64,000 nucleotides of DNA from Actinomycetes bacterium. GTDB lineage: Bacteria; Actinomycetota; Actinomycetes; Nanopelagicales; Nanopelagicaceae. The translations under genes were made by a program, and so were the position numbers. Where the stretch lies: contig OX376642.1 of NCBI GenBank assembly GCA_947383695.1, positions 992,001 through 1,056,000 on the forward strand. Direction: 5' to 3'. Below the pieces are notes generated by a model, which was not told the origin of the DNA, did no database searches, and worked only from the letters and a program-made list of their open reading frames with translations. The stretch's first letter is position 1; each line of letters starts with the position of its first letter. Positions 1 to 64,000 of the stretch are shown here, one piece after another.

Positions 1-118
1 CGTGACCAAAAGTGAATGAATCCGGGCTGTAATCTTCTTGTGGTTTGCTTGTAAATGGGAAGTCGAGTGTGAAGTAGTAATCCTCTTCCTTTAACTTCTT
101 TGGACCAAACAAACCCAT
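1..118 (-). CDS. Partial hypothetical protein (5' end only)
   Basis: The complementary strand has a start codon at 118-116 preceded, nine bases upstream, by a clear GGAGG. The frame stays open to the window edge for 39 codons. The visible N-terminus begins MGLFGPKKLKEED and is rich in aromatic and acidic residues (YYFTLDFPF). I do not recognise the family. It is transcribed divergently from the DUF4190 gene; the good ribosome site is the main reason to call it real. Confidence 0.55.
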   Translation of the reverse strand, partial: MGLFGPKKLKEEDYYFTLDFPFTSKPQEDYSPDSFTFGH

Positions 119-189
119 TTCGAGAACCTCCACAAATAGTCAGAAATTTTTTGACTTCTAAAGACTACCTTTTAGCCCGGCAAACGGTC

Positions 190-195
190 TATATT
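190..195 (+). promoter_or_regulatory. -10 element, leaderless promoter of the DUF4190 gene
   Basis: TATATT lies exactly six bases before the ATG at 202, so transcription would begin at or next to the start codon. This decides the start over an upstream in-frame TTG at 100, which would overlap the divergent gene. Confidence 0.6.
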
Positions 196-201
196 CCATT
201 C

Positions 202-480
202 ATGACACTTGAAGTAAATGAGAACCTTGAAGAAAGAGCGAAAGACCTAGCCATTTCATCTCTTGCCGTTTCAATATCCTGTATTTTCATGACCGCCGGA
301 TTACTTTCATTCATTGGGGCCATTATTGGACATATCGCCTTAGGAAAGCTGAAGAGCGTCGGGAACACATCACACACTGGTTTTGCAATTGCAGGGATAA
401 TTATTGGATATGTGGCAACTTCACTGTGCCTTTTATTGATTATCGGTCTATTTATGGCGGTCGGCTTAGCACTAATTTGA
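202..480 (+). CDS. DUF4190-domain small membrane protein
   Basis: A 92-residue protein with a soluble, acidic N-terminus of about 15 residues and two hydrophobic segments. Between them is a GHIALGKLK motif followed by GFAIAGIIIGYV, the signature of DUF4190, a two-helix membrane domain common in Actinobacteria and of unknown function. The start is set by a TATATT hexamer six bases upstream and by the absence of a Shine-Dalgarno sequence. It is followed by a strong terminator, so it looks monocistronic. Confidence 0.7.
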   Translation: MTLEVNENLEERAKDLAISSLAVSISCIFMTAGLLSFIGAIIGHIALGKLKSVGNTSHTGFAIAGIIIGYVATSLCLLLIIGLFMAVGLALI

Positions 481-498
481 TGTGAAGATCACTAAACC

Positions 499-536
499 AA
501 AACCCCCCACATCTCTCACGAGATGTGGGGGGTTTT
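499..536. terminator. Bidirectional rho-independent terminator
   Basis: A perfect 17-bp inverted repeat (AAAACCCCCCACATCTC and its complement) around a TCAC loop, flanked by A-tracts and T-tracts on both sides. It separates the converging DUF4190 and DUF805 genes and can serve both. Confidence 0.9.
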
Positions 537-552
537 GACTTTTAATATCTGC

Positions 553-867
553 TTATAGATCGCCGTACTTGTTTGTGCCTGGATTACTTGCAGTGCAAGC
601 AAGAACAAGGTTGTAAATAGGTACAAGAATGAACCAACCGGATCGACCTGTGTCATGCATGCGGCGAATTCCTACAGCTAGCTGAGGTAGCCATAGTGGA
701 ATGATGAACAAGTACATCAGGGCCGAGGTGCCCACTGCGGCGGCAACAACAGCACCGACCAAGTACATGATTATGTAAAAGAGATAGAAGAACCAGAACT
801 CGCTCCGACTAGCTCTTCCAGTAAATGTTGCATACTTCTTTAGACATACGGAAATTGCATTGCCCAT
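553..867 (-). CDS. DUF805 membrane protein
   Basis: A 104-residue protein matching the short form of DUF805. It has KKYATFTGRASRSEFW near residue 10, a hydrophobic central region, RRMHDTGRSGWF near residue 68 and a C-terminal NPGTNKYGD. The family is an inner-membrane protein of unknown function with three to four helices. The start is supported by AAAGGAGAG just upstream, so this gene uses a conventional leader, unlike many neighbours. A TATTAAT stretch further up may be its -10 element. It converges on the DUF4190 gene. Confidence 0.88.
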   Translation of the reverse strand: MGNAISVCLKKYATFTGRASRSEFWFFYLFYIIMYLVGAVVAAAVGTSALMYLFIIPLWLPQLAVGIRRMHDTGRSGWFILVPIYNLVLACTASNPGTNKYGDL

Positions 868-1069
868 AAGGCTCTCCTTTGCGTAGGTTATTAATAGGGT
901 AGAACAACAATCGCCAGATGTCTCGCACCTAATGCGCCCTTTCCCATCGTGTTGCTGTTCAATTTTTATGAATGGTCAGTTACGCATTTGGCGGGCCCTT
1001 CGCAAGATATTCCATTCCTTTTTGCGCAGAGGTCGACTACCCTCATTTCAACCTAAGCAAAGGAGCGGT

Positions 1070-1261
1070 ATGAAGATTTATAAGGTTATGACACAGAAGG
1101 ATCGTGCCTTCGGAGGAAAGTTCAACCCTGAAAAAGTGGAAGAAGCTTTGAACGGACTAGCGAAAGAGGGCTGGGAAGTCACGGGAGTGGTTTCAGCAGA
1201 GTTCCCTTCTTTCGGCGGTGGCCGCCAAGAATTAGTGATTTTCTTAGCTAAGGACGTATAA
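1070..1261 (+). CDS. DUF4177-like small protein
   Basis: A 63-residue protein (MKIYKVMTQKDRAF...) with the short beta-rich pattern of DUF4177: a first strand, then LNGLAKEGWEVTGV and a closing strand ELVIFLAKDV. Function is unknown. The frame is open upstream to 932, but AAAGGAG lies five bases before the ATG at 1070 and the upstream translation is Arg/Cys-rich and not protein-like, so the short form is preferred. It is followed after 34 bases by another small gene and may be co-transcribed with it. Confidence 0.72.
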   Translation: MKIYKVMTQKDRAFGGKFNPEKVEEALNGLAKEGWEVTGVVSAEFPSFGGGRQELVIFLAKDV

Positions 1262-1295
1262 ATTGATCGAGAAGTTTGGAAGAAAAGGCACTGAA

Positions 1296-1538
1296 ATGAA
1301 AGGTGTCTTTTTCACTGAAGGACCAATTGCTACTGGGAAAGTAGTTGGTGACGGTATGGTTTCTTCAGATCGTCAAAATATTTCAATTGAAATTCTCAAG
1401 GAAAAGATGGCAGATCAAGCCTTAGCTAAGGGTGCGAATGCCGTTGACAATTGGAAGTATGTTCAAAAGGGCTCTGTGTGGTCTTTTTCAAGTACTCGAT
1501 GGGTTATGACAGGGCGATTGTTGCACGTTGAAGAATAG
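1296..1538 (+). CDS. Hypothetical protein, possibly YbjQ-like
   Basis: An 80-residue protein with a central LKEKMADQALAKGANAVDNW and a closing strand WVMTGRLLHVEE. The order (strand, helix with an AxxxGANAV pattern, strands) recalls YbjQ-type putative metal-binding proteins, but the match is loose. A TTG at 1263 gives a longer frame; the ATG at 1296 with an AAGAAAAGG stretch upstream looks better. It lies between the DUF4177-like gene and a small membrane-protein gene on the same strand, probably one short operon. Confidence 0.55.
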   Translation: MKGVFFTEGPIATGKVVGDGMVSSDRQNISIEILKEKMADQALAKGANAVDNWKYVQKGSVWSFSSTRWVMTGRLLHVEE

Positions 1539-1558
1539 TTTCTTTTTAGGAGGAAGAA

Positions 1559-1744
1559 ATGCAAGGGTTCGGAGTTTTACTGTTTATGTGGGGCGTGCTT
1601 GATTACTTTATGGGAACTCAAGAGGTCGATGTTTACTACGACTGGTTTGGTATTTATCTTCCAGATGCAATTTACAATTACTCTCACTGGCTAGCTATGG
1701 GACTTGGAAGTATCATTTTTGCAGCTGGGAATAAAAGTAAGTAA
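1559..1744 (+). CDS. Small membrane protein
   Basis: A 61-residue protein with two likely membrane segments (residues about 3-18 and 44-57) separated by a Tyr/Asp-rich loop (EVDVYYDWFGIYLPD). TTAGGAGGAAGAA directly before the ATG is an excellent ribosome site. It starts 20 bases after the preceding gene. I do not recognise a family. Confidence 0.65.
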   Translation: MQGFGVLLFMWGVLDYFMGTQEVDVYYDWFGIYLPDAIYNYSHWLAMGLGSIIFAAGNKSK

Positions 1745-1748
1745 CTAC

Positions 1749-2303
1749 CTAACGAACGGTTTCTTGTAGGTATTCTTCGATTTCAGAAGTTAACTTTTCT
1801 ACGTTGCCTGGAGTTAACTCCAACTCCATCAAGACGTACGCACCTGAAATATTTCCGCCTGTACCACCGGCCCAAACAGAGTTCATTCCGGAAGTGTTCT
1901 GAAGTAAGGTTCCGAAGGTTCTTGGTACGAGTCCGACAACCCGCCATCCCTCGAGTCCAGATAGGCGCACATTTGCATCATCGTACGCACCAAAATTAAA
2001 TGAGCCCCCTGTAAGTTCTGAATCAACATTTATGTATTCGGTCTTGTGCAAATAGCACTTAAAGCCTGCTTTTACATCGGCAAGAATTCGCTGGTGCTCC
2101 TCGGTGATTCGATTCTGGCGGGCATTTTCTCTAACTTCTTTTTGCGCTGCCGCTTCTTTCGATTGGTCTTCGAATCTCTTCATCTGGCATGAGCCGCACT
2201 CGGTCGCCAAAAAGCCTGCCTTACCTCCACATGTTGTGCATGCTCCCACTTGAAAATCTCCACTCTTTAAGTAATTAAAGCTATGACCAGGAATTATGAC
2301 CAA
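1749..2303 (-). CDS. Zinc-ribbon protein with C-terminal DUF4177-like domain
   Basis: A 184-residue protein. A CxxC...CxxC zinc ribbon (CTTCGGKAG, then CGSCQMK) occupies residues about 20-42. A charged, probably helical linker follows (residues 43-80), then a region with SGLEGWRVVGLVPRTFG and a final YVLMELELT strand. That C-terminal pattern resembles DUF4177. The only early start is TTG at 2303, just after an in-frame stop; the next ATG would remove the zinc ribbon. Function is unknown. Confidence 0.62.
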   Translation of the reverse strand: MVIIPGHSFNYLKSGDFQVGACTTCGGKAGFLATECGSCQMKRFEDQSKEAAAQKEVRENARQNRITEEHQRILADVKAGFKCYLHKTEYINVDSELTGGSFNFGAYDDANVRLSGLEGWRVVGLVPRTFGTLLQNTSGMNSVWAGGTGGNISGAYVLMELELTPGNVEKLTSEIEEYLQETVR

Positions 2304-2377
2304 AAGCTATATGCCTAGTCAATGAAAATCGTAGACAATAATGACTAGGGATGGATTGACTGATCATGGGGAGAGCT

Positions 2378-3268
2378 ATGAGAAAAGTAAAGGCGTACGG
2401 CGAGATACTGGAAATTCCTGATCATAGAATCTTTTGGCTTTCCCGAATTGTGTACAGCTCCCCCTTTGAGTTAACTATTGCTTTTGTAATTCTGCTCAAC
2501 GCAATCTCACTTGGTTTATTAACCATGCCCGGGATTTCAGACAATGCAAGGGTTACCTTTGAGACTCTTGATAGGTATGCGCTTTATGTTTATACCGGCG
2601 AACTAATCTTGCGCTTGATCTCATATGGAACCAAGCCATGGGAGTTTTTCCGTAGAAGTTGGAACATTTTCGATTTCCTCATTGTTGCCCTGTCTCCAAT
2701 CTTTTCAGGACAAATCGTTATTCTCCGATTACTGAGATTATTGCGCCTAATTCGTATCTTTAGATTCTTGCCAGAGGTACGAGTTTTAACGGTTTCGATT
2801 ATTCGTTCAATTCCACCATTGCTCAGTATGGGTGTTTTGATTTTCTTAGCGCTATTCATTTATGGAATGGCGGGCGTTTACATGTTTGGCGAGAAATTGC
2901 CTCTTCACTGGGGAGATATTTCTATTGCACTTACAACTCTTTTCATTCTTTTAACATTAGAAAACTTCCCAATTTACCTTGAGGAAGCTGTGCTTGTGAG
3001 TCCTTGGGCTTTGCCTTTCTATCTTTCCTATATTTTCATCATTGTCTTCACCGTTTTGAATGTATTAATTGGAATTGTTTTGAATGCAATGGATGAAGCA
3101 AGGAATGAGAATCGTCAAAGAATTGAGAAGATTAAACAGCTAGATGAGATTGTTCATGAGGTTGATGACATGACCGCAGACGGCAAGGTCACAGAAGAGG
3201 AAATTAAGCACCTCAGAGAGAAAATACGAACTCTGGAGCGTTTGGCTGCAGGAAAGCAGGAGCAGTAA
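2378..3268 (+). CDS. Single-domain voltage-gated cation channel (BacNav-like)
   Basis: A 296-residue ion-transport protein with the six-segment plan of bacterial voltage-gated sodium channels. Segments S1-S3 cover residues about 28-108. The S4 sensor (RLLRLLRLIRIFR) carries five arginines at three-residue spacing (about 117-129). A pore loop TLFILLTLENF (filter at about 193-197) and S6 follow. The last 55 residues are charged and coiled-coil-like, as in channels that tetramerise through a C-terminal bundle. The filter reads TLENF rather than the TLESW of characterised BacNav channels. GGGGAG upstream favours ATG 2378 over ATG 2366. It would act in the plasma membrane; ion selectivity cannot be read from sequence. 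Confidence 0.85.
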   Translation: MRKVKAYGEILEIPDHRIFWLSRIVYSSPFELTIAFVILLNAISLGLLTMPGISDNARVTFETLDRYALYVYTGELILRLISYGTKPWEFFRRSWNIFDFLIVALSPIFSGQIVILRLLRLLRLIRIFRFLPEVRVLTVSIIRSIPPLLSMGVLIFLALFIYGMAGVYMFGEKLPLHWGDISIALTTLFILLTLENFPIYLEEAVLVSPWALPFYLSYIFIIVFTVLNVLIGIVLNAMDEARNENRQRIEKIKQLDEIVHEVDDMTADGKVTEEEIKHLREKIRTLERLAAGKQEQ

Positions 3269-3290
3269 AGAGTTAACGATCTTTTGGAGT

Positions 3291-3536
3291 TTAACTCTTA
3301 AGTTCTTTGATTTTTTCAACGACCTGCTTGGCAGATGGGTTCGTCATCGCGGTTCCATCAGAGAAAACAAGCGTTGGGACTGTGCGGTTGCCGCCGTTTA
3401 CCTTTTCAACGATCTCGGCGGTGCCTGGAACCTCTTCGATGTTGATCTCTTCGAAGGTAACGTCCAGCTCTGCTAATTGAGACTTAAGACGTTGGCAGTA
3501 GCCGCACCATGTAGTTGAGTACATAACGAAGGACAT
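3291..3536 (-). CDS. mrx1: Mycoredoxin (glutaredoxin-like)
   Basis: An 81-residue thioredoxin-fold protein with the redox site TTWCGYC (Cys11, Cys14), the cis-Pro region RTVPTLVF and the C-terminal helix NPSAKQVVEKI. CGYC with GGNRTVPT is typical of actinobacterial mycoredoxin-1, which reduces mixed disulfides of proteins with mycothiol. This implies the organism makes mycothiol (inference). The frame is open upstream to 3668, but that extension overlaps the divergent CPBP gene and is not protein-like. Confidence 0.85.
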   Translation of the reverse strand: MSFVMYSTTWCGYCQRLKSQLAELDVTFEEINIEEVPGTAEIVEKVNGGNRTVPTLVFSDGTAMTNPSAKQVVEKIKELKS

Positions 3537-3613
3537 TGCGACTACTTTCCGTTGAGGTTGCTGAAGTTTAGGGGCAATCCCCCCTTTGGCGCGCATTTGT
3601 CGGTGGGTGGGGC

Positions 3614-3619
3614 TAGATT
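3614..3619 (+). promoter_or_regulatory. -10 element, leaderless promoter of the CPBP gene
   Basis: TAGATT ends six bases before ATG 3626, and no Shine-Dalgarno sequence is present. Confidence 0.6.
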
Positions 3620-3625
3620 TTTGGC

Positions 3626-4420
3626 ATGAGGACATTGCGGATGTGGGTCGGGCTGATTGGGCTCTCACTGCTGTCCATTGTGATTTTGAACTTTTCAGGT
3701 GATGCCGTTCCCGGTGATCGTTTTGATGGAACTGTTAGTTACTTTGTTTTGGCCTTGTTCTCCTTCGCTGTGATCTGGTGGCTACGACCAGCAACATTTG
3801 CCTACATTGCACTTCCTGCATTTGGATGGAGATTTGTTATTGCCTTTGTTTTTATGGTGAATCTGATTGTTGTTCAGATTCAAGGCGAGGAATTCTCTGG
3901 GGTGACCACGGAAAAATGGATACGTGGAGTTATCTTTTTGATACTGGTTGCTGTTGCAGAAGAGATCTTTAGCCGCGGAATTGTCTTTGGTGTATTGCTG
4001 CGGCATGGATTAACGGTGGCTGTGATTGGCTCATCGTTGATGTTTGGGTTGATGCACATCAACACTTACATCGGAAACTTTGATGCCTGGCCTGCGTATT
4101 GGCATGTTATGTCAGCTGCCTCCTTTGGAATCTTTGCCTGTGCTTTGATGGTGCTGACCCGAAGTATCTGGATGCCGATTGTTTTACATGCCTTTTCTAA
4201 TGCTGGGTTGTTAATCACTTCAGCTGAAGATGTGCAGGCCGAGCGTGATTCAAATACCTCAGTTGAATTCTTCACAGGTTTGCTTCATCCGCTGCCTGCC
4301 TTTGCGACCTTTGTGATTCCATCCTTGATTATGTTCTGGATTGCAGCCGGTATTCCGTTGCATTCCCGCTTGCGCCAGTTGGCTATTAAATGGAAGTTAA
4401 TCGAGGTTAATCAAGGGTAA
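3626..4420 (+). CDS. CPBP-family intramembrane metalloprotease
   Basis: A 264-residue membrane protein with about seven or eight hydrophobic segments. The CPBP (Abi/CAAX) motifs appear in order: EEIFSRG (Glu112, Glu113, Arg117), FGLMHINTY (His144, Asn146) and a later VLHAFSN. These place the zinc-type active site within the membrane. Family members process prenylated proteins or act in bacteriocin immunity and stress; the substrate here is unknown. It diverges from mycoredoxin and its 3' end overlaps the S51 peptidase gene by 14 bases. Confidence 0.85.
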   Translation: MRTLRMWVGLIGLSLLSIVILNFSGDAVPGDRFDGTVSYFVLALFSFAVIWWLRPATFAYIALPAFGWRFVIAFVFMVNLIVVQIQGEEFSGVTTEKWIRGVIFLILVAVAEEIFSRGIVFGVLLRHGLTVAVIGSSLMFGLMHINTYIGNFDAWPAYWHVMSAASFGIFACALMVLTRSIWMPIVLHAFSNAGLLITSAEDVQAERDSNTSVEFFTGLLHPLPAFATFVIPSLIMFWIAAGIPLHSRLRQLAIKWKLIEVNQG

Positions 4421-5126
4421 TAACTTGGCCATCATGGAGCTGCTGATCTGGAAGTCCTTTTAAGACATGAACCTTTGCTTCGCCGACGACGATCCAGTGT
4501 TCGGAACCTGAGCGCTTAACAATCGCCGTTAGCTCATCGACTCCAATAAGAATTGAATCGTTGGGAACATGCAACAAAACCGTGGCTGCACTTTCTGGAA
4601 TCCACTTAAAGAACTTATTGAAGTGCGGGATGACACGGATTTCTGGAAGCAGGTTTAAACCAGCGGTTGGTGATTTCTTGAGCAAGCGAAAGTTTGGAAT
4701 CTGGGCCGATAGAACCATCGCACCTGCGCTGCATCCGGCAAGTGATGCCCCGCTTTGCCAATTTTCAACAATGGCGGTCCAGACAGGTGTATCGATTAAA
4801 ACCTCTGCAAGATGGTGTGGATCTCCTCCGGACATGTACATCAGTGCGCTGTTCTTAATCGCATCAACATGTTCTTGCTTAAATGCATCATCGCGGGTGT
4901 AGATCGGAAGGTGAACAGCTGTAACTCCTAAAGCATCTGCTTGAGTTTGGCCGAGTCTTTTCCAGTAATTCAGACTGTCCTGGCTTTCGCGGCCGGCAGC
5001 GGTTGGGATTTGAATGTAGCTCGCGGCTTTACCGTTTTTGATTCCATCGTCGAGCAAGGTTTTTTCAAAGGCGGTCATGGCAGGCAGGTATTCGCCCGAT
5101 CCAACTAACGCCAATGACCCGTTCAT
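4407..5126 (-). CDS. Peptidase S51 family protein (dipeptidase E/cyanophycinase-like)
   Basis: A 239-residue protein with the S51 plan: an N-terminal LVGSGEYLP, YMSGGDPHHL near residue 97, and the nucleophile elbow GCSAGAMVLS with Ser133. A His in VIPHFNKF near residue 165 completes a plausible catalytic pair. Relatives cleave Asp-X dipeptides or cyanophycin; which applies is not clear. The frame is open upstream to 5246, but TACACT six bases before ATG 5126 and the start of the conserved fold there support the shorter protein. Confidence 0.78.
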   Translation of the reverse strand: MNGSLALVGSGEYLPAMTAFEKTLLDDGIKNGKAASYIQIPTAAGRESQDSLNYWKRLGQTQADALGVTAVHLPIYTRDDAFKQEHVDAIKNSALMYMSGGDPHHLAEVLIDTPVWTAIVENWQSGASLAGCSAGAMVLSAQIPNFRLLKKSPTAGLNLLPEIRVIPHFNKFFKWIPESAATVLLHVPNDSILIGVDELTAIVKRSGSEHWIVVGEAKVHVLKGLPDQQLHDGQVITLD

Positions 5127-5132
5127 GGAGCC

Positions 5133-5138
5133 AGTGTA
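5133..5138 (-). promoter_or_regulatory. -10 element, leaderless promoter of the S51 peptidase gene
   Basis: TACACT on the minus strand, separated from the ATG (5126) by six bases. It fixes the start. Confidence 0.6.
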
Positions 5139-5246
5139 GGTCCACAAAACTGCGCAAATTTTGGGAGTTTTTTGGGAATCTCTTACTGGTTGAGCGCTTT
5201 TCAAGTAGTGTGACGGCAAGTTTTGGAGAGAAACGGGGTTAGCCAA

Positions 5247-6272
5247 GTGAGCTCACAGGGTTCAGTCATTATCTCCCTGCGTGGCTTGGCAAAAAGTTTT
5301 GGCGCAGTCCGCGCAGTAGATGGTGTTGATCTCGATATATACCAAGGTGAGTTTCTTACTCTTTTAGGACCATCTGGATCAGGCAAGACAACTGTTCTTC
5401 GAATGATTGCAGGATTTGAAGCACCTGATGCAGGAACTATTCAACTTAATGGCGCTGACATAACTCATCTGCCTGCGTATGAGCGAGATGTCAATACTGT
5501 TTTTCAAGATTATGCGCTCTTTCCTCATATGGATGTCATTTCAAATATTGAGTATGGCCTGCGCGTTAAAGGAATTGGCAAGAATGAACGCCGTGAACAG
5601 GCGATGGTTGCCTTGCAACAAGTTCGCCTTGAAGGGTATGAGAGTAGAAAACCAAATCAGTTATCTGGTGGACAACGTCAACGTGTTGCTTTAGCGCGTG
5701 CATTGGTCAATCGTCCTGCGGTGTTATTGCTTGATGAACCACTTGGTGCGCTGGATCTAAAGCTGCGCGAGCAGATGCAGATTGAGTTAAAAGAGTTGCA
5801 GCGCCAAGTTGGAATCACCTTTATTTTTGTCACACATGATCAAGAGGAAGCGCTCACCATGTCAGACCGAGTCGCTGTTTTTGATCGCGGAAAGATCCAA
5901 CAACTAGATAAGCCTTCAGCGATTTATGAACGTCCAGCAAACTCATTTGTTGCCGGCTTTGTCGGTATCTCTAATTTGATTTCAGGTGAGGCTGGTCAGA
6001 AATTATTGGGTAAGCCTGGAACGTGGCTTGTTCGTCCAGAAAAGATCGAGATTGATGCGCAGGTGCCAGGCGGACGAAGCACTACTGGTGTAATCCGCGA
6101 GGTTGAATACCTTGGGCCTGCAACCCGTTTCTTAGTTGATTTAGAGGGTGGTATCTCATTGATGGCGCTTCGTCAGAACACTTCAGAGAGTGCAAACACC
6201 GTGGCTTCAATGCGAAACAGCACGGTAAAGGTCAGCTGGAGCATCGATAGCGAGTTCCATGTAGAAAATTAG
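5247..6272 (+). CDS. potA: Spermidine/putrescine-type ABC transporter ATP-binding protein
   Basis: A protein of about 341 residues with an N-terminal ABC ATPase and a C-terminal TOBE-like domain. Visible are Walker A GPSGSGKTT, the Q-loop VFQDYALFPHM, the signature LSGGQRQRVALARAL, Walker B VLLLDEPLGALD and the switch VTHDQEEAL. With potD, potB and potC it forms an importer for polyamines or related small amines, energised by ATP at the inner face of the membrane. A TAGTGT hexamer at 5206-5211 would start a transcript near 5218, which favours GTG 5247 (GGGG eight bases upstream) over TTG 5223. Confidence 0.9.
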   Translation: MSSQGSVIISLRGLAKSFGAVRAVDGVDLDIYQGEFLTLLGPSGSGKTTVLRMIAGFEAPDAGTIQLNGADITHLPAYERDVNTVFQDYALFPHMDVISNIEYGLRVKGIGKNERREQAMVALQQVRLEGYESRKPNQLSGGQRQRVALARALVNRPAVLLLDEPLGALDLKLREQMQIELKELQRQVGITFIFVTHDQEEALTMSDRVAVFDRGKIQQLDKPSAIYERPANSFVAGFVGISNLISGEAGQKLLGKPGTWLVRPEKIEIDAQVPGGRSTTGVIREVEYLGPATRFLVDLEGGISLMALRQNTSESANTVASMRNSTVKVSWSIDSEFHVEN

Positions 6273-6353
6273 GATTCTCAACTAGCTAGCAGTTGAGGAA
6301 CGCGCTGGAAATTCTGGCGCGATGTCGCAAAGGAGCGACAGAAAGGAACGCGA

Positions 6354-7532
6354 GTGAAGATCACACGAGTTCGAAAGTCCGTAATTGCAATTGCGGCAGG
6401 AGCGCTACTACTGAGCGGATGTTCAAGTTCAGATAGCGAATCCGCAGGCGGTGCGTACGCAGGTCCTGTTAAAGATACCCCCGGAACAATCAATGTTCTC
6501 GCTTGGCCAGGATACGCAGAAGATGGTTCAACAGATCCAAATGTTGACTGGGTAACACCTTTTGAAAAAGAAACAGGTTGTACGGTTAATGTAAAGACAT
6601 ACGGAACATCTGATGAAGCTGTTCAATTGATGCAAAGTGGTGGCTACGATGTGGTGAGCGCCTCTGGAGATGCATCTCTTCGCTTAATCTTCGGTGGAGA
6701 TCTACAGCCAGTTAATTTGGATTTGATTCCAAATTACGCAGATGTATTCGATAACTTGAAGGACCGTCCTTGGAACACAATCGATGGTGCAAACTACGGC
6801 GTACCTCATGGTCGCGGAGCAAATGTTTTGCAGTACACCATCGACAAGGTTAAGCCAGCACCAGACTCATGGTCTGTTGTCTGGGAGCCAAACTCTCCAC
6901 TTAAGGGCAAGATCACAGCATATGACTCAGCAATTTACATTGCAGATGCAGCTGTGTACCTAATGTCTACAAAGCCAGAGCTTGGAATTACAGATCCATA
7001 TGCACTTGATCAAACACAGTTTGATGCAGCGATGGCATTGCTCAAGCAGCAGAAGCCATTAGTTGCTGAGTACTGGGCTGATTACACCAAGTATGTGGCT
7101 GCTGTTCAGGCAGGAAGCATTGTCGCTGGAACTTCATGGCAGGTTATTGCCAATGTTCTTAATGGCGAGAAGGCAACTGTTGGCGCTGTTAAGCCTAAGG
7201 AAGGCGCAACAGGTTGGTCAGATACTTGGATGATCTCTAAGAACACTGAGTCAATTGACTGTGCTTACAAGTGGTTGAACTGGATTATTTCTCCAGCAAC
7301 TAATGCACAAGCTGCTGAGTACTTTGGTGAAGCACCAGCTAACTCAAAGGCATGTGCACTAACTGCAAGCAAGACACACTGCGAGTCATACCATGCAGAA
7401 GAGACTGACTACTGGTCAAATGTCTACTACTGGAAGACTCCAACAGAAGAGTGCCTAGATGGACGTACGGATGTTAAATGTATTCCGTATGCCGAATGGG
7501 TTAAGGCTTGGTCAAGCTTTAGAAACTCTTAA
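6354..7532 (+). CDS. potD: Polyamine-type ABC transporter substrate-binding lipoprotein
   Basis: A 392-residue lipoprotein. The first 25 residues are a signal peptide ending in the lipobox LLSGC, and a Ser-rich linker follows. The mature part is a type II periplasmic-binding fold of the PotD/PotF kind (INVLAWPGY, PHGRGANVLQY, AGTSWQVIANVL). It would sit on the outer face of the membrane and deliver the ligand to PotBC. The GTG start is supported by GAAAGGAAC. The C-terminal third contains several cysteines, some probably disulfide-bonded. Ligand class is inferred from family; spermidine or putrescine is likely but not proven. Confidence 0.9.
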   Translation: MKITRVRKSVIAIAAGALLLSGCSSSDSESAGGAYAGPVKDTPGTINVLAWPGYAEDGSTDPNVDWVTPFEKETGCTVNVKTYGTSDEAVQLMQSGGYDVVSASGDASLRLIFGGDLQPVNLDLIPNYADVFDNLKDRPWNTIDGANYGVPHGRGANVLQYTIDKVKPAPDSWSVVWEPNSPLKGKITAYDSAIYIADAAVYLMSTKPELGITDPYALDQTQFDAAMALLKQQKPLVAEYWADYTKYVAAVQAGSIVAGTSWQVIANVLNGEKATVGAVKPKEGATGWSDTWMISKNTESIDCAYKWLNWIISPATNAQAAEYFGEAPANSKACALTASKTHCESYHAEETDYWSNVYYWKTPTEECLDGRTDVKCIPYAEWVKAWSSFRNS

Positions 7533-7540
7533 TCGGTAGG

Positions 7541-7574
7541 TGATGTGGGCACTTGGTTTCAGGTGCCCACATCA
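7541..7574 (+). promoter_or_regulatory. Intercistronic hairpin between potD and potB
   Basis: A perfect 12-bp stem (TGATGTGGGCAC with its complement) around a 10-base loop lies just after the potD stop. There is no run of T after it, so it is a poor terminator. It more likely blocks 3' exonucleases and keeps the binding-protein message abundant relative to the permeases, or gives partial read-through. Confidence 0.7.
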
Positions 7575-7611
7575 CGTCGATTTCTTAACAACATGAAATG
7601 AATCAAAAAAA

Positions 7612-8478
7612 ATGAGCCTAATGACAAACACGCGTCGATACTTTCACTCCCATGTGAAGGCTCGAATCGCTGCGCTTTTGTCCTTGCCAATTGCATGGCT
7701 TGGTGTTTTGTATATCGGTTCTCTCGCGGCACTGTTCATCACAAGTATCTGGAAGATTGATACCTTTACGAGCAAGGTCGTCCGAGAGTTCACTCTTTCA
7801 AACTTTATCGATGTTCTAACTGACAAGGCTTATTTCAATGTAACAATGAGAACCGTCGGCGTTGCAATCGCTGTAACAATTATTTGTGCAGTCCTTGCAA
7901 TACCTATGGCTTTCTTTATCGCCCGAGTAGCAAAACCAAAGTCTCGCCCGGTATTGATCGCGCTAGTGATCACTCCCCTGTGGGCCTCTTATTTAGTAAA
8001 GATCTACGCATGGCGCACGATGATGGCTCCAGATAGTGGCTTCTTAAACTGGTTGATCTCTCCCCTTGGTTTATCCAGCCCCGGCTTTGGAATGGTTGCG
8101 GTAATCATTGGCCTTTCTTATCTCTGGCTTCCATACATGGTGCTTCCAATTTATGCAGGTATGGAAAAACTTCCAGATTCCATCATCGATGCTTCAGCTG
8201 ATTTGGGTGCAAAGCCAGGACGCACCTTTCTTAAAGTGATTTTGCCAATTACTTGGCCGGCGATCATCGCTGGATCCTTGTTCACCTTCTCTTTGAGCCT
8301 TGGTGATTACATCACCGTTCAAATCTTGGGTGGAACCTTCCAGATGCTTGGAAATGTGGTGTATCAAAACTTTGCGCTCAATCTTCCCTTTGCTGCAGCT
8401 GTTGCTTTGATTCCCGTTATCGTCATGTTTATCTATCTTGGCTCCGTAAGAAAGACGGGAGCGCTCGATAACCTATGA
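7612..8478 (+). CDS. potB: Polyamine-type ABC transporter permease
   Basis: A 288-residue inner-membrane permease with six predicted helices. The cytoplasmic EAA-type loop reads DASADLGAKPGRTFLKVILP (from about residue 192), where the ATPase docks. The Y-x-V-K-IYAWR stretch near residue 125 is typical of the PotB branch. It overlaps potC by four bases (ATGA), so the two subunits are translationally coupled. It follows the potD hairpin after 37 bases. Confidence 0.9.
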   Translation: MSLMTNTRRYFHSHVKARIAALLSLPIAWLGVLYIGSLAALFITSIWKIDTFTSKVVREFTLSNFIDVLTDKAYFNVTMRTVGVAIAVTIICAVLAIPMAFFIARVAKPKSRPVLIALVITPLWASYLVKIYAWRTMMAPDSGFLNWLISPLGLSSPGFGMVAVIIGLSYLWLPYMVLPIYAGMEKLPDSIIDASADLGAKPGRTFLKVILPITWPAIIAGSLFTFSLSLGDYITVQILGGTFQMLGNVVYQNFALNLPFAAAVALIPVIVMFIYLGSVRKTGALDNL

Positions 8479-9263
8479 ATCTTTCTCGTACCGCTCGCAT
8501 AGTCCTTTGGGGCTTCATGGGCTTTGGTCTCTCATTTATCTATGTTCCATTGATGTTGGTTGTGATCAACTCATTTAACAAGAACAAGTCCTTCAATTGG
8601 CCTCCAACTGGATTTACGACGATGTGGTGGACAAAAGCTGCATCTAACTCGGGTGTGAAGGATGCAATCCTGCTATCTGTATTAACTGCGTCTTTAGCAA
8701 CAATCATCGCCCTGATCTTGGGTTCTTTAGCCGCGGCAGCTATAGCCCGCTATAACTTCTTTGGTCGCGATGTGATCTCACTCATGTTTGTCCTACCGAT
8801 CGCACTTCCTGGAATCGTTACAGGTATTGCTCTGAACAATGTATTTACCAACTTCTTTGGTGGTTTAACCTTCTTTACAATCATTATCGGCCACGCGACA
8901 TTCTGTGTGGTTGTTGTTTTTAATAACGTTGCAGCTAGATACCGCAGAATGGGTGCAACCTTTGAAGAGGCAAGTATGGATTTAGGTGCTAACCGCCTGA
9001 CCACTTTCCGCTTAGTTACCTTTCCAATGATCCGTAACGCCCTGGTGGCGGGAGCGCTGCTGTCATTTGGCTTGTCCTTTGATGAAATTATCGTGACAAC
9101 CTTTACCGCGGGTGCAGGTCAAACCACCTTGCCTATTTGGATCTTCCAGAATCTCTTCCGCCCAAATCAAGCGCCAATCGTCAATGTGGTTGCAGCGGCA
9201 TTGATTGTTGTTTCAATCATCCCTATTTATCTATCGCAACGATTAACGCAAGAACGCAAATAG
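8475..9263 (+). CDS. potC: Polyamine-type ABC transporter permease
   Basis: A 262-residue permease with six helices. It begins with the FIYVPLMLVVINSFN segment seen in PotC proteins and carries the EAA-type loop EASMDLGANRLTTFRLVTFP (from about residue 157). It pairs with PotB to form the translocation path and starts inside the potB stop. It is the last gene of the operon and ends 11 bases from the converging heliorhodopsin gene, with no clear terminator in the gap. Confidence 0.9.
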   Translation: MNLSRTARIVLWGFMGFGLSFIYVPLMLVVINSFNKNKSFNWPPTGFTTMWWTKAASNSGVKDAILLSVLTASLATIIALILGSLAAAAIARYNFFGRDVISLMFVLPIALPGIVTGIALNNVFTNFFGGLTFFTIIIGHATFCVVVVFNNVAARYRRMGATFEEASMDLGANRLTTFRLVTFPMIRNALVAGALLSFGLSFDEIIVTTFTAGAGQTTLPIWIFQNLFRPNQAPIVNVVAAALIVVSIIPIYLSQRLTQERK

Positions 9264-9274
9264 CTGGCTATCTG

Positions 9275-10036
9275 TTACTCAAACAGAGTTCCGACAAATA
9301 CCTGCCATGCAAGCGCTGACTTTGCGATCAATGAAAGCGTTATATAAGTCTTTTCACCACGTAGGTAATCAGACCACTTTCCAACCTTCTTGTATTGCAG
9401 GTATTGAACAACTGCAAAGGTATTGAAGAGTACGAAGAGGGAAATAACGATTCCATACACAAAGGCTGGGGCCTTTGCATTTGCTGGTCCCCCGATTGCA
9501 AGAACATAGAAAACAAGTCCTAACCAAGGAACGATTCCTGCGATGCAACCAAAGATAAATGGAACCCAGCCACCATTTCCTGGTGTCTCATACTTTTCCT
9601 GCAACCAACCAAACAAAATCATGGAAGCGTTAACGCCAAAGATAGAGATGATCGCAACTACATCTGAAACTCCGCAGATCTGAGCGATAAGAACAATCAT
9701 CACAGAAGAGCTCACTGAGTACTCAACCCAGCGGAAGTAATTGCGATTTTGTGCAAGGCCAGCGCTATAGCGAGGGAAGAACTTAGGTGATGCGACTAAG
9801 AAATGGAAGAAAGCAGAGAGACCTAGGAATAGTGCAACGCCGATACCAACTGGTGTATTCAGCAGTGTGATTGGTTCTGCAAAGGTGCTTCCTGGAGGGC
9901 CGGACATGTAACGAGCAACAATCGGCAAGGTGAAGTCATTGGATAGCGCCAAGACTGCAACCATTTGAAGTAAGTGGAATACGCCGGCAATGATGTTGTA
10001 GCGGCGTAGCTTTGAATTGTTGATCTCTTTACTCAT
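9275..10036 (-). CDS. Heliorhodopsin
   Basis: A 253-residue seven-helix protein that matches heliorhodopsin rather than type 1 rhodopsin. The retinal-binding lysine lies in AKSALAWQ (Lys239), the counterion glutamate in RWVEYSVSSS (Glu105), and the family histidines in VFHLLQ (His21) and FFHFL (His78). These equal Lys241, Glu107, His23 and His80 of the founding protein 48C12, shifted by two. Heliorhodopsins bind retinal with an inverted topology (N-terminus inside), do not pump ions and have slow photocycles; a sensory or enzyme-regulating role is suggested. It lies 17 bases behind a UbiA gene and also has its own leaderless -10 element. Confidence 0.96.
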   Translation of the reverse strand: MSKEINNSKLRRYNIIAGVFHLLQMVAVLALSNDFTLPIVARYMSGPPGSTFAEPITLLNTPVGIGVALFLGLSAFFHFLVASPKFFPRYSAGLAQNRNYFRWVEYSVSSSVMIVLIAQICGVSDVVAIISIFGVNASMILFGWLQEKYETPGNGGWVPFIFGCIAGIVPWLGLVFYVLAIGGPANAKAPAFVYGIVISLFVLFNTFAVVQYLQYKKVGKWSDYLRGEKTYITLSLIAKSALAWQVFVGTLFE

Positions 10037-10042
10037 GTGAAA

Positions 10043-10048
10043 AGGGTA
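10043..10048 (-). promoter_or_regulatory. -10 element, leaderless promoter of heliorhodopsin
   Basis: TACCCT on the minus strand is followed by six bases and the ATG at 10036. It fills most of the 17-base gap after the UbiA stop, so heliorhodopsin can be made from its own transcript besides read-through. Confidence 0.5.
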
Positions 10049-10053
10049 TCTGA

Positions 10054-10704
10054 CTACATGGTTAAGTAAAGTGCCAAAACCCCTAATGCAATCAGTGTTA
10101 TCGCAACAAAGACCGATCTCTTGGTTCCAAGTCTTTGCGGAAGGCCTTGAATTCCGCTTACTTGATCCTCTTCCATATCTTTGATGACATTGATGAAATG
10201 TGCGGCCATTCCAAAGATTGATCCACCGAGCAACATCCAGAGCGGTGGGGTGATCCCTTTTGAGATTGCGATGGATGAAGGAAGTGCGGCAAAGGCAATT
10301 GCAAATGGCAAGGGTGAAAAGGCAGAGAACTTAAAGTAGAAGTTATAGGCAACACCCCATGCGATGCCGAACATGTAAACAAGGCCACCTTTAATTCCAA
10401 GCGGACCAAGTAGGTTTGCGATGAATGAAAAAGGAACCATAAAACGCAACCACTTAGTTAAGTACTGCGGTGTAATTAGTCCAGAGACAAGTGGTTTGTT
10501 TGTGCGTCCATGCGCAAGATCATCTTTGTAGTCATATAGATCGTTACTCCAACCGACTACTAATTGTCCTAATGCGACAGTCAAAGCGATGACGTACGCG
10601 GGGCCTTCCCACCAGTAATAAGTTCCGAAAGCAAAAGCGATCGTCGTGACGATTACCGTAGGCCCAAAGTGACAAGCCTGCTGTAACCCGCGTAGCTTCT
10701 TCAT
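10054..10704 (-). CDS. UbiA-family prenyltransferase
   Basis: A 216-residue membrane enzyme with about seven helices. The first Asp-rich motif is NDLYDYKDD followed by GRTNKPLVSG. The second is KDMEEDQVSGIQGLPQRLG. Both bind Mg-prenyl diphosphate in the UbiA superfamily, which attaches isoprenoid chains to aromatic or other acceptors and includes menaquinone, heme O and carotenoid-elongating enzymes. At 216 residues it is shorter than most of these, and its acceptor cannot be told. TAGACT seven bases before ATG 10704 sets the start over ATG 10722. Heliorhodopsin follows after 17 bases, so a shared transcript is likely. Confidence 0.82.
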   Translation of the reverse strand: MKKLRGLQQACHFGPTVIVTTIAFAFGTYYWWEGPAYVIALTVALGQLVVGWSNDLYDYKDDLAHGRTNKPLVSGLITPQYLTKWLRFMVPFSFIANLLGPLGIKGGLVYMFGIAWGVAYNFYFKFSAFSPLPFAIAFAALPSSIAISKGITPPLWMLLGGSIFGMAAHFINVIKDMEEDQVSGIQGLPQRLGTKRSVFVAITLIALGVLALYLTM

Positions 10705-10711
10705 GGTTTTT

Positions 10712-10717
10712 AGTCTA
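10712..10717 (-). promoter_or_regulatory. -10 element of the UbiA-heliorhodopsin operon
   Basis: TAGACT (minus strand) with seven bases to ATG 10704. It lies 14 bases from the opposite-strand -10 element of trhO, so the two promoters overlap. Confidence 0.55.
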
Positions 10718-10731
10718 TCCATCTAAGGCGT

Positions 10732-10737
10732 TAGAAT
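10732..10737 (+). promoter_or_regulatory. -10 element, leaderless promoter of trhO
   Basis: TAGAAT with six bases to ATG 10744. Its -35 zone would overlap the UbiA -10 element on the other strand. Confidence 0.6.
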
Positions 10738-10743
10738 GCTGGC

Positions 10744-11652
10744 ATGGATCTCGACAAAGTAATTCTGTATTACGGCTTCGCGCCGATTGCAGATACTGAT
10801 GCTGTGAAGTTATGGCAAAAGACTTTATGTGAGTCGCTCGGAATTAAGGGTCGCATCATTGTTTCACCTCACGGTATCAATGGAACTTTGGGCGGAAAGA
10901 TGGAAGATCTGAAGAAGTATGTGAAGGCAACAAAGGCATATCCAGGGTTTAAGAAGATCGACTTCAAATGGTCTGATGGAACTGGCAATGACTTTCCAAA
11001 ACTCAAGATCAAGATTCGTCCAGAGCTGGTTGCTTTTGGAAACCCAGATGAGATTAAGGTTGATGAGAACGGCGTAATCGGCGGTGGAGTTCATCTTCGC
11101 CCTGAGGAAGTAAACAAGCTTGTTGAAGAGCGTGGCGATGATGTCTTCTTCTTTGATGGCCGTAACGCGTTTGAAGCAAAGGTTGGAAAGTTCAAGGATG
11201 CAGTTGTTCCTGATGTTGAGACATCACATGACTTTGTTGCAGAAATTGAAAGCGGCAAGTACGACCATATGAAGGACAAGCCGGTCGTTACCTACTGCAC
11301 GGGTGGTATTCGCTGTGAAATCTTGTCTGTGGTTATGAAGAACCGTGGATTTAAAGAGGTTTATCAGATTAAGGGCGGAATCGTTCGCTACGGAAACAAG
11401 TTTGGCGATGACGGTCTGTGGGAAGGTTCCCTGTATACATTTGATGATCGCCTAACAATTGATTTCAGTGACCACACTAAGTTGATTGGTGAATGTGCTG
11501 AGTGCAATGGCGCTACAAAGCAGTTTAGAAACTGCCAAAAGGCGGAATGTCACCAGTTGGTTTTACTATGCGATCCTTGCTACGACACTCACACTGAGCG
11601 TCCTTGCAATCATGAGCGCGAAGTTAAGCGCAACCGCGAACTGATCGGTTAG
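10744..11652 (+). CDS. trhO: tRNA uridine(34) hydroxylase (rhodanese domain)
   Basis: A 302-residue TrhO/YceA-type protein. An N-terminal acylphosphatase-like domain (GRIIVSPHGINGTLGG) is followed by a rhodanese domain with the loop YCTGGIRCE (Cys185 and Cys191). A Cys-rich C-terminus (CAECNGATKQFRNCQKAEC, CDPCYDTH) probably binds zinc. TrhO uses oxygen to make 5-hydroxyuridine at the wobble position of tRNA. It is transcribed divergently from UbiA with only 39 bases between starts, and 13 bases separate it from the kinase gene downstream. Confidence 0.9.
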   Translation: MDLDKVILYYGFAPIADTDAVKLWQKTLCESLGIKGRIIVSPHGINGTLGGKMEDLKKYVKATKAYPGFKKIDFKWSDGTGNDFPKLKIKIRPELVAFGNPDEIKVDENGVIGGGVHLRPEEVNKLVEERGDDVFFFDGRNAFEAKVGKFKDAVVPDVETSHDFVAEIESGKYDHMKDKPVVTYCTGGIRCEILSVVMKNRGFKEVYQIKGGIVRYGNKFGDDGLWEGSLYTFDDRLTIDFSDHTKLIGECAECNGATKQFRNCQKAECHQLVLLCDPCYDTHTERPCNHEREVKRNRELIG

Positions 11653-11665
11653 TTTCATATCTCTC

Positions 11666-12565
11666 ATGACCATGAATCAAGTGCTGGCGGTTGATTTAGG
11701 GCAATCTGGCACTCGTTTCAAGCAAGGAGATCTGTTAGTTACCAGCGATCGAGGCAAGGTTGCTGGAGAAAATCCATTGCCAGCGCTAAACGCTGTATTT
11801 CAAAGCACACAGAAGTTCACTGCAGATGTTGTTGCTCTTTCTTGTACTGGATTTTATGGCGTCGTTTCAGAGCCACATAAATACTTAGAACTGTGTCACC
11901 AATACTTTGGCGCTAGCCAAGTTGCCGTTATTGATGATGGTCTAGCTGGCTTTGTTGGTGCACTTAATGGGCGCAATGGGGTTGTGTTGTCAGTCGGTGG
12001 AGGCGTTGTTGCAATTGGTGGACGTGAAGGTCAGTATGCCCATCGTGATGGATTGGGAAACACCTTTGGTGATGAGGGAAGCGGATTTTGGTTAGGAAAG
12101 TTAGCGATTACTAAGGCGTTGGCGGTCAGACAAGGTCGAGGAGATGATCCCGAGATGGTTGATTACTTTGCCGACGAAATTGATGCCTACTTTGCATTAG
12201 AGATTAGAAATAGTGTTGATGCGGTCAATCTTGCGACAAGGACAGCTAAGAAAGTTTTAGATGCGGCAGATGCAGGTGTTTCAACAGCAACAGCAATTGT
12301 GGATGAGGGTGCGTTTTTGCTTGCCCAAACAGCGGTTGCTGCTTGGTACGGATGTGGAGGAAAAAAGGCCGATTCACCTGAGATCGTTATTCAAGGTGGA
12401 CCAGCACGCAATGCTTCATATTCAACAAAGATTGCACTTGAAATTAATGCAAAGCTTCCAAACGCGGTGATTGTTCAATCTTCTGGAGATAACTTAGATG
12501 GAGCAACCTGGATCGCAAATAATCTGCATCAGGATGCTCCTCCGCTACTTCTTTGGGCTACATAA
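11666..12565 (+). CDS. BadF/BadG-type ATPase, N-acetylglucosamine kinase-like
   Basis: A 299-residue sugar-kinase/Hsp70-fold protein. The phosphate-1 loop is AVDLGQSGTRFK, phosphate-2 is VLSVGGGVVAIGGR, the catalytic region is DGLGNTFGDEGSGFWLG, and the adenosine motif is VIQGGPARN. This order fits eukaryotic-type N-acetylglucosamine kinases within the BadF family, which phosphorylate amino sugars at C6. Exact substrate is uncertain. It follows trhO by 13 bases and overlaps the converging CoA-transferase gene by eight bases. ATG 11672 is an alternative start. Confidence 0.75.
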   Translation: MTMNQVLAVDLGQSGTRFKQGDLLVTSDRGKVAGENPLPALNAVFQSTQKFTADVVALSCTGFYGVVSEPHKYLELCHQYFGASQVAVIDDGLAGFVGALNGRNGVVLSVGGGVVAIGGREGQYAHRDGLGNTFGDEGSGFWLGKLAITKALAVRQGRGDDPEMVDYFADEIDAYFALEIRNSVDAVNLATRTAKKVLDAADAGVSTATAIVDEGAFLLAQTAVAAWYGCGGKKADSPEIVIQGGPARNASYSTKIALEINAKLPNAVIVQSSGDNLDGATWIANNLHQDAPPLLLWAT

Positions 12566-13787
12566 GACCAAACTCTGCAGCTTTGGCAGTTAACTCTTCT
12601 CGAACTGAAGGGTGTGCGGCGTTTTTGATGATGTTAAGGGCTTGATTATTCTGGCTATGTCCGAAGCAAGCAGCAACGCCTTGTTCTGTAACAACATATG
12701 AATGCTGGAAGTGGGTGACATTTGCCTGCAACCTAGGAACGATCGTCGAAACATTTGCTTTGGGATGCCATGAAGGTAGCGCCACAAATGATTGCCCGCC
12801 TCGACTATGTAGCGCACCAACGATGAAATCAGTTGAACCGCCAAAGCCGCTGTAGATTTTTCCACGCACATGGCTAGCGTTTGCTTGATCAAATAGATCA
12901 ACTTCAAGGGCGCTATTGATCGATGTCATCTTGGCTTGGCGTGCAATTTGGCTTGGATCATTGGTGCGTTCAGTGCGCAGCATGCGCACCTTTTTGTTCA
13001 GATCAAGCCATTGATACAGCTCTTGGCTGCCGAAGATAAAGGATGCGGTAATCAAAACCTCATCATCTAAGGTGCCAGCTTTTGAAAGCTCTAGGACACC
13101 ATCGGAGAACATCTCGGTCCAAATACGTAAGCCTTTGCGTGCTTTGAGCGCCATTAAAACCGCATCGGGAACTCCTCCGATTCCGAGTTGCAGAGTTGAA
13201 TGATCCTCAACCAACGCTGCAATTCGACTGCCGATTTCAGCTTGGATATCGGTAATTTCAGTAGCAGGCTTTTCTTGTAGCGGTTCATCTACTTCTACTA
13301 AGTAATCAATCTCGCTGTCATAAATCTGTGAATCACCATAGGTGTAAGGCATCTGCTTATTTGCTTGTGCAATAACCAATCCCCCATGTGCACGAGCGGT
13401 TTCAATTGCACGGGGCAGAATGTTAACTTCAGTACCAAGACTTACTGTGTCAAAACGTTGCTGGGAAGTATGAATGAAAACTACATCTGGTCGATAAAAG
13501 TTACGAATTAGAACTGGCAATAGTGAAAGCCGAGATGGGATGTACTCGAGGCGTGGATGATTGCGCATCGCAGGACCAACAAATGCGGTCTCGTATGTGA
13601 TGCCTTCGCGATCTGGAATGCCATTGCCATGAGCGTTGAGCATGTGAAGTTTGAACTCTGGGATTACCTCATCGGCAATCGCTAACAAAGTACGAGGTGT
13701 TGAGAAGTTGCCAGAGGCGATAATTCGAGGGTTGCTAGGAAGATTGGCGAGAATACTTTTAAGTTGTTCTGTTGTGATTACTCGCAT
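12558..13787 (-). CDS. Acetyl-CoA hydrolase/CoA-transferase family protein
   Basis: A 409-residue two-domain protein of the acetyl-CoA hydrolase/4-hydroxybutyrate CoA-transferase family. Visible are LQLGIGGVPDAVL, the catalytic-glutamate region IWTEMFSDG, the C-terminal GFGGSTDFIVGA and VVTEQGVA. Family enzymes move CoA between acetyl-CoA and short acids through a glutamyl-CoA thioester. The exact acid (acetate, succinate or hydroxybutyrate) cannot be told. The start is fixed by a leaderless -10 element. Downstream it overlaps the kinase gene tail to tail. Confidence 0.82.
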   Translation of the reverse strand: MRVITTEQLKSILANLPSNPRIIASGNFSTPRTLLAIADEVIPEFKLHMLNAHGNGIPDREGITYETAFVGPAMRNHPRLEYIPSRLSLLPVLIRNFYRPDVVFIHTSQQRFDTVSLGTEVNILPRAIETARAHGGLVIAQANKQMPYTYGDSQIYDSEIDYLVEVDEPLQEKPATEITDIQAEIGSRIAALVEDHSTLQLGIGGVPDAVLMALKARKGLRIWTEMFSDGVLELSKAGTLDDEVLITASFIFGSQELYQWLDLNKKVRMLRTERTNDPSQIARQAKMTSINSALEVDLFDQANASHVRGKIYSGFGGSTDFIVGALHSRGGQSFVALPSWHPKANVSTIVPRLQANVTHFQHSYVVTEQGVAACFGHSQNNQALNIIKNAAHPSVREELTAKAAEFGLM

Positions 13788-13793
13788 GCCTTA

Positions 13794-13799
13794 AATCTA
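13794..13799 (-). promoter_or_regulatory. -10 element, leaderless promoter of the CoA-transferase gene
   Basis: TAGATT on the minus strand, six bases before ATG 13787. Confidence 0.62.
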
Positions 13800-13819
13800 T
13801 CGTGCTGCCTAAAACAAAA

Positions 13820-13858
13820 ATCTCTCTTCTCGCACATTGGCTGTGTGAGAAGAGAGAT
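13820..13858 (-). terminator. Rho-independent terminator after tRNA-Glu
   Basis: A stem of about 16 bp (ATCTCTCTTCTC with its complement, extended inward with one G-T pair) and a seven-base loop. On the minus strand it is followed by TTTTTGTTTT. It ends the gltX/tRNA-Gln/tRNA-Glu transcript just before the CoA-transferase promoter. Confidence 0.85.
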
Positions 13859-13866
13859 ATCAGTGG

Positions 13867-13939
13867 TAGCCCCGAAGGGATTCGAACCCTCGTAGCTGGC
13901 TTGAGAAGCCAGAGTCCTAGGCCGCTAGACGACGGGGCC
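13867..13939 (-). tRNA. tRNA-Glu (anticodon CTC)
   Basis: A cloverleaf with acceptor GGCCCCG (first pair G-U), anticodon stem CTGGC/GCCAG and loop TTCTCAA, and T-arm GGTTCGAAT. The 3' CCA is encoded (13864-13866). It lies 47 bases downstream of tRNA-Gln. Confidence 0.93.
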
Positions 13940-13986
13940 GCGCTTGTAAAACTAGGACAGATATTAAGTTGTACTTCTTTACTGCG

Positions 13987-14058
13987 CTGGGGTACCAGGA
14001 CTCGAACCTAGACTTACTGAACCAGAATCAGCAGGGCTGCCAATTACCCCATACCCCA
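13987..14058 (-). tRNA. tRNA-Gln (anticodon CTG)
   Basis: A cloverleaf with acceptor TGGGGTA/TACCCCA, discriminator G, anticodon stem GCTGA/TCAGT and loop TTCTGGT, and T-arm GGTTCGAGT. The U1-A72 first pair is typical of tRNA-Gln. CCA is not encoded. It lies between gltX and tRNA-Glu, probably on one transcript. Confidence 0.92.
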
Positions 14059-14104
14059 AAGCTTTTTGAGCCTTGTACTGCAATGGCAAAGAATACCAGC
14101 GGTT

Positions 14105-15562
14105 TTAGAGCGCCAATCCCGCGTTAATACGCAGCAAACAGGCCTCTTTACCCAGTAATTCCATTGATTCAAATAGCGGTGGCGAAATAGTGCTGCCAGT
14201 CGTCGCGATACGAAGTGCGGTGAACGCGATACGTGGCTTCAGCGCCATCTCTTCAATTAAGGAAGCACGCAGAACGGCTTCGATGTTTGTGTGGTTCCAA
14301 TCAGAAACAGTTTCTAGCTCCTTGATTGAACGCTGCAAGATCGCCTTAGATCCATCATCTGTAATCTTTGAGACAGATTCTGCATCAACGGCAAAGTTCT
14401 TTGTGAACAAGAACTTCAGCATTTTTGGAACTTCATTGAGCATGATGATGCGCTCTTGGATCAAAGGCAGCGCTTTCTTAACAAGTTCGATCTCAGCATC
14501 TGTTCCGGTAATGACATCGGCCTTAGTCAAGAATGGCAGAGACCACTTGAGGAACTCATCCAAAGTTAATGCACGAATCTTGTCACCGTTAATGGCTTCA
14601 AGCTTTTTCATATCAAAGCGGGCAGGTGATGAGTGAACCTTTTCAACTGTAAACATCTCAGTGAGCTGCTTCATGGTGATGTTTTCTAGATCATCTCCAG
14701 GAGACCAGCCGAGCAGAGCTAAGTAGTTACAGATCGCCTCTGGCAAAAAGCCCATCTCGCGATACCACGCAATAGAAACTTCGCCGTTGCGCTTTGAAAG
14801 CTTTGCATTGTCCTGGCCCATAACAAATGGAAGGTGTGCAAATACTGGGTAATCCTCAAGCTTGACGCCCATTGCTTGATAGACACGAATCTGGCGAGGT
14901 GTTGACGATAGTAAATCTTCTCCGCGCAAAACATGTGTCACCTTCATCAAGATGTCATCGACTGCAACAGCAAGTGTGTACAGAGGTGACCCATCTGCGC
15001 GAACTAATACAAAGTCAGGAACAAAGTTGTGATCAAAGGTCACATCTCCACGGATTAAATCGGTAAAGGTTGTGTTGCCATCAGGCATACGCATGCGGAC
15101 TACCGCTCCGCGGCCTTCAGCCTTATATGCAGCGATCTGCGCATCTGTTAGATCGCGACAATGACCGTTGTAACCAGGTGCAACATTGGCTTTGCGTTGC
15201 GCTTCACGAACAGCTTCTAGCTCATCAGGTGAGCAGTAGCAGTGGTAAGCATCCTTTTGATCCAGGAACTTTTGTGCCCATTGCGCATAAATATCTAAAC
15301 GTTGTGATTGAAGGTATGGACCGTTATCTCCACCAACCTCTGGGCCCTCATCCCAATCAAGGCCCAGCCACTTCAAGGTGTCGATCGCTGCGTTGATGTA
15401 CTCATCTGTAACGCGGGTTGTATCTGTATCTTCAATACGGAATAAGAATGTTCCACCTGTGTGACGTGCGTACGCCCAATCAAATAACGCGGTACGGATG
15501 TTTCCTACATGCAGATCTCCGGTAGGAGATGGTGCGAAGCGAACTTTAACTTTCTTAGTCAT
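14105..15562 (-). CDS. gltX: Glutamyl-tRNA synthetase
   Basis: A 485-residue class I synthetase. The HIGH motif appears as HVGN (residues 18-21) after RFAPSPTGDL, and the KMSKS motif as KLSKRNG near residue 255. The C-terminal anticodon-binding region follows. It charges tRNA-Glu. If, as in most Actinobacteria, glutaminyl-tRNA synthetase is absent, it also mischarges tRNA-Gln for GatCAB to amidate; that is inference. Its start overlaps the FAH-family stop by one base (TAATG). The tRNA-Gln and tRNA-Glu genes lie directly downstream. Confidence 0.96.
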   Translation of the reverse strand: MTKKVKVRFAPSPTGDLHVGNIRTALFDWAYARHTGGTFLFRIEDTDTTRVTDEYINAAIDTLKWLGLDWDEGPEVGGDNGPYLQSQRLDIYAQWAQKFLDQKDAYHCYCSPDELEAVREAQRKANVAPGYNGHCRDLTDAQIAAYKAEGRGAVVRMRMPDGNTTFTDLIRGDVTFDHNFVPDFVLVRADGSPLYTLAVAVDDILMKVTHVLRGEDLLSSTPRQIRVYQAMGVKLEDYPVFAHLPFVMGQDNAKLSKRNGEVSIAWYREMGFLPEAICNYLALLGWSPGDDLENITMKQLTEMFTVEKVHSSPARFDMKKLEAINGDKIRALTLDEFLKWSLPFLTKADVITGTDAEIELVKKALPLIQERIIMLNEVPKMLKFLFTKNFAVDAESVSKITDDGSKAILQRSIKELETVSDWNHTNIEAVLRASLIEEMALKPRIAFTALRIATTGSTISPPLFESMELLGKEACLLRINAGLAL

Positions 15563-16347
15563 TAACGTGCACTCACCTTGTTAGTTAGTTCGCCGAGTCC
15601 TTCAATAGCCATCGTTGCCTTTTCGCCAGCCACCATCGGGCCGATTCCAGCAGGTGTTCCGGTCAAAATTATGTCGCCTGGCAACAAGGTCATGACACGA
15701 GAAACAAAGTTAACAATTGTTGGAACATCAAAGATCATGTCGCTGATCTGCGCAGATTGCTTTACCTCACCTGCGATAGTTGCTGTGATCTTTTGTGTAC
15801 CTGGAACAAAATCGGTATCAACCCATGGACCAATTGGGCAGAAGGTATCGAAGCCCTTTGCGCGGGTCCATTGGCCATCCTTCTTTTGTAAATCACGAGC
15901 GGTGACATCATTGGCGATTGTGTACCCAAAGATCACATCGTTGACTCGCTCGACCGGAACATCTTTGCAAATTCTTCCGATAACAATTGCAAGCTCTGCT
16001 TCATGATCAATTCGCTCCGACATCTCTGGCCACACGATGGTGTCATTTGGGCCGATAACTGATGTGTTTGGCTTTAGAAAAATGATGGGTTCTTCTGGAA
16101 CAACCCCACCCATTTCAGCGGCGTGATCTGCGTAGTTTTTACCGATGCAGACAACCTTTGACCGAGGGATGATTGGGGCTAGAAGGCGAACCTTGTTGAG
16201 TTCGATCTTCGCCGCTGTCTTTTGAATACCTGAGTAGATCGGATCACCACTGATGATGCTGATCGTTGCATCATCTTCAAGGACGCCAAAGAGTGGATCT
16301 TGGCCTAAGCCAGCGTCAGGACCTGGGGTGAATCGAACAATGCGCAT
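15562..16347 (-). CDS. Fumarylacetoacetate hydrolase-family protein
   Basis: A 261-residue protein of the FAH family. The N-terminal third is variable. The core has VVCIGKNYADHAAEMG, then metal ligands in IDHEAELAIVIG and NDVTARDLQ, and a final GDIILTGTPAGIG. Members hydrolyse or decarboxylate diketo acids (acylpyruvase, HpcE or oxaloacetate decarboxylase types). The GxNYxxHxxE form suggests an acylpyruvase-like activity, but this is not certain. It has its own leaderless promoter and shares a one-base junction with gltX. Confidence 0.88.
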   Translation of the reverse strand: MRIVRFTPGPDAGLGQDPLFGVLEDDATISIISGDPIYSGIQKTAAKIELNKVRLLAPIIPRSKVVCIGKNYADHAAEMGGVVPEEPIIFLKPNTSVIGPNDTIVWPEMSERIDHEAELAIVIGRICKDVPVERVNDVIFGYTIANDVTARDLQKKDGQWTRAKGFDTFCPIGPWVDTDFVPGTQKITATIAGEVKQSAQISDMIFDVPTIVNFVSRVMTLLPGDIILTGTPAGIGPMVAGEKATMAIEGLGELTNKVSAR

Positions 16348-16353
16348 TCGATA

Positions 16354-16359
16354 ATTCTA
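16354..16359 (-). promoter_or_regulatory. -10 element, leaderless promoter of FAH-gltX
   Basis: TAGAAT on the minus strand, six bases from ATG 16347. It lies just before the end of the CNNM gene. Confidence 0.62.
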
Positions 16360-16362
16360 TCG

Positions 16363-17640
16363 TTACTCGGCGTCTTCAATCTCTTCTTCAAGCCGTTCAA
16401 CCAAAACCGATGAAATTCTGCGGCGACGGCCTAATGGGCGCTCTGATGTAATTGCCCAGCCTTCCCACGAGATCGTAGATCCCGCGATTGGTACACGACC
16501 TAGCTTTTGCGCCATTAATCCGCCAACGCTGTCGATATCTTCATAATCGCTTTTTTCAATTTCAATCTTTAACTCATCAGCTAAATCTTCAATATGCAAG
16601 CTGGCTTTGGCACGGGCTTTATCCTGCGATAGCCATGTGAACTCTTCATCGCCATCATCAAACTCATCTTCGATCTCACCAACGATCTCTTCAATAATGT
16701 CTTCAATAGTGATGATTCCAGCGGTTCCACCATATTCATCAACAACGATGGCAAGGTGAATCTGATTCTTCTGCATCTCTTTGAGCAGATCATCAGCCAT
16801 CTTGATTTCAGGAACAAAGTTGGCAGGACGCATGTGCATTTCAATGCTCTCGCTTTGTTCAGCCTCATGATGATCCAAAACGCGCTTTGCAAGATCCTTC
16901 ACATAAACAATTCCCACGATGTTATCGACGCTGTCTCCAATAACAGGAATACGTGAATATCCGCTGCGAAGTGCAAGTGATAGGCCTTGACGCAAGGTCT
17001 TGTCCTTTTCTACCCACACCATGTCGGTGCGAGGAACCATGAGTTCGCGAACCAGGGTGTCACCTAGTTCAAATACTGAGTGAATCATCTCGTGCTCATC
17101 AGACTCCACCAGTCCACGTTCATGTGCTTGATCTACCAGATCGCGAAGTTCAGCTTCTGAGGTAAATGGGCCTGAACGAAAACCCTTACCTGGTGTTAAA
17201 GCATTTCCGACTGAGATAAGAATTTTTGTAACGGGGCCTAATAGGAAAGCCATTCCGTAGGCAACGATGATTCCGTAGCGGGCGTACTTATGTGGTTGCT
17301 GCTTTCCTAAGGTACGTGGTCCAACACCAACGACTACATAAGAAAGCACAACCATGATCGCAACAGTTAACGCCATTGCCTGAGCAGATGGATAGTTGCG
17401 CAGCAAAATAACAGCTAACAAAACCGTTGCGGTAAATTCGCACAGTTTACGAACCAGCAGAATCACATTCAGGTAGCGAGCAGGCTGTGCGCTGTACTTG
17501 CGTAGCAACGCTCCCCCGCGCTTGCCTTCAAGCTCATCAATCACAATTCGCGAAATAGAGGTCAGCGCTGATTCGCTGGCGGCAAGAAACCCTGCAAAAA
17601 CAAGCAGAAGAATGATGCTAGCTATTGCTATCGGACTCAT
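16363..17640 (-). CDS. CNNM/CorC-type transporter-associated protein (hemolysin family)
   Basis: A 425-residue protein. An N-terminal CNNM (DUF21) membrane domain with four segments covers residues about 1-155. A CBS pair follows ([41 protein letters not shown]). The C-terminal CorC_HlyC domain includes [15 protein letters not shown]. Family members act in magnesium export or regulate it; the hemolysin label is historical. ATG 17640 overlaps the ybeY stop by four bases (ATGA), which favours it over an ATG five codons upstream inside ybeY. The neighbourhood phoH-ybeY-CNNM is conserved in many bacteria. Confidence 0.9.
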
Positions 17641-18074
17641 GATCTCTTTTCCCATTCGGTAACTATCTTTTCCTGTAAATCAAACATGATCTTTTCTTCA
17701 GATTTATCTGCATGGTCGTAACCAATGATGTGAAGCAAACCGTGTGTAGCCAAGATATAGATCTCATGCTCAGTTGAATGACCTTGTTGAAGCGCTTGTG
17801 CTGCAGCAACTACAGGGCTAATCACGATGTCTCCAAGAGTTACAGCCTCCCCTGGCTCTTCAGGCATATCCATCGGGAATGACAAAACATCGGTTGTTCC
17901 TGGCTCATCCATCCACTTGATATGAAGTTCCGTCATGTAATCATCTTCAACAAAGGCGATATTTAAATCGCAATCAGGGTTTAGCTCCAGCGCATTCATA
18001 GCGTGTGTCATCAGAGAGGTAATTTCAGTAGTTGGAACTAGCTGCCCTGAAGTATTAGTAACTTCAATTGTCAT
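17637..18074 (-). CDS. ybeY: Endoribonuclease YbeY
   Basis: A 145-residue zinc-dependent endoribonuclease. The metal site HGLLHIIGYDH (about residues 116-126) gives the three histidines, and DVLSFPMD marks the substrate groove. YbeY takes part in 16S rRNA 3' maturation and ribosome quality control. It follows phoH with no gap and is coupled by ATGA to the CNNM gene. The length is normal for the family. Confidence 0.95.
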   Translation of the reverse strand: MTIEVTNTSGQLVPTTEITSLMTHAMNALELNPDCDLNIAFVEDDYMTELHIKWMDEPGTTDVLSFPMDMPEEPGEAVTLGDIVISPVVAAAQALQQGHSTEHEIYILATHGLLHIIGYDHADKSEEKIMFDLQEKIVTEWEKRS

Positions 18075-19055
18075 TTATTGCCGAATCGGACGCAATGCTT
18101 GTCGTTGTTCATCAAATCGGTCATAGGCCTTAACGATGTCACCAATCAAGCGGTGGCGGACAACATCTTCAGCTGTAAGTTCCAGAAAGGCAATGTCATC
18201 AATATCTTTCAAGATATCTCTGATGACGCGAAGGCCAGAGTTCTGTCCATTAGGTAAATCAATCTGAGTCACATCGCCTGTAACAACCATCTTTGAGCCA
18301 AATCCAAGACGGGTCAGGAACATCTTCATCTGCTCTGGTGTGGTGTTTTGAGCCTCATCCAAAATAACAAAAGCATCATTTAAAGTACGTCCGCGCATGT
18401 AGGCAAGCGGTGCAACTTCGATTACACCTGATTGCATTAAACGTGGAATCGAATCGATATCGATCATGTCATGTAGCGCATCAAATAATGGACGCAGGTA
18501 TGGATCGATCTTCTCGCTCAATGTTCCAGGCAAGAAACCAAGGTGCTCCCCCGCTTCAACTGCAGGGCGGGTCAAGATAATTCTGTTGATCTTCTTTGCA
18601 TTCAGCGCAGCAACCGCCATCGCCATCGCAAGATATGTCTTACCAGTACCGGCAGGGCCGATACCAAAGGTGATTGTGTGATCCTCAATTGCGTCAACAT
18701 AACGCTTTTGATTTGCAGTCTTTGGGCGAATTGTTCGACCGCGGTTGCTAACAATGTTCAGCGACATTACCTCTGCAGGGTGATCAACCGGCTTGTGCTC
18801 CAGCATTTCAATAGCGCGATTAACTGCATCTACGTTCAGGATATTGCCACTACGAATAACAACCATGAGCTCGTTAAAGAGATTTTCTAATTTGGCGCAA
18901 TCTGCATGTGGGCCGCGAAGAGTAATTTCATTTCCGCGAACGGTGATGTTGACCGAAGGGAATGCCGCTTCGATTGTTCGCAGATTGTCATCATGCGGAC
19001 CTACAACAGCAACCATTGGAATGGCGTTAGGTACGGTGATCAGCGTTCGCTCCAT
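18075..19055 (-). CDS. phoH: PhoH-family ATPase
   Basis: A 326-residue protein with an N-terminal KH-like region (residues about 10-70). The PhoH P-loop ATPase has Walker A GPAGTGKTYLAMA and a Walker B-type FVILDEAQNT. LTRPAVEAGEHLGFLPG is a family hallmark. It is the PhoL type that accompanies YbeY and probably assists RNA handling. It is separated from the HIT gene by 18 bases and abuts ybeY. Confidence 0.93.
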   Translation of the reverse strand: MERTLITVPNAIPMVAVVGPHDDNLRTIEAAFPSVNITVRGNEITLRGPHADCAKLENLFNELMVVIRSGNILNVDAVNRAIEMLEHKPVDHPAEVMSLNIVSNRGRTIRPKTANQKRYVDAIEDHTITFGIGPAGTGKTYLAMAMAVAALNAKKINRIILTRPAVEAGEHLGFLPGTLSEKIDPYLRPLFDALHDMIDIDSIPRLMQSGVIEVAPLAYMRGRTLNDAFVILDEAQNTTPEQMKMFLTRLGFGSKMVVTGDVTQIDLPNGQNSGLRVIRDILKDIDDIAFLELTAEDVVRHRLIGDIVKAYDRFDEQRQALRPIRQ

Positions 19056-19073
19056 ATGCGGATAAATCTATCT

Positions 19074-19421
19074 TTAACCGGGTGGCCATGCCATTGGACG
19101 ACCGCCCAATAGATGTAGGTGAGCGTGGAAAACGCTCTGACCAGCGTCAGCGCCGGTGTTAAAGACGGTTCGGTAGCCGTTCAGACCGCGTTCCGTAGCG
19201 ATCTGCTCGGCGGCCAAAAATAGGTCTGCGGTGATGGTCGCGCTATTGCGAGCAACCCCTGCCGCATTTTCAGTATGCAACGTTGGAATCAAAAGAACAT
19301 GTGTTGGCGCTTGCGGATTTAAATCATTAAATGCAACAACATTTTCATTGCGCAAAACGATATCTGCTGGGATCTCACCTTCAATAATTTTGCAGAAGAT
19401 GCAGTTGGGATCTAAAGCCAC
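19074..19421 (-). CDS. HIT-family nucleotide hydrolase/transferase
   Basis: A 115-residue protein with CIFCKIIEGEIPA at the N-terminus and the histidine triad HAHLHLLGG near the C-terminus, the pattern of the HINT branch, which cleaves AMP-type phosphoramidates. The start is GTG, four bases after the rsmE stop. It belongs to the dnaJ-rsmE-HIT-phoH-ybeY run. Confidence 0.92.
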   Translation of the reverse strand: MALDPNCIFCKIIEGEIPADIVLRNENVVAFNDLNPQAPTHVLLIPTLHTENAAGVARNSATITADLFLAAEQIATERGLNGYRTVFNTGADAGQSVFHAHLHLLGGRPMAWPPG

Positions 19422-19425
19422 GTAA

Positions 19426-20136
19426 TTACCATACCTTCAAAAGCGCAGAAACCGCTGATACCGCTGCGATTCCAGCATGTGCCGAACGCAAGATTGGGCG
19501 ACCCATAAGGGCAACCTTCGCACCTGCAGCTTCAAAGGCTGCAAGCTCTTCATCGGTTATTCCGCCTTCAGGGCCGATAATGATTAATAGATGCTGCACA
19601 TTGTGAGATGAGATTTGATCAGAAAGTTTGTGTGTTGCGCTCTCATGAAAAGCGATCGCTAGATCACTTAACTTAATCGCTTCACAAATCTGAGAGGTGG
19701 TTGCCAATGGCGTTACTTCTGGAATTCTAAAACGTCGAGATTGCTTACTTGCTTCGCGGGCTGTTACTGCAAACTTATCTGTGCCCTTACCAATACTGCG
19801 GGTAGCTGCCCACGGAACAATGCGATCAACACCAGCTTCAGTTAATAACTCAATCGCCTCTTTAGAACGATCACCTTTTGGAAGTGCTTGCACAACTGTA
19901 ATTGTTGTTGGAAGCGCTTCTTGGAAACCTGAATCAATGACCTGTACCTGCATCGATTTCTTAGAAACTTCGATCGCCTTTACTTGTGACCATGCACCTT
20001 GACCATCGCTAAGCATGAATTCGGCACCGGCCTGCATCCGCAACACACGGATCGCATGGTTGGCGTCATCATTGGCGAATTCGTAATGAGCTCCAACGCT
20101 TGTTGGAAGGTCATCTACGAAAAAGAGTGTGAACAT
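19426..20136 (-). CDS. rsmE: 16S rRNA (uracil(1498)-N3)-methyltransferase
   Basis: A 236-residue SPOUT methyltransferase. The N-terminal PUA-like part contains HAIRVLRMQAG. The knot domain shows IIGPEGGITDEEL and a closing MGRPILRSAHAGIAAV, which form the SAM-binding trefoil. It methylates U1498 of 16S rRNA. Its ATG overlaps the dnaJ stop by one base (TAATG). A dnaJ-rsmE pairing is common among Gram-positive bacteria. Confidence 0.94.
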   Translation of the reverse strand: MFTLFFVDDLPTSVGAHYEFANDDANHAIRVLRMQAGAEFMLSDGQGAWSQVKAIEVSKKSMQVQVIDSGFQEALPTTITVVQALPKGDRSKEAIELLTEAGVDRIVPWAATRSIGKGTDKFAVTAREASKQSRRFRIPEVTPLATTSQICEAIKLSDLAIAFHESATHKLSDQISSHNVQHLLIIIGPEGGITDEELAAFEAAGAKVALMGRPILRSAHAGIAAVSAVSALLKVW

Positions 20137-21248
20137 TACTTGTTAAACACTCCCTTGATCTTGCTGAAGATCGAACCATCTTGTCCCTTTACATGGGCAT
20201 CACTTGATTTTTCTCCACGCAGATCAGCAAATTTACGAAGCAGAGCTTCTTCCTCTTTGTTCAGCTTTGTAGGTGTGTGAACCTCGATATGAACAATTAA
20301 GTCACCACGATCTCCGCGGCGCAAACGGGTCATTCCCTTGCCCTTGATTACTACTGGGGTTCCACTTTGAGTTCCAGGCTTTATCTGAACATCGACAGGG
20401 CCATCTAATGATTCAACGGTCACGGTTGTTCCAAGTGATGCTGCAACCATGCTGATATCAATCTGCATATGCAAGGTGTCGCCTTCACGAACTAAATACT
20501 CGTGACGTTCTTCAACGATTTCAACATAAAGATCTCCAGCTGGTCCCCCACCGGCACCAACCTCGCCACGACCTGACATCTGAATTCTGTTTCCGGTTTC
20601 AACACCAGCAGGAATCTTCACATCAATTGTTTGACGGCTACGAACACGACCTTCGCCAGCACATTCGCGACATGGGCTCTTAATAACGCTGCCATATCCA
20701 TTACATGTATTACATGGGCGTGAAGTCATTACCTGACCGATTACTGAGCGAACAACTTGTTGTGTTTCGCCACGTCCCTTACACACCAAACACATTTCAG
20801 GATGGTCTCCATCTTGGCAACCTGTTCCGGTGCACTTGGGACAAACAACCGCTGAATCAACTGTTATCTCACGCTCTGTTCCAAAACAGGCCTCATTGAG
20901 ATCTACTTGAATTCGAATAAGTGAATCTTGTCCTGCACGTGTGCGAGGTCGAGGTCCACGAGATCCGCCTCCACCAAAGAATGCATCCATGATGTCGCTG
21001 AATCCGCCACCAAAGTTTGCTCCCCCAAATCCACCACCAAAGCCACTGCCACCCATGTCATAGCTCTGTCGCTTTTGTGGATCGCTCAAAACATCGTAAG
21101 CCTCGGTTACTTCCTTAAACTTTTCCTGCGTATGGGGATCAGGGTTCACATCCGGGTGTAGTTCTCGCGCTAATTTGCGATACGCCTTCTTGATTTCATC
21201 AGCGGTTGCACCTTTAGTTACACCTAAAGTCTCGTAATGATCTGCCAC
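20136..21248 (-). CDS. dnaJ: Chaperone DnaJ
   Basis: A 370-residue type I J-protein. The J domain has HPDVNPD (HPD near residue 33), followed by a Gly/Phe-rich linker. Four zinc-binding repeats appear (CPKCTGTG, CLVCKGRG, CNTCNGYG, CRECAGEG), then the C-terminal substrate-binding domains. It delivers unfolded proteins to DnaK and stimulates its ATPase. It starts directly after the hrcA stop. This is the hrcA-linked copy; actinobacterial genomes often carry a second one beside dnaK. Confidence 0.95.
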   Translation of the reverse strand: MADHYETLGVTKGATADEIKKAYRKLARELHPDVNPDPHTQEKFKEVTEAYDVLSDPQKRQSYDMGGSGFGGGFGGANFGGGFSDIMDAFFGGGGSRGPRPRTRAGQDSLIRIQVDLNEACFGTEREITVDSAVVCPKCTGTGCQDGDHPEMCLVCKGRGETQQVVRSVIGQVMTSRPCNTCNGYGSVIKSPCRECAGEGRVRSRQTIDVKIPAGVETGNRIQMSGRGEVGAGGGPAGDLYVEIVEERHEYLVREGDTLHMQIDISMVAASLGTTVTVESLDGPVDVQIKPGTQSGTPVVIKGKGMTRLRRGDRGDLIVHIEVHTPTKLNKEEEALLRKFADLRGEKSSDAHVKGQDGSIFSKIKGVFNK

Positions 21249-21983
21249 TTATGCACCTTCGATTAAGAATCGTCCAACATAGCGAGCAACTGCATCCACT
21301 GCTGCAATGGATCCTGCGTAATCCATACGTGTAGGACCAAGAACTCCCACTGCTCCAAGTTGGGCTGAGTTTGCTCCATACCCAACAGATACTAAAGATG
21401 TTGTTTGCAGATTAGTTTCGATCTGCTCGCGGCCAATGCGAACATGCACAGTTGAGTTTGCCTCATCTAGCAAGCGCATTAAAACTACTTGCTCTTCAAG
21501 AGCTTCAAGAATTGGTGAAAGTGTGAGGCCAAGATCTTCGCCAGAACGTGCCAAGTTGGCAGTTCCCGAAATCGCCATCTTTTCACTGCCGGTGTTTTCT
21601 CCAATGATTGGATAGGTAATAACAGCAACTTGCTTTGTAATATCTGCCAACAACTTTGCAGATCGCTTCATTAACTGCTCAAGATTATTTGCCTCATCTA
21701 AGAAGGTTTCAATCGCGCGACGTTCTGCTGGGGACAATGGCTTGACCGTTGCTAACTTATCTACGAAAACTCGGTAACCAAGATCTGTCGGAATACGCCC
21801 TGCACTTGTGTGTGGTTGAGTAATCAAACCTTCATCTTCAAGAACTGCCATCTCATTGCGAATCGTTGCAGGAGAAATCCCAAGCCCATGGCGTTCTGCG
21901 ATCGCCTTTGAACCGACAGGTTCTTGGGTCGCAACGTACTCATCGACAATTGCGCGGAGGATTTCTAGACGACGTGATGACAT
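21249..21983 (-). CDS. hrcA: Heat-inducible repressor HrcA, internally shortened
   Basis: A 244-residue HrcA, about 95 residues shorter than usual. The winged-helix domain is intact ([20 protein letters not shown], then [18 protein letters not shown] and HTSAGRIPT). The C-terminus is also intact ([42 protein letters not shown]). After KQVAVITYP near residue 125, a linker of about 13 residues jumps to SGTANLAR, skipping the middle of the dimerisation/GAF-like core. The frame is continuous, so this is an in-frame loss, not a frameshift. No CIRCE operator is visible nearby, so its targets lie elsewhere if it still binds DNA. dnaJ follows directly. Confidence 0.88.
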
Positions 21984-21997
21984 TTGTTCCTAGAGTA

Positions 21998-23116
21998 CTA
22001 GATTGTTATTTCTCGCACGATTCGATCTGCGATCAGACGGCCCGCAGGGCTCAAGATCACACGATCTTCCTGTAACTGCACAAAACCATTCTCACGGTAG
22101 ACAGCTAGAACCTCCAATTGATGGGGTTCTAGAAGCTCAATCTGCAAACCATCGCGCATCCGAATTCCCAGCAGAATTGACTCATCTTTAATCTGCTCTG
22201 CAGTCAGTTGTTCGCTATCCAATACCGGTGTTTCACCAGCGAAAACCTTTTGTTTGTAGGTTGTTGGGTGTTTCACATTCCAGAAACGCTTCGCATCAAT
22301 ATGAGAATGTGCACCAGGCCCTAAGCCCCACCAATTCTTGTTCTCCCAGTAAGCGATGTTGTGACGACATTGATGTCCTGGCTTTGACCAGTTTGATAAC
22401 TCATACCAAGTAAGCCCTTTTTCTTCACACATCTGATCTACTAACAAATACATATCGGCCATTAGATCATCATTGGGCATTGTTAAATCTCCGCGCTTTA
22501 TCTGTGCGGCCAACTTAGTTCCAGTTTCAACGATTAATGCATAGGCGCTGATGTGATCGATATCCAAAGAAAGTGCGTTCTCAACTGTCTCGCGCCAATC
22601 CTCCAGACTCTCCCCCGGTGTTCCGTAGATCAAATCAACACTGATGGATTTAAAGCCCGCAGCACGCGCCATAGTGATCGCTTTTTCAACATTAGCTGGA
22701 TTATGTGTGCGATCCAGTGCTGCCAAGACATGAGGCTTAGCAGATTGCATACCAAATGAGATTCGATTAAATCCAACCTGTAGGTACTCCGCTAATTTTT
22801 CTGCAGTTACTGAATCTGGGTTGGCTTCTAAGGTAACTTCACAATCAGCGGTTAAGCCATTGCGTGCCTTGATCGCTGCGATTACCCGACCTAAATCATG
22901 AGCTGGCAAAAGCGAAGGTGTTCCGCCACCGAAGAAGATTGTTGGTACTGGATCAGTTGGTGCAGCCTCTAGCTCGCGCAGCACCGCATCGATGTAATCA
23001 TTGCTAACGATCTCAAGGGTTGCGCCATCTTGTAACTCTGATGGTGTGTAGGTATTGAAGTCGCAGTAACCGCACCGCTTAATGCAGTACGGGATATGGA
23101 CATAAAAGGAGAGCAT
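21998..23116 (-). CDS. hemW: Heme chaperone HemW (radical SAM)
   Basis: A 372-residue radical-SAM protein of the HemN-like group. The N-terminal YVHIPYCIKRCGYCDF holds the CxxxCxxC cluster site with the extra aromatic-Cys typical of HemW. IFFGGGTPSLL and ISFGMQSA follow, and the HemN C-terminal domain closes it. It is thought to carry heme to respiratory enzymes rather than to oxidise coproporphyrinogen. It overlaps lepA by one base and precedes hrcA by 14 bases, the usual lepA-hemW-hrcA-dnaJ order. Confidence 0.93.
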   Translation of the reverse strand: MLSFYVHIPYCIKRCGYCDFNTYTPSELQDGATLEIVSNDYIDAVLRELEAAPTDPVPTIFFGGGTPSLLPAHDLGRVIAAIKARNGLTADCEVTLEANPDSVTAEKLAEYLQVGFNRISFGMQSAKPHVLAALDRTHNPANVEKAITMARAAGFKSISVDLIYGTPGESLEDWRETVENALSLDIDHISAYALIVETGTKLAAQIKRGDLTMPNDDLMADMYLLVDQMCEEKGLTWYELSNWSKPGHQCRHNIAYWENKNWWGLGPGAHSHIDAKRFWNVKHPTTYKQKVFAGETPVLDSEQLTAEQIKDESILLGIRMRDGLQIELLEPHQLEVLAVYRENGFVQLQEDRVILSPAGRLIADRIVREITI

Positions 23117-24996
23117 TATTGCCCCGCTTTGCGAGCAGCCTTTACCTTTTCGATATCGGCATCGGTTGCAAGGGCTGCAACGAAGGCTTCTTGTGGAACT
23201 TCAACACGTCCCACCATCTTCATGCGCTTCTTACCCTCTTTTTGCTTCTCCAAAAGCTTTCGCTTACGTGAAATGTCTCCACCGTAACACTTAGCTAAAA
23301 CATCCTTACGAATCGCGCGAATACTTTCGCGAGCAATAATGCGAGCACCGATCGCTGCCTGAATAGGAACCTCAAATTGTTGGCGAGGGATTAATTCGCG
23401 AAGTTTTCCAGTCATCATCACGCCATATGCATACGCCTTATCGCGGTGAACAATTGCGCTAAATGCATCAACCGCTTCACCCTGCAACAAGATATCAACC
23501 TTTACCAAGTTACCCTCGGCATCGCCCTTTTCTTCGTAATCCAAAGATGCATAACCCTTTGTGCGGCTCTTGAGCTGATCAAAGAAGTCGAAAACGATTT
23601 CAGCTAATGGAAGGTCGTATCGAATCTCTACGCGATCTTCAGAGATGTAATCCATTCCAAGCAAGATTCCGCGACGATCCTGACATAGCTCCATGATTGT
23701 TCCGATGAACTCAGCTGGTGCAAGGATTGTTGATTTAACAATTGGCTCGTAAACCGCTGCAACCTTTCCATCTGGAAACTCTGAAGGATTGGTAACACGT
23801 ACTTGCTTGCCATCATCCATCGTTACGTTATACACAACGTTGGGTGCGGTCGAAATTAGGTTGAGTTTGTGTTCACGCTCTAGACGTTCGCGAACGATCT
23901 CCATGTGCAAAAGACCTAAGAATCCACAGCGGAATCCAAAGCCAAGTGCTGCAGAGCTTTCTGGCTCGTAAACAAGTGCAGCATCATTGAGCTGTAACTT
24001 GTCGAGCGCTTCACGAAGAATTGGAAAATCCGCACCATCTAATGGGAACAAACCAGAAAAAACCATTGGCTTTGGATCTTTGTAACCAGAAAGTGCCGAC
24101 TTAGTTGGGTTGTTATAAGTGGTAATTGTGTCGCCCACACGTGATTGGCGAACATCCTTCACACCTGTAATTAAGTAGCCTACTTCGCCTACTCCAAGCC
24201 CCTTTGATGCGATTGGTTCTGGAGAAATAACTCCGACTTCTAGAGCTTCATGGCGAACACCGGTTGAAAACATCTGAATCTGTTCACGTGGAGATAAATG
24301 TCCATCAACTACACGCACATAAGTAACTACACCGCGGTATGAGTCATAGACAGAGTCAAAGATAAGTGCACGTGCAGGTGCGTTTGCATCCCCCACTGGT
24401 GCTGGAATTTGAGCAACGATCTGATCAAGTAGTTCTGCTACACCATCGCCGGTTTTTCCTGATACGCGTAAGCAATCCTCAGGTTGGCAACCGATTAACT
24501 TTGCAAGCTCTGCAGCAAACTTTTCAGGTTGTGCGTTAGGCAAATCGATCTTATTGAGCACTGGAATGATTGTGAGATTGTTTTCCATGGCAAGGTAAAG
24601 GTTTGCCAATGTCTGTGCTTCAATTCCTTGCGCGCAATCAACAAGTAGAACAGCACCTTCGCAGGCTGCTAGCGAGCGCGATACTTCATAAGTAAAGTCA
24701 ACGTGACCAGGTGTATCGATCATGTTCAGGATGTACTCCTGACCATCAAGCGAAGAACGCCATGGCAATCGAACCGCTTGAGATTTAATAGTGATTCCGC
24801 GTTCGCGTTCAATATCCATACGATCTAGATATTGCGCGCGCATATTGCGTGCTTCAACTACTTCGGTAATTCCCAACATGCGATCGGCAAGAGTTGATTT
24901 ACCGTGATCAATGTGGGCAATGATGCAAAAGTTACGAATCTGCGCCGGATTGGTTGCTGCTGGTTGTGGCGCCTTAGCAAGTGAAATTGCAGGCAT
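23116..24996 (-). CDS. lepA: Elongation factor 4 (LepA)
   Basis: A 626-residue translational GTPase. The G domain shows [15 protein letters not shown] (G1), a G3 region [15 protein letters not shown] and NKIDLP (G4). The EF-G-like domains and the LepA-specific C-terminus ([20 protein letters not shown]) follow. It acts on ribosomes during initiation or back-translocation. A gap of 32 bases separates it from rpsT, without a visible terminator, so read-through from rpsT is likely. Confidence 0.96.
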
Positions 24997-25028
24997 GAAC
25001 CTAGCCTCGCTTTACAGTAGTAAAGGGA

Positions 25029-25298
25029 TTAACGTGCGCCGGCTTTGGCAGCTGCCTTAGCCATTGAAGACTTCTTGTTTGCTGCTGAGTTCTTGTGAAG
25101 AACACCCTTTTGCACTGCAACATCCAGTGACTGTGAAGCAGCGCGGAGTTCAGTGTTGATCGCAGCAGCATCGCCTGCAGCTACAGCGTCGCGGAACTTA
25201 CGGACGGCGGTCTTGATAGATGAGCTCACAGACTTGTTGCGAAGGCGTGCCTTCTCGTTGGTCTTGATGCGCTTGATCTGAGACTTGATATTTGCCAC
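25029..25298 (-). CDS. rpsT: Ribosomal protein S20
   Basis: An 89-residue basic helical protein: [20 protein letters not shown] at the start, then [20 protein letters not shown]. It binds 16S rRNA in the small subunit. The start is GTG at 25298 with GGAGAA upstream; the frame is open to 25361, but residues before VANIKSQ are not conserved and look like leader. lepA lies downstream, as in many bacteria. Confidence 0.94.
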
Positions 25299-25373
25299 GT
25301 GCGTAGTTCTCCGAACTTTAGGTTGAGGGGTAAGGGTACCCATTTGAGCGCTTATGCTCAAATTGGGCTTCTG

Positions 25374-27539
25374 TTAGGCGGTGATAATCCCTGAGGAGGC
25401 TGCACGGCGGCGCTTTCGGCCACCAGTCTTTACCTCAGCCTGTGGCGCTTGCGCCGCAGCTTCTGGCTTATCACTCTCTGAGTTCAATGATTCATGGAAC
25501 TCATGCTCAGTCGCATCCTTTTCATCCGCATCTTCATGCTGTGATGATGGAGTATCAAGTTGAGGCATTGGAGCCTTCATCTTTACCGGCTCCATGTGGA
25601 TGTGAATTCCGCGTCCGCTACATGAATCACATGTAGTTGAGAATGCTTCGATCAGTCCTTGGCCAACACGCTTACGTGTCATCTGAACCAAACCAAGTGA
25701 GGTTACTTCTGCAACCTGGTGTTTGGTGCGATCGCGACCTAGACATTCAACCAAACGGCGCAATACAGCTTCACGGTTAGATTCAAGAATCATATCGATG
25801 AAGTCAATTACAACAATTCCACCTAAGTCGCGAAGACGAAGTTGGCGTGCAATCTCTTCTGCAGCTTCAAGGTTGTTCTTGGTGACTGTCTCTTCGAGGT
25901 TTCCACCCTTACCGATGAACTTACCGGTGTTAACGTCGATAACAACCATTGCTTCGGTGCGATCGATAACAAGTGATCCACCTGATGGTAGATACACCTT
26001 GCGATCAAAGGCCTTTGCAAGTTGTTCTTCAACGCGGAAGTCAGCAAATAAATCGCCGCTTCCGGTGTACTTCTCAATCTTTTGAGTTAGCTCTGGAGCG
26101 ATAAAGCCTAGGTAGTTTGTAACTTCATCCCAAGCGGTTGATCCCTGAACAGTTAGCTTGCGGAAATCTTCATTAAAGATATCGCGGATAACACGAACAG
26201 CAAGATCTGGCTCTTGGTACAGCGCAGCTGGTGCATGGAAGTTTGGATTCTGACTCTTTGCGTAGATATCTTCCCATTGCGCCTTCAAACGAGCGACATC
26301 ATTGGTGAGATCTTCTTCGCTTACACCTTCTGCAGCTGTACGAACAATGACGCCAGCTTCTTCAGGGATTAAGTTCTTTAAGATTGATTTCAAACGAGCG
26401 CGCTCTTCTTCAGGAAGACGCTTTGAAATTCCAGACATTCCGCCGCCAGGAACATATACAACGTAACGACCAGGCAGTGAAATCTGGCTTGTTAGACGTG
26501 CACCCTTTTGGCCGATTGGATCCTTGGTTACCTGTACTAATACAGGCTGGCCAGTCTTTAAAACTGTCTCGATCTTGCGAGGTTGTGATTCTGAGATACC
26601 AGCAGCATCCCAGTTAACTTCACCTGCATACAGAACCGCGTTACGACCCTTACCAATATCTACGAATGCAGCTTCCATTGATGGAAGAACATTTTGTACG
26701 CGACCTAGGTACACGTTTCCAACGTAGGAAACATTGCTATTACGGTTAACGTAATGCTCAACCATTACACCATCTTCAATAACAGCGATCTGTGTGCGGT
26801 CTGCGATCTGACGAACAAGCATCTCGCGATCAACATTTTCGCGACGAGCTAAGAACTCTCCATCGGTAATGATTGTTCCGCGCTTGCGATATGGCTCGCG
26901 GTACTCGCTTCGGCCACCACGATCATTGCGATCGTATCGATCATTGCGGTCACGACGGTTACGGTTGTTGCGATCATTGCGGTCATTACGAGCTGGACGC
27001 TCTGGGCGTTCACGTTTTTCGCGAACCTTTACAACTGTAATTACGCCATCTTCTTCGATGGTCTCCCCTGGAGTTACACCTTCACCGGTTGCGCGACGGC
27101 GACGACGGCGACGTGTTGAGGTTGCACCTTCAGCAGAATCCTCTTCACCAGATTCCTCTGTTGAATTCTCATCGTTGTTTTCAGTGTTGGTTGCGTCAGC
27201 AGAACCTGGCTTGCGGCGACCACGGCCACCGCGACGGCGACGACGGTTGCGATTGGCACGCTCTTCAGAATCTCCTGCTGCACTATCTGCCGCTGCAGGC
27301 TTTTCTTCAACCTCTACAGCCTCTTTCTTTGCAGCAACCTTTTTACGAGGCTTGCTATCTGAACTCTCTTTTTTAGCAGCAGGCTTTTCAGGTGCAGCTT
27401 GGAAGATAGGCACTGGAACTGCAGCGGCCTTCTTACGGGTTGTCTTCTTTTCTTCAGCTACCTCAGTAACTGGAGCATCTGCTTTCGCGGATGCTTTTTT
27501 AACCGCACGCTTGCGCGGTGTTTTAGGCTCAATCGCCAT
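25374..27539 (-). CDS. rng: Ribonuclease E/G family protein
   Basis: A 721-residue RNase E/G. The first 220 residues are a low-complexity, Lys/Ala-, Glu- and Arg-rich extension with RRRRRRR and repeated RNDRND blocks, typical of actinobacterial enzymes and likely RNA- and protein-binding. The S1 domain follows (YVGNVYLGRVQNVLPSMEAA). The DNase I-like catalytic region holds VVIDVNTGKF and IVVIDFIDM, and the zinc link is CDSCSGRG. It cleaves single-stranded RNA in mRNA decay and rRNA processing. A Glu/Ala-rich tail closes the protein. The upstream region looks like a structured leader. Confidence 0.94.
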   Translation of the reverse strand: MAIEPKTPRKRAVKKASAKADAPVTEVAEEKKTTRKKAAAVPVPIFQAAPEKPAAKKESSDSKPRKKVAAKKEAVEVEEKPAAADSAAGDSEERANRNRRRRRGGRGRRKPGSADATNTENNDENSTEESGEEDSAEGATSTRRRRRRRATGEGVTPGETIEEDGVITVVKVREKRERPERPARNDRNDRNNRNRRDRNDRYDRNDRGGRSEYREPYRKRGTIITDGEFLARRENVDREMLVRQIADRTQIAVIEDGVMVEHYVNRNSNVSYVGNVYLGRVQNVLPSMEAAFVDIGKGRNAVLYAGEVNWDAAGISESQPRKIETVLKTGQPVLVQVTKDPIGQKGARLTSQISLPGRYVVYVPGGGMSGISKRLPEEERARLKSILKNLIPEEAGVIVRTAAEGVSEEDLTNDVARLKAQWEDIYAKSQNPNFHAPAALYQEPDLAVRVIRDIFNEDFRKLTVQGSTAWDEVTNYLGFIAPELTQKIEKYTGSGDLFADFRVEEQLAKAFDRKVYLPSGGSLVIDRTEAMVVIDVNTGKFIGKGGNLEETVTKNNLEAAEEIARQLRLRDLGGIVVIDFIDMILESNREAVLRRLVECLGRDRTKHQVAEVTSLGLVQMTRKRVGQGLIEAFSTTCDSCSGRGIHIHMEPVKMKAPMPQLDTPSSQHEDADEKDATEHEFHESLNSESDKPEAAAQAPQAEVKTGGRKRRRAASSGIITA

Positions 27540-27692
27540 GGCACCAAATCCTTTATGCCCCTTGCGGAGCTATCTTCTTAAAAAATCCTGTTGGGTTTTC
27601 CGTACCGTCCGCGCTGGGCTTGTATCGCGATTGATCGCGAGCCGCGCTGAACTGGTGCCCTAATTATGGCAGAGCAGGCCCGATTTGCCTAT
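27540..27692 (-). promoter_or_regulatory. Structured leader/promoter region of rng
   Basis: A 153-base gap after rodA. On the minus strand it has a CATAAT -10-like hexamer soon after the rodA stop and then a GC-rich stretch with a perfect hairpin TCGCGA-TCAA-TCGCGA (27625-27640) flanked by GCGC-rich arms. An unusually long leader for this genome suggests post-transcriptional control, as known for the E. coli rne leader. The function here is inference. Confidence 0.4.
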
Positions 27693-28853
27693 TTACCCTC
27701 GTAAACGAGCGTGAACGTTCTGTAAAAGACCAAATCCAATCAGGGTGGCAAACATTGATGATCCACCATATGAAATGAATGGCAAAGGCACACCAGTCAT
27801 TGGCATTAACCCTAAAGTCATTCCGATATTTTCAAATAATTGGAATGAGAACCAAGCAATTACTCCGGTACACACCAGACGTCCAAAGGGATCTGATGTT
27901 CTTCGCGCAATAGAAAAGGCCCTCATTAACAGTATGAGATACAGCAACAAGATAAATCCACTGCCAATAAATCCAAGCTCTTCACCGGCTACAGTAAATA
28001 TAAAGTCAGTCTGTTGTTCAGGAACAAATCGTCCATTTGTTTGTGGGCCATTAAACAATCCTGTTCCAAGTAACCCACCAGAACCCACAGTAATTCTGGC
28101 TTGTCGCAATTGATACCCAGCACCCTGGCTATCTGCATTTGGATCAACAAAGGTTTGTAAACGATTTACTTGGTACTCGCTGATGACTCCAGCTTTTACC
28201 GCAACAAATCCGCCCAGAACCGCTATTAACAAAAGAGCTGCAACCCATCGCGCAGGTGCGCCAGACACAGCAATAATTGTTACAACTGATGCAGCGATGA
28301 TAAGTACCGTACCCATATCCGGCTGCACAATGATCAGGATTACAGGAATAGCAGCGATCGCTAAAGCTTGAAGCACATCCTTACTGGTTGGTTCATTACT
28401 GTCATGGGTCCGTTCCGACAAGATCATTGACATACCAATGATGATTGCAATCTTTGCTAACTCAGCAGGTTGGATCTGGAATCCACCTGGCAATGCGATC
28501 CATGCGCGTGCACCATTGATCTCTGCACCTAAACCTGGAATTAAAACAATGATTAACCCGAGTACACCAGCACCCCATAAAAATGGTGTGTATGCACGCA
28601 GCAGCCGGTAATCAACAACGGTTGCACCATATGCCAATAACCCACCGATCAAAATATTGATGATGTGGCGCTTTAAGTAGTACTGGCCATCCAAACCATT
28701 ACGGATGTACCAATCACGAGTTGCAGCCCACACAAGCAGGGTTCCAATGATTAAAAGTAAAGAAACAACAGCTGTTAGTACTGGATCCCAGCCATGTAAA
28801 AGTGATTGCCGACTACGACGATATAACCTCTGGCGGGCATGGATCTGACTCAC
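27693..28853 (-). CDS. rodA: Peptidoglycan polymerase RodA (SEDS family)
   Basis: A 386-residue SEDS membrane protein with about ten helices. Conserved segments include GSGGLLGTGLFNGPQTNGRF, PEQQTDFIFTVAGEELGF and the C-terminal TGVPLPFISYGGSSM. RodA polymerises glycan strands of the lateral wall together with its partner transpeptidase. It overlaps the upstream mrdA gene by four bases (ATGA), so pair stoichiometry is probably coupled. Confidence 0.95.
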   Translation of the reverse strand: MSQIHARQRLYRRSRQSLLHGWDPVLTAVVSLLLIIGTLLVWAATRDWYIRNGLDGQYYLKRHIINILIGGLLAYGATVVDYRLLRAYTPFLWGAGVLGLIIVLIPGLGAEINGARAWIALPGGFQIQPAELAKIAIIIGMSMILSERTHDSNEPTSKDVLQALAIAAIPVILIIVQPDMGTVLIIAASVVTIIAVSGAPARWVAALLLIAVLGGFVAVKAGVISEYQVNRLQTFVDPNADSQGAGYQLRQARITVGSGGLLGTGLFNGPQTNGRFVPEQQTDFIFTVAGEELGFIGSGFILLLYLILLMRAFSIARRTSDPFGRLVCTGVIAWFSFQLFENIGMTLGLMPMTGVPLPFISYGGSSMFATLIGFGLLQNVHARLRG

Positions 28854-30943
28854 TTGCTCGCCTCCTTAGGTTTTGTAGCTGGTGAAATCTTAGGCAGTTG
28901 AGTTGGTGGTTTGCCTTCAGGGAACAACGCCGCGCCAGGGACAACTTTGTTTCCAGTCACGCCAAAGAGTGATGAGTAAATCTGTCGAACACCAACACCA
29001 GATGTTGATGCACCAAAGCCACCCTGACCCACCATCATGACAACTGCATATCGAGGATTCTTACTTGGTGCATAAGAAGCAAACCACGATGTGTCATCCT
29101 TTAATGAACCATTTGGATTGCGACCAAAGACCTGTCCTGTACCTGTCTTACCGCTGACCTCAATTGGGAATCCTGCAAATACTCCTGCACCGGTTCCGCT
29201 TACAACTACCTCTCGCAATGAACTGCGCAAGAAAGACAATGTTGAAGGTGCTGCATTTACTGTTCCGAGTTTCTTTGGTGTGAAGCTCTTAACAACTGTT
29301 CCATCAGTCTTAACAATTGCCTTTGCAACCATCATCTGCCAAATAGTTCCTCCATTGGCAATAGCTGCGTACATCTGAGTTAGCTTCAACGGTGTCACCA
29401 CTGTGTCACCTTGGCCGATTGAAAAGTTCACCGCATCTCCTGCGCGGATCTTGTCACCATCGACACAGTTTTCTGCGGCAAGTTGAAGTAAGAATGGTGT
29501 CTGCTGAGCTTTAGTTGCTCGCTCCTTATAGTTGCAATAGAAATCCTTGTTTTGTTGGTACCAACTCTTTTTGTAATCACGATCTGCAAGACGGGAAGAG
29601 GATTCAGAGGGAAGATCAATTCCTACCTTTTGGGTGATGTTAAAGGCCTTAGCTGCCTTGAAGAAGTAATCGTTAGCGCTAGATTTTGGACGTAAACCGC
29701 CATCACGTAGCCATTCATCAAAGGCGATTTGATACCAAATGGTGTCGCAGGAAACAGCGATAGCTTTCTTCATATTCATAGTGCCTTGATTCTTGCTATC
29801 AAAGTTCTGGAACGCACGAGTTCCCACCTGCACCTGCGAAGGACACTTGTAGTTTGCATTCAGGTCATATCCAGCAGATGCTGCGGCAACAACTGATACC
29901 GCTTTAAATGTTGACGCAGGTGCAAATAATCCCTGCAAGGCGCGGTTAAGCGCTGGAACTGATTTCTTTTCACTGAACAAATCTTCAGCTTGTTGAACAG
30001 TTAATCCCTTTTCCCAAGCATTTGGATCATAGGTTGGATATGAGGCAAGGGCCAAAATACGTCCGGTTTTAATATCTATGACAACAGCTGCGCCAGAGTC
30101 TGATGTGTAGCCATTAGCACGGCCACGAAGCACAGCATCTTTAAGCGCCTTTTCAGTTGCTGCCTGCAATCTCACATCAAGACTAGTTACCAAGTGATCG
30201 CCAGCGACAGGAAGTGTATTTTGGCTTTCGCGAGTGATGGACTCTTTGCGATCAACAATAACTGTTCTAATTCCTGGCTCTCCACGTAAGAAAGAGTCGT
30301 ATTGAATCTCTAGACCAGTTTTACCAATTGTTTCACTTCGGAAATACTGCTTGCCATTTCCCTTGAGCAAATCAGTTTCAGTCAATGGACCTACATAACC
30401 AAGAACATGTGCTGCGTTGACATCGAGATAACTTGGATAACTTCTGATCGCTACAGGTTGAGCATCTACACCTGGAAATGAATCTGAGCGTTCAACAATT
30501 TGCAATGCAATATCAGGATCTGCAGATTTTGTAATTGGAATTGGTTGATATCTAGAACCCTGCCAACATCCAGCTTTTTGTCCTTTAGGAAGCTCTCCAC
30601 ATAAACGGGTGTTCTGATAAATATCTTTGTACTTGAGGTTGAGCAGCTTTGCCAACCGCTTCATTACATCGACGCCTTTGTCATCTAATTTATCAATGGC
30701 GATACGGTCGATTGTGATCGCCAAACCCGCCTTATTCATAGCTAATGGCACGCCATAGCCATCAACGATCAATCCACGGGTAGCGGGTGCGACAACATCA
30801 CGGCTTTGAATGCTCAGAGCAGCATCTTTGTACTTAGGCCCCGCTGCAACCTGAAGGTAGAAAAGTCGACCAAACAATGCGGCCATCAAGGAAACAATAA
30901 GAATTTGAACAACTAAAAGAGCAAGCCGCGATCTATTGTTCAT
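28850..30943 (-). CDS. mrdA: Penicillin-binding protein 2 (elongation transpeptidase)
   Basis: A 697-residue class B PBP. One N-terminal membrane anchor (residues about 8-30) precedes a dimerisation domain. The transpeptidase domain has the SxxK serine in APASTFKAVSV, a later SCDT and the KTGT motif SGKTGTGQVF. It cross-links peptidoglycan during cell elongation together with RodA and MreBCD. The C-terminus is Pro/Lys-rich. ATGA overlaps tie it to mreD upstream and rodA downstream. Confidence 0.95.
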   Translation of the reverse strand: MNNRSRLALLVVQILIVSLMAALFGRLFYLQVAAGPKYKDAALSIQSRDVVAPATRGLIVDGYGVPLAMNKAGLAITIDRIAIDKLDDKGVDVMKRLAKLLNLKYKDIYQNTRLCGELPKGQKAGCWQGSRYQPIPITKSADPDIALQIVERSDSFPGVDAQPVAIRSYPSYLDVNAAHVLGYVGPLTETDLLKGNGKQYFRSETIGKTGLEIQYDSFLRGEPGIRTVIVDRKESITRESQNTLPVAGDHLVTSLDVRLQAATEKALKDAVLRGRANGYTSDSGAAVVIDIKTGRILALASYPTYDPNAWEKGLTVQQAEDLFSEKKSVPALNRALQGLFAPASTFKAVSVVAAASAGYDLNANYKCPSQVQVGTRAFQNFDSKNQGTMNMKKAIAVSCDTIWYQIAFDEWLRDGGLRPKSSANDYFFKAAKAFNITQKVGIDLPSESSSRLADRDYKKSWYQQNKDFYCNYKERATKAQQTPFLLQLAAENCVDGDKIRAGDAVNFSIGQGDTVVTPLKLTQMYAAIANGGTIWQMMVAKAIVKTDGTVVKSFTPKKLGTVNAAPSTLSFLRSSLREVVVSGTGAGVFAGFPIEVSGKTGTGQVFGRNPNGSLKDDTSWFASYAPSKNPRYAVVMMVGQGGFGASTSGVGVRQIYSSLFGVTGNKVVPGAALFPEGKPPTQLPKISPATKPKEASK

Positions 30944-31461
30944 ATCGATGACCGTGAATCAAAGATCATTGCGTGAAGACGGGTAAAGATTGGAAGCATG
31001 ATTGGTGACACAAGAAGTGCCCAAATGCTCATACCGAAAAGGGTCGTAATAATTTGACCGATAGATCCTGTCGAAACTCCTAATAAAGCACCTGAGAGCA
31101 AATAAGCGATTTCTACAAAGAAATTAGCGACAACAACAAAGAAGACAATACCTATGGCGTTGGCGTGAATATTGTCATCGCCATAGCCAATGTATGAGAT
31201 TGCATATCCTGCAAGCAACATAATCAAAGTCCATTGACCAAATGGCCCGCTTGCACTTTGTGAAAGATCCATAAAAATTCCAGATGCAAAACCGATAACC
31301 GCTGCGACCTCAGGTTGACTTAAAACCGCCCAGGTCAAAGCAAAAATTAAAAGTATTGAGAATCCCCCACCAGGTAAACGAAATTGCGAAACTACCGCTT
31401 CCTGGATCACGAAGATCATGAGAAATATCGGAGTCGCGATAGAAATTTGGCGGGTAAGCAT
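30940..31461 (-). CDS. mreD: Rod shape-determining protein MreD
   Basis: A 173-residue integral membrane protein with five or six helices. MreD is poorly conserved; the call rests on the membrane pattern, the size, segments such as GFASGIFMDLSQSASGPFGQ and the position between mreC and mrdA. It links the cytoplasmic MreB filament to the wall-synthesis enzymes. It overlaps mrdA by four bases and follows mreC by four bases. Confidence 0.9.
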   Translation of the reverse strand: MLTRQISIATPIFLMIFVIQEAVVSQFRLPGGGFSILLIFALTWAVLSQPEVAAVIGFASGIFMDLSQSASGPFGQWTLIMLLAGYAISYIGYGDDNIHANAIGIVFFVVVANFFVEIAYLLSGALLGVSTGSIGQIITTLFGMSIWALLVSPIMLPIFTRLHAMIFDSRSSI

Positions 31462-31465
31462 GGTG

Positions 31466-32389
31466 CTACTTACTTGCTGTAGGTGAAGGAGTAACTGTCA
31501 CTGTAACTGTAGGAACAGGTGCAACACGTGGCTTTTCTGGAATCAATGCATCGCCAGGATCTGAGGTTGGACCGCTAACAACAATTGCAACTACACCTAG
31601 GGTTGAAAAGTTTGTGTAGTAACGCACCGTCGCAGTTTGTGCCACAGCTCCGGCAGAGTTATCAACTTGGCTTACATATCCCAATGGAACACCAGGAACG
31701 AAAGGACGATTTGCAACACTTCCTCGTGCAAGCAATACATCGCCCACCTTGATAGTCGTTGAATTATCAAGCAATTGCAGGCTCGCAGAACGATTTCCTC
31801 GTCCTGAAAGGATGCCAATCTGCTGTGATCCAGCGATACGTGCACCAACTTTGAAGGCAGGATCGCTTGCAAGTTGAATAAGGGCCGAGTTTGGATAAAC
31901 ATCCTTTACGACTCCGGCTAAACCAAATTGCGAAAGTACGGTCATGTTTTTCTTAATTCCTGCATTGCTTCCAGAATCAATTGTCAGTGTTTGAGAAAAG
32001 GATTGACTTGATCCATGGCTAATCACCTTTGCATTAACAACTTTATAACCAGCTGTTCCAGCTAAATCCAAGATTGCCTCTAATTGCTTGAGCTGACCAT
32101 CCGCATTTTTGCGATTCAAAAGCTTGATCTTAAGTGCAGCATTTTCAGCTTCTAGCTTTTCGATCTGACTTCGAGTGCGACCAAGGTGGGTTACATCGGA
32201 AAAGAAATCTTTAACGGGGTTTAAGACCGCAGCGCCAGCACGTTGAAATGGTGACAGCACAGTTTGTGTTCCCTGCTTAAAACCTTCGATGACCTTTACG
32301 CCACGAAGATCTAAGGTAATGAGAAATAAGGAGGTGACAATCAAGATCACCAACAACAAACGTGCGCGACCCTCACCGCCGTTACGCAT
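31466..32389 (-). CDS. mreC: Rod shape-determining protein MreC
   Basis: A 307-residue protein. A basic N-terminus and one membrane anchor (residues about 10-28) are followed by a coiled coil (RSQIEKLEAENAALKIKLLN). The beta-rich MreC domain includes GLAGVVKDVYPNSALIQLASD. The C-terminal tail is Pro/Thr/Val-rich (VPTVTVTVTPSPTAS) and probably flexible. It sits outside the membrane and contacts PBP2. It lies 13 bases after mreB. Confidence 0.93.
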   Translation of the reverse strand: MRNGGEGRARLLLVILIVTSLFLITLDLRGVKVIEGFKQGTQTVLSPFQRAGAAVLNPVKDFFSDVTHLGRTRSQIEKLEAENAALKIKLLNRKNADGQLKQLEAILDLAGTAGYKVVNAKVISHGSSQSFSQTLTIDSGSNAGIKKNMTVLSQFGLAGVVKDVYPNSALIQLASDPAFKVGARIAGSQQIGILSGRGNRSASLQLLDNSTTIKVGDVLLARGSVANRPFVPGVPLGYVSQVDNSAGAVAQTATVRYYTNFSTLGVVAIVVSGPTSDPGDALIPEKPRVAPVPTVTVTVTPSPTASK

Positions 32390-32402
32390 TAAAAAGTTGG
32401 CC

Positions 32403-33440
32403 TTATCGACGTGGCTCGGAGATTAGAACCTTCTCAAGAGCTTCAAACTCTTCGATGCACTTTCCGGAGCCCTCAGCAACAGCATCTAGTGGACGCTCTG
32501 CGATGTGGATTGGCATTCCAGTTTCTTTGCGAAGGCGCTCATCAAGACCCTTAAGAAGTGCTCCACCGCCGGTGAGAACAATTCCACGGTCCATCAAATC
32601 AGATGCAAGTTCTGGAGGAGTCTTATCCAATGTGCTCTTTACCGCGTTAACGATTGAGTTCACTGGCTCTTCAAGCGCCTTACGAATTTCTGCTGCAGAT
32701 ACAACGATTGTCTTTGGAAGACCTGTCGCTAGATCGCGACCGCGGATCTCTGCATCATTTTCTCCAGCAAGTGGGTAAGCAGATCCAATAGCCATCTTGA
32801 TCTCTTCAGCTGTGCGCTCTCCCAATAGAAGTGAGAATTCACGCTTAACCCAGTTAATAATTGATTGATCTAGCTCATCTCCGCCCACGCGAATTGATAG
32901 CGAGGTCACGATTCCACCGAGTGAGATAACAGCAACCTCTGTTGTTCCTCCACCGATATCAACAACCATGTTTCCAGTTGGCTCGTGGATTGGAAGACCT
33001 GCACCGATCGCAGCAGCCATTGGCTCTTCGATGATGTACACCTTGCGAGCACCAGCTGCATAACCAGCATCCTTAACCGCACGCTGTTCAACACCAGTGA
33101 TGCCTGATGGAACGCACACAACGATTCGTGGCTTAGCCAGGTAACGACGACGGTGAACCTTCTGGATGAAGTAACGCAACATGCGCTCGGTTGTATCAAA
33201 GTCTGCGATAACGCCATCCTTTAGGGGACGGATAGCAACGATGTTGCCAGGAGTACGGCCGATCATCTTCTTCGCTTCAATACCAACGGCCAAAATTCCA
33301 CCGGTGTCTTGGTTAACAGCTACTACTGATGGCTCGTTAAGAACAATGCCACGTCCACGAACATAAACAAGCGTGTTCGCTGTGCCTAGGTCAACGGCCA
33401 TATCGCGACCGATGAATGACATTCTGCTTCCTTGTGACAT
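32403..33440 (-). CDS. mreB: Rod shape-determining protein MreB (actin homologue)
   Basis: A 345-residue actin-fold ATPase. The phosphate-1 loop is [11 protein letters not shown], phosphate-2 is [15 protein letters not shown], and the adenosine motif is [15 protein letters not shown]. It forms membrane filaments that direct lateral wall synthesis and indicates a rod or vibrioid cell. AAGGAG before ATG 33440 supports this start; ATG 33422 is an alternative. It heads the mreBCD-mrdA-rodA operon. Confidence 0.96.
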
Positions 33441-33477
33441 CTTTACTCCTTGTGCTTTTTTGTACTTGGGGAATTAA

Positions 33478-33897
33478 TTACTGCGGAAAGAAAATCTGGA
33501 TTTCACGTGCTGCTGATTCGGGTGAATCTGAGCCATGAACAAGGTTCTGCATCACTTTGGTTCCTTGATCACGAGCTAGATCTCCGCGAATTGTTCCGGG
33601 TGCTGCAACTGTTGGATCTGTTGCACCGGCTAATGAACGGAATCCTTCGATAACACGATTTCCAGATGCAACGATGGCAACAATTGGACCTGACATCATG
33701 AACTCAACTAGTGGTTCATAAAATGGTTTGCCAACATGTTCTGCGTAATGCTTCTCAAGTAACGCGGAATCTGCTTGCAACATGCGCAATGCATCAATCG
33801 CATAACCCTTAGTTTCGATTCTGGAAATAACCTCGCCAACTAAACCGCGGCGTACGCCATCGGGCTTTACGAGGATAAGTGTTTTCTCTGTGCTCAC
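33478..33897 (-). CDS. ndk: Nucleoside diphosphate kinase
   Basis: A 139-residue protein with TLILVKPDGVRRGLVGEV at the N-terminus and the phosphohistidine motif NLVHGSDSPESAAREI. It balances nucleoside triphosphates by a ping-pong mechanism through that histidine. The start is GTG with a leaderless -10 element upstream. The gene order folC-DUF4233-ndk is typical for Actinobacteria. Confidence 0.96.
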   Translation of the reverse strand: MSTEKTLILVKPDGVRRGLVGEVISRIETKGYAIDALRMLQADSALLEKHYAEHVGKPFYEPLVEFMMSGPIVAIVASGNRVIEGFRSLAGATDPTVAAPGTIRGDLARDQGTKVMQNLVHGSDSPESAAREIQIFFPQ

Positions 33898-33903
33898 TCG
33901 CCT

Positions 33904-33909
33904 AGTCTA
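33904..33909 (-). promoter_or_regulatory. -10 element, leaderless promoter of ndk
   Basis: TAGACT on the minus strand with six bases to GTG 33897. It overlaps the end of the DUF4233 gene. Confidence 0.6.
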
Positions 33910-34245
33910 TTAGGGTTTTTTAGGCCCTGCAGCCAGCAAGGCAGCGCGAGCGGCCTCACCCTTACGGCCCACAACGATGGCAGCCACCCAAAGACCAATC
34001 AAAACCGCCCCAATAATGAAGAAGGATGGCTCAACAAATCCAAAAGCGATCATGGCGATCTGCATCAACGAGCCAATGACAAATCCACCTGGGCGACGTA
34101 CTAAGCCTGCTGCAACAAAAAGTAAGAAGGAAACAACGCAACCATAAATAATTGCAGCTTGAGAGTGATCCTTCATCGCTAACAAAATTGCAAAACCCAT
34201 TGTCATGCTCTCAGCAATTAATACAGAGGCTCCCAGAATCTTCAT
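33910..34245 (-). CDS. DUF4233 membrane protein
   Basis: A 111-residue protein with four hydrophobic segments and a short basic C-terminus. It begins [20 protein letters not shown], the usual DUF4233 start, and keeps the family position right after folC with a four-base overlap. The function is unknown; the fixed link to folC in Actinobacteria is the best clue. Confidence 0.85.
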   Translation of the reverse strand: MKILGASVLIAESMTMGFAILLAMKDHSQAAIIYGCVVSFLLFVAAGLVRRPGGFVIGSLMQIAMIAFGFVEPSFFIIGAVLIGLWVAAIVVGRKGEAARAALLAAGPKKP

Positions 34246-35588
34246 CGTGCAAACTTCTTTCTCAAATATGTTCGAGCTTCGCCAACTGTTACAACTGAAC
34301 CCGTTACCAGGATTCCAACAGTGTCTTCACTAAGAGGACGTAACGAATCAGCAACCGCTTTATCTAGAGCTGAGTTTAAATCTGAAACCTCAAAGACGCG
34401 ATCTGAACCAAAGACTGAGGATGCAATCTTCATTAACTCTGATGAAGGCATCGCGCGCGAGGAAGAGCTCTGTGTCACGATGACATGATCAACAATTGGC
34501 TCAAGCTCTTGAAAAATACCTGTTGCATCCTTGTCACCAAAGACTCCAACAACAGCGATGATTTCATCGAAGTTAAACTCATTGAGCAAAGTGTCAGCTA
34601 GAGCTTTTGCTCCATGTGGGTTATGAGCAGCATCCAAAATAACTGTTGGGTCGCGATGAACAACTTCGCAACGTCCAGGTGAGGTAACGGCGGCAAAACC
34701 AGCGCGCACCGCATCAATATCTAATGGCTGATCTCCGAAAAAGGCTTCAACAGCTACTAACGCTGCTGCAGCGTTTGCCGCTTGGTGACGACCATGCAAC
34801 GGTAAGAAGATTTCATCGTAGGTGTCATGAATTCCCTGAATCGTTAGCAACTGTCCACCAACTGCAACTGCGCGTGAAAGAACTGAGAACTCAACACCTT
34901 CGCGAACAACATCTGCGCCAACCTCAGCCGCCTTACGGATCAACTCCTTTGCAGCCTCTGGCTCCTGCTGGGCTAGGACTACAAAGCCGCCTTCTTTAAT
35001 GATTCCAGCCTTAGTTGAAGCAATTTCATGAAGGGTATTGCCCAAATACTCCATGTGATCAAAGCCGATAGGCATGATGACCGATACATCGGCATCAACA
35101 ACATTGGTTGCATCCCACTCGCCACCCATACCAACTTCAATCACACCAACATCAACTGGGTGTTCAGCAAAAGCTGCAAAGGCTAACGCGGTAATAGCTT
35201 CAAAAAATGAAATTGGATGTTCAAACTTAGAATCCATCAGATCAAGATATGCAGCAATATCGTTGTAGGAAAAGATTAATTCTTTAGGATCAATTGGTTC
35301 ACCGTTGATTGAAATACGTTCGCGGTAGGTTTCAAGGTGCGGACTAGTAAATCGACCGGTGCGAAGACCATGTGCAAACAACAGCGAATCAACCATTCGG
35401 CTTGTTGTTGTCTTTCCATTTGTTCCACCGATGTGAATCGTTGGGTATGTCAGTTGTGGGGAACCCAAAATATCTACAAGTGCTGCAATTCTTTCAGTGC
35501 TTGGTGCGATACGAGTTTCTGGCCAACGAGCAAGCAACGCTTGTTCAATTGCGTCTACGCGCTCCTGGTCATCTGGAGAAATCATCAT
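34242..35588 (-). CDS. folC: Dihydrofolate synthase/folylpolyglutamate synthase
   Basis: A 448-residue Mur-ligase-fold enzyme. [15 protein letters not shown] is the P-loop, and [17 protein letters not shown] and [13 protein letters not shown] are FolC hallmarks. [15 protein letters not shown] opens the C-terminal domain. It adds glutamate to dihydropteroate and lengthens the folate tail. It overlaps valS and DUF4233 by four bases each, so the three are translated as one unit. Confidence 0.94.
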
Positions 35589-38167
35589 GCTTGTGGCAAT
35601 GCTGCAAGAGCTGCGGTGATTCGTTCAATATCTGCAGTTGTCTTTTCAAGACGCTCGCGAATTTCTACAACAACATTGTCAGGTGCCTTTGCCATAAAGC
35701 CTTGATTGTTCAACTTAACTTCAGCGGTTTGCTTATCCTTTGTAGCTGTTGCTAAATCCTTTTCAAGGCGTGCACGCTCTGCAACAACATCGATCGATCC
35801 TGTTAAGTCGAATTCGATTGTTACTCCAGCGGCTTCACACTTTGCACTTGGCGTAATCTCCCCAAGCTCCATTCGGACTACAAAAGCAACCGCTGATGCG
35901 TACTTCGCGATATCGCCTGTAGCCACTATTCGACCAGGAATCTTCAGTGAGGTCTTAATACCTTGATCATTACGGAAACGACGAACTTCGGTAATGATCT
36001 CCTGTAGCTGAGCGATCAGACTTTCAGCCTTTTTATCGATATGAGCAGCATTTGCTACAGGCCACTGTGCAACGACTAGGGACTCTCCCCCGGTAAGCGT
36101 GGTCCACATTTGCTCTGTAATAAATGGCATTACTGGGTGCATCAAACGGAATAGTTGGTCTAGAACATAACCGAGTACTCGCTTAGTACCTTCAGCGTTT
36201 CCGGATGCGAAAGCTTCCTTTGAAAGCTCTAGGTACCAGTCACACAAATCATCCCACGCAAAGTGATACATCAACTCGCATGCACGTGCGTACTCGTATT
36301 TTTCGAGAAGATCTGTAACCTCAGAAACAGTTTCAGATAAACGGCTAAGAATCCACTTATCAATTGCATTCAAAGAATCAATCGCTGGTAGATCACCTGA
36401 AACAGTTGCACCGTTCATCATCGCAAAACGGGTTGCATTCCATAACTTGGTTGCAAAGTTACGGGATCCGCCGATCCAGTCTTCAGCTAATGCTTGATCT
36501 GTTCCTGGATTTGCACCACGAGCTAATGTGAAGCGAAGTGCATCTGCACCGTACTTATCCATAAACTCAATTGGATCAATTACATTTCCACGACTCTTAG
36601 ACATCTTCTTACCAAATTGGTCACGTACAAGACCGTGCAACATGATTGTTTTAAATGGTGGAACACCATCCATAGCAAATGTTGACATCATCATCATGCG
36701 AACAACCCAGAAGAACAAAATGTCATAACCAGTTACAAGAACTGATGTTGGGTAGAACTTTGCAAGATCTGCTGATTTTTCAGGCCAACCAAAGGTAGAA
36801 AACGCCCACTGGCCAGATGAGAACCAGGTATCGAGTACATCTGAATCTTGTGTCCAACCAGCAGGAGCGGTTTCATCGGGGCCTACAACTACAACCTCAC
36901 CATCTGGTCCATACCAAACAGGAATTCTGTGTCCCCACCACAACTGACGTGAAATACACCAGTCATGCATGTTGTCTACCCACTCGAAGTAACGTGGAGC
37001 AAGTGCTTCAGGTTCAATCTTTACAGCACCGCTGCGAACAGCATCTGCCGATGCCTTTGCCATTGGTTCAACCTTTACAAACCACTGCTTTGATAAGCGT
37101 GGCTCAATAGTTGTATCGCAACGAGAGCAATGTCCAACAGCGTGCATGTATGGACGCTTTTCAGCAACAATTCGTCCAAGCTCTTTCAACTTTGCAACTA
37201 CCGCAACTCGAGCTTCAAAACGATCCATGCCATCAAACTCTGTGCCAGTTCCATCCATGATTCCATGCTCATTCATGATCACCACGAATGGCACGTTGTG
37301 GCGCATGGCCATTTCAAAGTCATTTGGATCATGAGCCGCTGTTACTTTGACTGCTCCGGTTCCAAAATCAGGGTCCACTAATTCATCGGCAATAATCGGA
37401 ATCATTCGATTAACAAGTGGAAGCAAAACTTCCGTTCCAATCATGTGCTTGTAACGCGGATCATCAGGGTGAACTGCGACAGCGCCATCGCCCATCATTG
37501 TTTCGGCGCGAGTTGTCGCAACAACAATGCTTTGCTCGCCATCGCCATATCGAACAGATACAAATTCTCCTGCATCATCTTGATGCTCTACTTCAATATC
37601 TGACAACGCTGTTAAACAACGTGGACACCAGTTAATGATTCGCTCTGCGCGATAAATTAAACCTGCGTCATACATACGCTTGAAAATAGTTACTACTGCC
37701 TTGGACATACCTTCATCCATTGTGAAGCGTTCACGAGACCAGTCGACAGATGAACCAAGTCGCTTCATCTGTTCAAGAATCGCACCGCCAGATTCCTCTT
37801 TCCACTCCCACACTTTTTTAACAAACTCTTCGCGTCCTAGATCATGACGCGACTTACCTGATGCAGCTAACTGCTTTTCAACAACGTTTTGTGTTGCGAT
37901 ACCGGCGTGATCCATTCCTGGAAGCCACAACACTTCAAATCCCTGCATGCGCTTCATACGTGACAAACAATCCTGCAATGTTTGATCCAGCGCGTGACCA
38001 ATATGCAGAACACCTGTCACATTGGGAGGAGGTAGAACAATTGAAAAGGCTTCTTTCGCTGAGTTTGCATTTGCGGTGAAATATCCAGCGCTCATCCACT
38101 TTTCATACAATGGAGATTCAATCTCGGCTGGCGAGAAGGTTGAGGCTAATTCACGGCTTGAAGACAT
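35585..38167 (-). CDS. valS: Valyl-tRNA synthetase
   Basis: An 860-residue class I synthetase. It has [17 protein letters not shown] (HIGH near residue 57), an editing domain with [19 protein letters not shown] near residue 520, an anticodon-binding region and a C-terminal coiled coil ([19 protein letters not shown]). It charges tRNA-Val. A leaderless promoter lies just upstream, so the valS-folC-DUF4233 set has its own start besides any read-through from clpX. Confidence 0.96.
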
Positions 38168-38174
38168 AGTGCGC

Positions 38175-38180
38175 AGTCTA
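38175..38180 (-). promoter_or_regulatory. -10 element, leaderless promoter of valS
   Basis: TAGACT on the minus strand, seven bases before ATG 38167, in the gap after clpX. Confidence 0.6.
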
Positions 38181-38182
38181 GA

Positions 38183-39469
38183 TTATGCGCTCTTCTCCTC
38201 TTGACCTTTTTGTCCGCGTGAGCGTTTTGGACCTGTGTGATTAATCAATGTTGGCGCTCCCCCAGAGGTGATGCACTCTTTGGTGATAATCACCTTTTCT
38301 ACATCTGTACGGCTTGGAACGTCATACATAACGGTTAATAGGACAGATTCCATGATTGCGCGAAGTCCACGTGCACCAGTACCACGTTCCTGTGCAAGAT
38401 CTGCGATCGCATCAAGTGCTTCTGCATCAAATTCAAGCTGAACATGATCCAAATCAAAGAGGCGCTGATACTGCTTAACCAGTGCGTTCTTTGGCTCTGT
38501 CAAAATCTGCATTAGAGCTGGCTTATCAAGGTTTTCAACACTTGTAAGAACTGGAAGGCGGCCAATGAACTCTGGAATCATTCCAAACTTCAAAAGATCT
38601 TCCGGCATTACATCGGCAAAGATGTCCTTGCGGTTCTTATCTGCAGCATCTTGCAAAGTTGCGTTGAAACCAACACCAGACTTACCGACGCGAGATTCGA
38701 TGATCTTTTCAAGACCGGCAAAAGCTCCACCAACGATAAACAAAACATTTGTTGTATCAATTTGAATGAACTCTTGGTGTGGGTGCTTACGACCGCCCTG
38801 TGGTGGAACAGATGCAACTGTTCCTTCAAGAATCTTTAGCAACGCTTGCTGAACACCTTCACCTGAAACATCGCGGGTAATTGATGGGTTCTCAGATTTG
38901 CGAGCAACCTTATCGATTTCATCGATGTAGATAATTCCTGTTTCAGCTTTTTTGACATCGTAATCAGCAGCTTGCAAAAGCTTGAGCAAAATGTTCTCAA
39001 CATCTTCGCCGACATAACCAGCCTCAGTTAGCGCTGTTGCATCTGCAATCGCAAATGGAACATTGAGCATACGTGCCAAAGTTTGCGCCATAAGTGTCTT
39101 GCCGCAACCAGTTGGTCCGAGCATCAAAATGTTTGACTTAGCTAATTCAATTGAATCTTCGCGACCACTGTCGCCGCTTTGTACACGCTTGTAATGGTTG
39201 TAGACGGCAACAGAGAGTGACTTCTTTGCGCGATCTTGTCCGATCACATACTGGTCTAAGAATTCAAAGATTGCTTGAGGCTTTGGAAGCTCTGAAAGAC
39301 CAAGTGAGTTTGCTTCGCTGAGCTCTTCAACGATGATTTCGTTACAGAGTTCAATACATTCATCACAGATATAAACGCCAGGACCGGCGATGAGCTTCTT
39401 AACCTGCTTCTGAGTCTTGCCGCAGAAGGAGCACTTTAGAAGATCGCTTGTTTCACCGATTCTTGTCAT
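38183..39469 (-). CDS. clpX: ATP-dependent Clp protease ATP-binding subunit ClpX
   Basis: A 428-residue AAA+ unfoldase. The N-terminal zinc finger ([16 protein letters not shown]) binds adaptors. Walker A is [15 protein letters not shown], Walker B is [11 protein letters not shown], and the sensor regions follow. The C-terminus is Lys/Arg-rich. It feeds unfolded proteins to the ClpP1P2 peptidase encoded upstream. An MFS gene separates it from clpP2, and its own leaderless promoter makes it independent of the clpP transcript. Confidence 0.96.
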
Positions 39470-39475
39470 GCCTGA

Positions 39476-39481
39476 AGTTTA
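39476..39481 (-). promoter_or_regulatory. -10 element, leaderless promoter of clpX
   Basis: TAAACT on the minus strand, six bases before ATG 39469. Confidence 0.6.
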
Positions 39482-39516
39482 GATTCTGCGAGGGCTTTAC
39501 GCTTGGGTTTTTACGC

Positions 39517-40770
39517 TTACTTCTGTTCGCCGAGAGAATAATCAGCATCATTTTCTTTCTTTGGCATCTTCATATCCTTAACGCCAGGTACTCGAAGGAT
39601 CGCTAAGCCGATAAGCACATGGAAAATCGAAGCTCCAATTAGTAACTCTTTTTCGCCAAAGAGGGCAACAGCTGGACCAATTAATGCCATACCAATCGGC
39701 ATTAATCCAGCAGTTCCCATGTGATCAATTGAAAAGACTCGACCCTGTAGATGCGCAGGAACTTCTCGTTGTACCGCAGAGGACCACCATGCTTCCCAAG
39801 GCCCCACTGAAAAACCTGCGAACAAGTATGCAATCACAATAAAGGTTCCGGAAATTGGGAAAACCAAAGCTAAAGGTGCAATGACAATAAACATCCAGAC
39901 AAAGATTGAAACATAGCCTTCATGCTTGACCTTTATCTTGACGCACAAGATTGCAGAGATGATCGAACCGACAGAAAATGCTGCAGCAGATAAAGCAAAT
40001 GGAGTATTGGAATCAAACTCACGGCGCGTAATGACCGGCAACAAAACTGTTTCAGCAGCGATCACAACCATTAGCTGAAGTGATGCCATAACAATCATGG
40101 CGCCGATCCAAGGAATGTCTCGAACTGTGCGCAGACCTTCTTTAAGCTCAGTAAAGAAAGGCTCTTGTTTGCGCTTATCGCTGCTGATGTCCTCTTGGAT
40201 CTTAAATAAAAAGTAGGTACCAATCGCAAAGGCACATGCGGTGAAGATAAAGGTAAATCGTCCACCAACTAGGAAAACCGCTGCTCCCCCGATACCTGGG
40301 CCAATGATCGTTGCACCTTTAGTACTGATGTTTCGAGCAACATTTGCCGCCGGAAGTTTTTCATCAGGAACAAGGCTTGGAACAATTGCACCAGCTGCTG
40401 CGGCACCAAATGCATCACCAAGACCCATGAGAAAAACTGCAAGACCTAATAGGTAATGAGGCATCGATGGTGCAGAGACAAACACCATTGAAATAACGAC
40501 AGCTGATCTAAATAAATCGGCCCCGATCATCACATTTCGTCGAGGTAAACGATCAGCCCACACGCCAGCAAAAGGAGCAAAAACAACGCCAGATAAAACA
40601 CGTGCGCCAAGAATTAAACCTAAAGTTGTTGCTGTACCACCTGCATCTAGAACTGTTACTGCAAGCGCAATTGGAAAAGCAGAAGCTCCGAAAACAAAGA
40701 TTGTGTTAGATAACCAAAAGAGCCGGTACCCCTTGTATGACCAAAGGGAGCCCGGCTCAAATAGTTTCAC
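39517..40770 (-). CDS. Major facilitator superfamily transporter
   Basis: A 417-residue protein with about twelve membrane segments. The loop after the second helix reads GVWADRLPRRNVMI, the MFS signature A region, in the style of drug/macrolide exporters (DHA3-like). The substrate is unknown. The start is GTG at 40770, 16 bases after the clpP2 stop. Its place between clpP2 and clpX is unusual; a link to the protease is not implied. Confidence 0.82.
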   Translation of the reverse strand: MKLFEPGSLWSYKGYRLFWLSNTIFVFGASAFPIALAVTVLDAGGTATTLGLILGARVLSGVVFAPFAGVWADRLPRRNVMIGADLFRSAVVISMVFVSAPSMPHYLLGLAVFLMGLGDAFGAAAAGAIVPSLVPDEKLPAANVARNISTKGATIIGPGIGGAAVFLVGGRFTFIFTACAFAIGTYFLFKIQEDISSDKRKQEPFFTELKEGLRTVRDIPWIGAMIVMASLQLMVVIAAETVLLPVITRREFDSNTPFALSAAAFSVGSIISAILCVKIKVKHEGYVSIFVWMFIVIAPLALVFPISGTFIVIAYLFAGFSVGPWEAWWSSAVQREVPAHLQGRVFSIDHMGTAGLMPIGMALIGPAVALFGEKELLIGASIFHVLIGLAILRVPGVKDMKMPKKENDADYSLGEQK

Positions 40771-40786
40771 GCAAAAATAGAAGTGT

Positions 40787-41407
40787 TTACTTCTTTGCCT
40801 TTCGTGATGCTAGAACTTGATCGATGATTCCGTACTCAACAGCCTCTGTTGCGGTAAGAATCTTGTCGCGCTCAATGTCCTTGCGAATCTCTTCAGCTGA
40901 CTTAACAACGTGACGAGACAAGAGATCTTCCTGCAAGCGAGTGATGCGATCGATTTCACGAGCTTGGATTTCGATATCTGATGCCTGTCCGCCACCTTCA
41001 GAAGATGGTTGGTGAATCAAAATACGTGAGTGCTCAAGGGCGTAACGCTTGCCCTTTGCGCCACCAGCAAGGATGACCGCTGCTGCAGATGCTGCTTGAC
41101 CTAAACAAATTGTGCTGATGTCTGGGCGAACAAACTGCATAGTGTCGTAAATAGCTGTTAGCGCTGTAAATGATCCACCAGGTGAGTTGATGTAGATCAT
41201 GATGTCGCGATCTGGATCCATAGATTCCAGAGTCAAAAGCTGAGCCATAACATCGTTTGCAACGGTGTCATCAATTGGCTGACCTAAGAAAATAATGCGC
41301 TCTTCGAAAAGCTTTGTATATGGATCTTGACGCTTGTATCCATACGCTGTCTTTTCTTCAACAGTTGGAAGAACGTAGCGCGATGTAATCTCTTGAATGT
41401 TTTTCAT
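40787..41407 (-). CDS. clpP2: ATP-dependent Clp protease proteolytic subunit (second copy)
   Basis: A 206-residue serine peptidase. The nucleophile lies in [14 protein letters not shown] and the active-site His in [30 protein letters not shown] marks the oxyanion region. In Actinobacteria ClpP1 and ClpP2 form a mixed 14-mer that works with ClpX and ClpC. It overlaps clpP1 by one base (TAATG). By order after tig this corresponds to ClpP2. Confidence 0.94.
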
Positions 41408-42000
41408 TACGCTTTTCCTCCAGTGATCTGTCCCAATGATGTGACAACGTGATCGACAAAACCATAATCCTTTGCATCCTTTGCATTGAACCAGTTATCG
41501 CGATCTGAATCAGCAAGAATCTTTTCCAGAGTTTGTCCTGTGTGCAAAGCATTTAACTCAGACAGTGTCTGCTTTGTAATAGCCATCTGCTCTGCCTGAA
41601 TACGAATATCAATCGCTGTTCCACCGATTCCACCAAGTGGTTGGTGCATCAAGATACGTGAGCTGTTGGTTGCGTAACGCTTGCCCTTTGTTCCTGATGT
41701 AAGAAGGAACTGACCCATTGAAGCGGCCATTCCGAAAGTTACAGTTGCAACATCATTTGGAATTAACTCCATTGTGTCGTAGACAGCCATTCCAGCTGTC
41801 ACAGATCCACCAGGAGAGTTGATGTACAAGAAAATATCTTTCTTTGGATCTAGTGAAGAAAGAAGGAGAAGTTGAGCGCACACCATGTTTGCCATGTCGT
41901 CGCGGACTTCACCTGACAAGAAAACAATCCGCTCTTCAAGTAGGCGGTTGTAAATCTGGTCCTTCATTTTGCTATCTGTCTCCACTGATGGGCCTCCCAT
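41407..42000 (-). CDS. clpP1: ATP-dependent Clp protease proteolytic subunit (first copy)
   Basis: A 197-residue serine peptidase with [14 protein letters not shown] (nucleophile), [13 protein letters not shown] (His) and [18 protein letters not shown]. It is the partner of ClpP2 in the mixed peptidase. A TTG nine codons upstream is possible, but AGGTAAAAAAT directly before ATG 42000 supports the shorter form. It follows tig after 113 bases, the usual actinobacterial layout. Confidence 0.94.
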
Positions 42001-42113
42001 ATTTTTTACCTGTAGTGACCCTAACAATTAAGCAGGCCAAATGCTTCCCGATTAGGTGAAATAGATGCGTGAACCGTGCCGTGTTCGCTGTAGGCGGAGA
42101 AGGTCGAGAGTTT

Positions 42114-43412
42114 TTACGCCTCTTCGACTAGATCAGCAGGGTTCGCAGCCTTTGGTGCGAGCGCCTCAAGATCAATCACATTGCCTGATGCATCTTTAAC
42201 GGTGATGCGTCCAAGCACAGATGCGAGCGCCTTTGCACGAGTTACCTCGGCAACTAGTTGCTGAATCTGTCCAGCCTTCTGAAGCTCCTCGGCAAACTGC
42301 TGTGGTGCCATTCCATAACGCTGTGATGTACGAACCAAGTACTCGGTTAATTCAATCTCAGTGATCTGAACATCTTCAGCCTGAACAATCGCATCAAGAA
42401 GGAAATCTGATTTCAAAGATGCACGAACCTGGCCATCAACTTCAGCACGGTGCTCGGCATCTTCCATGCGACCTTCGCCCTCGAGGTGATCATTAACCTC
42501 AAGTTCGACCAAGTTATCTGGAACTGGAATCTCATTATCTGCAAGCAACTTCTCAACTAGACGGTCACGTGCTTGTGCACCTTGTTCCATCTTCTTGACG
42601 CGCTCTAGACGAACAACAAAATCTGCCTTTAGCTCAGCAAGTGTGTCGAACTCAGATGCAAGCTTTGCGAAAGCATCATCAACTGGTGGAAGCTCGCGCT
42701 CCTTAACAGCCTTAACTGTTGCCTTTACCTCGCCCTTTTCGCCTTCTTGCTGTCCAACCAGTTGGGTTTCAAACTGCTTTACATCGCCGGCCTTCATTCC
42801 GATCAAGATCTCATCGAGACCATCGATCATCTTGTCTGAACCAACTTCGTAAGAAATATCATTTGCTTGTCCGCCATCAACTTCAGCACCATCAATAAAG
42901 GCTGTCATATCAAGTGTTGCAAAGTCACCCATCTTGATCTCGCGCTCAACAGTTGTAAGTGTTCCAAAACGTGTACGCAAAGATTCGATCTGCTCATCAA
43001 CATCTGAATCCTCAACCTTCACATCATCAACTTCGATTGTGATCTTTGAGAAATCAGGAAGCTTTACCTCTGGGCGAATATCAACCTCAACGGTGAAAAC
43101 AAGCTTGTCCTTATCAACAAACTCTTTAACATCTACTTCTGGGCGACCAATAACAGCAACCTTGTGTTCGCGAGCTGCTTGACCGTAAAACTCTGGAAGA
43201 GCTGAGTTGATTGCCTCATCGATAACAGCTCCACGACCTACGCGCTGATCAATCATTGCTGCAGGAATTTTTCCTTTACGGAAACCAGGGATGTTTACCT
43301 GTGCAGCTACCTTCTTATATGCAACAGCTACATGTGACTCAAGCTCAGAGTAAGCAACTTCAACATCAAGACGAACGCGAGTTGGAGATAGAACTTCTAC
43401 TGAACTTTTCAC
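42114..43412 (-). CDS. tig: Trigger factor
   Basis: A 432-residue ribosome-bound chaperone. The N-terminal domain carries the ribosome-docking signature PGFRKGKIP (near residue 42). A central FKBP-type prolyl isomerase domain (MGDFATLDMTAFIDG) and a helical C-terminal domain follow. The start is GTG at 43412 with AGGAG upstream. It lies before clpP1-clpP2, so folding and degradation of new proteins are encoded together. Confidence 0.95.
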   Translation of the reverse strand: MKSSVEVLSPTRVRLDVEVAYSELESHVAVAYKKVAAQVNIPGFRKGKIPAAMIDQRVGRGAVIDEAINSALPEFYGQAAREHKVAVIGRPEVDVKEFVDKDKLVFTVEVDIRPEVKLPDFSKITIEVDDVKVEDSDVDEQIESLRTRFGTLTTVEREIKMGDFATLDMTAFIDGAEVDGGQANDISYEVGSDKMIDGLDEILIGMKAGDVKQFETQLVGQQEGEKGEVKATVKAVKERELPPVDDAFAKLASEFDTLAELKADFVVRLERVKKMEQGAQARDRLVEKLLADNEIPVPDNLVELEVNDHLEGEGRMEDAEHRAEVDGQVRASLKSDFLLDAIVQAEDVQITEIELTEYLVRTSQRYGMAPQQFAEELQKAGQIQQLVAEVTRAKALASVLGRITVKDASGNVIDLEALAPKAANPADLVEEA

Positions 43413-43455
43413 TAAGTGCTCCTAGGTGGATGTGGTGAGTACCGAGACAAACTGG

Positions 43456-43528
43456 TCGGGGCGGGGAGATTCGAACTCCCGATCTCCTGCTCCCAAAGCA
43501 GGCGCGCTAGCCACTACGCTACGCCCCG
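43456..43528 (-). tRNA. tRNA-Pro (anticodon TGG)
   Basis: A cloverleaf with acceptor CGGGGCG/CGCCCCG, anticodon stem CCTGC/GCAGG with loop TTTGGGA, and T-arm AGTTCGAAT. The 3' CCA is encoded at 43453-43455. It lies 43 bases upstream of tig on the same strand. Confidence 0.94.
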
Positions 43529-43600
43529 AGGCGCAAGGATGGAGTCTAAACCAGATTTCGCACTCTGATTACCGACCCAGTACCTTTAGCCCATGCACCC

Positions 43601-43671
43601 GCGGGTGTAGCTCAATGGTAGAGCCCCAGCCTTCCAAGCTGGCCATGCCGGTTCGATCCCGGTCACCCGCT
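43601..43671 (+). tRNA. tRNA-Gly (anticodon TCC)
   Basis: A cloverleaf with acceptor GCGGGTG/CACCCGC, anticodon stem CCAGC/GCTGG with loop CTTCCAA, and T-arm GGTTCGATC. CCA is encoded (43672-43674). It ends only six bases from the 3' end of the converging collagen-like gene. Confidence 0.94.
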
Positions 43672-43680
43672 CCAGATTGT

Positions 43681-44742
43681 TTATCCGATAGATCCAACCT
43701 TATTCACGAGGGCCTTCCCACTAAAAGTCAGCAGATTGAGACTGGTTGCGCCGTATTGATCCACGGCTCTCAACTTTAAGGTTGTTGTTGAACTGCACAC
43801 GATTTTTCCAATCATCATAAATTCATAGTGACGGCGTCCAAGACCATTAATAAATGCGTGTGAATCTGATGCAAATACTTGGTAACTCAAACTTCCACCA
43901 CTGGCTACCAATTGCATACCTACATAAGTTTGATCTAATGACTCTGGCGCGAATGTTCCGTCGACCATGATCGTAAACGTATATGAACCAGTCTCCAGAG
44001 AGATAAAGTTTGAGGATTCACTTGTTCCAAGATTCTGATTGGTAGAAAGCATCCAACTTGGAATATCCACAAAATATGAGATTGAGGAAGCGGATGTTCC
44101 TGCTGCACCCGTAGCACCAGTCGCTCCTGTATCACCCTTTACACCTTGAATACCTTGAGCTCCTGTCGCACCTGTATCTCCTTTGATTCCTTGAATTCCT
44201 TGTGCTCCTTGTGGACCAGTTGCCCCTGTTGGACCTTGAACTCCCGCTGCACCTGTTACACCGGTTTCACCTGTGTCACCTTTAGGACCCGCAGCACCAG
44301 TCGCTCCTGTTGCACCAGTTAATCCTTGAGTGCCTTGCGCTCCTTGTGGACCGGTTGCACCTATTGGGCCACGATCACCAGTTGCACCTTTCTCACCTGT
44401 AGCGCCCTTATCTCCCTTGGGACCAGTAGGTCCCATCGCACCTGATTCACCGATCACATTTGCAACGACAGGAATTTCATTTGCACGAAGCGACGTTGTA
44501 ACTTTCCAAACACCCTTTGTCTTTGGGCCATAAAGATTTAAGTTCTTAGTATCAATATAGAAATCACCATTGATTCCTAATGTTTTCGCCGGAACACCTG
44601 CACCACTAAGGATTGTGTTAACTACCGTTGTTGGAGTAGGACCAGCTGCTTTTGTACTTGTTTTTTCACCCGCAATTGCTGACGGAAGTACTGCAAGTGA
44701 AAATGCCAGAGTGATTGCTACTAAAGATCTGCTGCCTTTCAT
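43681..44742 (-). CDS. Secreted collagen-like repeat protein
   Basis: A 353-residue exported protein. Residues 1-24 form a signal peptide ([13 protein letters not shown]). Residues about 45-95 hold the module [20 protein letters not shown] that often precedes bacterial collagen repeats. Residues 101-217 are 39 uninterrupted Gly-X-Y triplets rich in GAT, GDT and GPQ. A beta-rich C-terminal domain of about 135 residues may act as a trimer head. It probably forms a surface triple helix. X and Y are mostly Ala, Thr, Gln and Lys, with few prolines, as in bacterial collagens. Confidence 0.88.
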
Positions 44743-44977
44743 GGGTCACCAAAATTTCTGTGTGGGGATTTAAGTGTGAACCTGTGAAAATTCCGAGCGA
44801 ATAAGGGTTTCGGCAGGGGGTTTATGCGTAGGTGTAAGGAAATCCCCGCATAAAAATATCTATTTCTCTGAGGGTGTTTTCAGGTTCAGTGGCTAAAATC
44901 CCCAGCATGAACCTGTTCATTACGGGTAGTCGATGACGAGGGGTCAGGGCTAGAACTACTAACGAGAGGACATACAT

Positions 44978-45544
44978 ATGTCATCAAAGAAGAGAGTGGC
45001 AGCGGTTGCAATCACTATTGCTGCATTGACTGCTGGATCAATTGGAGTTGCGTCAGCACATGATGCAGCAGGTAAGGGTGCAGCAAAGACAACAATTCTT
45101 GCTGAACTTGTAAAGGCTGGAACAATCACACAAGCACAAGCTGATGCGATTACAAAGAAGTTTGATGATTTCAAAGCAACCATGGATGCAAACAAGGCAG
45201 CTAACCAGGCTGCTCGCGATGCACATCATGCAGCGGTAGAGGCACTTGTTGCTTCAACCATCGGAATTGATGCAGCAACAATTAAGTCGCGCCTTGCAGC
45301 AGGTGAAACTCTTGGAGCGATTGCAGGAACAAAGAAGGCTGCACTCATTACAGCACTTGTTGCTTTTGAGACAAAGGAGATTGATGCTCGCGTGACAGCT
45401 GGCACATTGACCGCAGCTCAGGCAACAACTCTTAAGGCAAACCTGACAGATCATGTAACCAAGATGGTTGATTCTGTTAAGGGCCCTAAGGATGGAAAAG
45501 GCCCAATGGGAATGGGTGGTCACGGTAAGGGCAAGCGCCACTAA
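44978..45544 (+). CDS. Secreted Ala-rich protein with repeat motif
   Basis: A 188-residue protein with a signal peptide (residues 1-27, ending VASAHD). The mature part is helical and Ala/Thr/Lys-rich. Two copies of an xAGTxTxAQAxx motif (LVKAGTITQAQADAI and VTAGTLTAAQATTL) frame a middle segment IKSRLAAGETLGAIAG. Such motifs are frequent in exported actinobacterial proteins of unknown role. The C-terminus is Gly/Lys/His-rich (GMGGHGKGKRH) and could bind metals or nucleic acid. GAGAGGA before the ATG is a good ribosome site. A terminator follows. Confidence 0.78.
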   Translation: MSSKKRVAAVAITIAALTAGSIGVASAHDAAGKGAAKTTILAELVKAGTITQAQADAITKKFDDFKATMDANKAANQAARDAHHAAVEALVASTIGIDAATIKSRLAAGETLGAIAGTKKAALITALVAFETKEIDARVTAGTLTAAQATTLKANLTDHVTKMVDSVKGPKDGKGPMGMGGHGKGKRH

Positions 45545-45571
45545 GTTGTAAAACACTTCCTCCTAAGAAGT

Positions 45572-45609
45572 AAAAACCCGCCACGTGAGCAATCACTTGG
45601 CGGGTTTTT
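45572..45609 (+). terminator. Rho-independent terminator
   Basis: An inverted repeat AAAAACCCGCCA.GTGA / TCAC.TGGCGGGTTTTT with one mismatch and a GCAA loop, ending in a T-run. It ends the secreted Ala-rich gene before rpiB. Confidence 0.88.
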
Positions 45610-45633
45610 CTCTACCCGTGGCAAGATGCGCAT

Positions 45634-46089
45634 ATGCGCATTCACATTGGTAGCGATCACGCTGGTTTGGAATTGAAGGCAGCTCTTGTTGAGTACTTAC
45701 AGAGCAAAGGTCATGATGTAAAAGACCACGGTCCCCACGAGTATGACGCGGTTGATGATTACCCTGATTTTTGTATTCCTGCAGCGATTGCAACTGTTGC
45801 AGATCCATCATCCCTAGGCATTGTTTTAGGTGGTTCTGGAAATGGCGAGCAGATCGCTGCAAATAAGGTCAAAGGTGTTCGCGCAGTTCTAGCGTGGAGC
45901 GTTGAGACTGCAAAGCTTGGTCGCGATCACAACAATGCAAATGTTGTTGGAATCGGCGGGCGCATGCACTCAATTGATGATTGCAAAGCGATTATCGATG
46001 CGTTTATCGAAACACCGTTCTCAAATGATGAGCGCCATATTCGCAGAATCAACAAGATCGCAAAGTATGAAAATGAAGGTTCGCTCTAA
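45634..46089 (+). CDS. rpiB: Ribose-5-phosphate isomerase B
   Basis: A 151-residue LacAB/RpiB-fold enzyme. GSDHAGLELK opens the protein and LGGSGNGEQIAANKV holds the active-site loop. The loop has Glu72 where the E. coli enzyme has Cys66, the arrangement known from M. tuberculosis RpiB. It interconverts ribose-5-phosphate and ribulose-5-phosphate. CAAGAT six bases before the ATG may be a weak leaderless -10 element. It overlaps trmB tail to tail by four bases. Confidence 0.93.
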   Translation: MRIHIGSDHAGLELKAALVEYLQSKGHDVKDHGPHEYDAVDDYPDFCIPAAIATVADPSSLGIVLGGSGNGEQIAANKVKGVRAVLAWSVETAKLGRDHNNANVVGIGGRMHSIDDCKAIIDAFIETPFSNDERHIRRINKIAKYENEGSL

Positions 46090-46745
46090 GCTTTTATGTA
46101 CATCATGTCGTTAACGGCATGATCTTTATCAATACCTTGACCTTCAAAACGTGTAACTGGACGCCATTCTGGTTTTTCAATTACTCCCCCGGTAAAGAGA
46201 GTTGAACCGGCAAATACCTCTTGGATGCTTTCTGCATAAGGAACCCAGTCAGTTGCAACATGAATGAATCCGCCCTTTTTAATCTTTGGGTGGATCAACG
46301 CTAAGAATCCTTCATTAACGATGCGGCGCTTATTGTGCTTTTTCTTTGGCCAAGGATCTGGAAAGAAAAGGTGAATTCCATCAAGTGATTCATCGGGGAT
46401 CATGTGTTGCAAAACCACATGAACATCCTCTTCGATAACTTTAAGATTTGTTAGGTCGTTTTCAACAATACGGGCTAACAACTTTCCAATTCCCGGTGGG
46501 TGAACATCAACTGCGATGTATCCATTGTTGGGGTGATTCTTCGCAATGATCGCGGTGGCCTCGCCCATACCGAAGCCGATCTCCATGATCACTTTTTCGC
46601 TCTTTGGAAAGATTTGCGAAAGATTTAACTCTTGTTGCGTGAACACAATTCCGTGAACCATTTGCAGGGCATCTTTGGCCGCTCGCTGGGCTTCGGTAAT
46701 ACGGGAGCCGCGGATACTGTAGCTACGTACCGAAGGGCGTTCCAT
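46086..46745 (-). CDS. trmB: tRNA (guanine-N7-)-methyltransferase
   Basis: A 219-residue class I SAM methyltransferase. The SAM site is VIMEIGFGMGEAT, and YIAVDVHPPGIGKLL and LFFPDPWPKKKHNKRR are TrmB hallmarks. It methylates G46 in the variable loop of tRNAs. It is transcribed toward rpiB and away from pepN. Confidence 0.94.
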   Translation of the reverse strand: MERPSVRSYSIRGSRITEAQRAAKDALQMVHGIVFTQQELNLSQIFPKSEKVIMEIGFGMGEATAIIAKNHPNNGYIAVDVHPPGIGKLLARIVENDLTNLKVIEEDVHVVLQHMIPDESLDGIHLFFPDPWPKKKHNKRRIVNEGFLALIHPKIKKGGFIHVATDWVPYAESIQEVFAGSTLFTGGVIEKPEWRPVTRFEGQGIDKDHAVNDMMYIKA

Positions 46746-46820
46746 GGGGCAACTGTGTCATGGTTGGATAAGAACCTACAAAATCCCATAAAAGCGGGAT
46801 TGATCTAGAAGGAGCAACAA

Positions 46821-49358
46821 GTGCCAGGTCTGAATTTGAGCCGTGCCGAAGCAAAAGAGCGTGCGGACCATCTGTATGTAAATAGTTATGTAGTGACCCT
46901 TGATGTCACAAAGGGCGAGGAAACCTTTTACTCAAAGTCTGAGGTTTCATTCACATGTAACAAGCCTGGTTATGCAACCTTTATCGATGCTGTTGGTCGC
47001 TCAGTAATTAGCGCAACTCTTAATGGTGTGGCAGTTGATACAAGCAACTTTGATGGTGAAAGCATTTTCCTTACTAACTTAGCTGCCGACAATCTCTTGG
47101 TGATCGAGATCGAAGCTGAGTACTCAAAATCTGGTGAAGGTCTTCAGCGTTCAGTAGATCCTTCAGATCGAGAGATTTATCTGTACTCACAAGGCGAGAC
47201 TGCTCATATTCGCAATATGTTCCCTTGCTTTGATCAGCCAGCATTGAAGGCAACTTTTTCGTTAACAGTAACTACACCAGGACATTGGCAAGCCGTGTCT
47301 AACAACCCAGTTGAGTCAAAGGTTGCAAAGGGCGAACTTGTTGAGTGGAAGTTCTCAACAACTCCTCGCATCGCAACATACTTGGATGCATTAATCGCAG
47401 GCCCATACTCATCTGTTCATGATGTCTACAAGGGTCAAAAAGAAATCCCTCTAGGAATCTACTGCCGCAAGTCCATGATGCAGTACTTAGATCCCGACGA
47501 TATCTTCCTTATTACTAAGCAAGGTTTTGAGTACTTTGAAAAGACCTTCGGTTTGGCGTATCCATTTGAGAAGTATGACCAGATCGCAGTTGTTGACTTC
47601 AACTTTGGCGCTATGGAAAACGCAGGAGCGGTTACTTTCCGCGAAGATGTTTTGGTATTCCGTAGCCATATGCCAGATAAGGCGTACCTGTCACGTGCAA
47701 ACACAATCCTGCACGAGATGGCACACATGTGGTTTGGTGACATGGTCACCATGTCATGGTGGGACGATCTGTGGCTTAACGAATCATTTGCTGAATGGTC
47801 TTCATATTTAGCGCTGGCTGAAGCAACTCGTTTCAACGGTGCATGGTCCGAATTTAACTCTGCTCGTAAGAACTGGGCATACCGCCAAGATCAGTTGTCA
47901 TCTACTCACCCAATCATCGCTGACATGGTGGATATGGAAGCGGTCAACGCTAACTTTGATGGAATTACTTATGCAAAGGGTGCATCTGTTCTGCACCAAC
48001 TTGTTGCACACGTAGGTCGCCCACAATTTATTGCTGGTCTTCAAAAGTACTTTGCCAAGCATGCGTGGGGAAATACAACCCTTGAAGATCTACTTGTCGA
48101 ACTAGAAGCAGCAAGTGGTCGCAAGTTAGAGGCATGGGTAAACACTTGGTTACAAACTGCTGGTGTAAACACACTTCGTCCTTCATTAGATATCGATGGT
48201 GGTGTCTACAAGAGCATCACAATTAAGCAAGAGGTTCCGCTAGTTCCTGCCGGCTCAAAGGAGCTACGTCCTCACCGTCTTGCAGTTGGCTTGTATGACA
48301 TCAGTGGAGATTCATTAAAACTTCGTAAGACTGTAGAACTTGATGTGGTTGGTGAAGCAACAGTTGTTGCAGAGCTTGCAGGTGAAAAGGTTGCAGATCT
48401 ATTGCTGATCAATGATCGCGATCTGTCTTATGCAAAGCTGCGTTTTGATGATCGTTCGGTTGCAACACTAAAGACCCATCTAGGAAAGCTCGATGATGCA
48501 CTTGCTCGCGCGCTGTGCTGGGCTTCAATCTGGGATATGCATCGTGATGCTGAGATCTCATCAGCAGATTTCCTTGAAATCGCGCTCAATGGTCTTGCAG
48601 GTGAAAGCGATGATGCGATCGTCAATATTGTGCTTGGGCAACTTGGCACTTCGGTCGAGGCGTATGCAAAGGATTCAAACCGTGATGCCTACCGCGAAAA
48701 GTTGGCTGATGGACTGTGGTCACTGACTCAAAACTCTGCTCCTGGTAGCGATCTTCAACTGCTTATCTCTCGTGCATTTGCGATTAATGCGCAAACTGCA
48801 GATCAGACAGCAAAGATTCGAGAGCTGCTCAATGGCAGCGCACCAGGATTAAAGGTTGATGCAGATCTTCGTTGGTACTTCCTAATCGCTCTGACAGAGC
48901 GTGGTGCAACAACAAAGGCAGAACTTGATGCAGAGGTTGCAAAGGACAACACGACAACTGGAAACCTTGCCTACGAAACATGTTTATCTGCGATGCCAAA
49001 CAGCGATGCAAAGGCATATGCATTTAATAAGGGTCTTGATGCAGAGGTTGCAACATCGGTACGCACCGCACTTGTTGCCGGCTTCCAACGCCCAATTCAG
49101 CGCACACTTCTAGAGCCATTTGTAAATCTGTACTTCGACAGTTTAATTACAGTCTGGGAGTCACGCTCATATGAACCAGCGGCAAAGTTTGTATCTGGTT
49201 TCTATCCAACATGGATTGTGAAGCAATCAACTGTTGATGCAACCAATGCGTGGCTTAATGGCGCAGGAAAGGATTCACCAGCTGTGCTTCGCAAACTTGT
49301 AAGAGAGTCACAGGATGGATTAATCCGTGCCCTTAAGGTTCAAGCGCTAGATAAGTGA
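46821..49358 (+). CDS. pepN: Aminopeptidase N (M1 family)
   Basis: An 845-residue zinc aminopeptidase. GAMENAG (near residue 267) binds the substrate amino end. The zinc site is HEMAHMWFGD near residue 298, with the third ligand in LWLNESFAEW 18 residues later. The ERAP1-like helical C-terminal domain closes the protein. No signal peptide is present, so it is cytoplasmic and recycles peptides. The start is GTG with AAGGAG upstream. Confidence 0.95.
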   Translation: MPGLNLSRAEAKERADHLYVNSYVVTLDVTKGEETFYSKSEVSFTCNKPGYATFIDAVGRSVISATLNGVAVDTSNFDGESIFLTNLAADNLLVIEIEAEYSKSGEGLQRSVDPSDREIYLYSQGETAHIRNMFPCFDQPALKATFSLTVTTPGHWQAVSNNPVESKVAKGELVEWKFSTTPRIATYLDALIAGPYSSVHDVYKGQKEIPLGIYCRKSMMQYLDPDDIFLITKQGFEYFEKTFGLAYPFEKYDQIAVVDFNFGAMENAGAVTFREDVLVFRSHMPDKAYLSRANTILHEMAHMWFGDMVTMSWWDDLWLNESFAEWSSYLALAEATRFNGAWSEFNSARKNWAYRQDQLSSTHPIIADMVDMEAVNANFDGITYAKGASVLHQLVAHVGRPQFIAGLQKYFAKHAWGNTTLEDLLVELEAASGRKLEAWVNTWLQTAGVNTLRPSLDIDGGVYKSITIKQEVPLVPAGSKELRPHRLAVGLYDISGDSLKLRKTVELDVVGEATVVAELAGEKVADLLLINDRDLSYAKLRFDDRSVATLKTHLGKLDDALARALCWASIWDMHRDAEISSADFLEIALNGLAGESDDAIVNIVLGQLGTSVEAYAKDSNRDAYREKLADGLWSLTQNSAPGSDLQLLISRAFAINAQTADQTAKIRELLNGSAPGLKVDADLRWYFLIALTERGATTKAELDAEVAKDNTTTGNLAYETCLSAMPNSDAKAYAFNKGLDAEVATSVRTALVAGFQRPIQRTLLEPFVNLYFDSLITVWESRSYEPAAKFVSGFYPTWIVKQSTVDATNAWLNGAGKDSPAVLRKLVRESQDGLIRALKVQALDK

Positions 49359-49529
49359 TTACTCGATTACTGTGATTGCAGATGTCTTTACCTTCTTAGG
49401 CTTTGACATCGCATAAGCAAGAACTGAGATTGCAACAAACATAACTGTTGGGATCACAAAAAAAGTAACAACAGTTTCGAGAACTGAGATTCCAGGAATC
49501 TCTACGATTGGGCCTTCATTTCTGCTCAT
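49359..49529 (-). CDS. Small single-pass membrane protein (56 aa)
   Basis: A short frame: an acidic N-terminus (MSRNEGPIVEIPG), one hydrophobic segment of about 25 residues (TVVTFFVIPTVMFVAISVLA) and a basic tail (MSKPKKVKTS). The layout fits an N-out/C-in single-pass protein. A TACACT hexamer six bases before the ATG gives it the same leaderless promoter as many genes here, the best evidence that it is real. It begins its stop codon one base after the pepN stop. Function is unknown. Confidence 0.65.
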   Translation of the reverse strand: MSRNEGPIVEIPGISVLETVVTFFVIPTVMFVAISVLAYAMSKPKKVKTSAITVIE

Positions 49530-49535
49530 GGTGGA

Positions 49536-49541
49536 AGTGTA
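49536..49541 (-). promoter_or_regulatory. -10 element, leaderless promoter of the 56-aa membrane protein
   Basis: TACACT on the minus strand, six bases before ATG 49529. Confidence 0.55.
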
Positions 49542-49547
49542 ATTTAC

Positions 49548-50063
49548 TTAAGCAGTTGCCGCAGCCACACCAAATGGCTCTAGGTACTGCAACCACCTGT
49601 GATCTGTGCGACCTGTTCCTAGAATTCTCCATGCAGCGCCTACTGGTTCGCGAGGCAAGGTGCGCAATCTCCAGCCGAGCTCCTTCAAATGTTTATCCGC
49701 TTTTAGGTGATTGCACTTGTGGCAGGCGGAAACAACATTTTCCCAATTATGTCCACCACCACGACTTCGTGGAATGACGTGGTCAATTGAAGTTGCTGGT
49801 GCTGAACAGTAAACACACCGTCCGCCATCGCGAGCAAAGATTGCTCGACGAGACAGTGGAACTGAATGGCGATATGGAATACGAACAAACTTATTGAGTC
49901 GAACAACTGATGGCAGCGAAACTTGTCCGCCAGCAAATCTTAAAATGTCGCCACTGTCTTCAACCATTGTTGCTCTGTGATTGAGAACCAAAATGAGCGC
50001 GCGACGATCTGTGATGACACCCAATGGTTCATAAGTGGCATTGAGAACAAGTGTGCGCGACAT
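49548..50063 (-). CDS. HNH endonuclease
   Basis: A 171-residue protein that begins MSRTLVLNATYEPLGVI, the usual start of the widespread actinobacterial HNH protein. A C-terminal HNH domain has CVYCSAPATSIDHVIPRSRG and CHKCNHLKADK: two CxxC zinc pairs and the His-Asn-His metal finger. The family is probably involved in DNA repair or restriction; its role is not known. GGGAG upstream supports ATG 50063 over an ATG at 50162, whose extra residues are not conserved. Confidence 0.88.
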   Translation of the reverse strand: MSRTLVLNATYEPLGVITDRRALILVLNHRATMVEDSGDILRFAGGQVSLPSVVRLNKFVRIPYRHSVPLSRRAIFARDGGRCVYCSAPATSIDHVIPRSRGGGHNWENVVSACHKCNHLKADKHLKELGWRLRTLPREPVGAAWRILGTGRTDHRWLQYLEPFGVAAATA

Positions 50064-50183
50064 AAATCGCTCCCGATCTGGCGCGTGGCTCGCGCCGATT
50101 GGTTTATCTTGCCTCAAAACACCCGACCTCGTGGGTATTGAACGGCGGTATTTAGGTGACATTTTGGATAAAGTTTTGCCATC

Positions 50184-50732
50184 ATGAGTGACTCTATGCG
50201 GGAATTCCTAGACTGGATGGCGGGTACTCCCCTTCGAGTTCTGACAATCGTTGTGGCAGCTGCCCTTATTCAATCCTTTGGTTCTCGGGCGATTGCACGG
50301 GCGATGAAGAAGTTGGCTTCGGTAGATCTAGTACCGGGACCTCGCAACATCGTCGCACGACAAAAGGAACGCGCAAGCACAATCGGTGGAGTTCTATCTG
50401 CAACGCTTAAAGCAACCACTTGGATCGTTGCAGCTGCAATGGCGCTTGGAGAATTCGGTTTTGATTTAGGTCCATTGATTGCATCTGCTGGAATCGTGGG
50501 TGTTGCACTTGGTCTTGGTGCCCAAACTTTAGTTCGCGATATTTTGTCTGGAATCTTTATGCTGATCGAAGATCAGTACGGAGTTGGCGATACCGTCGAA
50601 GTTCTAGAAATCGAAGGTGTTGTTGAAAAGGTTGGATTGCGCGTTACAACTGTTCGTGATGGCCAAGGAACATTGTGGTACCTGCGAAACGGTGAAATTC
50701 TTAAAGTTGGAAATCAATCTCAATCTGGTTGA
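50184..50732 (+). CDS. Short MscS-family mechanosensitive channel
   Basis: A 182-residue MscS core. A first membrane segment (residues about 18-35) and a second (about 72-90) precede the pore helix [21 protein letters not shown] and the beta domain [18 protein letters not shown]. The protein stops at [16 protein letters not shown], where relatives continue into the alpha/beta C-terminal domain. The frame closes with a genuine stop and no resumed homology follows, so this is a natural truncation or short form. It overlaps the converging globin gene by 13 bases. Confidence 0.83.
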
Positions 50733-51094
50733 TTTACTAAGGAGTTTGCAGCCATCTCTAAATAACCCCATAGCTCAGCCTCGAGAGCTGGATCAATCTC
50801 AACACCATCAACCGCTGTATGCATTGCATTCAACCACGCATCTCGAGCGGCTACGGTTACAGCAAACTCAGCATGACGCATACGCAAACGTGGATGCCCG
50901 CGGTTTTCCTGATAGGTGCTTGGCCCTCCCCAGTACTGCTCTAAGAACCATTGCAAACGTTGTGCTGCACCCTTCATATCTGTTTCAGGGTACATAGGGC
51001 GCAGAATTGGATCTGTAGCAACTACTGCGTAAAACTGCGAAACAAGATCTGCGAAGAACTTTTCCCCGCCTACTTGTTCATAAAAAGTGCTCAT
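50720..51094 (-). CDS. glbO: Group II truncated haemoglobin (trHbO)
   Basis: A 124-residue 2-on-2 globin. It has [19 protein letters not shown] (B-helix Tyr), QYWGGPSTY (the G8 Trp typical of group II) and [11 protein letters not shown] (proximal His). GlbO-type proteins bind oxygen and handle NO or oxidants near the membrane. Its start overlaps the upstream MFS stop by four bases, making it the last gene of the ettA-thioesterase-glucosidase-MFS-globin run. Confidence 0.93.
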
Positions 51095-52356
51095 ACATTA
51101 AGGCTAGCGGTGTCTTTGCCCTTTGCAATCTGTAAAACAAAGTAACTTGTAATAAGACACAGGGCACCACTCAAATAAAATGACAATGCATAATCACCAA
51201 GTTTTACTCGCAATACCGCCGCACCAAAGGCTGCAATTGAGCCTCCAATTTGGTGAGCTGCAAAAACCCATCCGTAAATAACAGTTCCGCGATCAGGACC
51301 CAAAATTGTGCGGCACAACATGATCGTCGGAGGAACTGTTGCAACCCAATCAAGACCATAGAAGATCACAAATACCAAGGTTGAGGGATGAACAGTTGAA
51401 AAGAGAATTGAAGGCAATAAGAACAAAGAAAGCCCGCGTAAAGAGTAGTAGAAGAACAAAAGCTTACGTGGATCAAACTTGTCAGTTAGCCAACCAGAAA
51501 ACAATGTTCCAATAACATCAAAGACACCAATTAGAGCGAGCAAGCTTGCTGCAGTAACTTGCATCATTCCGTGGTCATGAGCTGCAGGAATAAAGTGTGT
51601 TCCAATTAATCCACTTGTTGAAAGCCCACAGACAAAAAAGGATCCAGTCAGGTACCAGAAATCTTTATGTGCACTGGCTTCCTTTAAGGTAACAATTGCA
51701 AGCTTTGCAGCAGGCATCGTCGATTTAACTGGTGGTTGCCAATCATCTGGTGCACCAAAAGGAAGCATTCCAAGATCTGCTGGCTTTTCTTTCAGGAAGA
51801 GATAAATGAAGGGAACCATTAACAAAGATGCGGCACCAATTGTTAAACCAATTGATTGCCAACCGTATTTTCCTGATAAGGATGTAAGGCCAGGCAAGAA
51901 GACCAACTGCCCTGTTGCAGCCGCTGCGGTTAATCCGCCAACAACTAATCCACGACGCTTCACAAACCAACGATTTGCGACGGTTGCAGCAAATACCAGC
52001 GCCATAGAGCCTGTACCAACTCCAACAATTACGCCCCAGGTTAAAACTAATTGCCAAGGTGCGTGAACAAAGGTTGTAAGAAAAGCTCCTGTACTAACGG
52101 TAGTAAGCGCACCCATAACAACTTTGCGAACTGTAAATCGCTCCATCAAAGCGGCAGCAAAGGGTGCAGTTAATCCGTATAGAAGTACGTTGACCGAGAT
52201 CGCTAATGAAATCTGATCGCGGCCCCAACCAAAGGCTTCTTCAAGTGGAACGATCAGAACCGATGGCGCAGATCTAAAGCCCGCAGTAGCTACAAGGGTA
52301 AAGAAGGTAACCAGCGCAGCAATCCACGCAGGATGAATCCTTCTTGTCTGAGTCAT
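51091..52356 (-). CDS. Major facilitator superfamily transporter
   Basis: A 421-residue protein with twelve membrane segments. It resembles the OFA/monocarboxylate-like branch ([40 protein letters not shown]). The substrate is unknown; an organic acid is plausible by family. It starts directly after the glucosidase stop (TAA-ATG) and is coupled to the globin by an ATGA overlap. Confidence 0.85.
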
Positions 52357-54033
52357 TTACGGAACCAGTCGCACCCAAACAGCGGTATCGGTTGGCAATG
52401 TGTGTCCTGTTACTGGACCACTTGCAACCAAGATCTGACTGTTGCTTGGTAATTGAATTGGTGCACCGAAGTTGATGTAACAAGCAAAATCTCCGGGACG
52501 TTCAAATGCAACAACATCCTTACCTGCTTCAATCCACTCCATTGGTCCATCACCAAGTCCTGACTCTTGCTTTCGCAACGCCAACGCTTCGCGATACATT
52601 GAAAGAGTTGAACCTTCAACGCCATCTTGGCTATCAACTGAGTACTTGCCCCACCATGATGATTGTGGCAACCACGCCTCTTCAGGCTTCAAAGAATCAT
52701 TAGTTGAAAAACCAAATGCGCCCTTTGGATCTGATGACCAAGGAATTGGAACACGACATCCATCGCGACCGCGATCTTGATATCCACTCATCTTCCAACG
52801 AGGATCTGTTAAACGATCTTCAGGAATATCGCGAACTTCAGGAACAGCTAACTCTTCACCTTGGTACAGATATGTTCCACCAGGTAGAGCAAGTGTCATC
52901 AAAGTTGCACTTCGTGCGCGCAAAGTTCCACGTGCAATGTTGAGCTTCTTGGGATCTCCCTGTCGTGAAAGGGTTGTATCCCCATGATTTGTAAGTCCAA
53001 GATCTAGGCGATCTACAGAGCGCACAACATCGTGGTTGTTAAATACCCATGAAGTAGGTGCGCCAACCTCTGCCAAAGCATCGATTGAGTTATCAATCTT
53101 CTTCTTGATCTCTGCTGCATCCCACAGCGTGGTGAGCATTTCAAAGTTAAACGAGTTCTGAAGTTCATCTGCGCGTACATAACGTGCAATGCGTGAGGCT
53201 GGACTTACCCAAGCTTCTGCAACCGCCATGCGATCTCCTGGATACGAATCAAAGATTTTGCGCCAAGAACGATAGATATCGTGAACACCTTCTTGATCCC
53301 AGAATGGTTTGTGATCTGTTCCCAGCATTTCTGCTGCAGGATCCTTCTTGATATCTGGCAAACCTGCTTCTTTGATCATTCCGTGTGCAACATCGATACG
53401 GAATCCATCAACACCGCGATCTAGCCAAAACTTCAAAACTTCTTCCAGATGATCTTTAACCTCTTGGTTTTCCCAATTCAAATCTGGTTGTTCAACCGCG
53501 AATAAATGTAAGTACCACTGCCCTGGTTTTCCATCAGCTTCGATCACACGTTCCCAAGCAGGTCCGCCGAAAACAGCTTCCCAGTTATTAGGAGGAAGTT
53601 CTCCATTAGGGCCCTTGCCATCGCGGAACATGTAACGATCGCGTTCCTTAGAACCAGGCTTTGCAGCCATCGCTTCTTTGAACCACTTGTGTTCATTTGA
53701 TGTGTGGTTAGGAACAATGTCAACGATGAACTTAATTCCAAAATCATGTGCTTCTTTAATTAATTGTTCTGCCTGCGCCAAAGTTCCATATGCAGGTTCA
53801 ATATCCATGTAATCAGCGACGTCATAACCATGATCATGCTGTGGCGATGGATACCAAGGAGAAATCCAGATTGCATCAATTCCAAGTGACTTCAAGTATG
53901 GAAGACGTGAACGAATACCTTCTACATCGCCGATGCCATCGCCATTTGAATCAGCAAATGAGCGTGGATAGATCTGATAAGTAACTGCATCTCTCCACCA
54001 AGGACGCTCTTCGCGCGAAGCTAGCTGTGCCAT
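52357..54033 (-). CDS. Alpha-glucosidase (GH13 family)
   Basis: A 558-residue GH13 enzyme. Conserved regions appear in order: DIVPNHTS, GFRIDVAHG (nucleophile Asp), MAVAEAW (acid Glu) and FNNHDVVRS. The N-terminus WWRDAVTYQIYPRSFADSNG is typical of oligo-1,6-/alpha-glucosidases. No signal peptide is visible, so it acts inside the cell on imported maltose- or isomaltose-type sugars. It lies two bases after the thioesterase gene. Confidence 0.92.
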   Translation of the reverse strand: MAQLASREERPWWRDAVTYQIYPRSFADSNGDGIGDVEGIRSRLPYLKSLGIDAIWISPWYPSPQHDHGYDVADYMDIEPAYGTLAQAEQLIKEAHDFGIKFIVDIVPNHTSNEHKWFKEAMAAKPGSKERDRYMFRDGKGPNGELPPNNWEAVFGGPAWERVIEADGKPGQWYLHLFAVEQPDLNWENQEVKDHLEEVLKFWLDRGVDGFRIDVAHGMIKEAGLPDIKKDPAAEMLGTDHKPFWDQEGVHDIYRSWRKIFDSYPGDRMAVAEAWVSPASRIARYVRADELQNSFNFEMLTTLWDAAEIKKKIDNSIDALAEVGAPTSWVFNNHDVVRSVDRLDLGLTNHGDTTLSRQGDPKKLNIARGTLRARSATLMTLALPGGTYLYQGEELAVPEVRDIPEDRLTDPRWKMSGYQDRGRDGCRVPIPWSSDPKGAFGFSTNDSLKPEEAWLPQSSWWGKYSVDSQDGVEGSTLSMYREALALRKQESGLGDGPMEWIEAGKDVVAFERPGDFACYINFGAPIQLPSNSQILVASGPVTGHTLPTDTAVWVRLVP

Positions 54034-54035
54034 CG

Positions 54036-54413
54036 TTACTTCTCCTCTTCAAGGTATTTATTGAGGAAATCACGTTCAGCGTCATTGATGGGACGGGATT
54101 TCTTTGTATCCATTGAAACTGTTACTTGAACTGTTTTTACGCGAGCAAGTAATTCATCGCCATTCTTCATCTCGTAGGTAACTCCAAAAGATGAGTTTCC
54201 AACTTTGTTGACCCAGATTTCTACATCGATGTAAATATCACCGGTGTAGATCGGTGCGATGAAATCTACCTCTGCACGAGCAACAACCATCTCGATCATC
54301 TTGGACCACGCAAATCGTGCCTCTTGTGCATAGATTAAGTAGGTCGCGTTATTTACATGACCAAAAGCATCGAGATCGCCCCAACGAACATACTGTTTAT
54401 TCTGGAATCTCAT
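54036..54413 (-). CDS. Acyl-CoA thioesterase (4HBT hotdog family)
   Basis: A 125-residue hotdog-fold protein. VRWGDLDAFGHVNNATYL carries the YbgC/FcbC-type catalytic Asp, and the central helix follows (EARFAWSKM). It hydrolyses acyl-CoA thioesters; the acyl group is unknown. It shares one base with ettA and lies two bases before the glucosidase gene. Confidence 0.9.
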   Translation of the reverse strand: MRFQNKQYVRWGDLDAFGHVNNATYLIYAQEARFAWSKMIEMVVARAEVDFIAPIYTGDIYIDVEIWVNKVGNSSFGVTYEMKNGDELLARVKTVQVTVSMDTKKSRPINDAERDFLNKYLEEEK

Positions 54414-56080
54414 TAACGGGTCAACTTTCGGTATGTCATGCGATGAGGGCGGGATGCTTCAGAGCCCAAACGCTCAATCTTGTTTGCTTCATAGCTCTCG
54501 AAGTTTCCTTCAAACCAGAACCACTTTGCATCACCTTCGTACGCCAAAATGTGTGTTGCTACACGGTCAAGGAACCAACGATCGTGAGAGATCACAACTG
54601 CACACCCTGGAAATTCAAGTAAGGCGTTTTCTAGTGAACCCAATGTTTCAACATCAAGATCGTTTGTTGGCTCATCCAGAAGCAAAAGGTTTCCACCTTG
54701 CTTCAACGTTAACGCTAAGTTCAAACGGTTACGTTCTCCACCTGAAAGGATTCCAGCTGCTTTCTGCTGATCAGGACCCTTGAAACCAAAGCATGAAACA
54801 TATGCACGTGAAGGCATTTCAACTTGGCCGACCTTAATAAAGTCATTGCCATCTGAAACAACTTCCCATAATGATTTCTTGGGATCAATTCCACCGCGGC
54901 TCTGATCAACATAGGAAATCTTTACAGTTTCACCAATTTTTACAGACCCAGAATCTGGCTCTTCCATACCCATCAAAGTCTTAAAGAGCGTTGTTTTACC
55001 TGCACCGTTAGGACCAATGATTCCAACGATTCCGTTGCGAGGCAGAGTAAATGAAAGATCCTCAATCAGTACGCGATCTCCAAAGCCCTTAGTTAAGTTA
55101 TTAACTTCAATAACTACATTTCCAAGACGTGGGCCAGGTGGAATTTGAATCTCTTCAAAGTCCAACTTACGCATCTTGTCTGCTTCGGCGGCCATTTCTT
55201 CATAACGAGCAAGACGTGCCTTTGACTTTGCTTGGCGACCCTTTGCATTTTGGCGAACCCAATCGAGCTCTTCAGCCAAACGCTTTGCGCGCTTTGCATC
55301 CTTCTGACCTTCAACCTTTAAACGTGCTGCCTTTGTTTCAAGGTAGGTCGAGTAATTTCCTTCATATGGATATGCACGACCGCGGTCGAGTTCAAGAATC
55401 CACTGTGCAACATTGTCCAAGAAGTATCTATCGTGAGTAATCGCAACAACTGCGCCTGCATACTTATTGAGGTGCTGCTCAAGCCACAAAACAGATTCAG
55501 CATCCAAGTGGTTTGTAGGCTCATCAAGAAGCAAAAGATCAGGTGCCTGCAACAGCAACTTACACAAAGCAACGCGGCGCTTTTCTCCACCAGATAACAC
55601 AGAAACATCTGCATCGGGTGGTGGGCAACGAAGTGCATCCATCGCTTGTTCCAACTGCGAATCAAGTTCCCATGCATTTCGGTGATCAAGCTGTTCTTGC
55701 AGCTCTCCCATTTCAGCTAACAACTTGTCGTAATCTGCATCAGGGTTTGCCATCTCGGCGCTGATCTCGTCAAAGCGTGCAAGCATCGCAACGGTTTCTG
55801 CAACACCCTCTTTAACATTGTCGATTACATTCTTAGTCTCATCAAGATGTGGCTCCTGCAGCAAAATTCCGACTGTGTAACCAGGGGTTAAATACGCCTC
55901 ACCATTTGATGGTTGTTGTAATCCGGCCATGATCTGAAGGACGGTGGATTTACCGGCACCGTTAGGACCAACGACACCGATCTTGGCGCCTGGATAAAAC
56001 ATGATCGTGACATCATCAAGGATGACCTTGTCACCGTGCGCTTTACGCGCCTTCTTCATCGTATAAATGAACTCAGCCAT
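54413..56080 (-). CDS. ettA: Energy-dependent translational throttle protein EttA (ABC-F)
   Basis: A 555-residue ABC-F protein, exactly the size of E. coli EttA. Two ATPase cassettes each show Walker A (GPNGAGKST, GPNGAGKTT), a signature (LSGGEKRRVAL, LSGGERNRLNL) and Walker B (LLLLDEPTNHLD, LLLLDEPTNDLD). The linker between them is basic. No membrane segments are present. EttA binds the ribosomal E site and gates elongation according to the ADP/ATP ratio. The frame is open upstream to 56161, but it would run into tRNA-Arg; ATG 56080 matches the family start MAEFIYTM. Confidence 0.95.
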   Translation of the reverse strand: MAEFIYTMKKARKAHGDKVILDDVTIMFYPGAKIGVVGPNGAGKSTVLQIMAGLQQPSNGEAYLTPGYTVGILLQEPHLDETKNVIDNVKEGVAETVAMLARFDEISAEMANPDADYDKLLAEMGELQEQLDHRNAWELDSQLEQAMDALRCPPPDADVSVLSGGEKRRVALCKLLLQAPDLLLLDEPTNHLDAESVLWLEQHLNKYAGAVVAITHDRYFLDNVAQWILELDRGRAYPYEGNYSTYLETKAARLKVEGQKDAKRAKRLAEELDWVRQNAKGRQAKSKARLARYEEMAAEADKMRKLDFEEIQIPPGPRLGNVVIEVNNLTKGFGDRVLIEDLSFTLPRNGIVGIIGPNGAGKTTLFKTLMGMEEPDSGSVKIGETVKISYVDQSRGGIDPKKSLWEVVSDGNDFIKVGQVEMPSRAYVSCFGFKGPDQQKAAGILSGGERNRLNLALTLKQGGNLLLLDEPTNDLDVETLGSLENALLEFPGCAVVISHDRWFLDRVATHILAYEGDAKWFWFEGNFESYEANKIERLGSEASRPHRMTYRKLTR

Positions 56081-56133
56081 GGGATGAAACCTTAGTGGTT
56101 CATGTCGGTAGACTTGGCATTCGACCCCTACAG

Positions 56134-56207
56134 GCGCCTGTAGCTCAGTCGGATAGAGCACCCGCCTTCTAAGCGGGTTGTCGCAGGTTCGATTCCTGCC
56201 AGGCGCG
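56134..56207 (+). tRNA. tRNA-Arg (anticodon TCT)
   Basis: A cloverleaf with acceptor GCGCCTG/CAGGCGC, discriminator G, anticodon stem CCCGC/GCGGG with loop CTTCTAA, and T-arm GGTTCGATT. CCA is not encoded. The orn ATG begins at 56209, one base beyond the discriminator. Confidence 0.94.
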
Positions 56208-56208
56208 C

Positions 56209-56784
56209 ATGGCTAATGAACAACCCAATCTGATCTGGATTGACTGCGAAATGACGGGGCTTTCTCTCGAGAAAGATGTCCTCGTCGAAATCGCTGTCCT
56301 CGTAACCGACTCTGATTTAAATGTGATCGGTGATGGTGTCGATGTTGTCATTAAGGCGACCCCAGAACAGCTTGCTGGCATGAATGAGTTTGTAACGCAG
56401 ATGCACACAACATCAGGGTTGATTACTGAAATCCCAAATGGCATCTCTGTTCAAGAAGCGGAAGCACGAGTAATCGCATATTTGGAAAGTGCTTCTACTC
56501 AACCTGGAAAATCGCCATTGGCCGGAAACTCTGTCTCCGTTGATCGCTCATTCATCGCACGCGATATGCCTCTTCTCAATGATTACTTGCACTACCGAAC
56601 CATCGATGTTTCATCGATTAAAGAGTTAGCGCGACGTTGGTTCCCAAAGGCGTACTTCGGTGCCCCTGCCAAGACCGGCAACCATCGCGCCTTGGGCGAT
56701 ATTCAAGATTCAATCGCTGAACTGGCGTACTACCGCCAAAGCGTCTTCATCTCCGCACAAAACGAGGCACCAACCACCTCGTAA
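56209..56784 (+). CDS. orn: Oligoribonuclease
   Basis: A 191-residue DEDDh exonuclease: IWIDCEMTGLSLEKD (Asp, Glu), the middle DRSFIARDMP and the final HRALGDIQDSIAEL. It degrades two- to five-nucleotide RNAs and is the essential end step of RNA decay in many Actinobacteria. It starts one base after tRNA-Arg with no room for a ribosome site, so its message must come from tRNA 3' processing or from read-through. Confidence 0.95.
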   Translation: MANEQPNLIWIDCEMTGLSLEKDVLVEIAVLVTDSDLNVIGDGVDVVIKATPEQLAGMNEFVTQMHTTSGLITEIPNGISVQEAEARVIAYLESASTQPGKSPLAGNSVSVDRSFIARDMPLLNDYLHYRTIDVSSIKELARRWFPKAYFGAPAKTGNHRALGDIQDSIAELAYYRQSVFISAQNEAPTTS

Positions 56785-56808
56785 CAACAGGTAGACTTTG
56801 CACCACAT

Positions 56809-56882
56809 GGTGGACGTAGCTCAGCTGGTAGAGCACCCGGTTGTGGTCCGGGATGTCGCGGGTTCGAGCCCCGTCGTTCACC
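56809..56882 (+). tRNA. tRNA-His (anticodon GTG)
   Basis: A cloverleaf with the extra G-1 pairing to C73, acceptor GTGGACG/CGTTCAC, anticodon stem CCCGG/CCGGG with loop TTGTGGT, and an encoded CCA. It lies 24 bases after orn and 55 bases before ppa, so tRNA-Arg, orn and tRNA-His are probably one transcript. Confidence 0.94.
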
Positions 56883-56937
56883 CCAAGTTTTAAAGTTGGC
56901 ACAACCCTTGCACCAATAAGTAGAGAGCCGGACTGAA

Positions 56938-57423
56938 ATGATTTTCGACGTCGTTGTTGAAATTCCTGCAGGATCACGTAACAAATACGAGATCGACCAC
57001 ATCACCGGTGAGGTGCGCCTAGATCGCATGCTCTTTACTTCAACTCGTTATCCATATGACTATGGCTTTGTTAAGAACACTTTGTCGCAAGATGGCGATC
57101 CACTAGATGCTCTCATCATGTTGGATGAGCCAACTTTTCCTGGTTGCGTTGTTTCATGCCGCGTTATCGGAATGCTCAATATGACCGATGAGGCTGGCGG
57201 AGATGACAAGCTTCTGTGCGTTGCAGCTGGAGATGTTCGCAAGTCTTATCTTCAGGACCTCAACGATGTCCCTGCTTACGAATTATCTGAAATCAAGCAT
57301 TTCTTTGAGGTCTACAAGACCCTTGAACCCGGAAAGTCGGTCCAAGGCGGCGAATGGGTAGGCCACGATCAAGCAGAGTTAGAAATCAACGCTTCATACG
57401 CCCGCTTCAAAGACTCTCACTGA
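56938..57423 (+). CDS. ppa: Inorganic pyrophosphatase (family I)
   Basis: A 161-residue soluble pyrophosphatase. EIPAGSRNKYEIDHITGEVRL opens the protein, and YPYDYGFVKNT and the metal site DGDPLDALIM follow. It pulls biosynthesis forward by hydrolysing pyrophosphate. Length is normal. It is followed after 47 bases by amtB, with a promoter-like TACTTT right after its stop. Confidence 0.96.
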   Translation: MIFDVVVEIPAGSRNKYEIDHITGEVRLDRMLFTSTRYPYDYGFVKNTLSQDGDPLDALIMLDEPTFPGCVVSCRVIGMLNMTDEAGGDDKLLCVAAGDVRKSYLQDLNDVPAYELSEIKHFFEVYKTLEPGKSVQGGEWVGHDQAELEINASYARFKDSH

Positions 57424-57431
57424 TACTTTTT

Positions 57432-57467
57432 CTCTCTAGGAACAACACATACGTTCCTTAAGGAGAG
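57432..57467 (+). promoter_or_regulatory. Hairpin sequestering the amtB ribosome-binding site
   Basis: The sequence CTCTCTAGGAAC (57432-57443) can pair with GTTCCT and GGAGAG (57453-57467). This gives six inner pairs, a three-base bulge, then six outer pairs that include the Shine-Dalgarno AAGGAGAG of amtB. The loop is nine bases. This would hide the ribosome site in the folded state. A TACTTT hexamer at 57424-57429 might start a shorter transcript that lacks part of the outer arm. Confidence 0.45.
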
Positions 57468-57470
57468 AAT

Positions 57471-59745
<2,275 letters not shown>

Positions 59746-59840
59746 ACGCCCAGTATGAGTGTGTCGGGGATGTGCGGCAAGGCGGGGGTTGCTGATAGGT
59801 TTCCCCCTGCATTCAAGCGTTTCCGGCGCCTGGATGCCTC

Positions 59841-59913
59841 GGGTGGTTAGCTCAGTTGGTAGAGCAGGTGACTCTTAATCACCGGGTCGGGGGTTCGAGT
59901 CCCTCACCACCCA
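59841..59913 (+). tRNA. tRNA-Lys (anticodon CTT)
   Basis: A cloverleaf with acceptor GGGTGGT/ACCACCC, discriminator A, anticodon stem GGTGA/TCACC with loop CTCTTAA, and T-arm GGTTCGAGT. CCA is not encoded. The next gene starts 40 bases downstream. Confidence 0.94.
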
Positions 59914-59953
59914 CTTACGACAGTAAGCCCGAGAATCTGAAGGAGCGCCAAAG

Positions 59954-60439
59954 GTGCCGCTTGGAAGCAATCAAGTAAATCATCATCCCGAACGCATTAT
60001 CTGTGGAGTTGGCGTTGATATTCATTCAATCATGATTACAGATCTCTACGATCCAACAGCGATTCCTACTGCATGGCAAAAGTTTTGGACGCAATTTCCA
60101 AAGGCAGATTTACCAGGCAACAACCAAGCATGGGGTGTTTCAACTCCTATCGAAGGATCTCAAGGACAGCTGCATTATGTTGCTGGAGTTGAAGTAAAAG
60201 CTGGTTATGTAGCACCAGCAGGTTTTGAAGTTGTTGTAATCCCTGCAGGAAATTATTTGGATGTCACCCACGTTGGTCCAATCATGACCCTTGCTCAAAG
60301 CTATGGCGAGGCTTATGGAGTTGTATTTCCTTCAGCGGGGCTAGAAATGCGGGCTGGGCAGCACCTTGAAAAGTATGACGCGATGCTTAATCCAATGGCT
60401 GATGATTACGAAATGGGAATTTTAATTCCAGTTAAATAA
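59954..60439 (+). CDS. GyrI-like effector-binding domain protein
   Basis: A 161-residue protein of the GyrI/AraC-effector-binding fold. It shows WGVSTPIEGSQGQLHYVAGVE, PAGFEVVVIPAGNYLDVTHVG and a final YEMGILIPVK. The family binds small hydrophobic ligands or, in E. coli SbmC, protects gyrase; no DNA-binding domain is attached here. The start is GTG with GAAGGAG ten bases upstream. A weak hairpin follows (GGGCTG/CAGCCC, 60447-60471). Confidence 0.8.
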   Translation: MPLGSNQVNHHPERIICGVGVDIHSIMITDLYDPTAIPTAWQKFWTQFPKADLPGNNQAWGVSTPIEGSQGQLHYVAGVEVKAGYVAPAGFEVVVIPAGNYLDVTHVGPIMTLAQSYGEAYGVVFPSAGLEMRAGQHLEKYDAMLNPMADDYEMGILIPVK

Positions 60440-60547
60440 TTAAAAAGGGCTGAGGTTGTTAGCCCCAGCCCTACTTCCCACAGCAGATCAGAGGTTCTTC
60501 ATATGATGCTTGGGCCAAGAAGCCGCGAAGTGTTTTTGTTGAGCTGC

Positions 60548-61780
60548 CTATTCTTTGATTCGCTCCAAAATGTGCGGGGCAGCCTTTGTGTATGCCTCTA
60601 GAAGAGTAATTCCGTAGGTCTCGGAAAAGAGCTCACTAAAGGGTTTACCTACGTTGTGCTTCTTACTCAAAGATATGAATTTATCAAGCCCATAATTAAC
60701 TATTAACCATTCATGGAAAGCCGAGCCTAATCCGTAAAGTCGTCCCGATCTATCTAGGCGTTCTAACTTAACCAAAAGGGCTACAACATCCTCTGGGGTA
60801 TTAAGTGATCTGTAATCGCTTGCATACTCTTTTGCGAACCACTCTCTGTAGAAGCGAAATCCATTTTCATATTGTGCAAAATCTGTAAATGAGCTGGATA
60901 GCGACATAAAGGTTGCACCTCCTTCTCTAAAAATTGGAGGCATCGATAAGTCTTTGACTTCCTCTGTTACTGCGTACTGTGGCTTTCCGTAAAAACGATA
61001 GAAATCTTGGACTACGTGGAATAGCTCATGTGACGGAACAACTAAATTACTTTCGTCTAGGGTCGCTGCGGTTGCTCGACTTGGATATGCAGCGCCTGCG
61101 TGCGCTGCCGGACCTGTGCATTGATTAGTAATGACCGAACATTCTGAGTTATAGAAAGTTCCTGGCGCTCCATATGAAGCATTCACCGTGGACTCATCCT
61201 TCTTCCACCAGTCAGTAAAGAAAATCAATCCCGATTGAGTAGCAAAAAGCGTGCTATCCAATAATGCAGGCATGTCTTTTTCGGTGTACACATGAATTGT
61301 GACTACTCGGGGTGAATCTAAGAAGAGTGAATATACCTGCGCTGCATTCTCAACATAATTCTTAACCACTTTTGCAACATCTGGTGCTGCATAATTTCCA
61401 ATCCTGTATGTGAAAGTTAATTGGTTGCTGTTTACTCTTACGCTTTGAATAATGTCAAACGCTTTTTTAGCGGTCGCATTTATAACGACTGGCTTAACGC
61501 TTGGGGTTGGAGTTGGGGTTGGAGTTGGGGTTGGAGTTGGAGTTGGCGTTGGCGTTGGTGTTGGCGTTGGCGTTGGCGTTGGCTGCTCACCCTTATTCCA
61601 AATCAACTTTTTGCCAGATTTAATACAGGTATATACCTTGTTTTGATAAATCGTTTTCTGCTTAAAAACCTTGCAGGTTGATCCAGAAGTTATCTTTTGG
61701 GCAGATGATGCGGAAATTGGTAGCAGAGCGAGAGAGAGCCCGACTAACAATCCTTTGGCAACACTTCCCTCAACTCTCAT
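60548..61780 (-). CDS. Secreted metalloprotease-like protein with Thr-Pro repeat
   Basis: A 410-residue exported protein. Residues 1-27 form a signal peptide. Residues about 28-66 are a two-Cys module (CKVFKQKTIYQNKVYTCIKS, ending LIWNKGEQ) shared with the next upstream gene. A run of about 14 Thr-Pro pairs (about 67-94) makes a stiff linker. The rest carries SHELFHVVQDF near residue 250 and FREGGATF about 30 residues later. This gives the HExxH plus Glu layout of gluzincin-type zinc peptidases. I do not recognise a named family, and activity is inferred only from the motif. Confidence 0.7.
   Translation of the reverse strand: MRVEGSVAKGLLVGLSLALLPISASSAQKITSGSTCKVFKQKTIYQNKVYTCIKSGKKLIWNKGEQPTPTPTPTPTPTPTPTPTPTPTPTPTPSVKPVVINATAKKAFDIIQSVRVNSNQLTFTYRIGNYAAPDVAKVVKNYVENAAQVYSLFLDSPRVVTIHVYTEKDMPALLDSTLFATQSGLIFFTDWWKKDESTVNASYGAPGTFYNSECSVITNQCTGPAAHAGAAYPSRATAATLDESNLVVPSHELFHVVQDFYRFYGKPQYAVTEEVKDLSMPPIFREGGATFMSLSSSFTDFAQYENGFRFYREWFAKEYASDYRSLNTPEDVVALLVKLERLDRSGRLYGLGSAFHEWLIVNYGLDKFISLSKKHNVGKPFSELFSETYGITLLEAYTKAAPHILERIKE
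61501..61584 (-). repeat. Tandem hexamer repeat coding for (Thr-Pro)n
   Basis: About fourteen six-base units of the type GTTGGN (plus strand), with the third base drifting between G, A, C and T from one end to the other. It encodes the Thr-Pro linker. The gradual change of the third base indicates stepwise unit duplication, and the length may vary between strains. Confidence 0.88.
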
Positions 61781-61786
61781 TCCAAA

Positions 61787-61792
61787 AGGGTA
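61787..61792 (-). promoter_or_regulatory. -10 element, leaderless promoter of the Thr-Pro-repeat gene
   Basis: TACCCT on the minus strand, six bases before ATG 61780. Confidence 0.5.
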
Positions 61793-61881
61793 ATCGGAAG
61801 TTTGAGGTTTGCGGGAAATTAAACGGTCATATTTAATCTTGCCTTCGGCATGAATTAGGTAAAAAGAAAACCCTTTGATTT

Positions 61882-62226
61882 CTAGCAGTTTTTAAGTGCG
61901 TTTTTATTTCTTGAACAAGTTTCCCCAGGAGTTGGGCTCTCCGGTATTGCATTCGTAGAAGAGTTTGAGGATGGCGCTGATACGGGAGCTGAAGTAGGTG
62001 TTGGGGTTGGTGCAGGAGCTGGCTTTGCCACTGCTACGCCTGTGTTCCACACTAAATACTTTTTTGCAGTAACACAGGTATAGCTAACATTCTGGTAAAC
62101 AACTTTTTGATTTAAAACTTTGCAAGCACTTCCGGGAGTTACTTTTTGGGCAGCTACTGCTGTGCCTGGAATTAGGACACCCAGGGCAAGAACGGCGCTC
62201 GTAGCTACAACACTCTTCATTCCCAT
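61882..62226 (-). CDS. Small secreted protein with the shared two-Cys module
   Basis: A 114-residue exported protein. After a signal peptide (residues 1-26) comes the same module as in the downstream metalloprotease-like protein: PGSACKVLNQKVVYQNVSYTC, ending YLVWNTG. A Pro/Thr/Ser linker (APAPTPTPTSAPVSAP) and a short C-terminal GETCSRNKNALKNC with two more cysteines follow. It looks like a remnant or minimal version of the larger architecture. Function is unknown. The module may bind cell-wall or surface material (inference). Confidence 0.7.
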   Translation of the reverse strand: MGMKSVVATSAVLALGVLIPGTAVAAQKVTPGSACKVLNQKVVYQNVSYTCVTAKKYLVWNTGVAVAKPAPAPTPTPTSAPVSAPSSNSSTNAIPESPTPGETCSRNKNALKNC

Positions 62227-62232
62227 GGCTCA

Positions 62233-62238
62233 AGTCTA
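62233..62238 (-). promoter_or_regulatory. -10 element, leaderless promoter of the small two-Cys protein
   Basis: TAGACT on the minus strand, six bases before ATG 62226. Confidence 0.6.
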
Positions 62239-62317
62239 AACAGACCCTTTCAAATACGCATTCCAGAACAGAGTTGAATCGGTTTTGAGCGCAAGTACAC
62301 GGCGTTTCCGGTAATCA

Positions 62318-62794
62318 TCAGACACCTTCGTAGGCTTTCTTCATTGCAGCCAAATTAATCTTCTTCATGCCAAGCATCGCTTGAGTTGCTCGTTGAGAAC
62401 CTTCTGCATCTGGTCCGCCTAAATACATTCCCATCTCAGGTGCAATCACCTGCCAAGAGACTCCAAACTTATCTTTAAGCCAACCGCATTGACTCTCTTG
62501 TCCGCCATCTGCGATCAAGATATTCCAGTACTTATCAATCTCGGCTTGATCGGCACATGGAATTTGGAAAGAGATCGCTTCACTATGAGGAAACTGTGGC
62601 CCACCGTTGAGGCCAATAAATGGGCGGCCAAAGATTGTGAAATTAACGATGATCTCTTCACCCTGCTTATTACCAGGAGTATCGGTTGGCGCAATCCAGT
62701 TATCTGCCATTGAACTATTGGGAAAAATACTTGTGTAGAAAACCGCTGCTTCGCGTGCGCGACCGTTGAACCAAAGGCATGTAGTTAGCTCCAT
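62318..62794 (-). CDS. VOC-family protein (PhnB/3-demethylubiquinone methyltransferase-like)
   Basis: A 158-residue glyoxalase-fold protein with ELTTCLWFNGRAREAAVFY, IVNFTIFGRPFIGLNGG and the long C-terminal GSQRATQAMLGMKKIN, which is typical of the PhnB-like branch. The name from older databases suggests a methyltransferase, but the fold is VOC and no SAM site is present. Substrate is unknown. The start is supported by a leaderless -10 element. Confidence 0.87.
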   Translation of the reverse strand: MELTTCLWFNGRAREAAVFYTSIFPNSSMADNWIAPTDTPGNKQGEEIIVNFTIFGRPFIGLNGGPQFPHSEAISFQIPCADQAEIDKYWNILIADGGQESQCGWLKDKFGVSWQVIAPEMGMYLGGPDAEGSQRATQAMLGMKKINLAAMKKAYEGV

Positions 62795-62800
62795 AACTCA

Positions 62801-62806
62801 AGATTA
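62801..62806 (-). promoter_or_regulatory. -10 element, leaderless promoter of the VOC gene
   Basis: TAATCT on the minus strand, six bases before ATG 62794. Confidence 0.6.
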
Positions 62807-62878
62807 ACTGAGAAATTCAAGTTGCAGCCCTATTGGCACACCCCTACCGTTTCATCAACCAAATTGAGGAGAGCAATT

Positions 62879-63496
62879 ATGCGTTCACGGTCATTTGTCA
62901 CATCAGTTTTAGTAACTCTATTTCTAATCTCAGCGGTAAACCCTGCATCAGCCGATTCGGCAAAACCAGGACAAAGCATGACCCATATGAAGACAGCTGC
63001 CGGGGTTGCATCAACCCTTGAAGCAGCGGGAGTTATTCTCTACGTACAAGGCGGCGCAACATCTGCTGTTATTGGCGAGGATGTGAGTGCGGCAACTAGC
63101 CAGGTTGTATTCCATATTCCAGTAACTGCAAACAAGGCTGGAGTTCAACATACTGGAAGCAACATCATTTTCTTTAACACAGCAAATAACAAGTACCTCA
63201 CACTTAAGAACCCAGTAATCGATTTAGCAAAGGGTGCTGTTTCGGCAATAGTTCCTCAAGCAGGAGATGCGAAGGTGGATATTTTGACAATCACTAACGC
63301 GTCAACGGCAAAGCCAAAGATCACAAACGATAAGAAGATTAAGCAGCGTACAACTGCTTACACAGGTACCACATTGGTGCTTGCTCCAGGAGTAGCTGCA
63401 ACCATTGCATCAGTCTTAGGTTTGCCAGCAGGTTCATTGCCTGATGGTTTAGCTTTTGGAACAGCTGATGTAACTCTGTATTCCAAGTTGAAGTAA
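62879..63496 (+). CDS. Secreted protein, function unknown
   Basis: A 205-residue exported protein. The signal peptide is residues 1-26 (LVTLFLISAVNPASA). The mature protein is beta-rich with HIPVTANKAGVQHTGSNIIF, KNPVIDLAKGAVSAIV and a closing GLPAGSLPDGLAFGTADVTL. The order GSNIxF, NPxIDL, GTADVTL faintly recalls Htaa-type surface domains of Actinobacteria, but I would not assign it. GAGGAGAG before ATG 62879 sets the start; the frame is open 19 codons upstream. A Rieske gene follows after eight bases. Confidence 0.72.
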   Translation: MRSRSFVTSVLVTLFLISAVNPASADSAKPGQSMTHMKTAAGVASTLEAAGVILYVQGGATSAVIGEDVSAATSQVVFHIPVTANKAGVQHTGSNIIFFNTANNKYLTLKNPVIDLAKGAVSAIVPQAGDAKVDILTITNASTAKPKITNDKKIKQRTTAYTGTTLVLAPGVAATIASVLGLPAGSLPDGLAFGTADVTLYSKLK

Positions 63497-63504
63497 GGTC
63501 TAAA

Positions 63505-63918
63505 ATGGATCCAATCACGCGTCGTTCGCTCTTTGCAGGTGTGTGCGCAGTTGTTGCACTAGGTGGAAGTGAGGTACCCGCGGCAGCAAATGCAGCGGTT
63601 AAGAAACTTCCTGGCGGCAAGCTTTCTGTGAAGTTAGCGGATCTGCCTGCGCTATCTGCAGTAGGCGGGGCGATGCGGATTGGTTCCATTAAAGGCGTAC
63701 CTGTTGGTATTGCTCGAGTAGGAACAAATAAGTACACAGCCTTTAATCTGCGTTGTCCGCATCAGGGAGTTACAGTGACCAAGACTGAAAGTGGATGGAT
63801 GTGCAACGCACATAACTCAGAGTTTGAAAATGATGGTGACTTGGTCCTAGGTCCGGCCACAACCGGTTTGGCTAAGGTCGCTATCAAAGTGAGCCGTGGC
63901 GTGGCAACAATTGGATAA
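63505..63918 (+). CDS. Rieske [2Fe-2S] protein with Tat-type signal
   Basis: A 137-residue protein. A twin-arginine signal (TRRSLFAGVCAVVALG) at residues 5-20 suggests export in folded form. The cluster ligands are CPH (Cys84, His86) and CNAH (Cys100, His103). This is a compact stand-alone Rieske domain, too small to be the cytochrome bc1 subunit, which has long membrane helices. It may pass electrons outside the membrane. It shares an operon with the exported protein before it and the lipoprotein after it. Confidence 0.88.
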   Translation: MDPITRRSLFAGVCAVVALGGSEVPAAANAAVKKLPGGKLSVKLADLPALSAVGGAMRIGSIKGVPVGIARVGTNKYTAFNLRCPHQGVTVTKTESGWMCNAHNSEFENDGDLVLGPATTGLAKVAIKVSRGVATIG

Positions 63919-63938
63919 TTCGAAGGTAGGGTCATGAA

Positions 63939-64000
63939 ATGAAGAAGCTGATACTCCTTGTAATTGCCGCATTTCTCTTGGCTGGGTGTGCTTCGACTCC
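63939..64000 (+). CDS. Lipoprotein, 5' part only
   Basis: The frame starts at ATG 63939 and runs off the window. It encodes MKKLILLVIAAFLLAGCAST, a lipoprotein signal with the lipobox LLAGC. GGTAGGG lies about ten bases upstream. It begins 20 bases after the Rieske stop and probably belongs to the same operon. Confidence 0.72.
   Translation, partial: MKKLILLVIAAFLLAGCAST

Follow-up and report, generated by a model that had tools for sequence, protein, structure and literature searches.

A heliorhodopsin gene away from glutamine synthetase that keeps glutamine synthetase contact residues and a predicted leaderless promoter

Can the genes that surround a heliorhodopsin (HeR) identify the protein on which it acts? 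The question is raised by a stretch of 64,000 nucleotides of actinobacterial DNA (contig OX376642.1, positions 992,001 to 1,056,000; hereafter the window), in which a HeR gene adjoins a UbiA-family prenyltransferase gene. A first, sequence-only reading of the window took this neighbor as a lead on function and described the physiological role of heliorhodopsins as unknown. The latter statement is partly outdated, as several partners have been published, namely glutamine synthetase (GS; PMC9529153), an ABC transporter (PMC11109279), and a photolyase (PMC9769723). The neighbor argument underlies the partner studies PMC9529153 and PMC11109279. The window's genus provides a natural experiment, with HeR inside a GS operon in some genomes and HeR elsewhere, with the residues reported to bind GS kept, in others, and comparing both genome types can decide whether neighbors identify HeR partners. 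The protein of the window is one of many in a known family, and its interest lies in the comparison of these two contexts.

The gene (9275..10036, minus strand) encodes 253 amino acids from an ATG start and is confirmed as a complete heliorhodopsin, an ordinary member of its family. It scores 333.5 bits over the whole Pfam model PF18761 (cut-off 26.7) and 348.6 bits with the NCBIfam equivalog NF038020 (cut-off 100), whereas the type 1 rhodopsin model PF01036 gives 13.1 bits at a loose threshold, under its cut-off of 24.6; the other rhodopsin of the same genome (C1:276882-277565) reaches 134.4 bits with the type 1 model. In phmmer searches, the protein aligns without gaps to the 48C12 chains 6su3, 6uh3, and 9ljj (E about 1e-113), with 167 of 244 aligned residues (68%) identical to 48C12. 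Residue 9 pairs with residue 11 of 6su3, an offset of two, so that Lys239, Glu105, His21, and His78 correspond to Lys241, Glu107, His23, and His80. These four residues are invariant in the 81 rows of an alignment of the window HeR with 80 relatives. The family assignment proposed from sequence alone, the four diagnostic positions, and the expected preference for heliorhodopsin over type 1 models are thus borne out, and both the adjoining UbiA gene and the compact genome are real, the latter a single contig of 1.43 Mb with one heliorhodopsin and one type 1 rhodopsin. Matching coordinates between named genomes and genomes assigned to the same genus, Candidatus Planktophila versatilis MMS-IA-79 (L044) with G256 and IMCC25003 (L021) with G134, place the window in or near Planktophila.

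Heliorhodopsin is common in the order, with a match in 185 of 296 genomes, 184 of them over the family cut-off. The dN/dS of the gene is 0.037 and 0.040 against its two closest relatives (loci L003 and L004, respectively) and 0.103 against L021, at dS values of 1.0-1.3, which fits strong purifying selection. The AlphaFold model, too poor to rely on (pLDDT 53.9), shows seven long helices and one short one, with two-residue strands in extracellular loop 1; seven helices and a long extracellular loop 1 with strands are implied by the gapless alignment to crystal structures. The inverted topology, with a cytoplasmic N-terminus, would carry over from 48C12 by homology.

Twelve further positions are invariant in the 81 rows: Asn14, Gln24, Ser74, Tyr90, Arg102, Tyr106, Ser109, Glu147, Phe204, Glu228, Ser235, and Trp244. 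With two added to each number, they are the proton network and retinal pocket described for 48C12 (PMC9726877, PMC6951262). The window HeR shares with 48C12 (6su3, 6uh3), in a full-length gapless alignment, the Schiff-base lysine, the counterion, the histidines, and the proton network, and its residues indicate a likely retinal-binding protein. A single Blh-family oxygenase in the genome (145.3 bits, cut-off 95.25) gives the cell a means of producing retinal, provided that carotene is made. Two of the color-tuning positions, Gln146 and Gln211, carry the residues typical of the group with absorption above 550 nm in PMC7807009, which gives 556 nm for AbHeR; the third, Ala238 here, is uninformative, Ala being given there for both groups. 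The absorption of the window HeR may thus lie near 550 nm. By analogy with published work on 48C12, light would isomerize the retinal, presumably supplied by the Blh-family oxygenase, at Lys239, and the Schiff-base proton would move to Glu105 and then to His78/His21. This proton movement would shift the cytoplasmic network Asn14-Tyr90-Glu228-Arg102-Glu147 and so change the cytoplasmic face. As a side observation, L146 has, at 73-6117, a repetitive ORF of great length (2014 aa) upstream of its Blh gene.

GS lies upstream of HeR in 32 of 80 related loci and is absent in the other 48, the context label reflecting the genes in the sequence compared around each HeR, which extends no more than 6 kb to either side and often less. 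One locus labelled non-GS (L006) has a GS-like gene that is only 27% identical, and one labelled GS (L043) has a cut GS gene (96% identical) upstream. The order in the GS context, NAD synthetase, GS, HeR, LeuA, is the published AbHeR arrangement. Neither UbiA, nor an S51 peptidase, nor a photolyase-related gene occurs in the stretches compared for the 32 GS-context loci. A photolyase-related DPRP gene lies within the compared stretch around HeR in 9 of the 80 loci, all non-GS (L016, L023, L028, L040, L045, L047, L056, L057, and L063); the one member scanned (L040) belongs to PF04244.

On the HeR tree, where the window HeR forms one clade with L003 and L004 (SH-aLRT 100), the context label needs at least five changes, at least two of which are forced by the starred branches. 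GS and LeuA are adjacent in the window genome, with about 150 bases and no HeR between them, and GS is about 590 kb away from HeR. The same GS-LeuA site is empty in all 11 other readable genomes with HeR elsewhere and occupied in all 5 readable genomes of GS type. This survey covered 25 genomes, 5 without and 20 with a GS match at the threshold, 16 of them readable; those uncounted are G066, G067, and G068, where GS adjoins neither of the two other genes, LeuA and HeR, and G175, which is cut. The HeR gene would have been re-sited during evolution between the GS operon and a variable region, in either direction.

Residues E147, K148, E150, K216, K217, K220, D223, R226, and E228 of AbHeR (Actinobacteria bacterium IMCC26103, PMC9529153) are found under the same numbers in the window HeR, which, unlike AbHeR, is not beside GS. 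K216, K217, and K220 matter for GS binding according to the same paper. These lysines are kept in 47, 45, and 48, respectively, of the 48 other non-GS rows and in 31 of 32 GS rows each; R226 is found in 47 of 48 non-GS and 31 of 32 GS rows, and E228 in all rows. Only residue 151 differs clearly among the tested contact positions. It is most often Glu in the GS-context relatives (17/32) and Thr in the window HeR and in 23 of 48 others; E151Q is reported as a tighter GS binder (PMC9529153). Outside the contact set, a handful of positions differ between contexts, residue 61 most, which may be explained by kinship.

In our sample, gene context thus has little bearing on the contact surface, and either HeR still acts on GS in trans or the patch has a more general role. 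As the residues reported to bind GS are equally conserved without an adjacent GS, the neighboring gene probably does not define the HeR partner. The lysine patch is so conserved that it may be needed for folding or for placement in the membrane and not for a partner. The third intracellular loop reads QYKKVGKW in the window HeR and QYKGKGKW in 48C12. The ten neighbor-defined HeR groups of PMC11109279 are reported to show significant residue differences from lone HeRs, while the same source finds no specific residues when all co-transcribed HeRs are pooled.

A predicted -10 box, TACCCT (10043..10048, minus strand), ends 6 bases before the HeR ATG. In 67 of 79 loci, a TANNNT ends 6-7 bases before this ATG (31/31 in the GS context, 36/48 in the others), and YANNNT is found at these offsets in 78 of 79 (31 and 47); the counts leave aside two of the 81 HeR rows that lack an ATG where the start should be, namely L046, where the match begins inside the gene, and L080, which is offset. 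Other offset pairs give an average of 1.7 TANNNT matches in 79, the largest being 8, and a Shine-Dalgarno-like string is rare upstream of HeR (8/79). As the HeR loci are related by descent, these 67 boxes should not be counted as 67 independent events. In actinobacteria, when the -10 box occupies positions -12 to -7, the transcript begins with the A of the ATG. The -10 pattern suggests that HeR has its own leaderless promoter in both contexts, and HeR is probably transcribed as a unit of its own. Such a promoter would still be compatible with an operon. Strand-specific metatranscriptomics by Bulzu et al. placed GS/NAD synthetase-HeR and hydrolase/peptidase-HeR on shared transcripts (PMC8612252), which stands against a separate unit, since it shows that read-through from neighbors happens. 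Our search of open papers found none on leaderless heliorhodopsins, nor on leaderless genes in freshwater Actinobacteria.

LeuA served as control, with the box in 0 of 25 cases and a Shine-Dalgarno-like string in 25 of 25. GS genes do not have the box (0/32). By contrast, the box precedes NAD synthetase, which lies upstream of GS, in 24 of 24 cases, a point against the reading favored below. It is also found before S51 in 6 of 6 readable loci (of 11), in the window as TACACT (5133..5138, minus strand, 6 bases before the ATG), and before UbiA in 4 of 7 readable relatives, in the window as TAGACT (10712..10717, minus strand, 7 bases before Met7 of the ORF). Over 445 non-HeR genes (L003-L082), TANNNT peaks at offsets 6 (117) and 7 (28), with at most 20 at any other offset; every in-frame ATG within the first 60 codons was tried (878 in total), and the resulting 143 boxes include chance matches. 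With peaks at the same offsets, leaderless starts look common here and the box is not specific to HeR. The middle of the box that gives the TANCCT form occurs in 32 of 67 HeR boxes versus 15 of 145 in other genes. We also considered a HeR regulon with the motif TANCCT-N6-ATG, but 3 matches in the window against 1.5 expected, a number reached in 19 of 100 shuffles, led us not to claim one. No such box precedes the rhodopsin and Blh genes of the window genome within the upstream sequence inspected.

On balance, and with restrained confidence, we favor the reading that the window encodes a normal retinal-binding HeR, a light sensor and not a pump, which is expressed from its own leaderless promoter and signals through its cytoplasmic surface to a partner that is not necessarily its neighbor. 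This conserved surface could act in trans on a partner possibly encoded elsewhere, the candidates being first the GS elsewhere in the genome and second the S51 peptidase. More tentatively, we can imagine HeR as a portable, self-contained light-signaling gene that moves with its leaderless promoter and its conserved contact surface and has one common trans target, possibly GS, whatever its neighbors; we regard this broader version as possible rather than probable. If it were true, operon neighbors, on which published partner searches are based, would mislead.

The neighbor that prompted the question is a UbiA-family prenyltransferase gene (10054..10704, minus strand; PF01040, 63.1 bits, cut-off 34.2) upstream of HeR, on the same strand and 17 bases away in both the window and L004. 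Its start is probably Met7 of the ORF 10054-10722, where many relatives begin. A gene for the tRNA uridine hydroxylase TrhO (10744..11652, plus strand; NF001133, 242.4 bits, cut-off 170) diverges from it and adjoins UbiA in L003, L004, L013, and L019 as well. The UbiA protein reaches no NCBIfam cut-off and matches no solved structure by sequence. D61, D64, D67, D68, D182, and D186, which make up two Asp-rich motifs, are invariant in 15 aligned sequences; we take these motifs to be catalytic. It is conceivable, but in our opinion very unlikely, that HeR regulates this adjacent enzyme, with light tuning a lipid or isoprenoid product via a co-transcribed membrane pair. The shared strand, the short spacing, and the intact Asp-rich positions would suit such a pair, and as MenA and heme o synthase are other genes of the genome, distinct from the window UbiA, the latter has a free role. 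The window UbiA finds a match in 205 of the 296 genomes, and at least 64 genomes of the genus are listed with both UbiA and HeR. Among the matches listed, 30 genomes have both on one contig, at less than 10 kb in 16, which speaks for a link, but at less than 2.5 kb in only 7 and less than 200 bp in 2, the window and one close relative; these distances concern the window's genus and, as for S51 below, omit second matches, fragments, and some UbiA rows of lower identity. The absence of UbiA from the GS-context stretches and the apparently separate -10 boxes of HeR and UbiA in the window also argue against regulation, as does the closest relative found, L003 (HeR 93% identical), which carries another UbiA (59% identical) fused to a hydrolase, the stop of the fusion overlapping the HeR start. 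We conclude that the adjacent prenyltransferase does not hold up as a functional lead. It is a weak clue to the role of HeR, since relatives keep HeR by quite different genes, while the predicted start signal and the charged inner surface are constant. Our literature search for heliorhodopsin with prenyltransferase returned one paper, in which the prenyltransferase is named among carotenoid genes.

A closer candidate within the clade is the S51 cyanophycinase-like peptidase (4407..5126, minus strand), which gives 348 bits with the cyanophycinase-like exopeptidase 6nqc and stays under the NCBIfam cut-offs for cyanophycinase and PepE; its ORF spans 4407-5246, and the start was set at the Met where relatives begin. 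As the partner in this clade, it would let the sensor govern amino acid release instead of glutamine synthesis, a possibility that we rate as rather unlikely, though worth keeping in mind. The clade of the window HeR has 9 members, each with S51 in its locus. Among the matches listed, from which S51 matches of 54% identity or less are omitted, 28 genomes have both genes, 16 on one contig and 12 on different contigs; the one-contig distance is less than 200 bp in 10 and less than 2.5 kb in 14 of the 16, in either orientation, and 4.0 kb in the window. S51 is therefore a more regular close neighbor of HeR than UbiA in the clade. The link is not general, given the 12 of 28 genomes with different contigs and the 350 kb between both genes in G255. 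In addition, 6 of the 14 close pairs among the matches listed are on opposite strands, S51 has its own -10 box, in the window it lies behind a transporter cassette, and a shared gene-exchange hot spot would yield the same pattern. The gene order of L004 (HeR 91% identical) is TrhO in one direction, followed by UbiA, HeR, a hydrolase, and S51 in the other, and in L019 both S51 and a DCC gene are close to HeR. The DCC assignment comes from a scanned member in L060, and DCC is presumably the former DUF393. The class 2 transcripts of Bulzu et al. (PMC8612252), on which hydrolase, peptidase, and DUF393 genes occur together, speak for S51 as a partner and resemble both loci, as matched by gene names only. 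Unlike these transcripts, the window has the transporter cassette where the hydrolase would be. Last, a light-driven proton transporter, as published for the giant-virus heliorhodopsin V2HeR3 (PMC9448325), seems extremely improbable here, as 48C12, with which the window HeR shares 68% of 244 aligned residues, is neither a pump nor a channel (PMC6951262) and the genome already holds a type 1 rhodopsin.

The contexts seen here have counterparts in the survey of PMC11109279, which sorted 448 heliorhodopsins into ten operon groups, including GS, NAD synthetase, photolyase, and alpha/beta hydrolase, all of which we see near relatives of the window HeR; its main text mentions neither UbiA nor a prenyltransferase. 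UbiA and a PHB-depolymerase/feruloyl-esterase-like hydrolase share one frame at L003:4286-6001 and L082:10528-12012, and further UbiA frames of about 490-580 aa in relatives may be more such hydrolase fusions.

The transporter cassette consists of potADBC-like ABC transporter genes (5223..9263, plus strand) between HeR and S51, where L004 has its hydrolase; no hydrolase of the L004 type turned up in the window, nor in its genome, where the search had no positive control. PotADBC was rejected as a HeR partner, the cassette occupying the place of the L004 hydrolase gene. Close PotD proteins are encoded in G200, G175, and G176 (94-99% identical), with a 95% identical fragment in G177. DNA identities of the pot region (80.6-93.8%) are in line with those of other genes, so we do not claim a recent transfer. 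The same S51-pot junction occurs in G200:C54 (93.8% DNA identity over 3600 bases), and similar cassettes are present in G175 and G176. A tRNA integration hot spot was considered and set aside: a predicted tRNA is found in 13 of 34 non-GS and 0 of 6 GS loci, in stretches of differing lengths, which by our own estimate is close to what the tRNA density would give. A tRNA-Glu and tRNA-Gln pair lies at 13864-14058 of the window, between the HeR region and a gltX-like gene, and the same pair is seen in L019.
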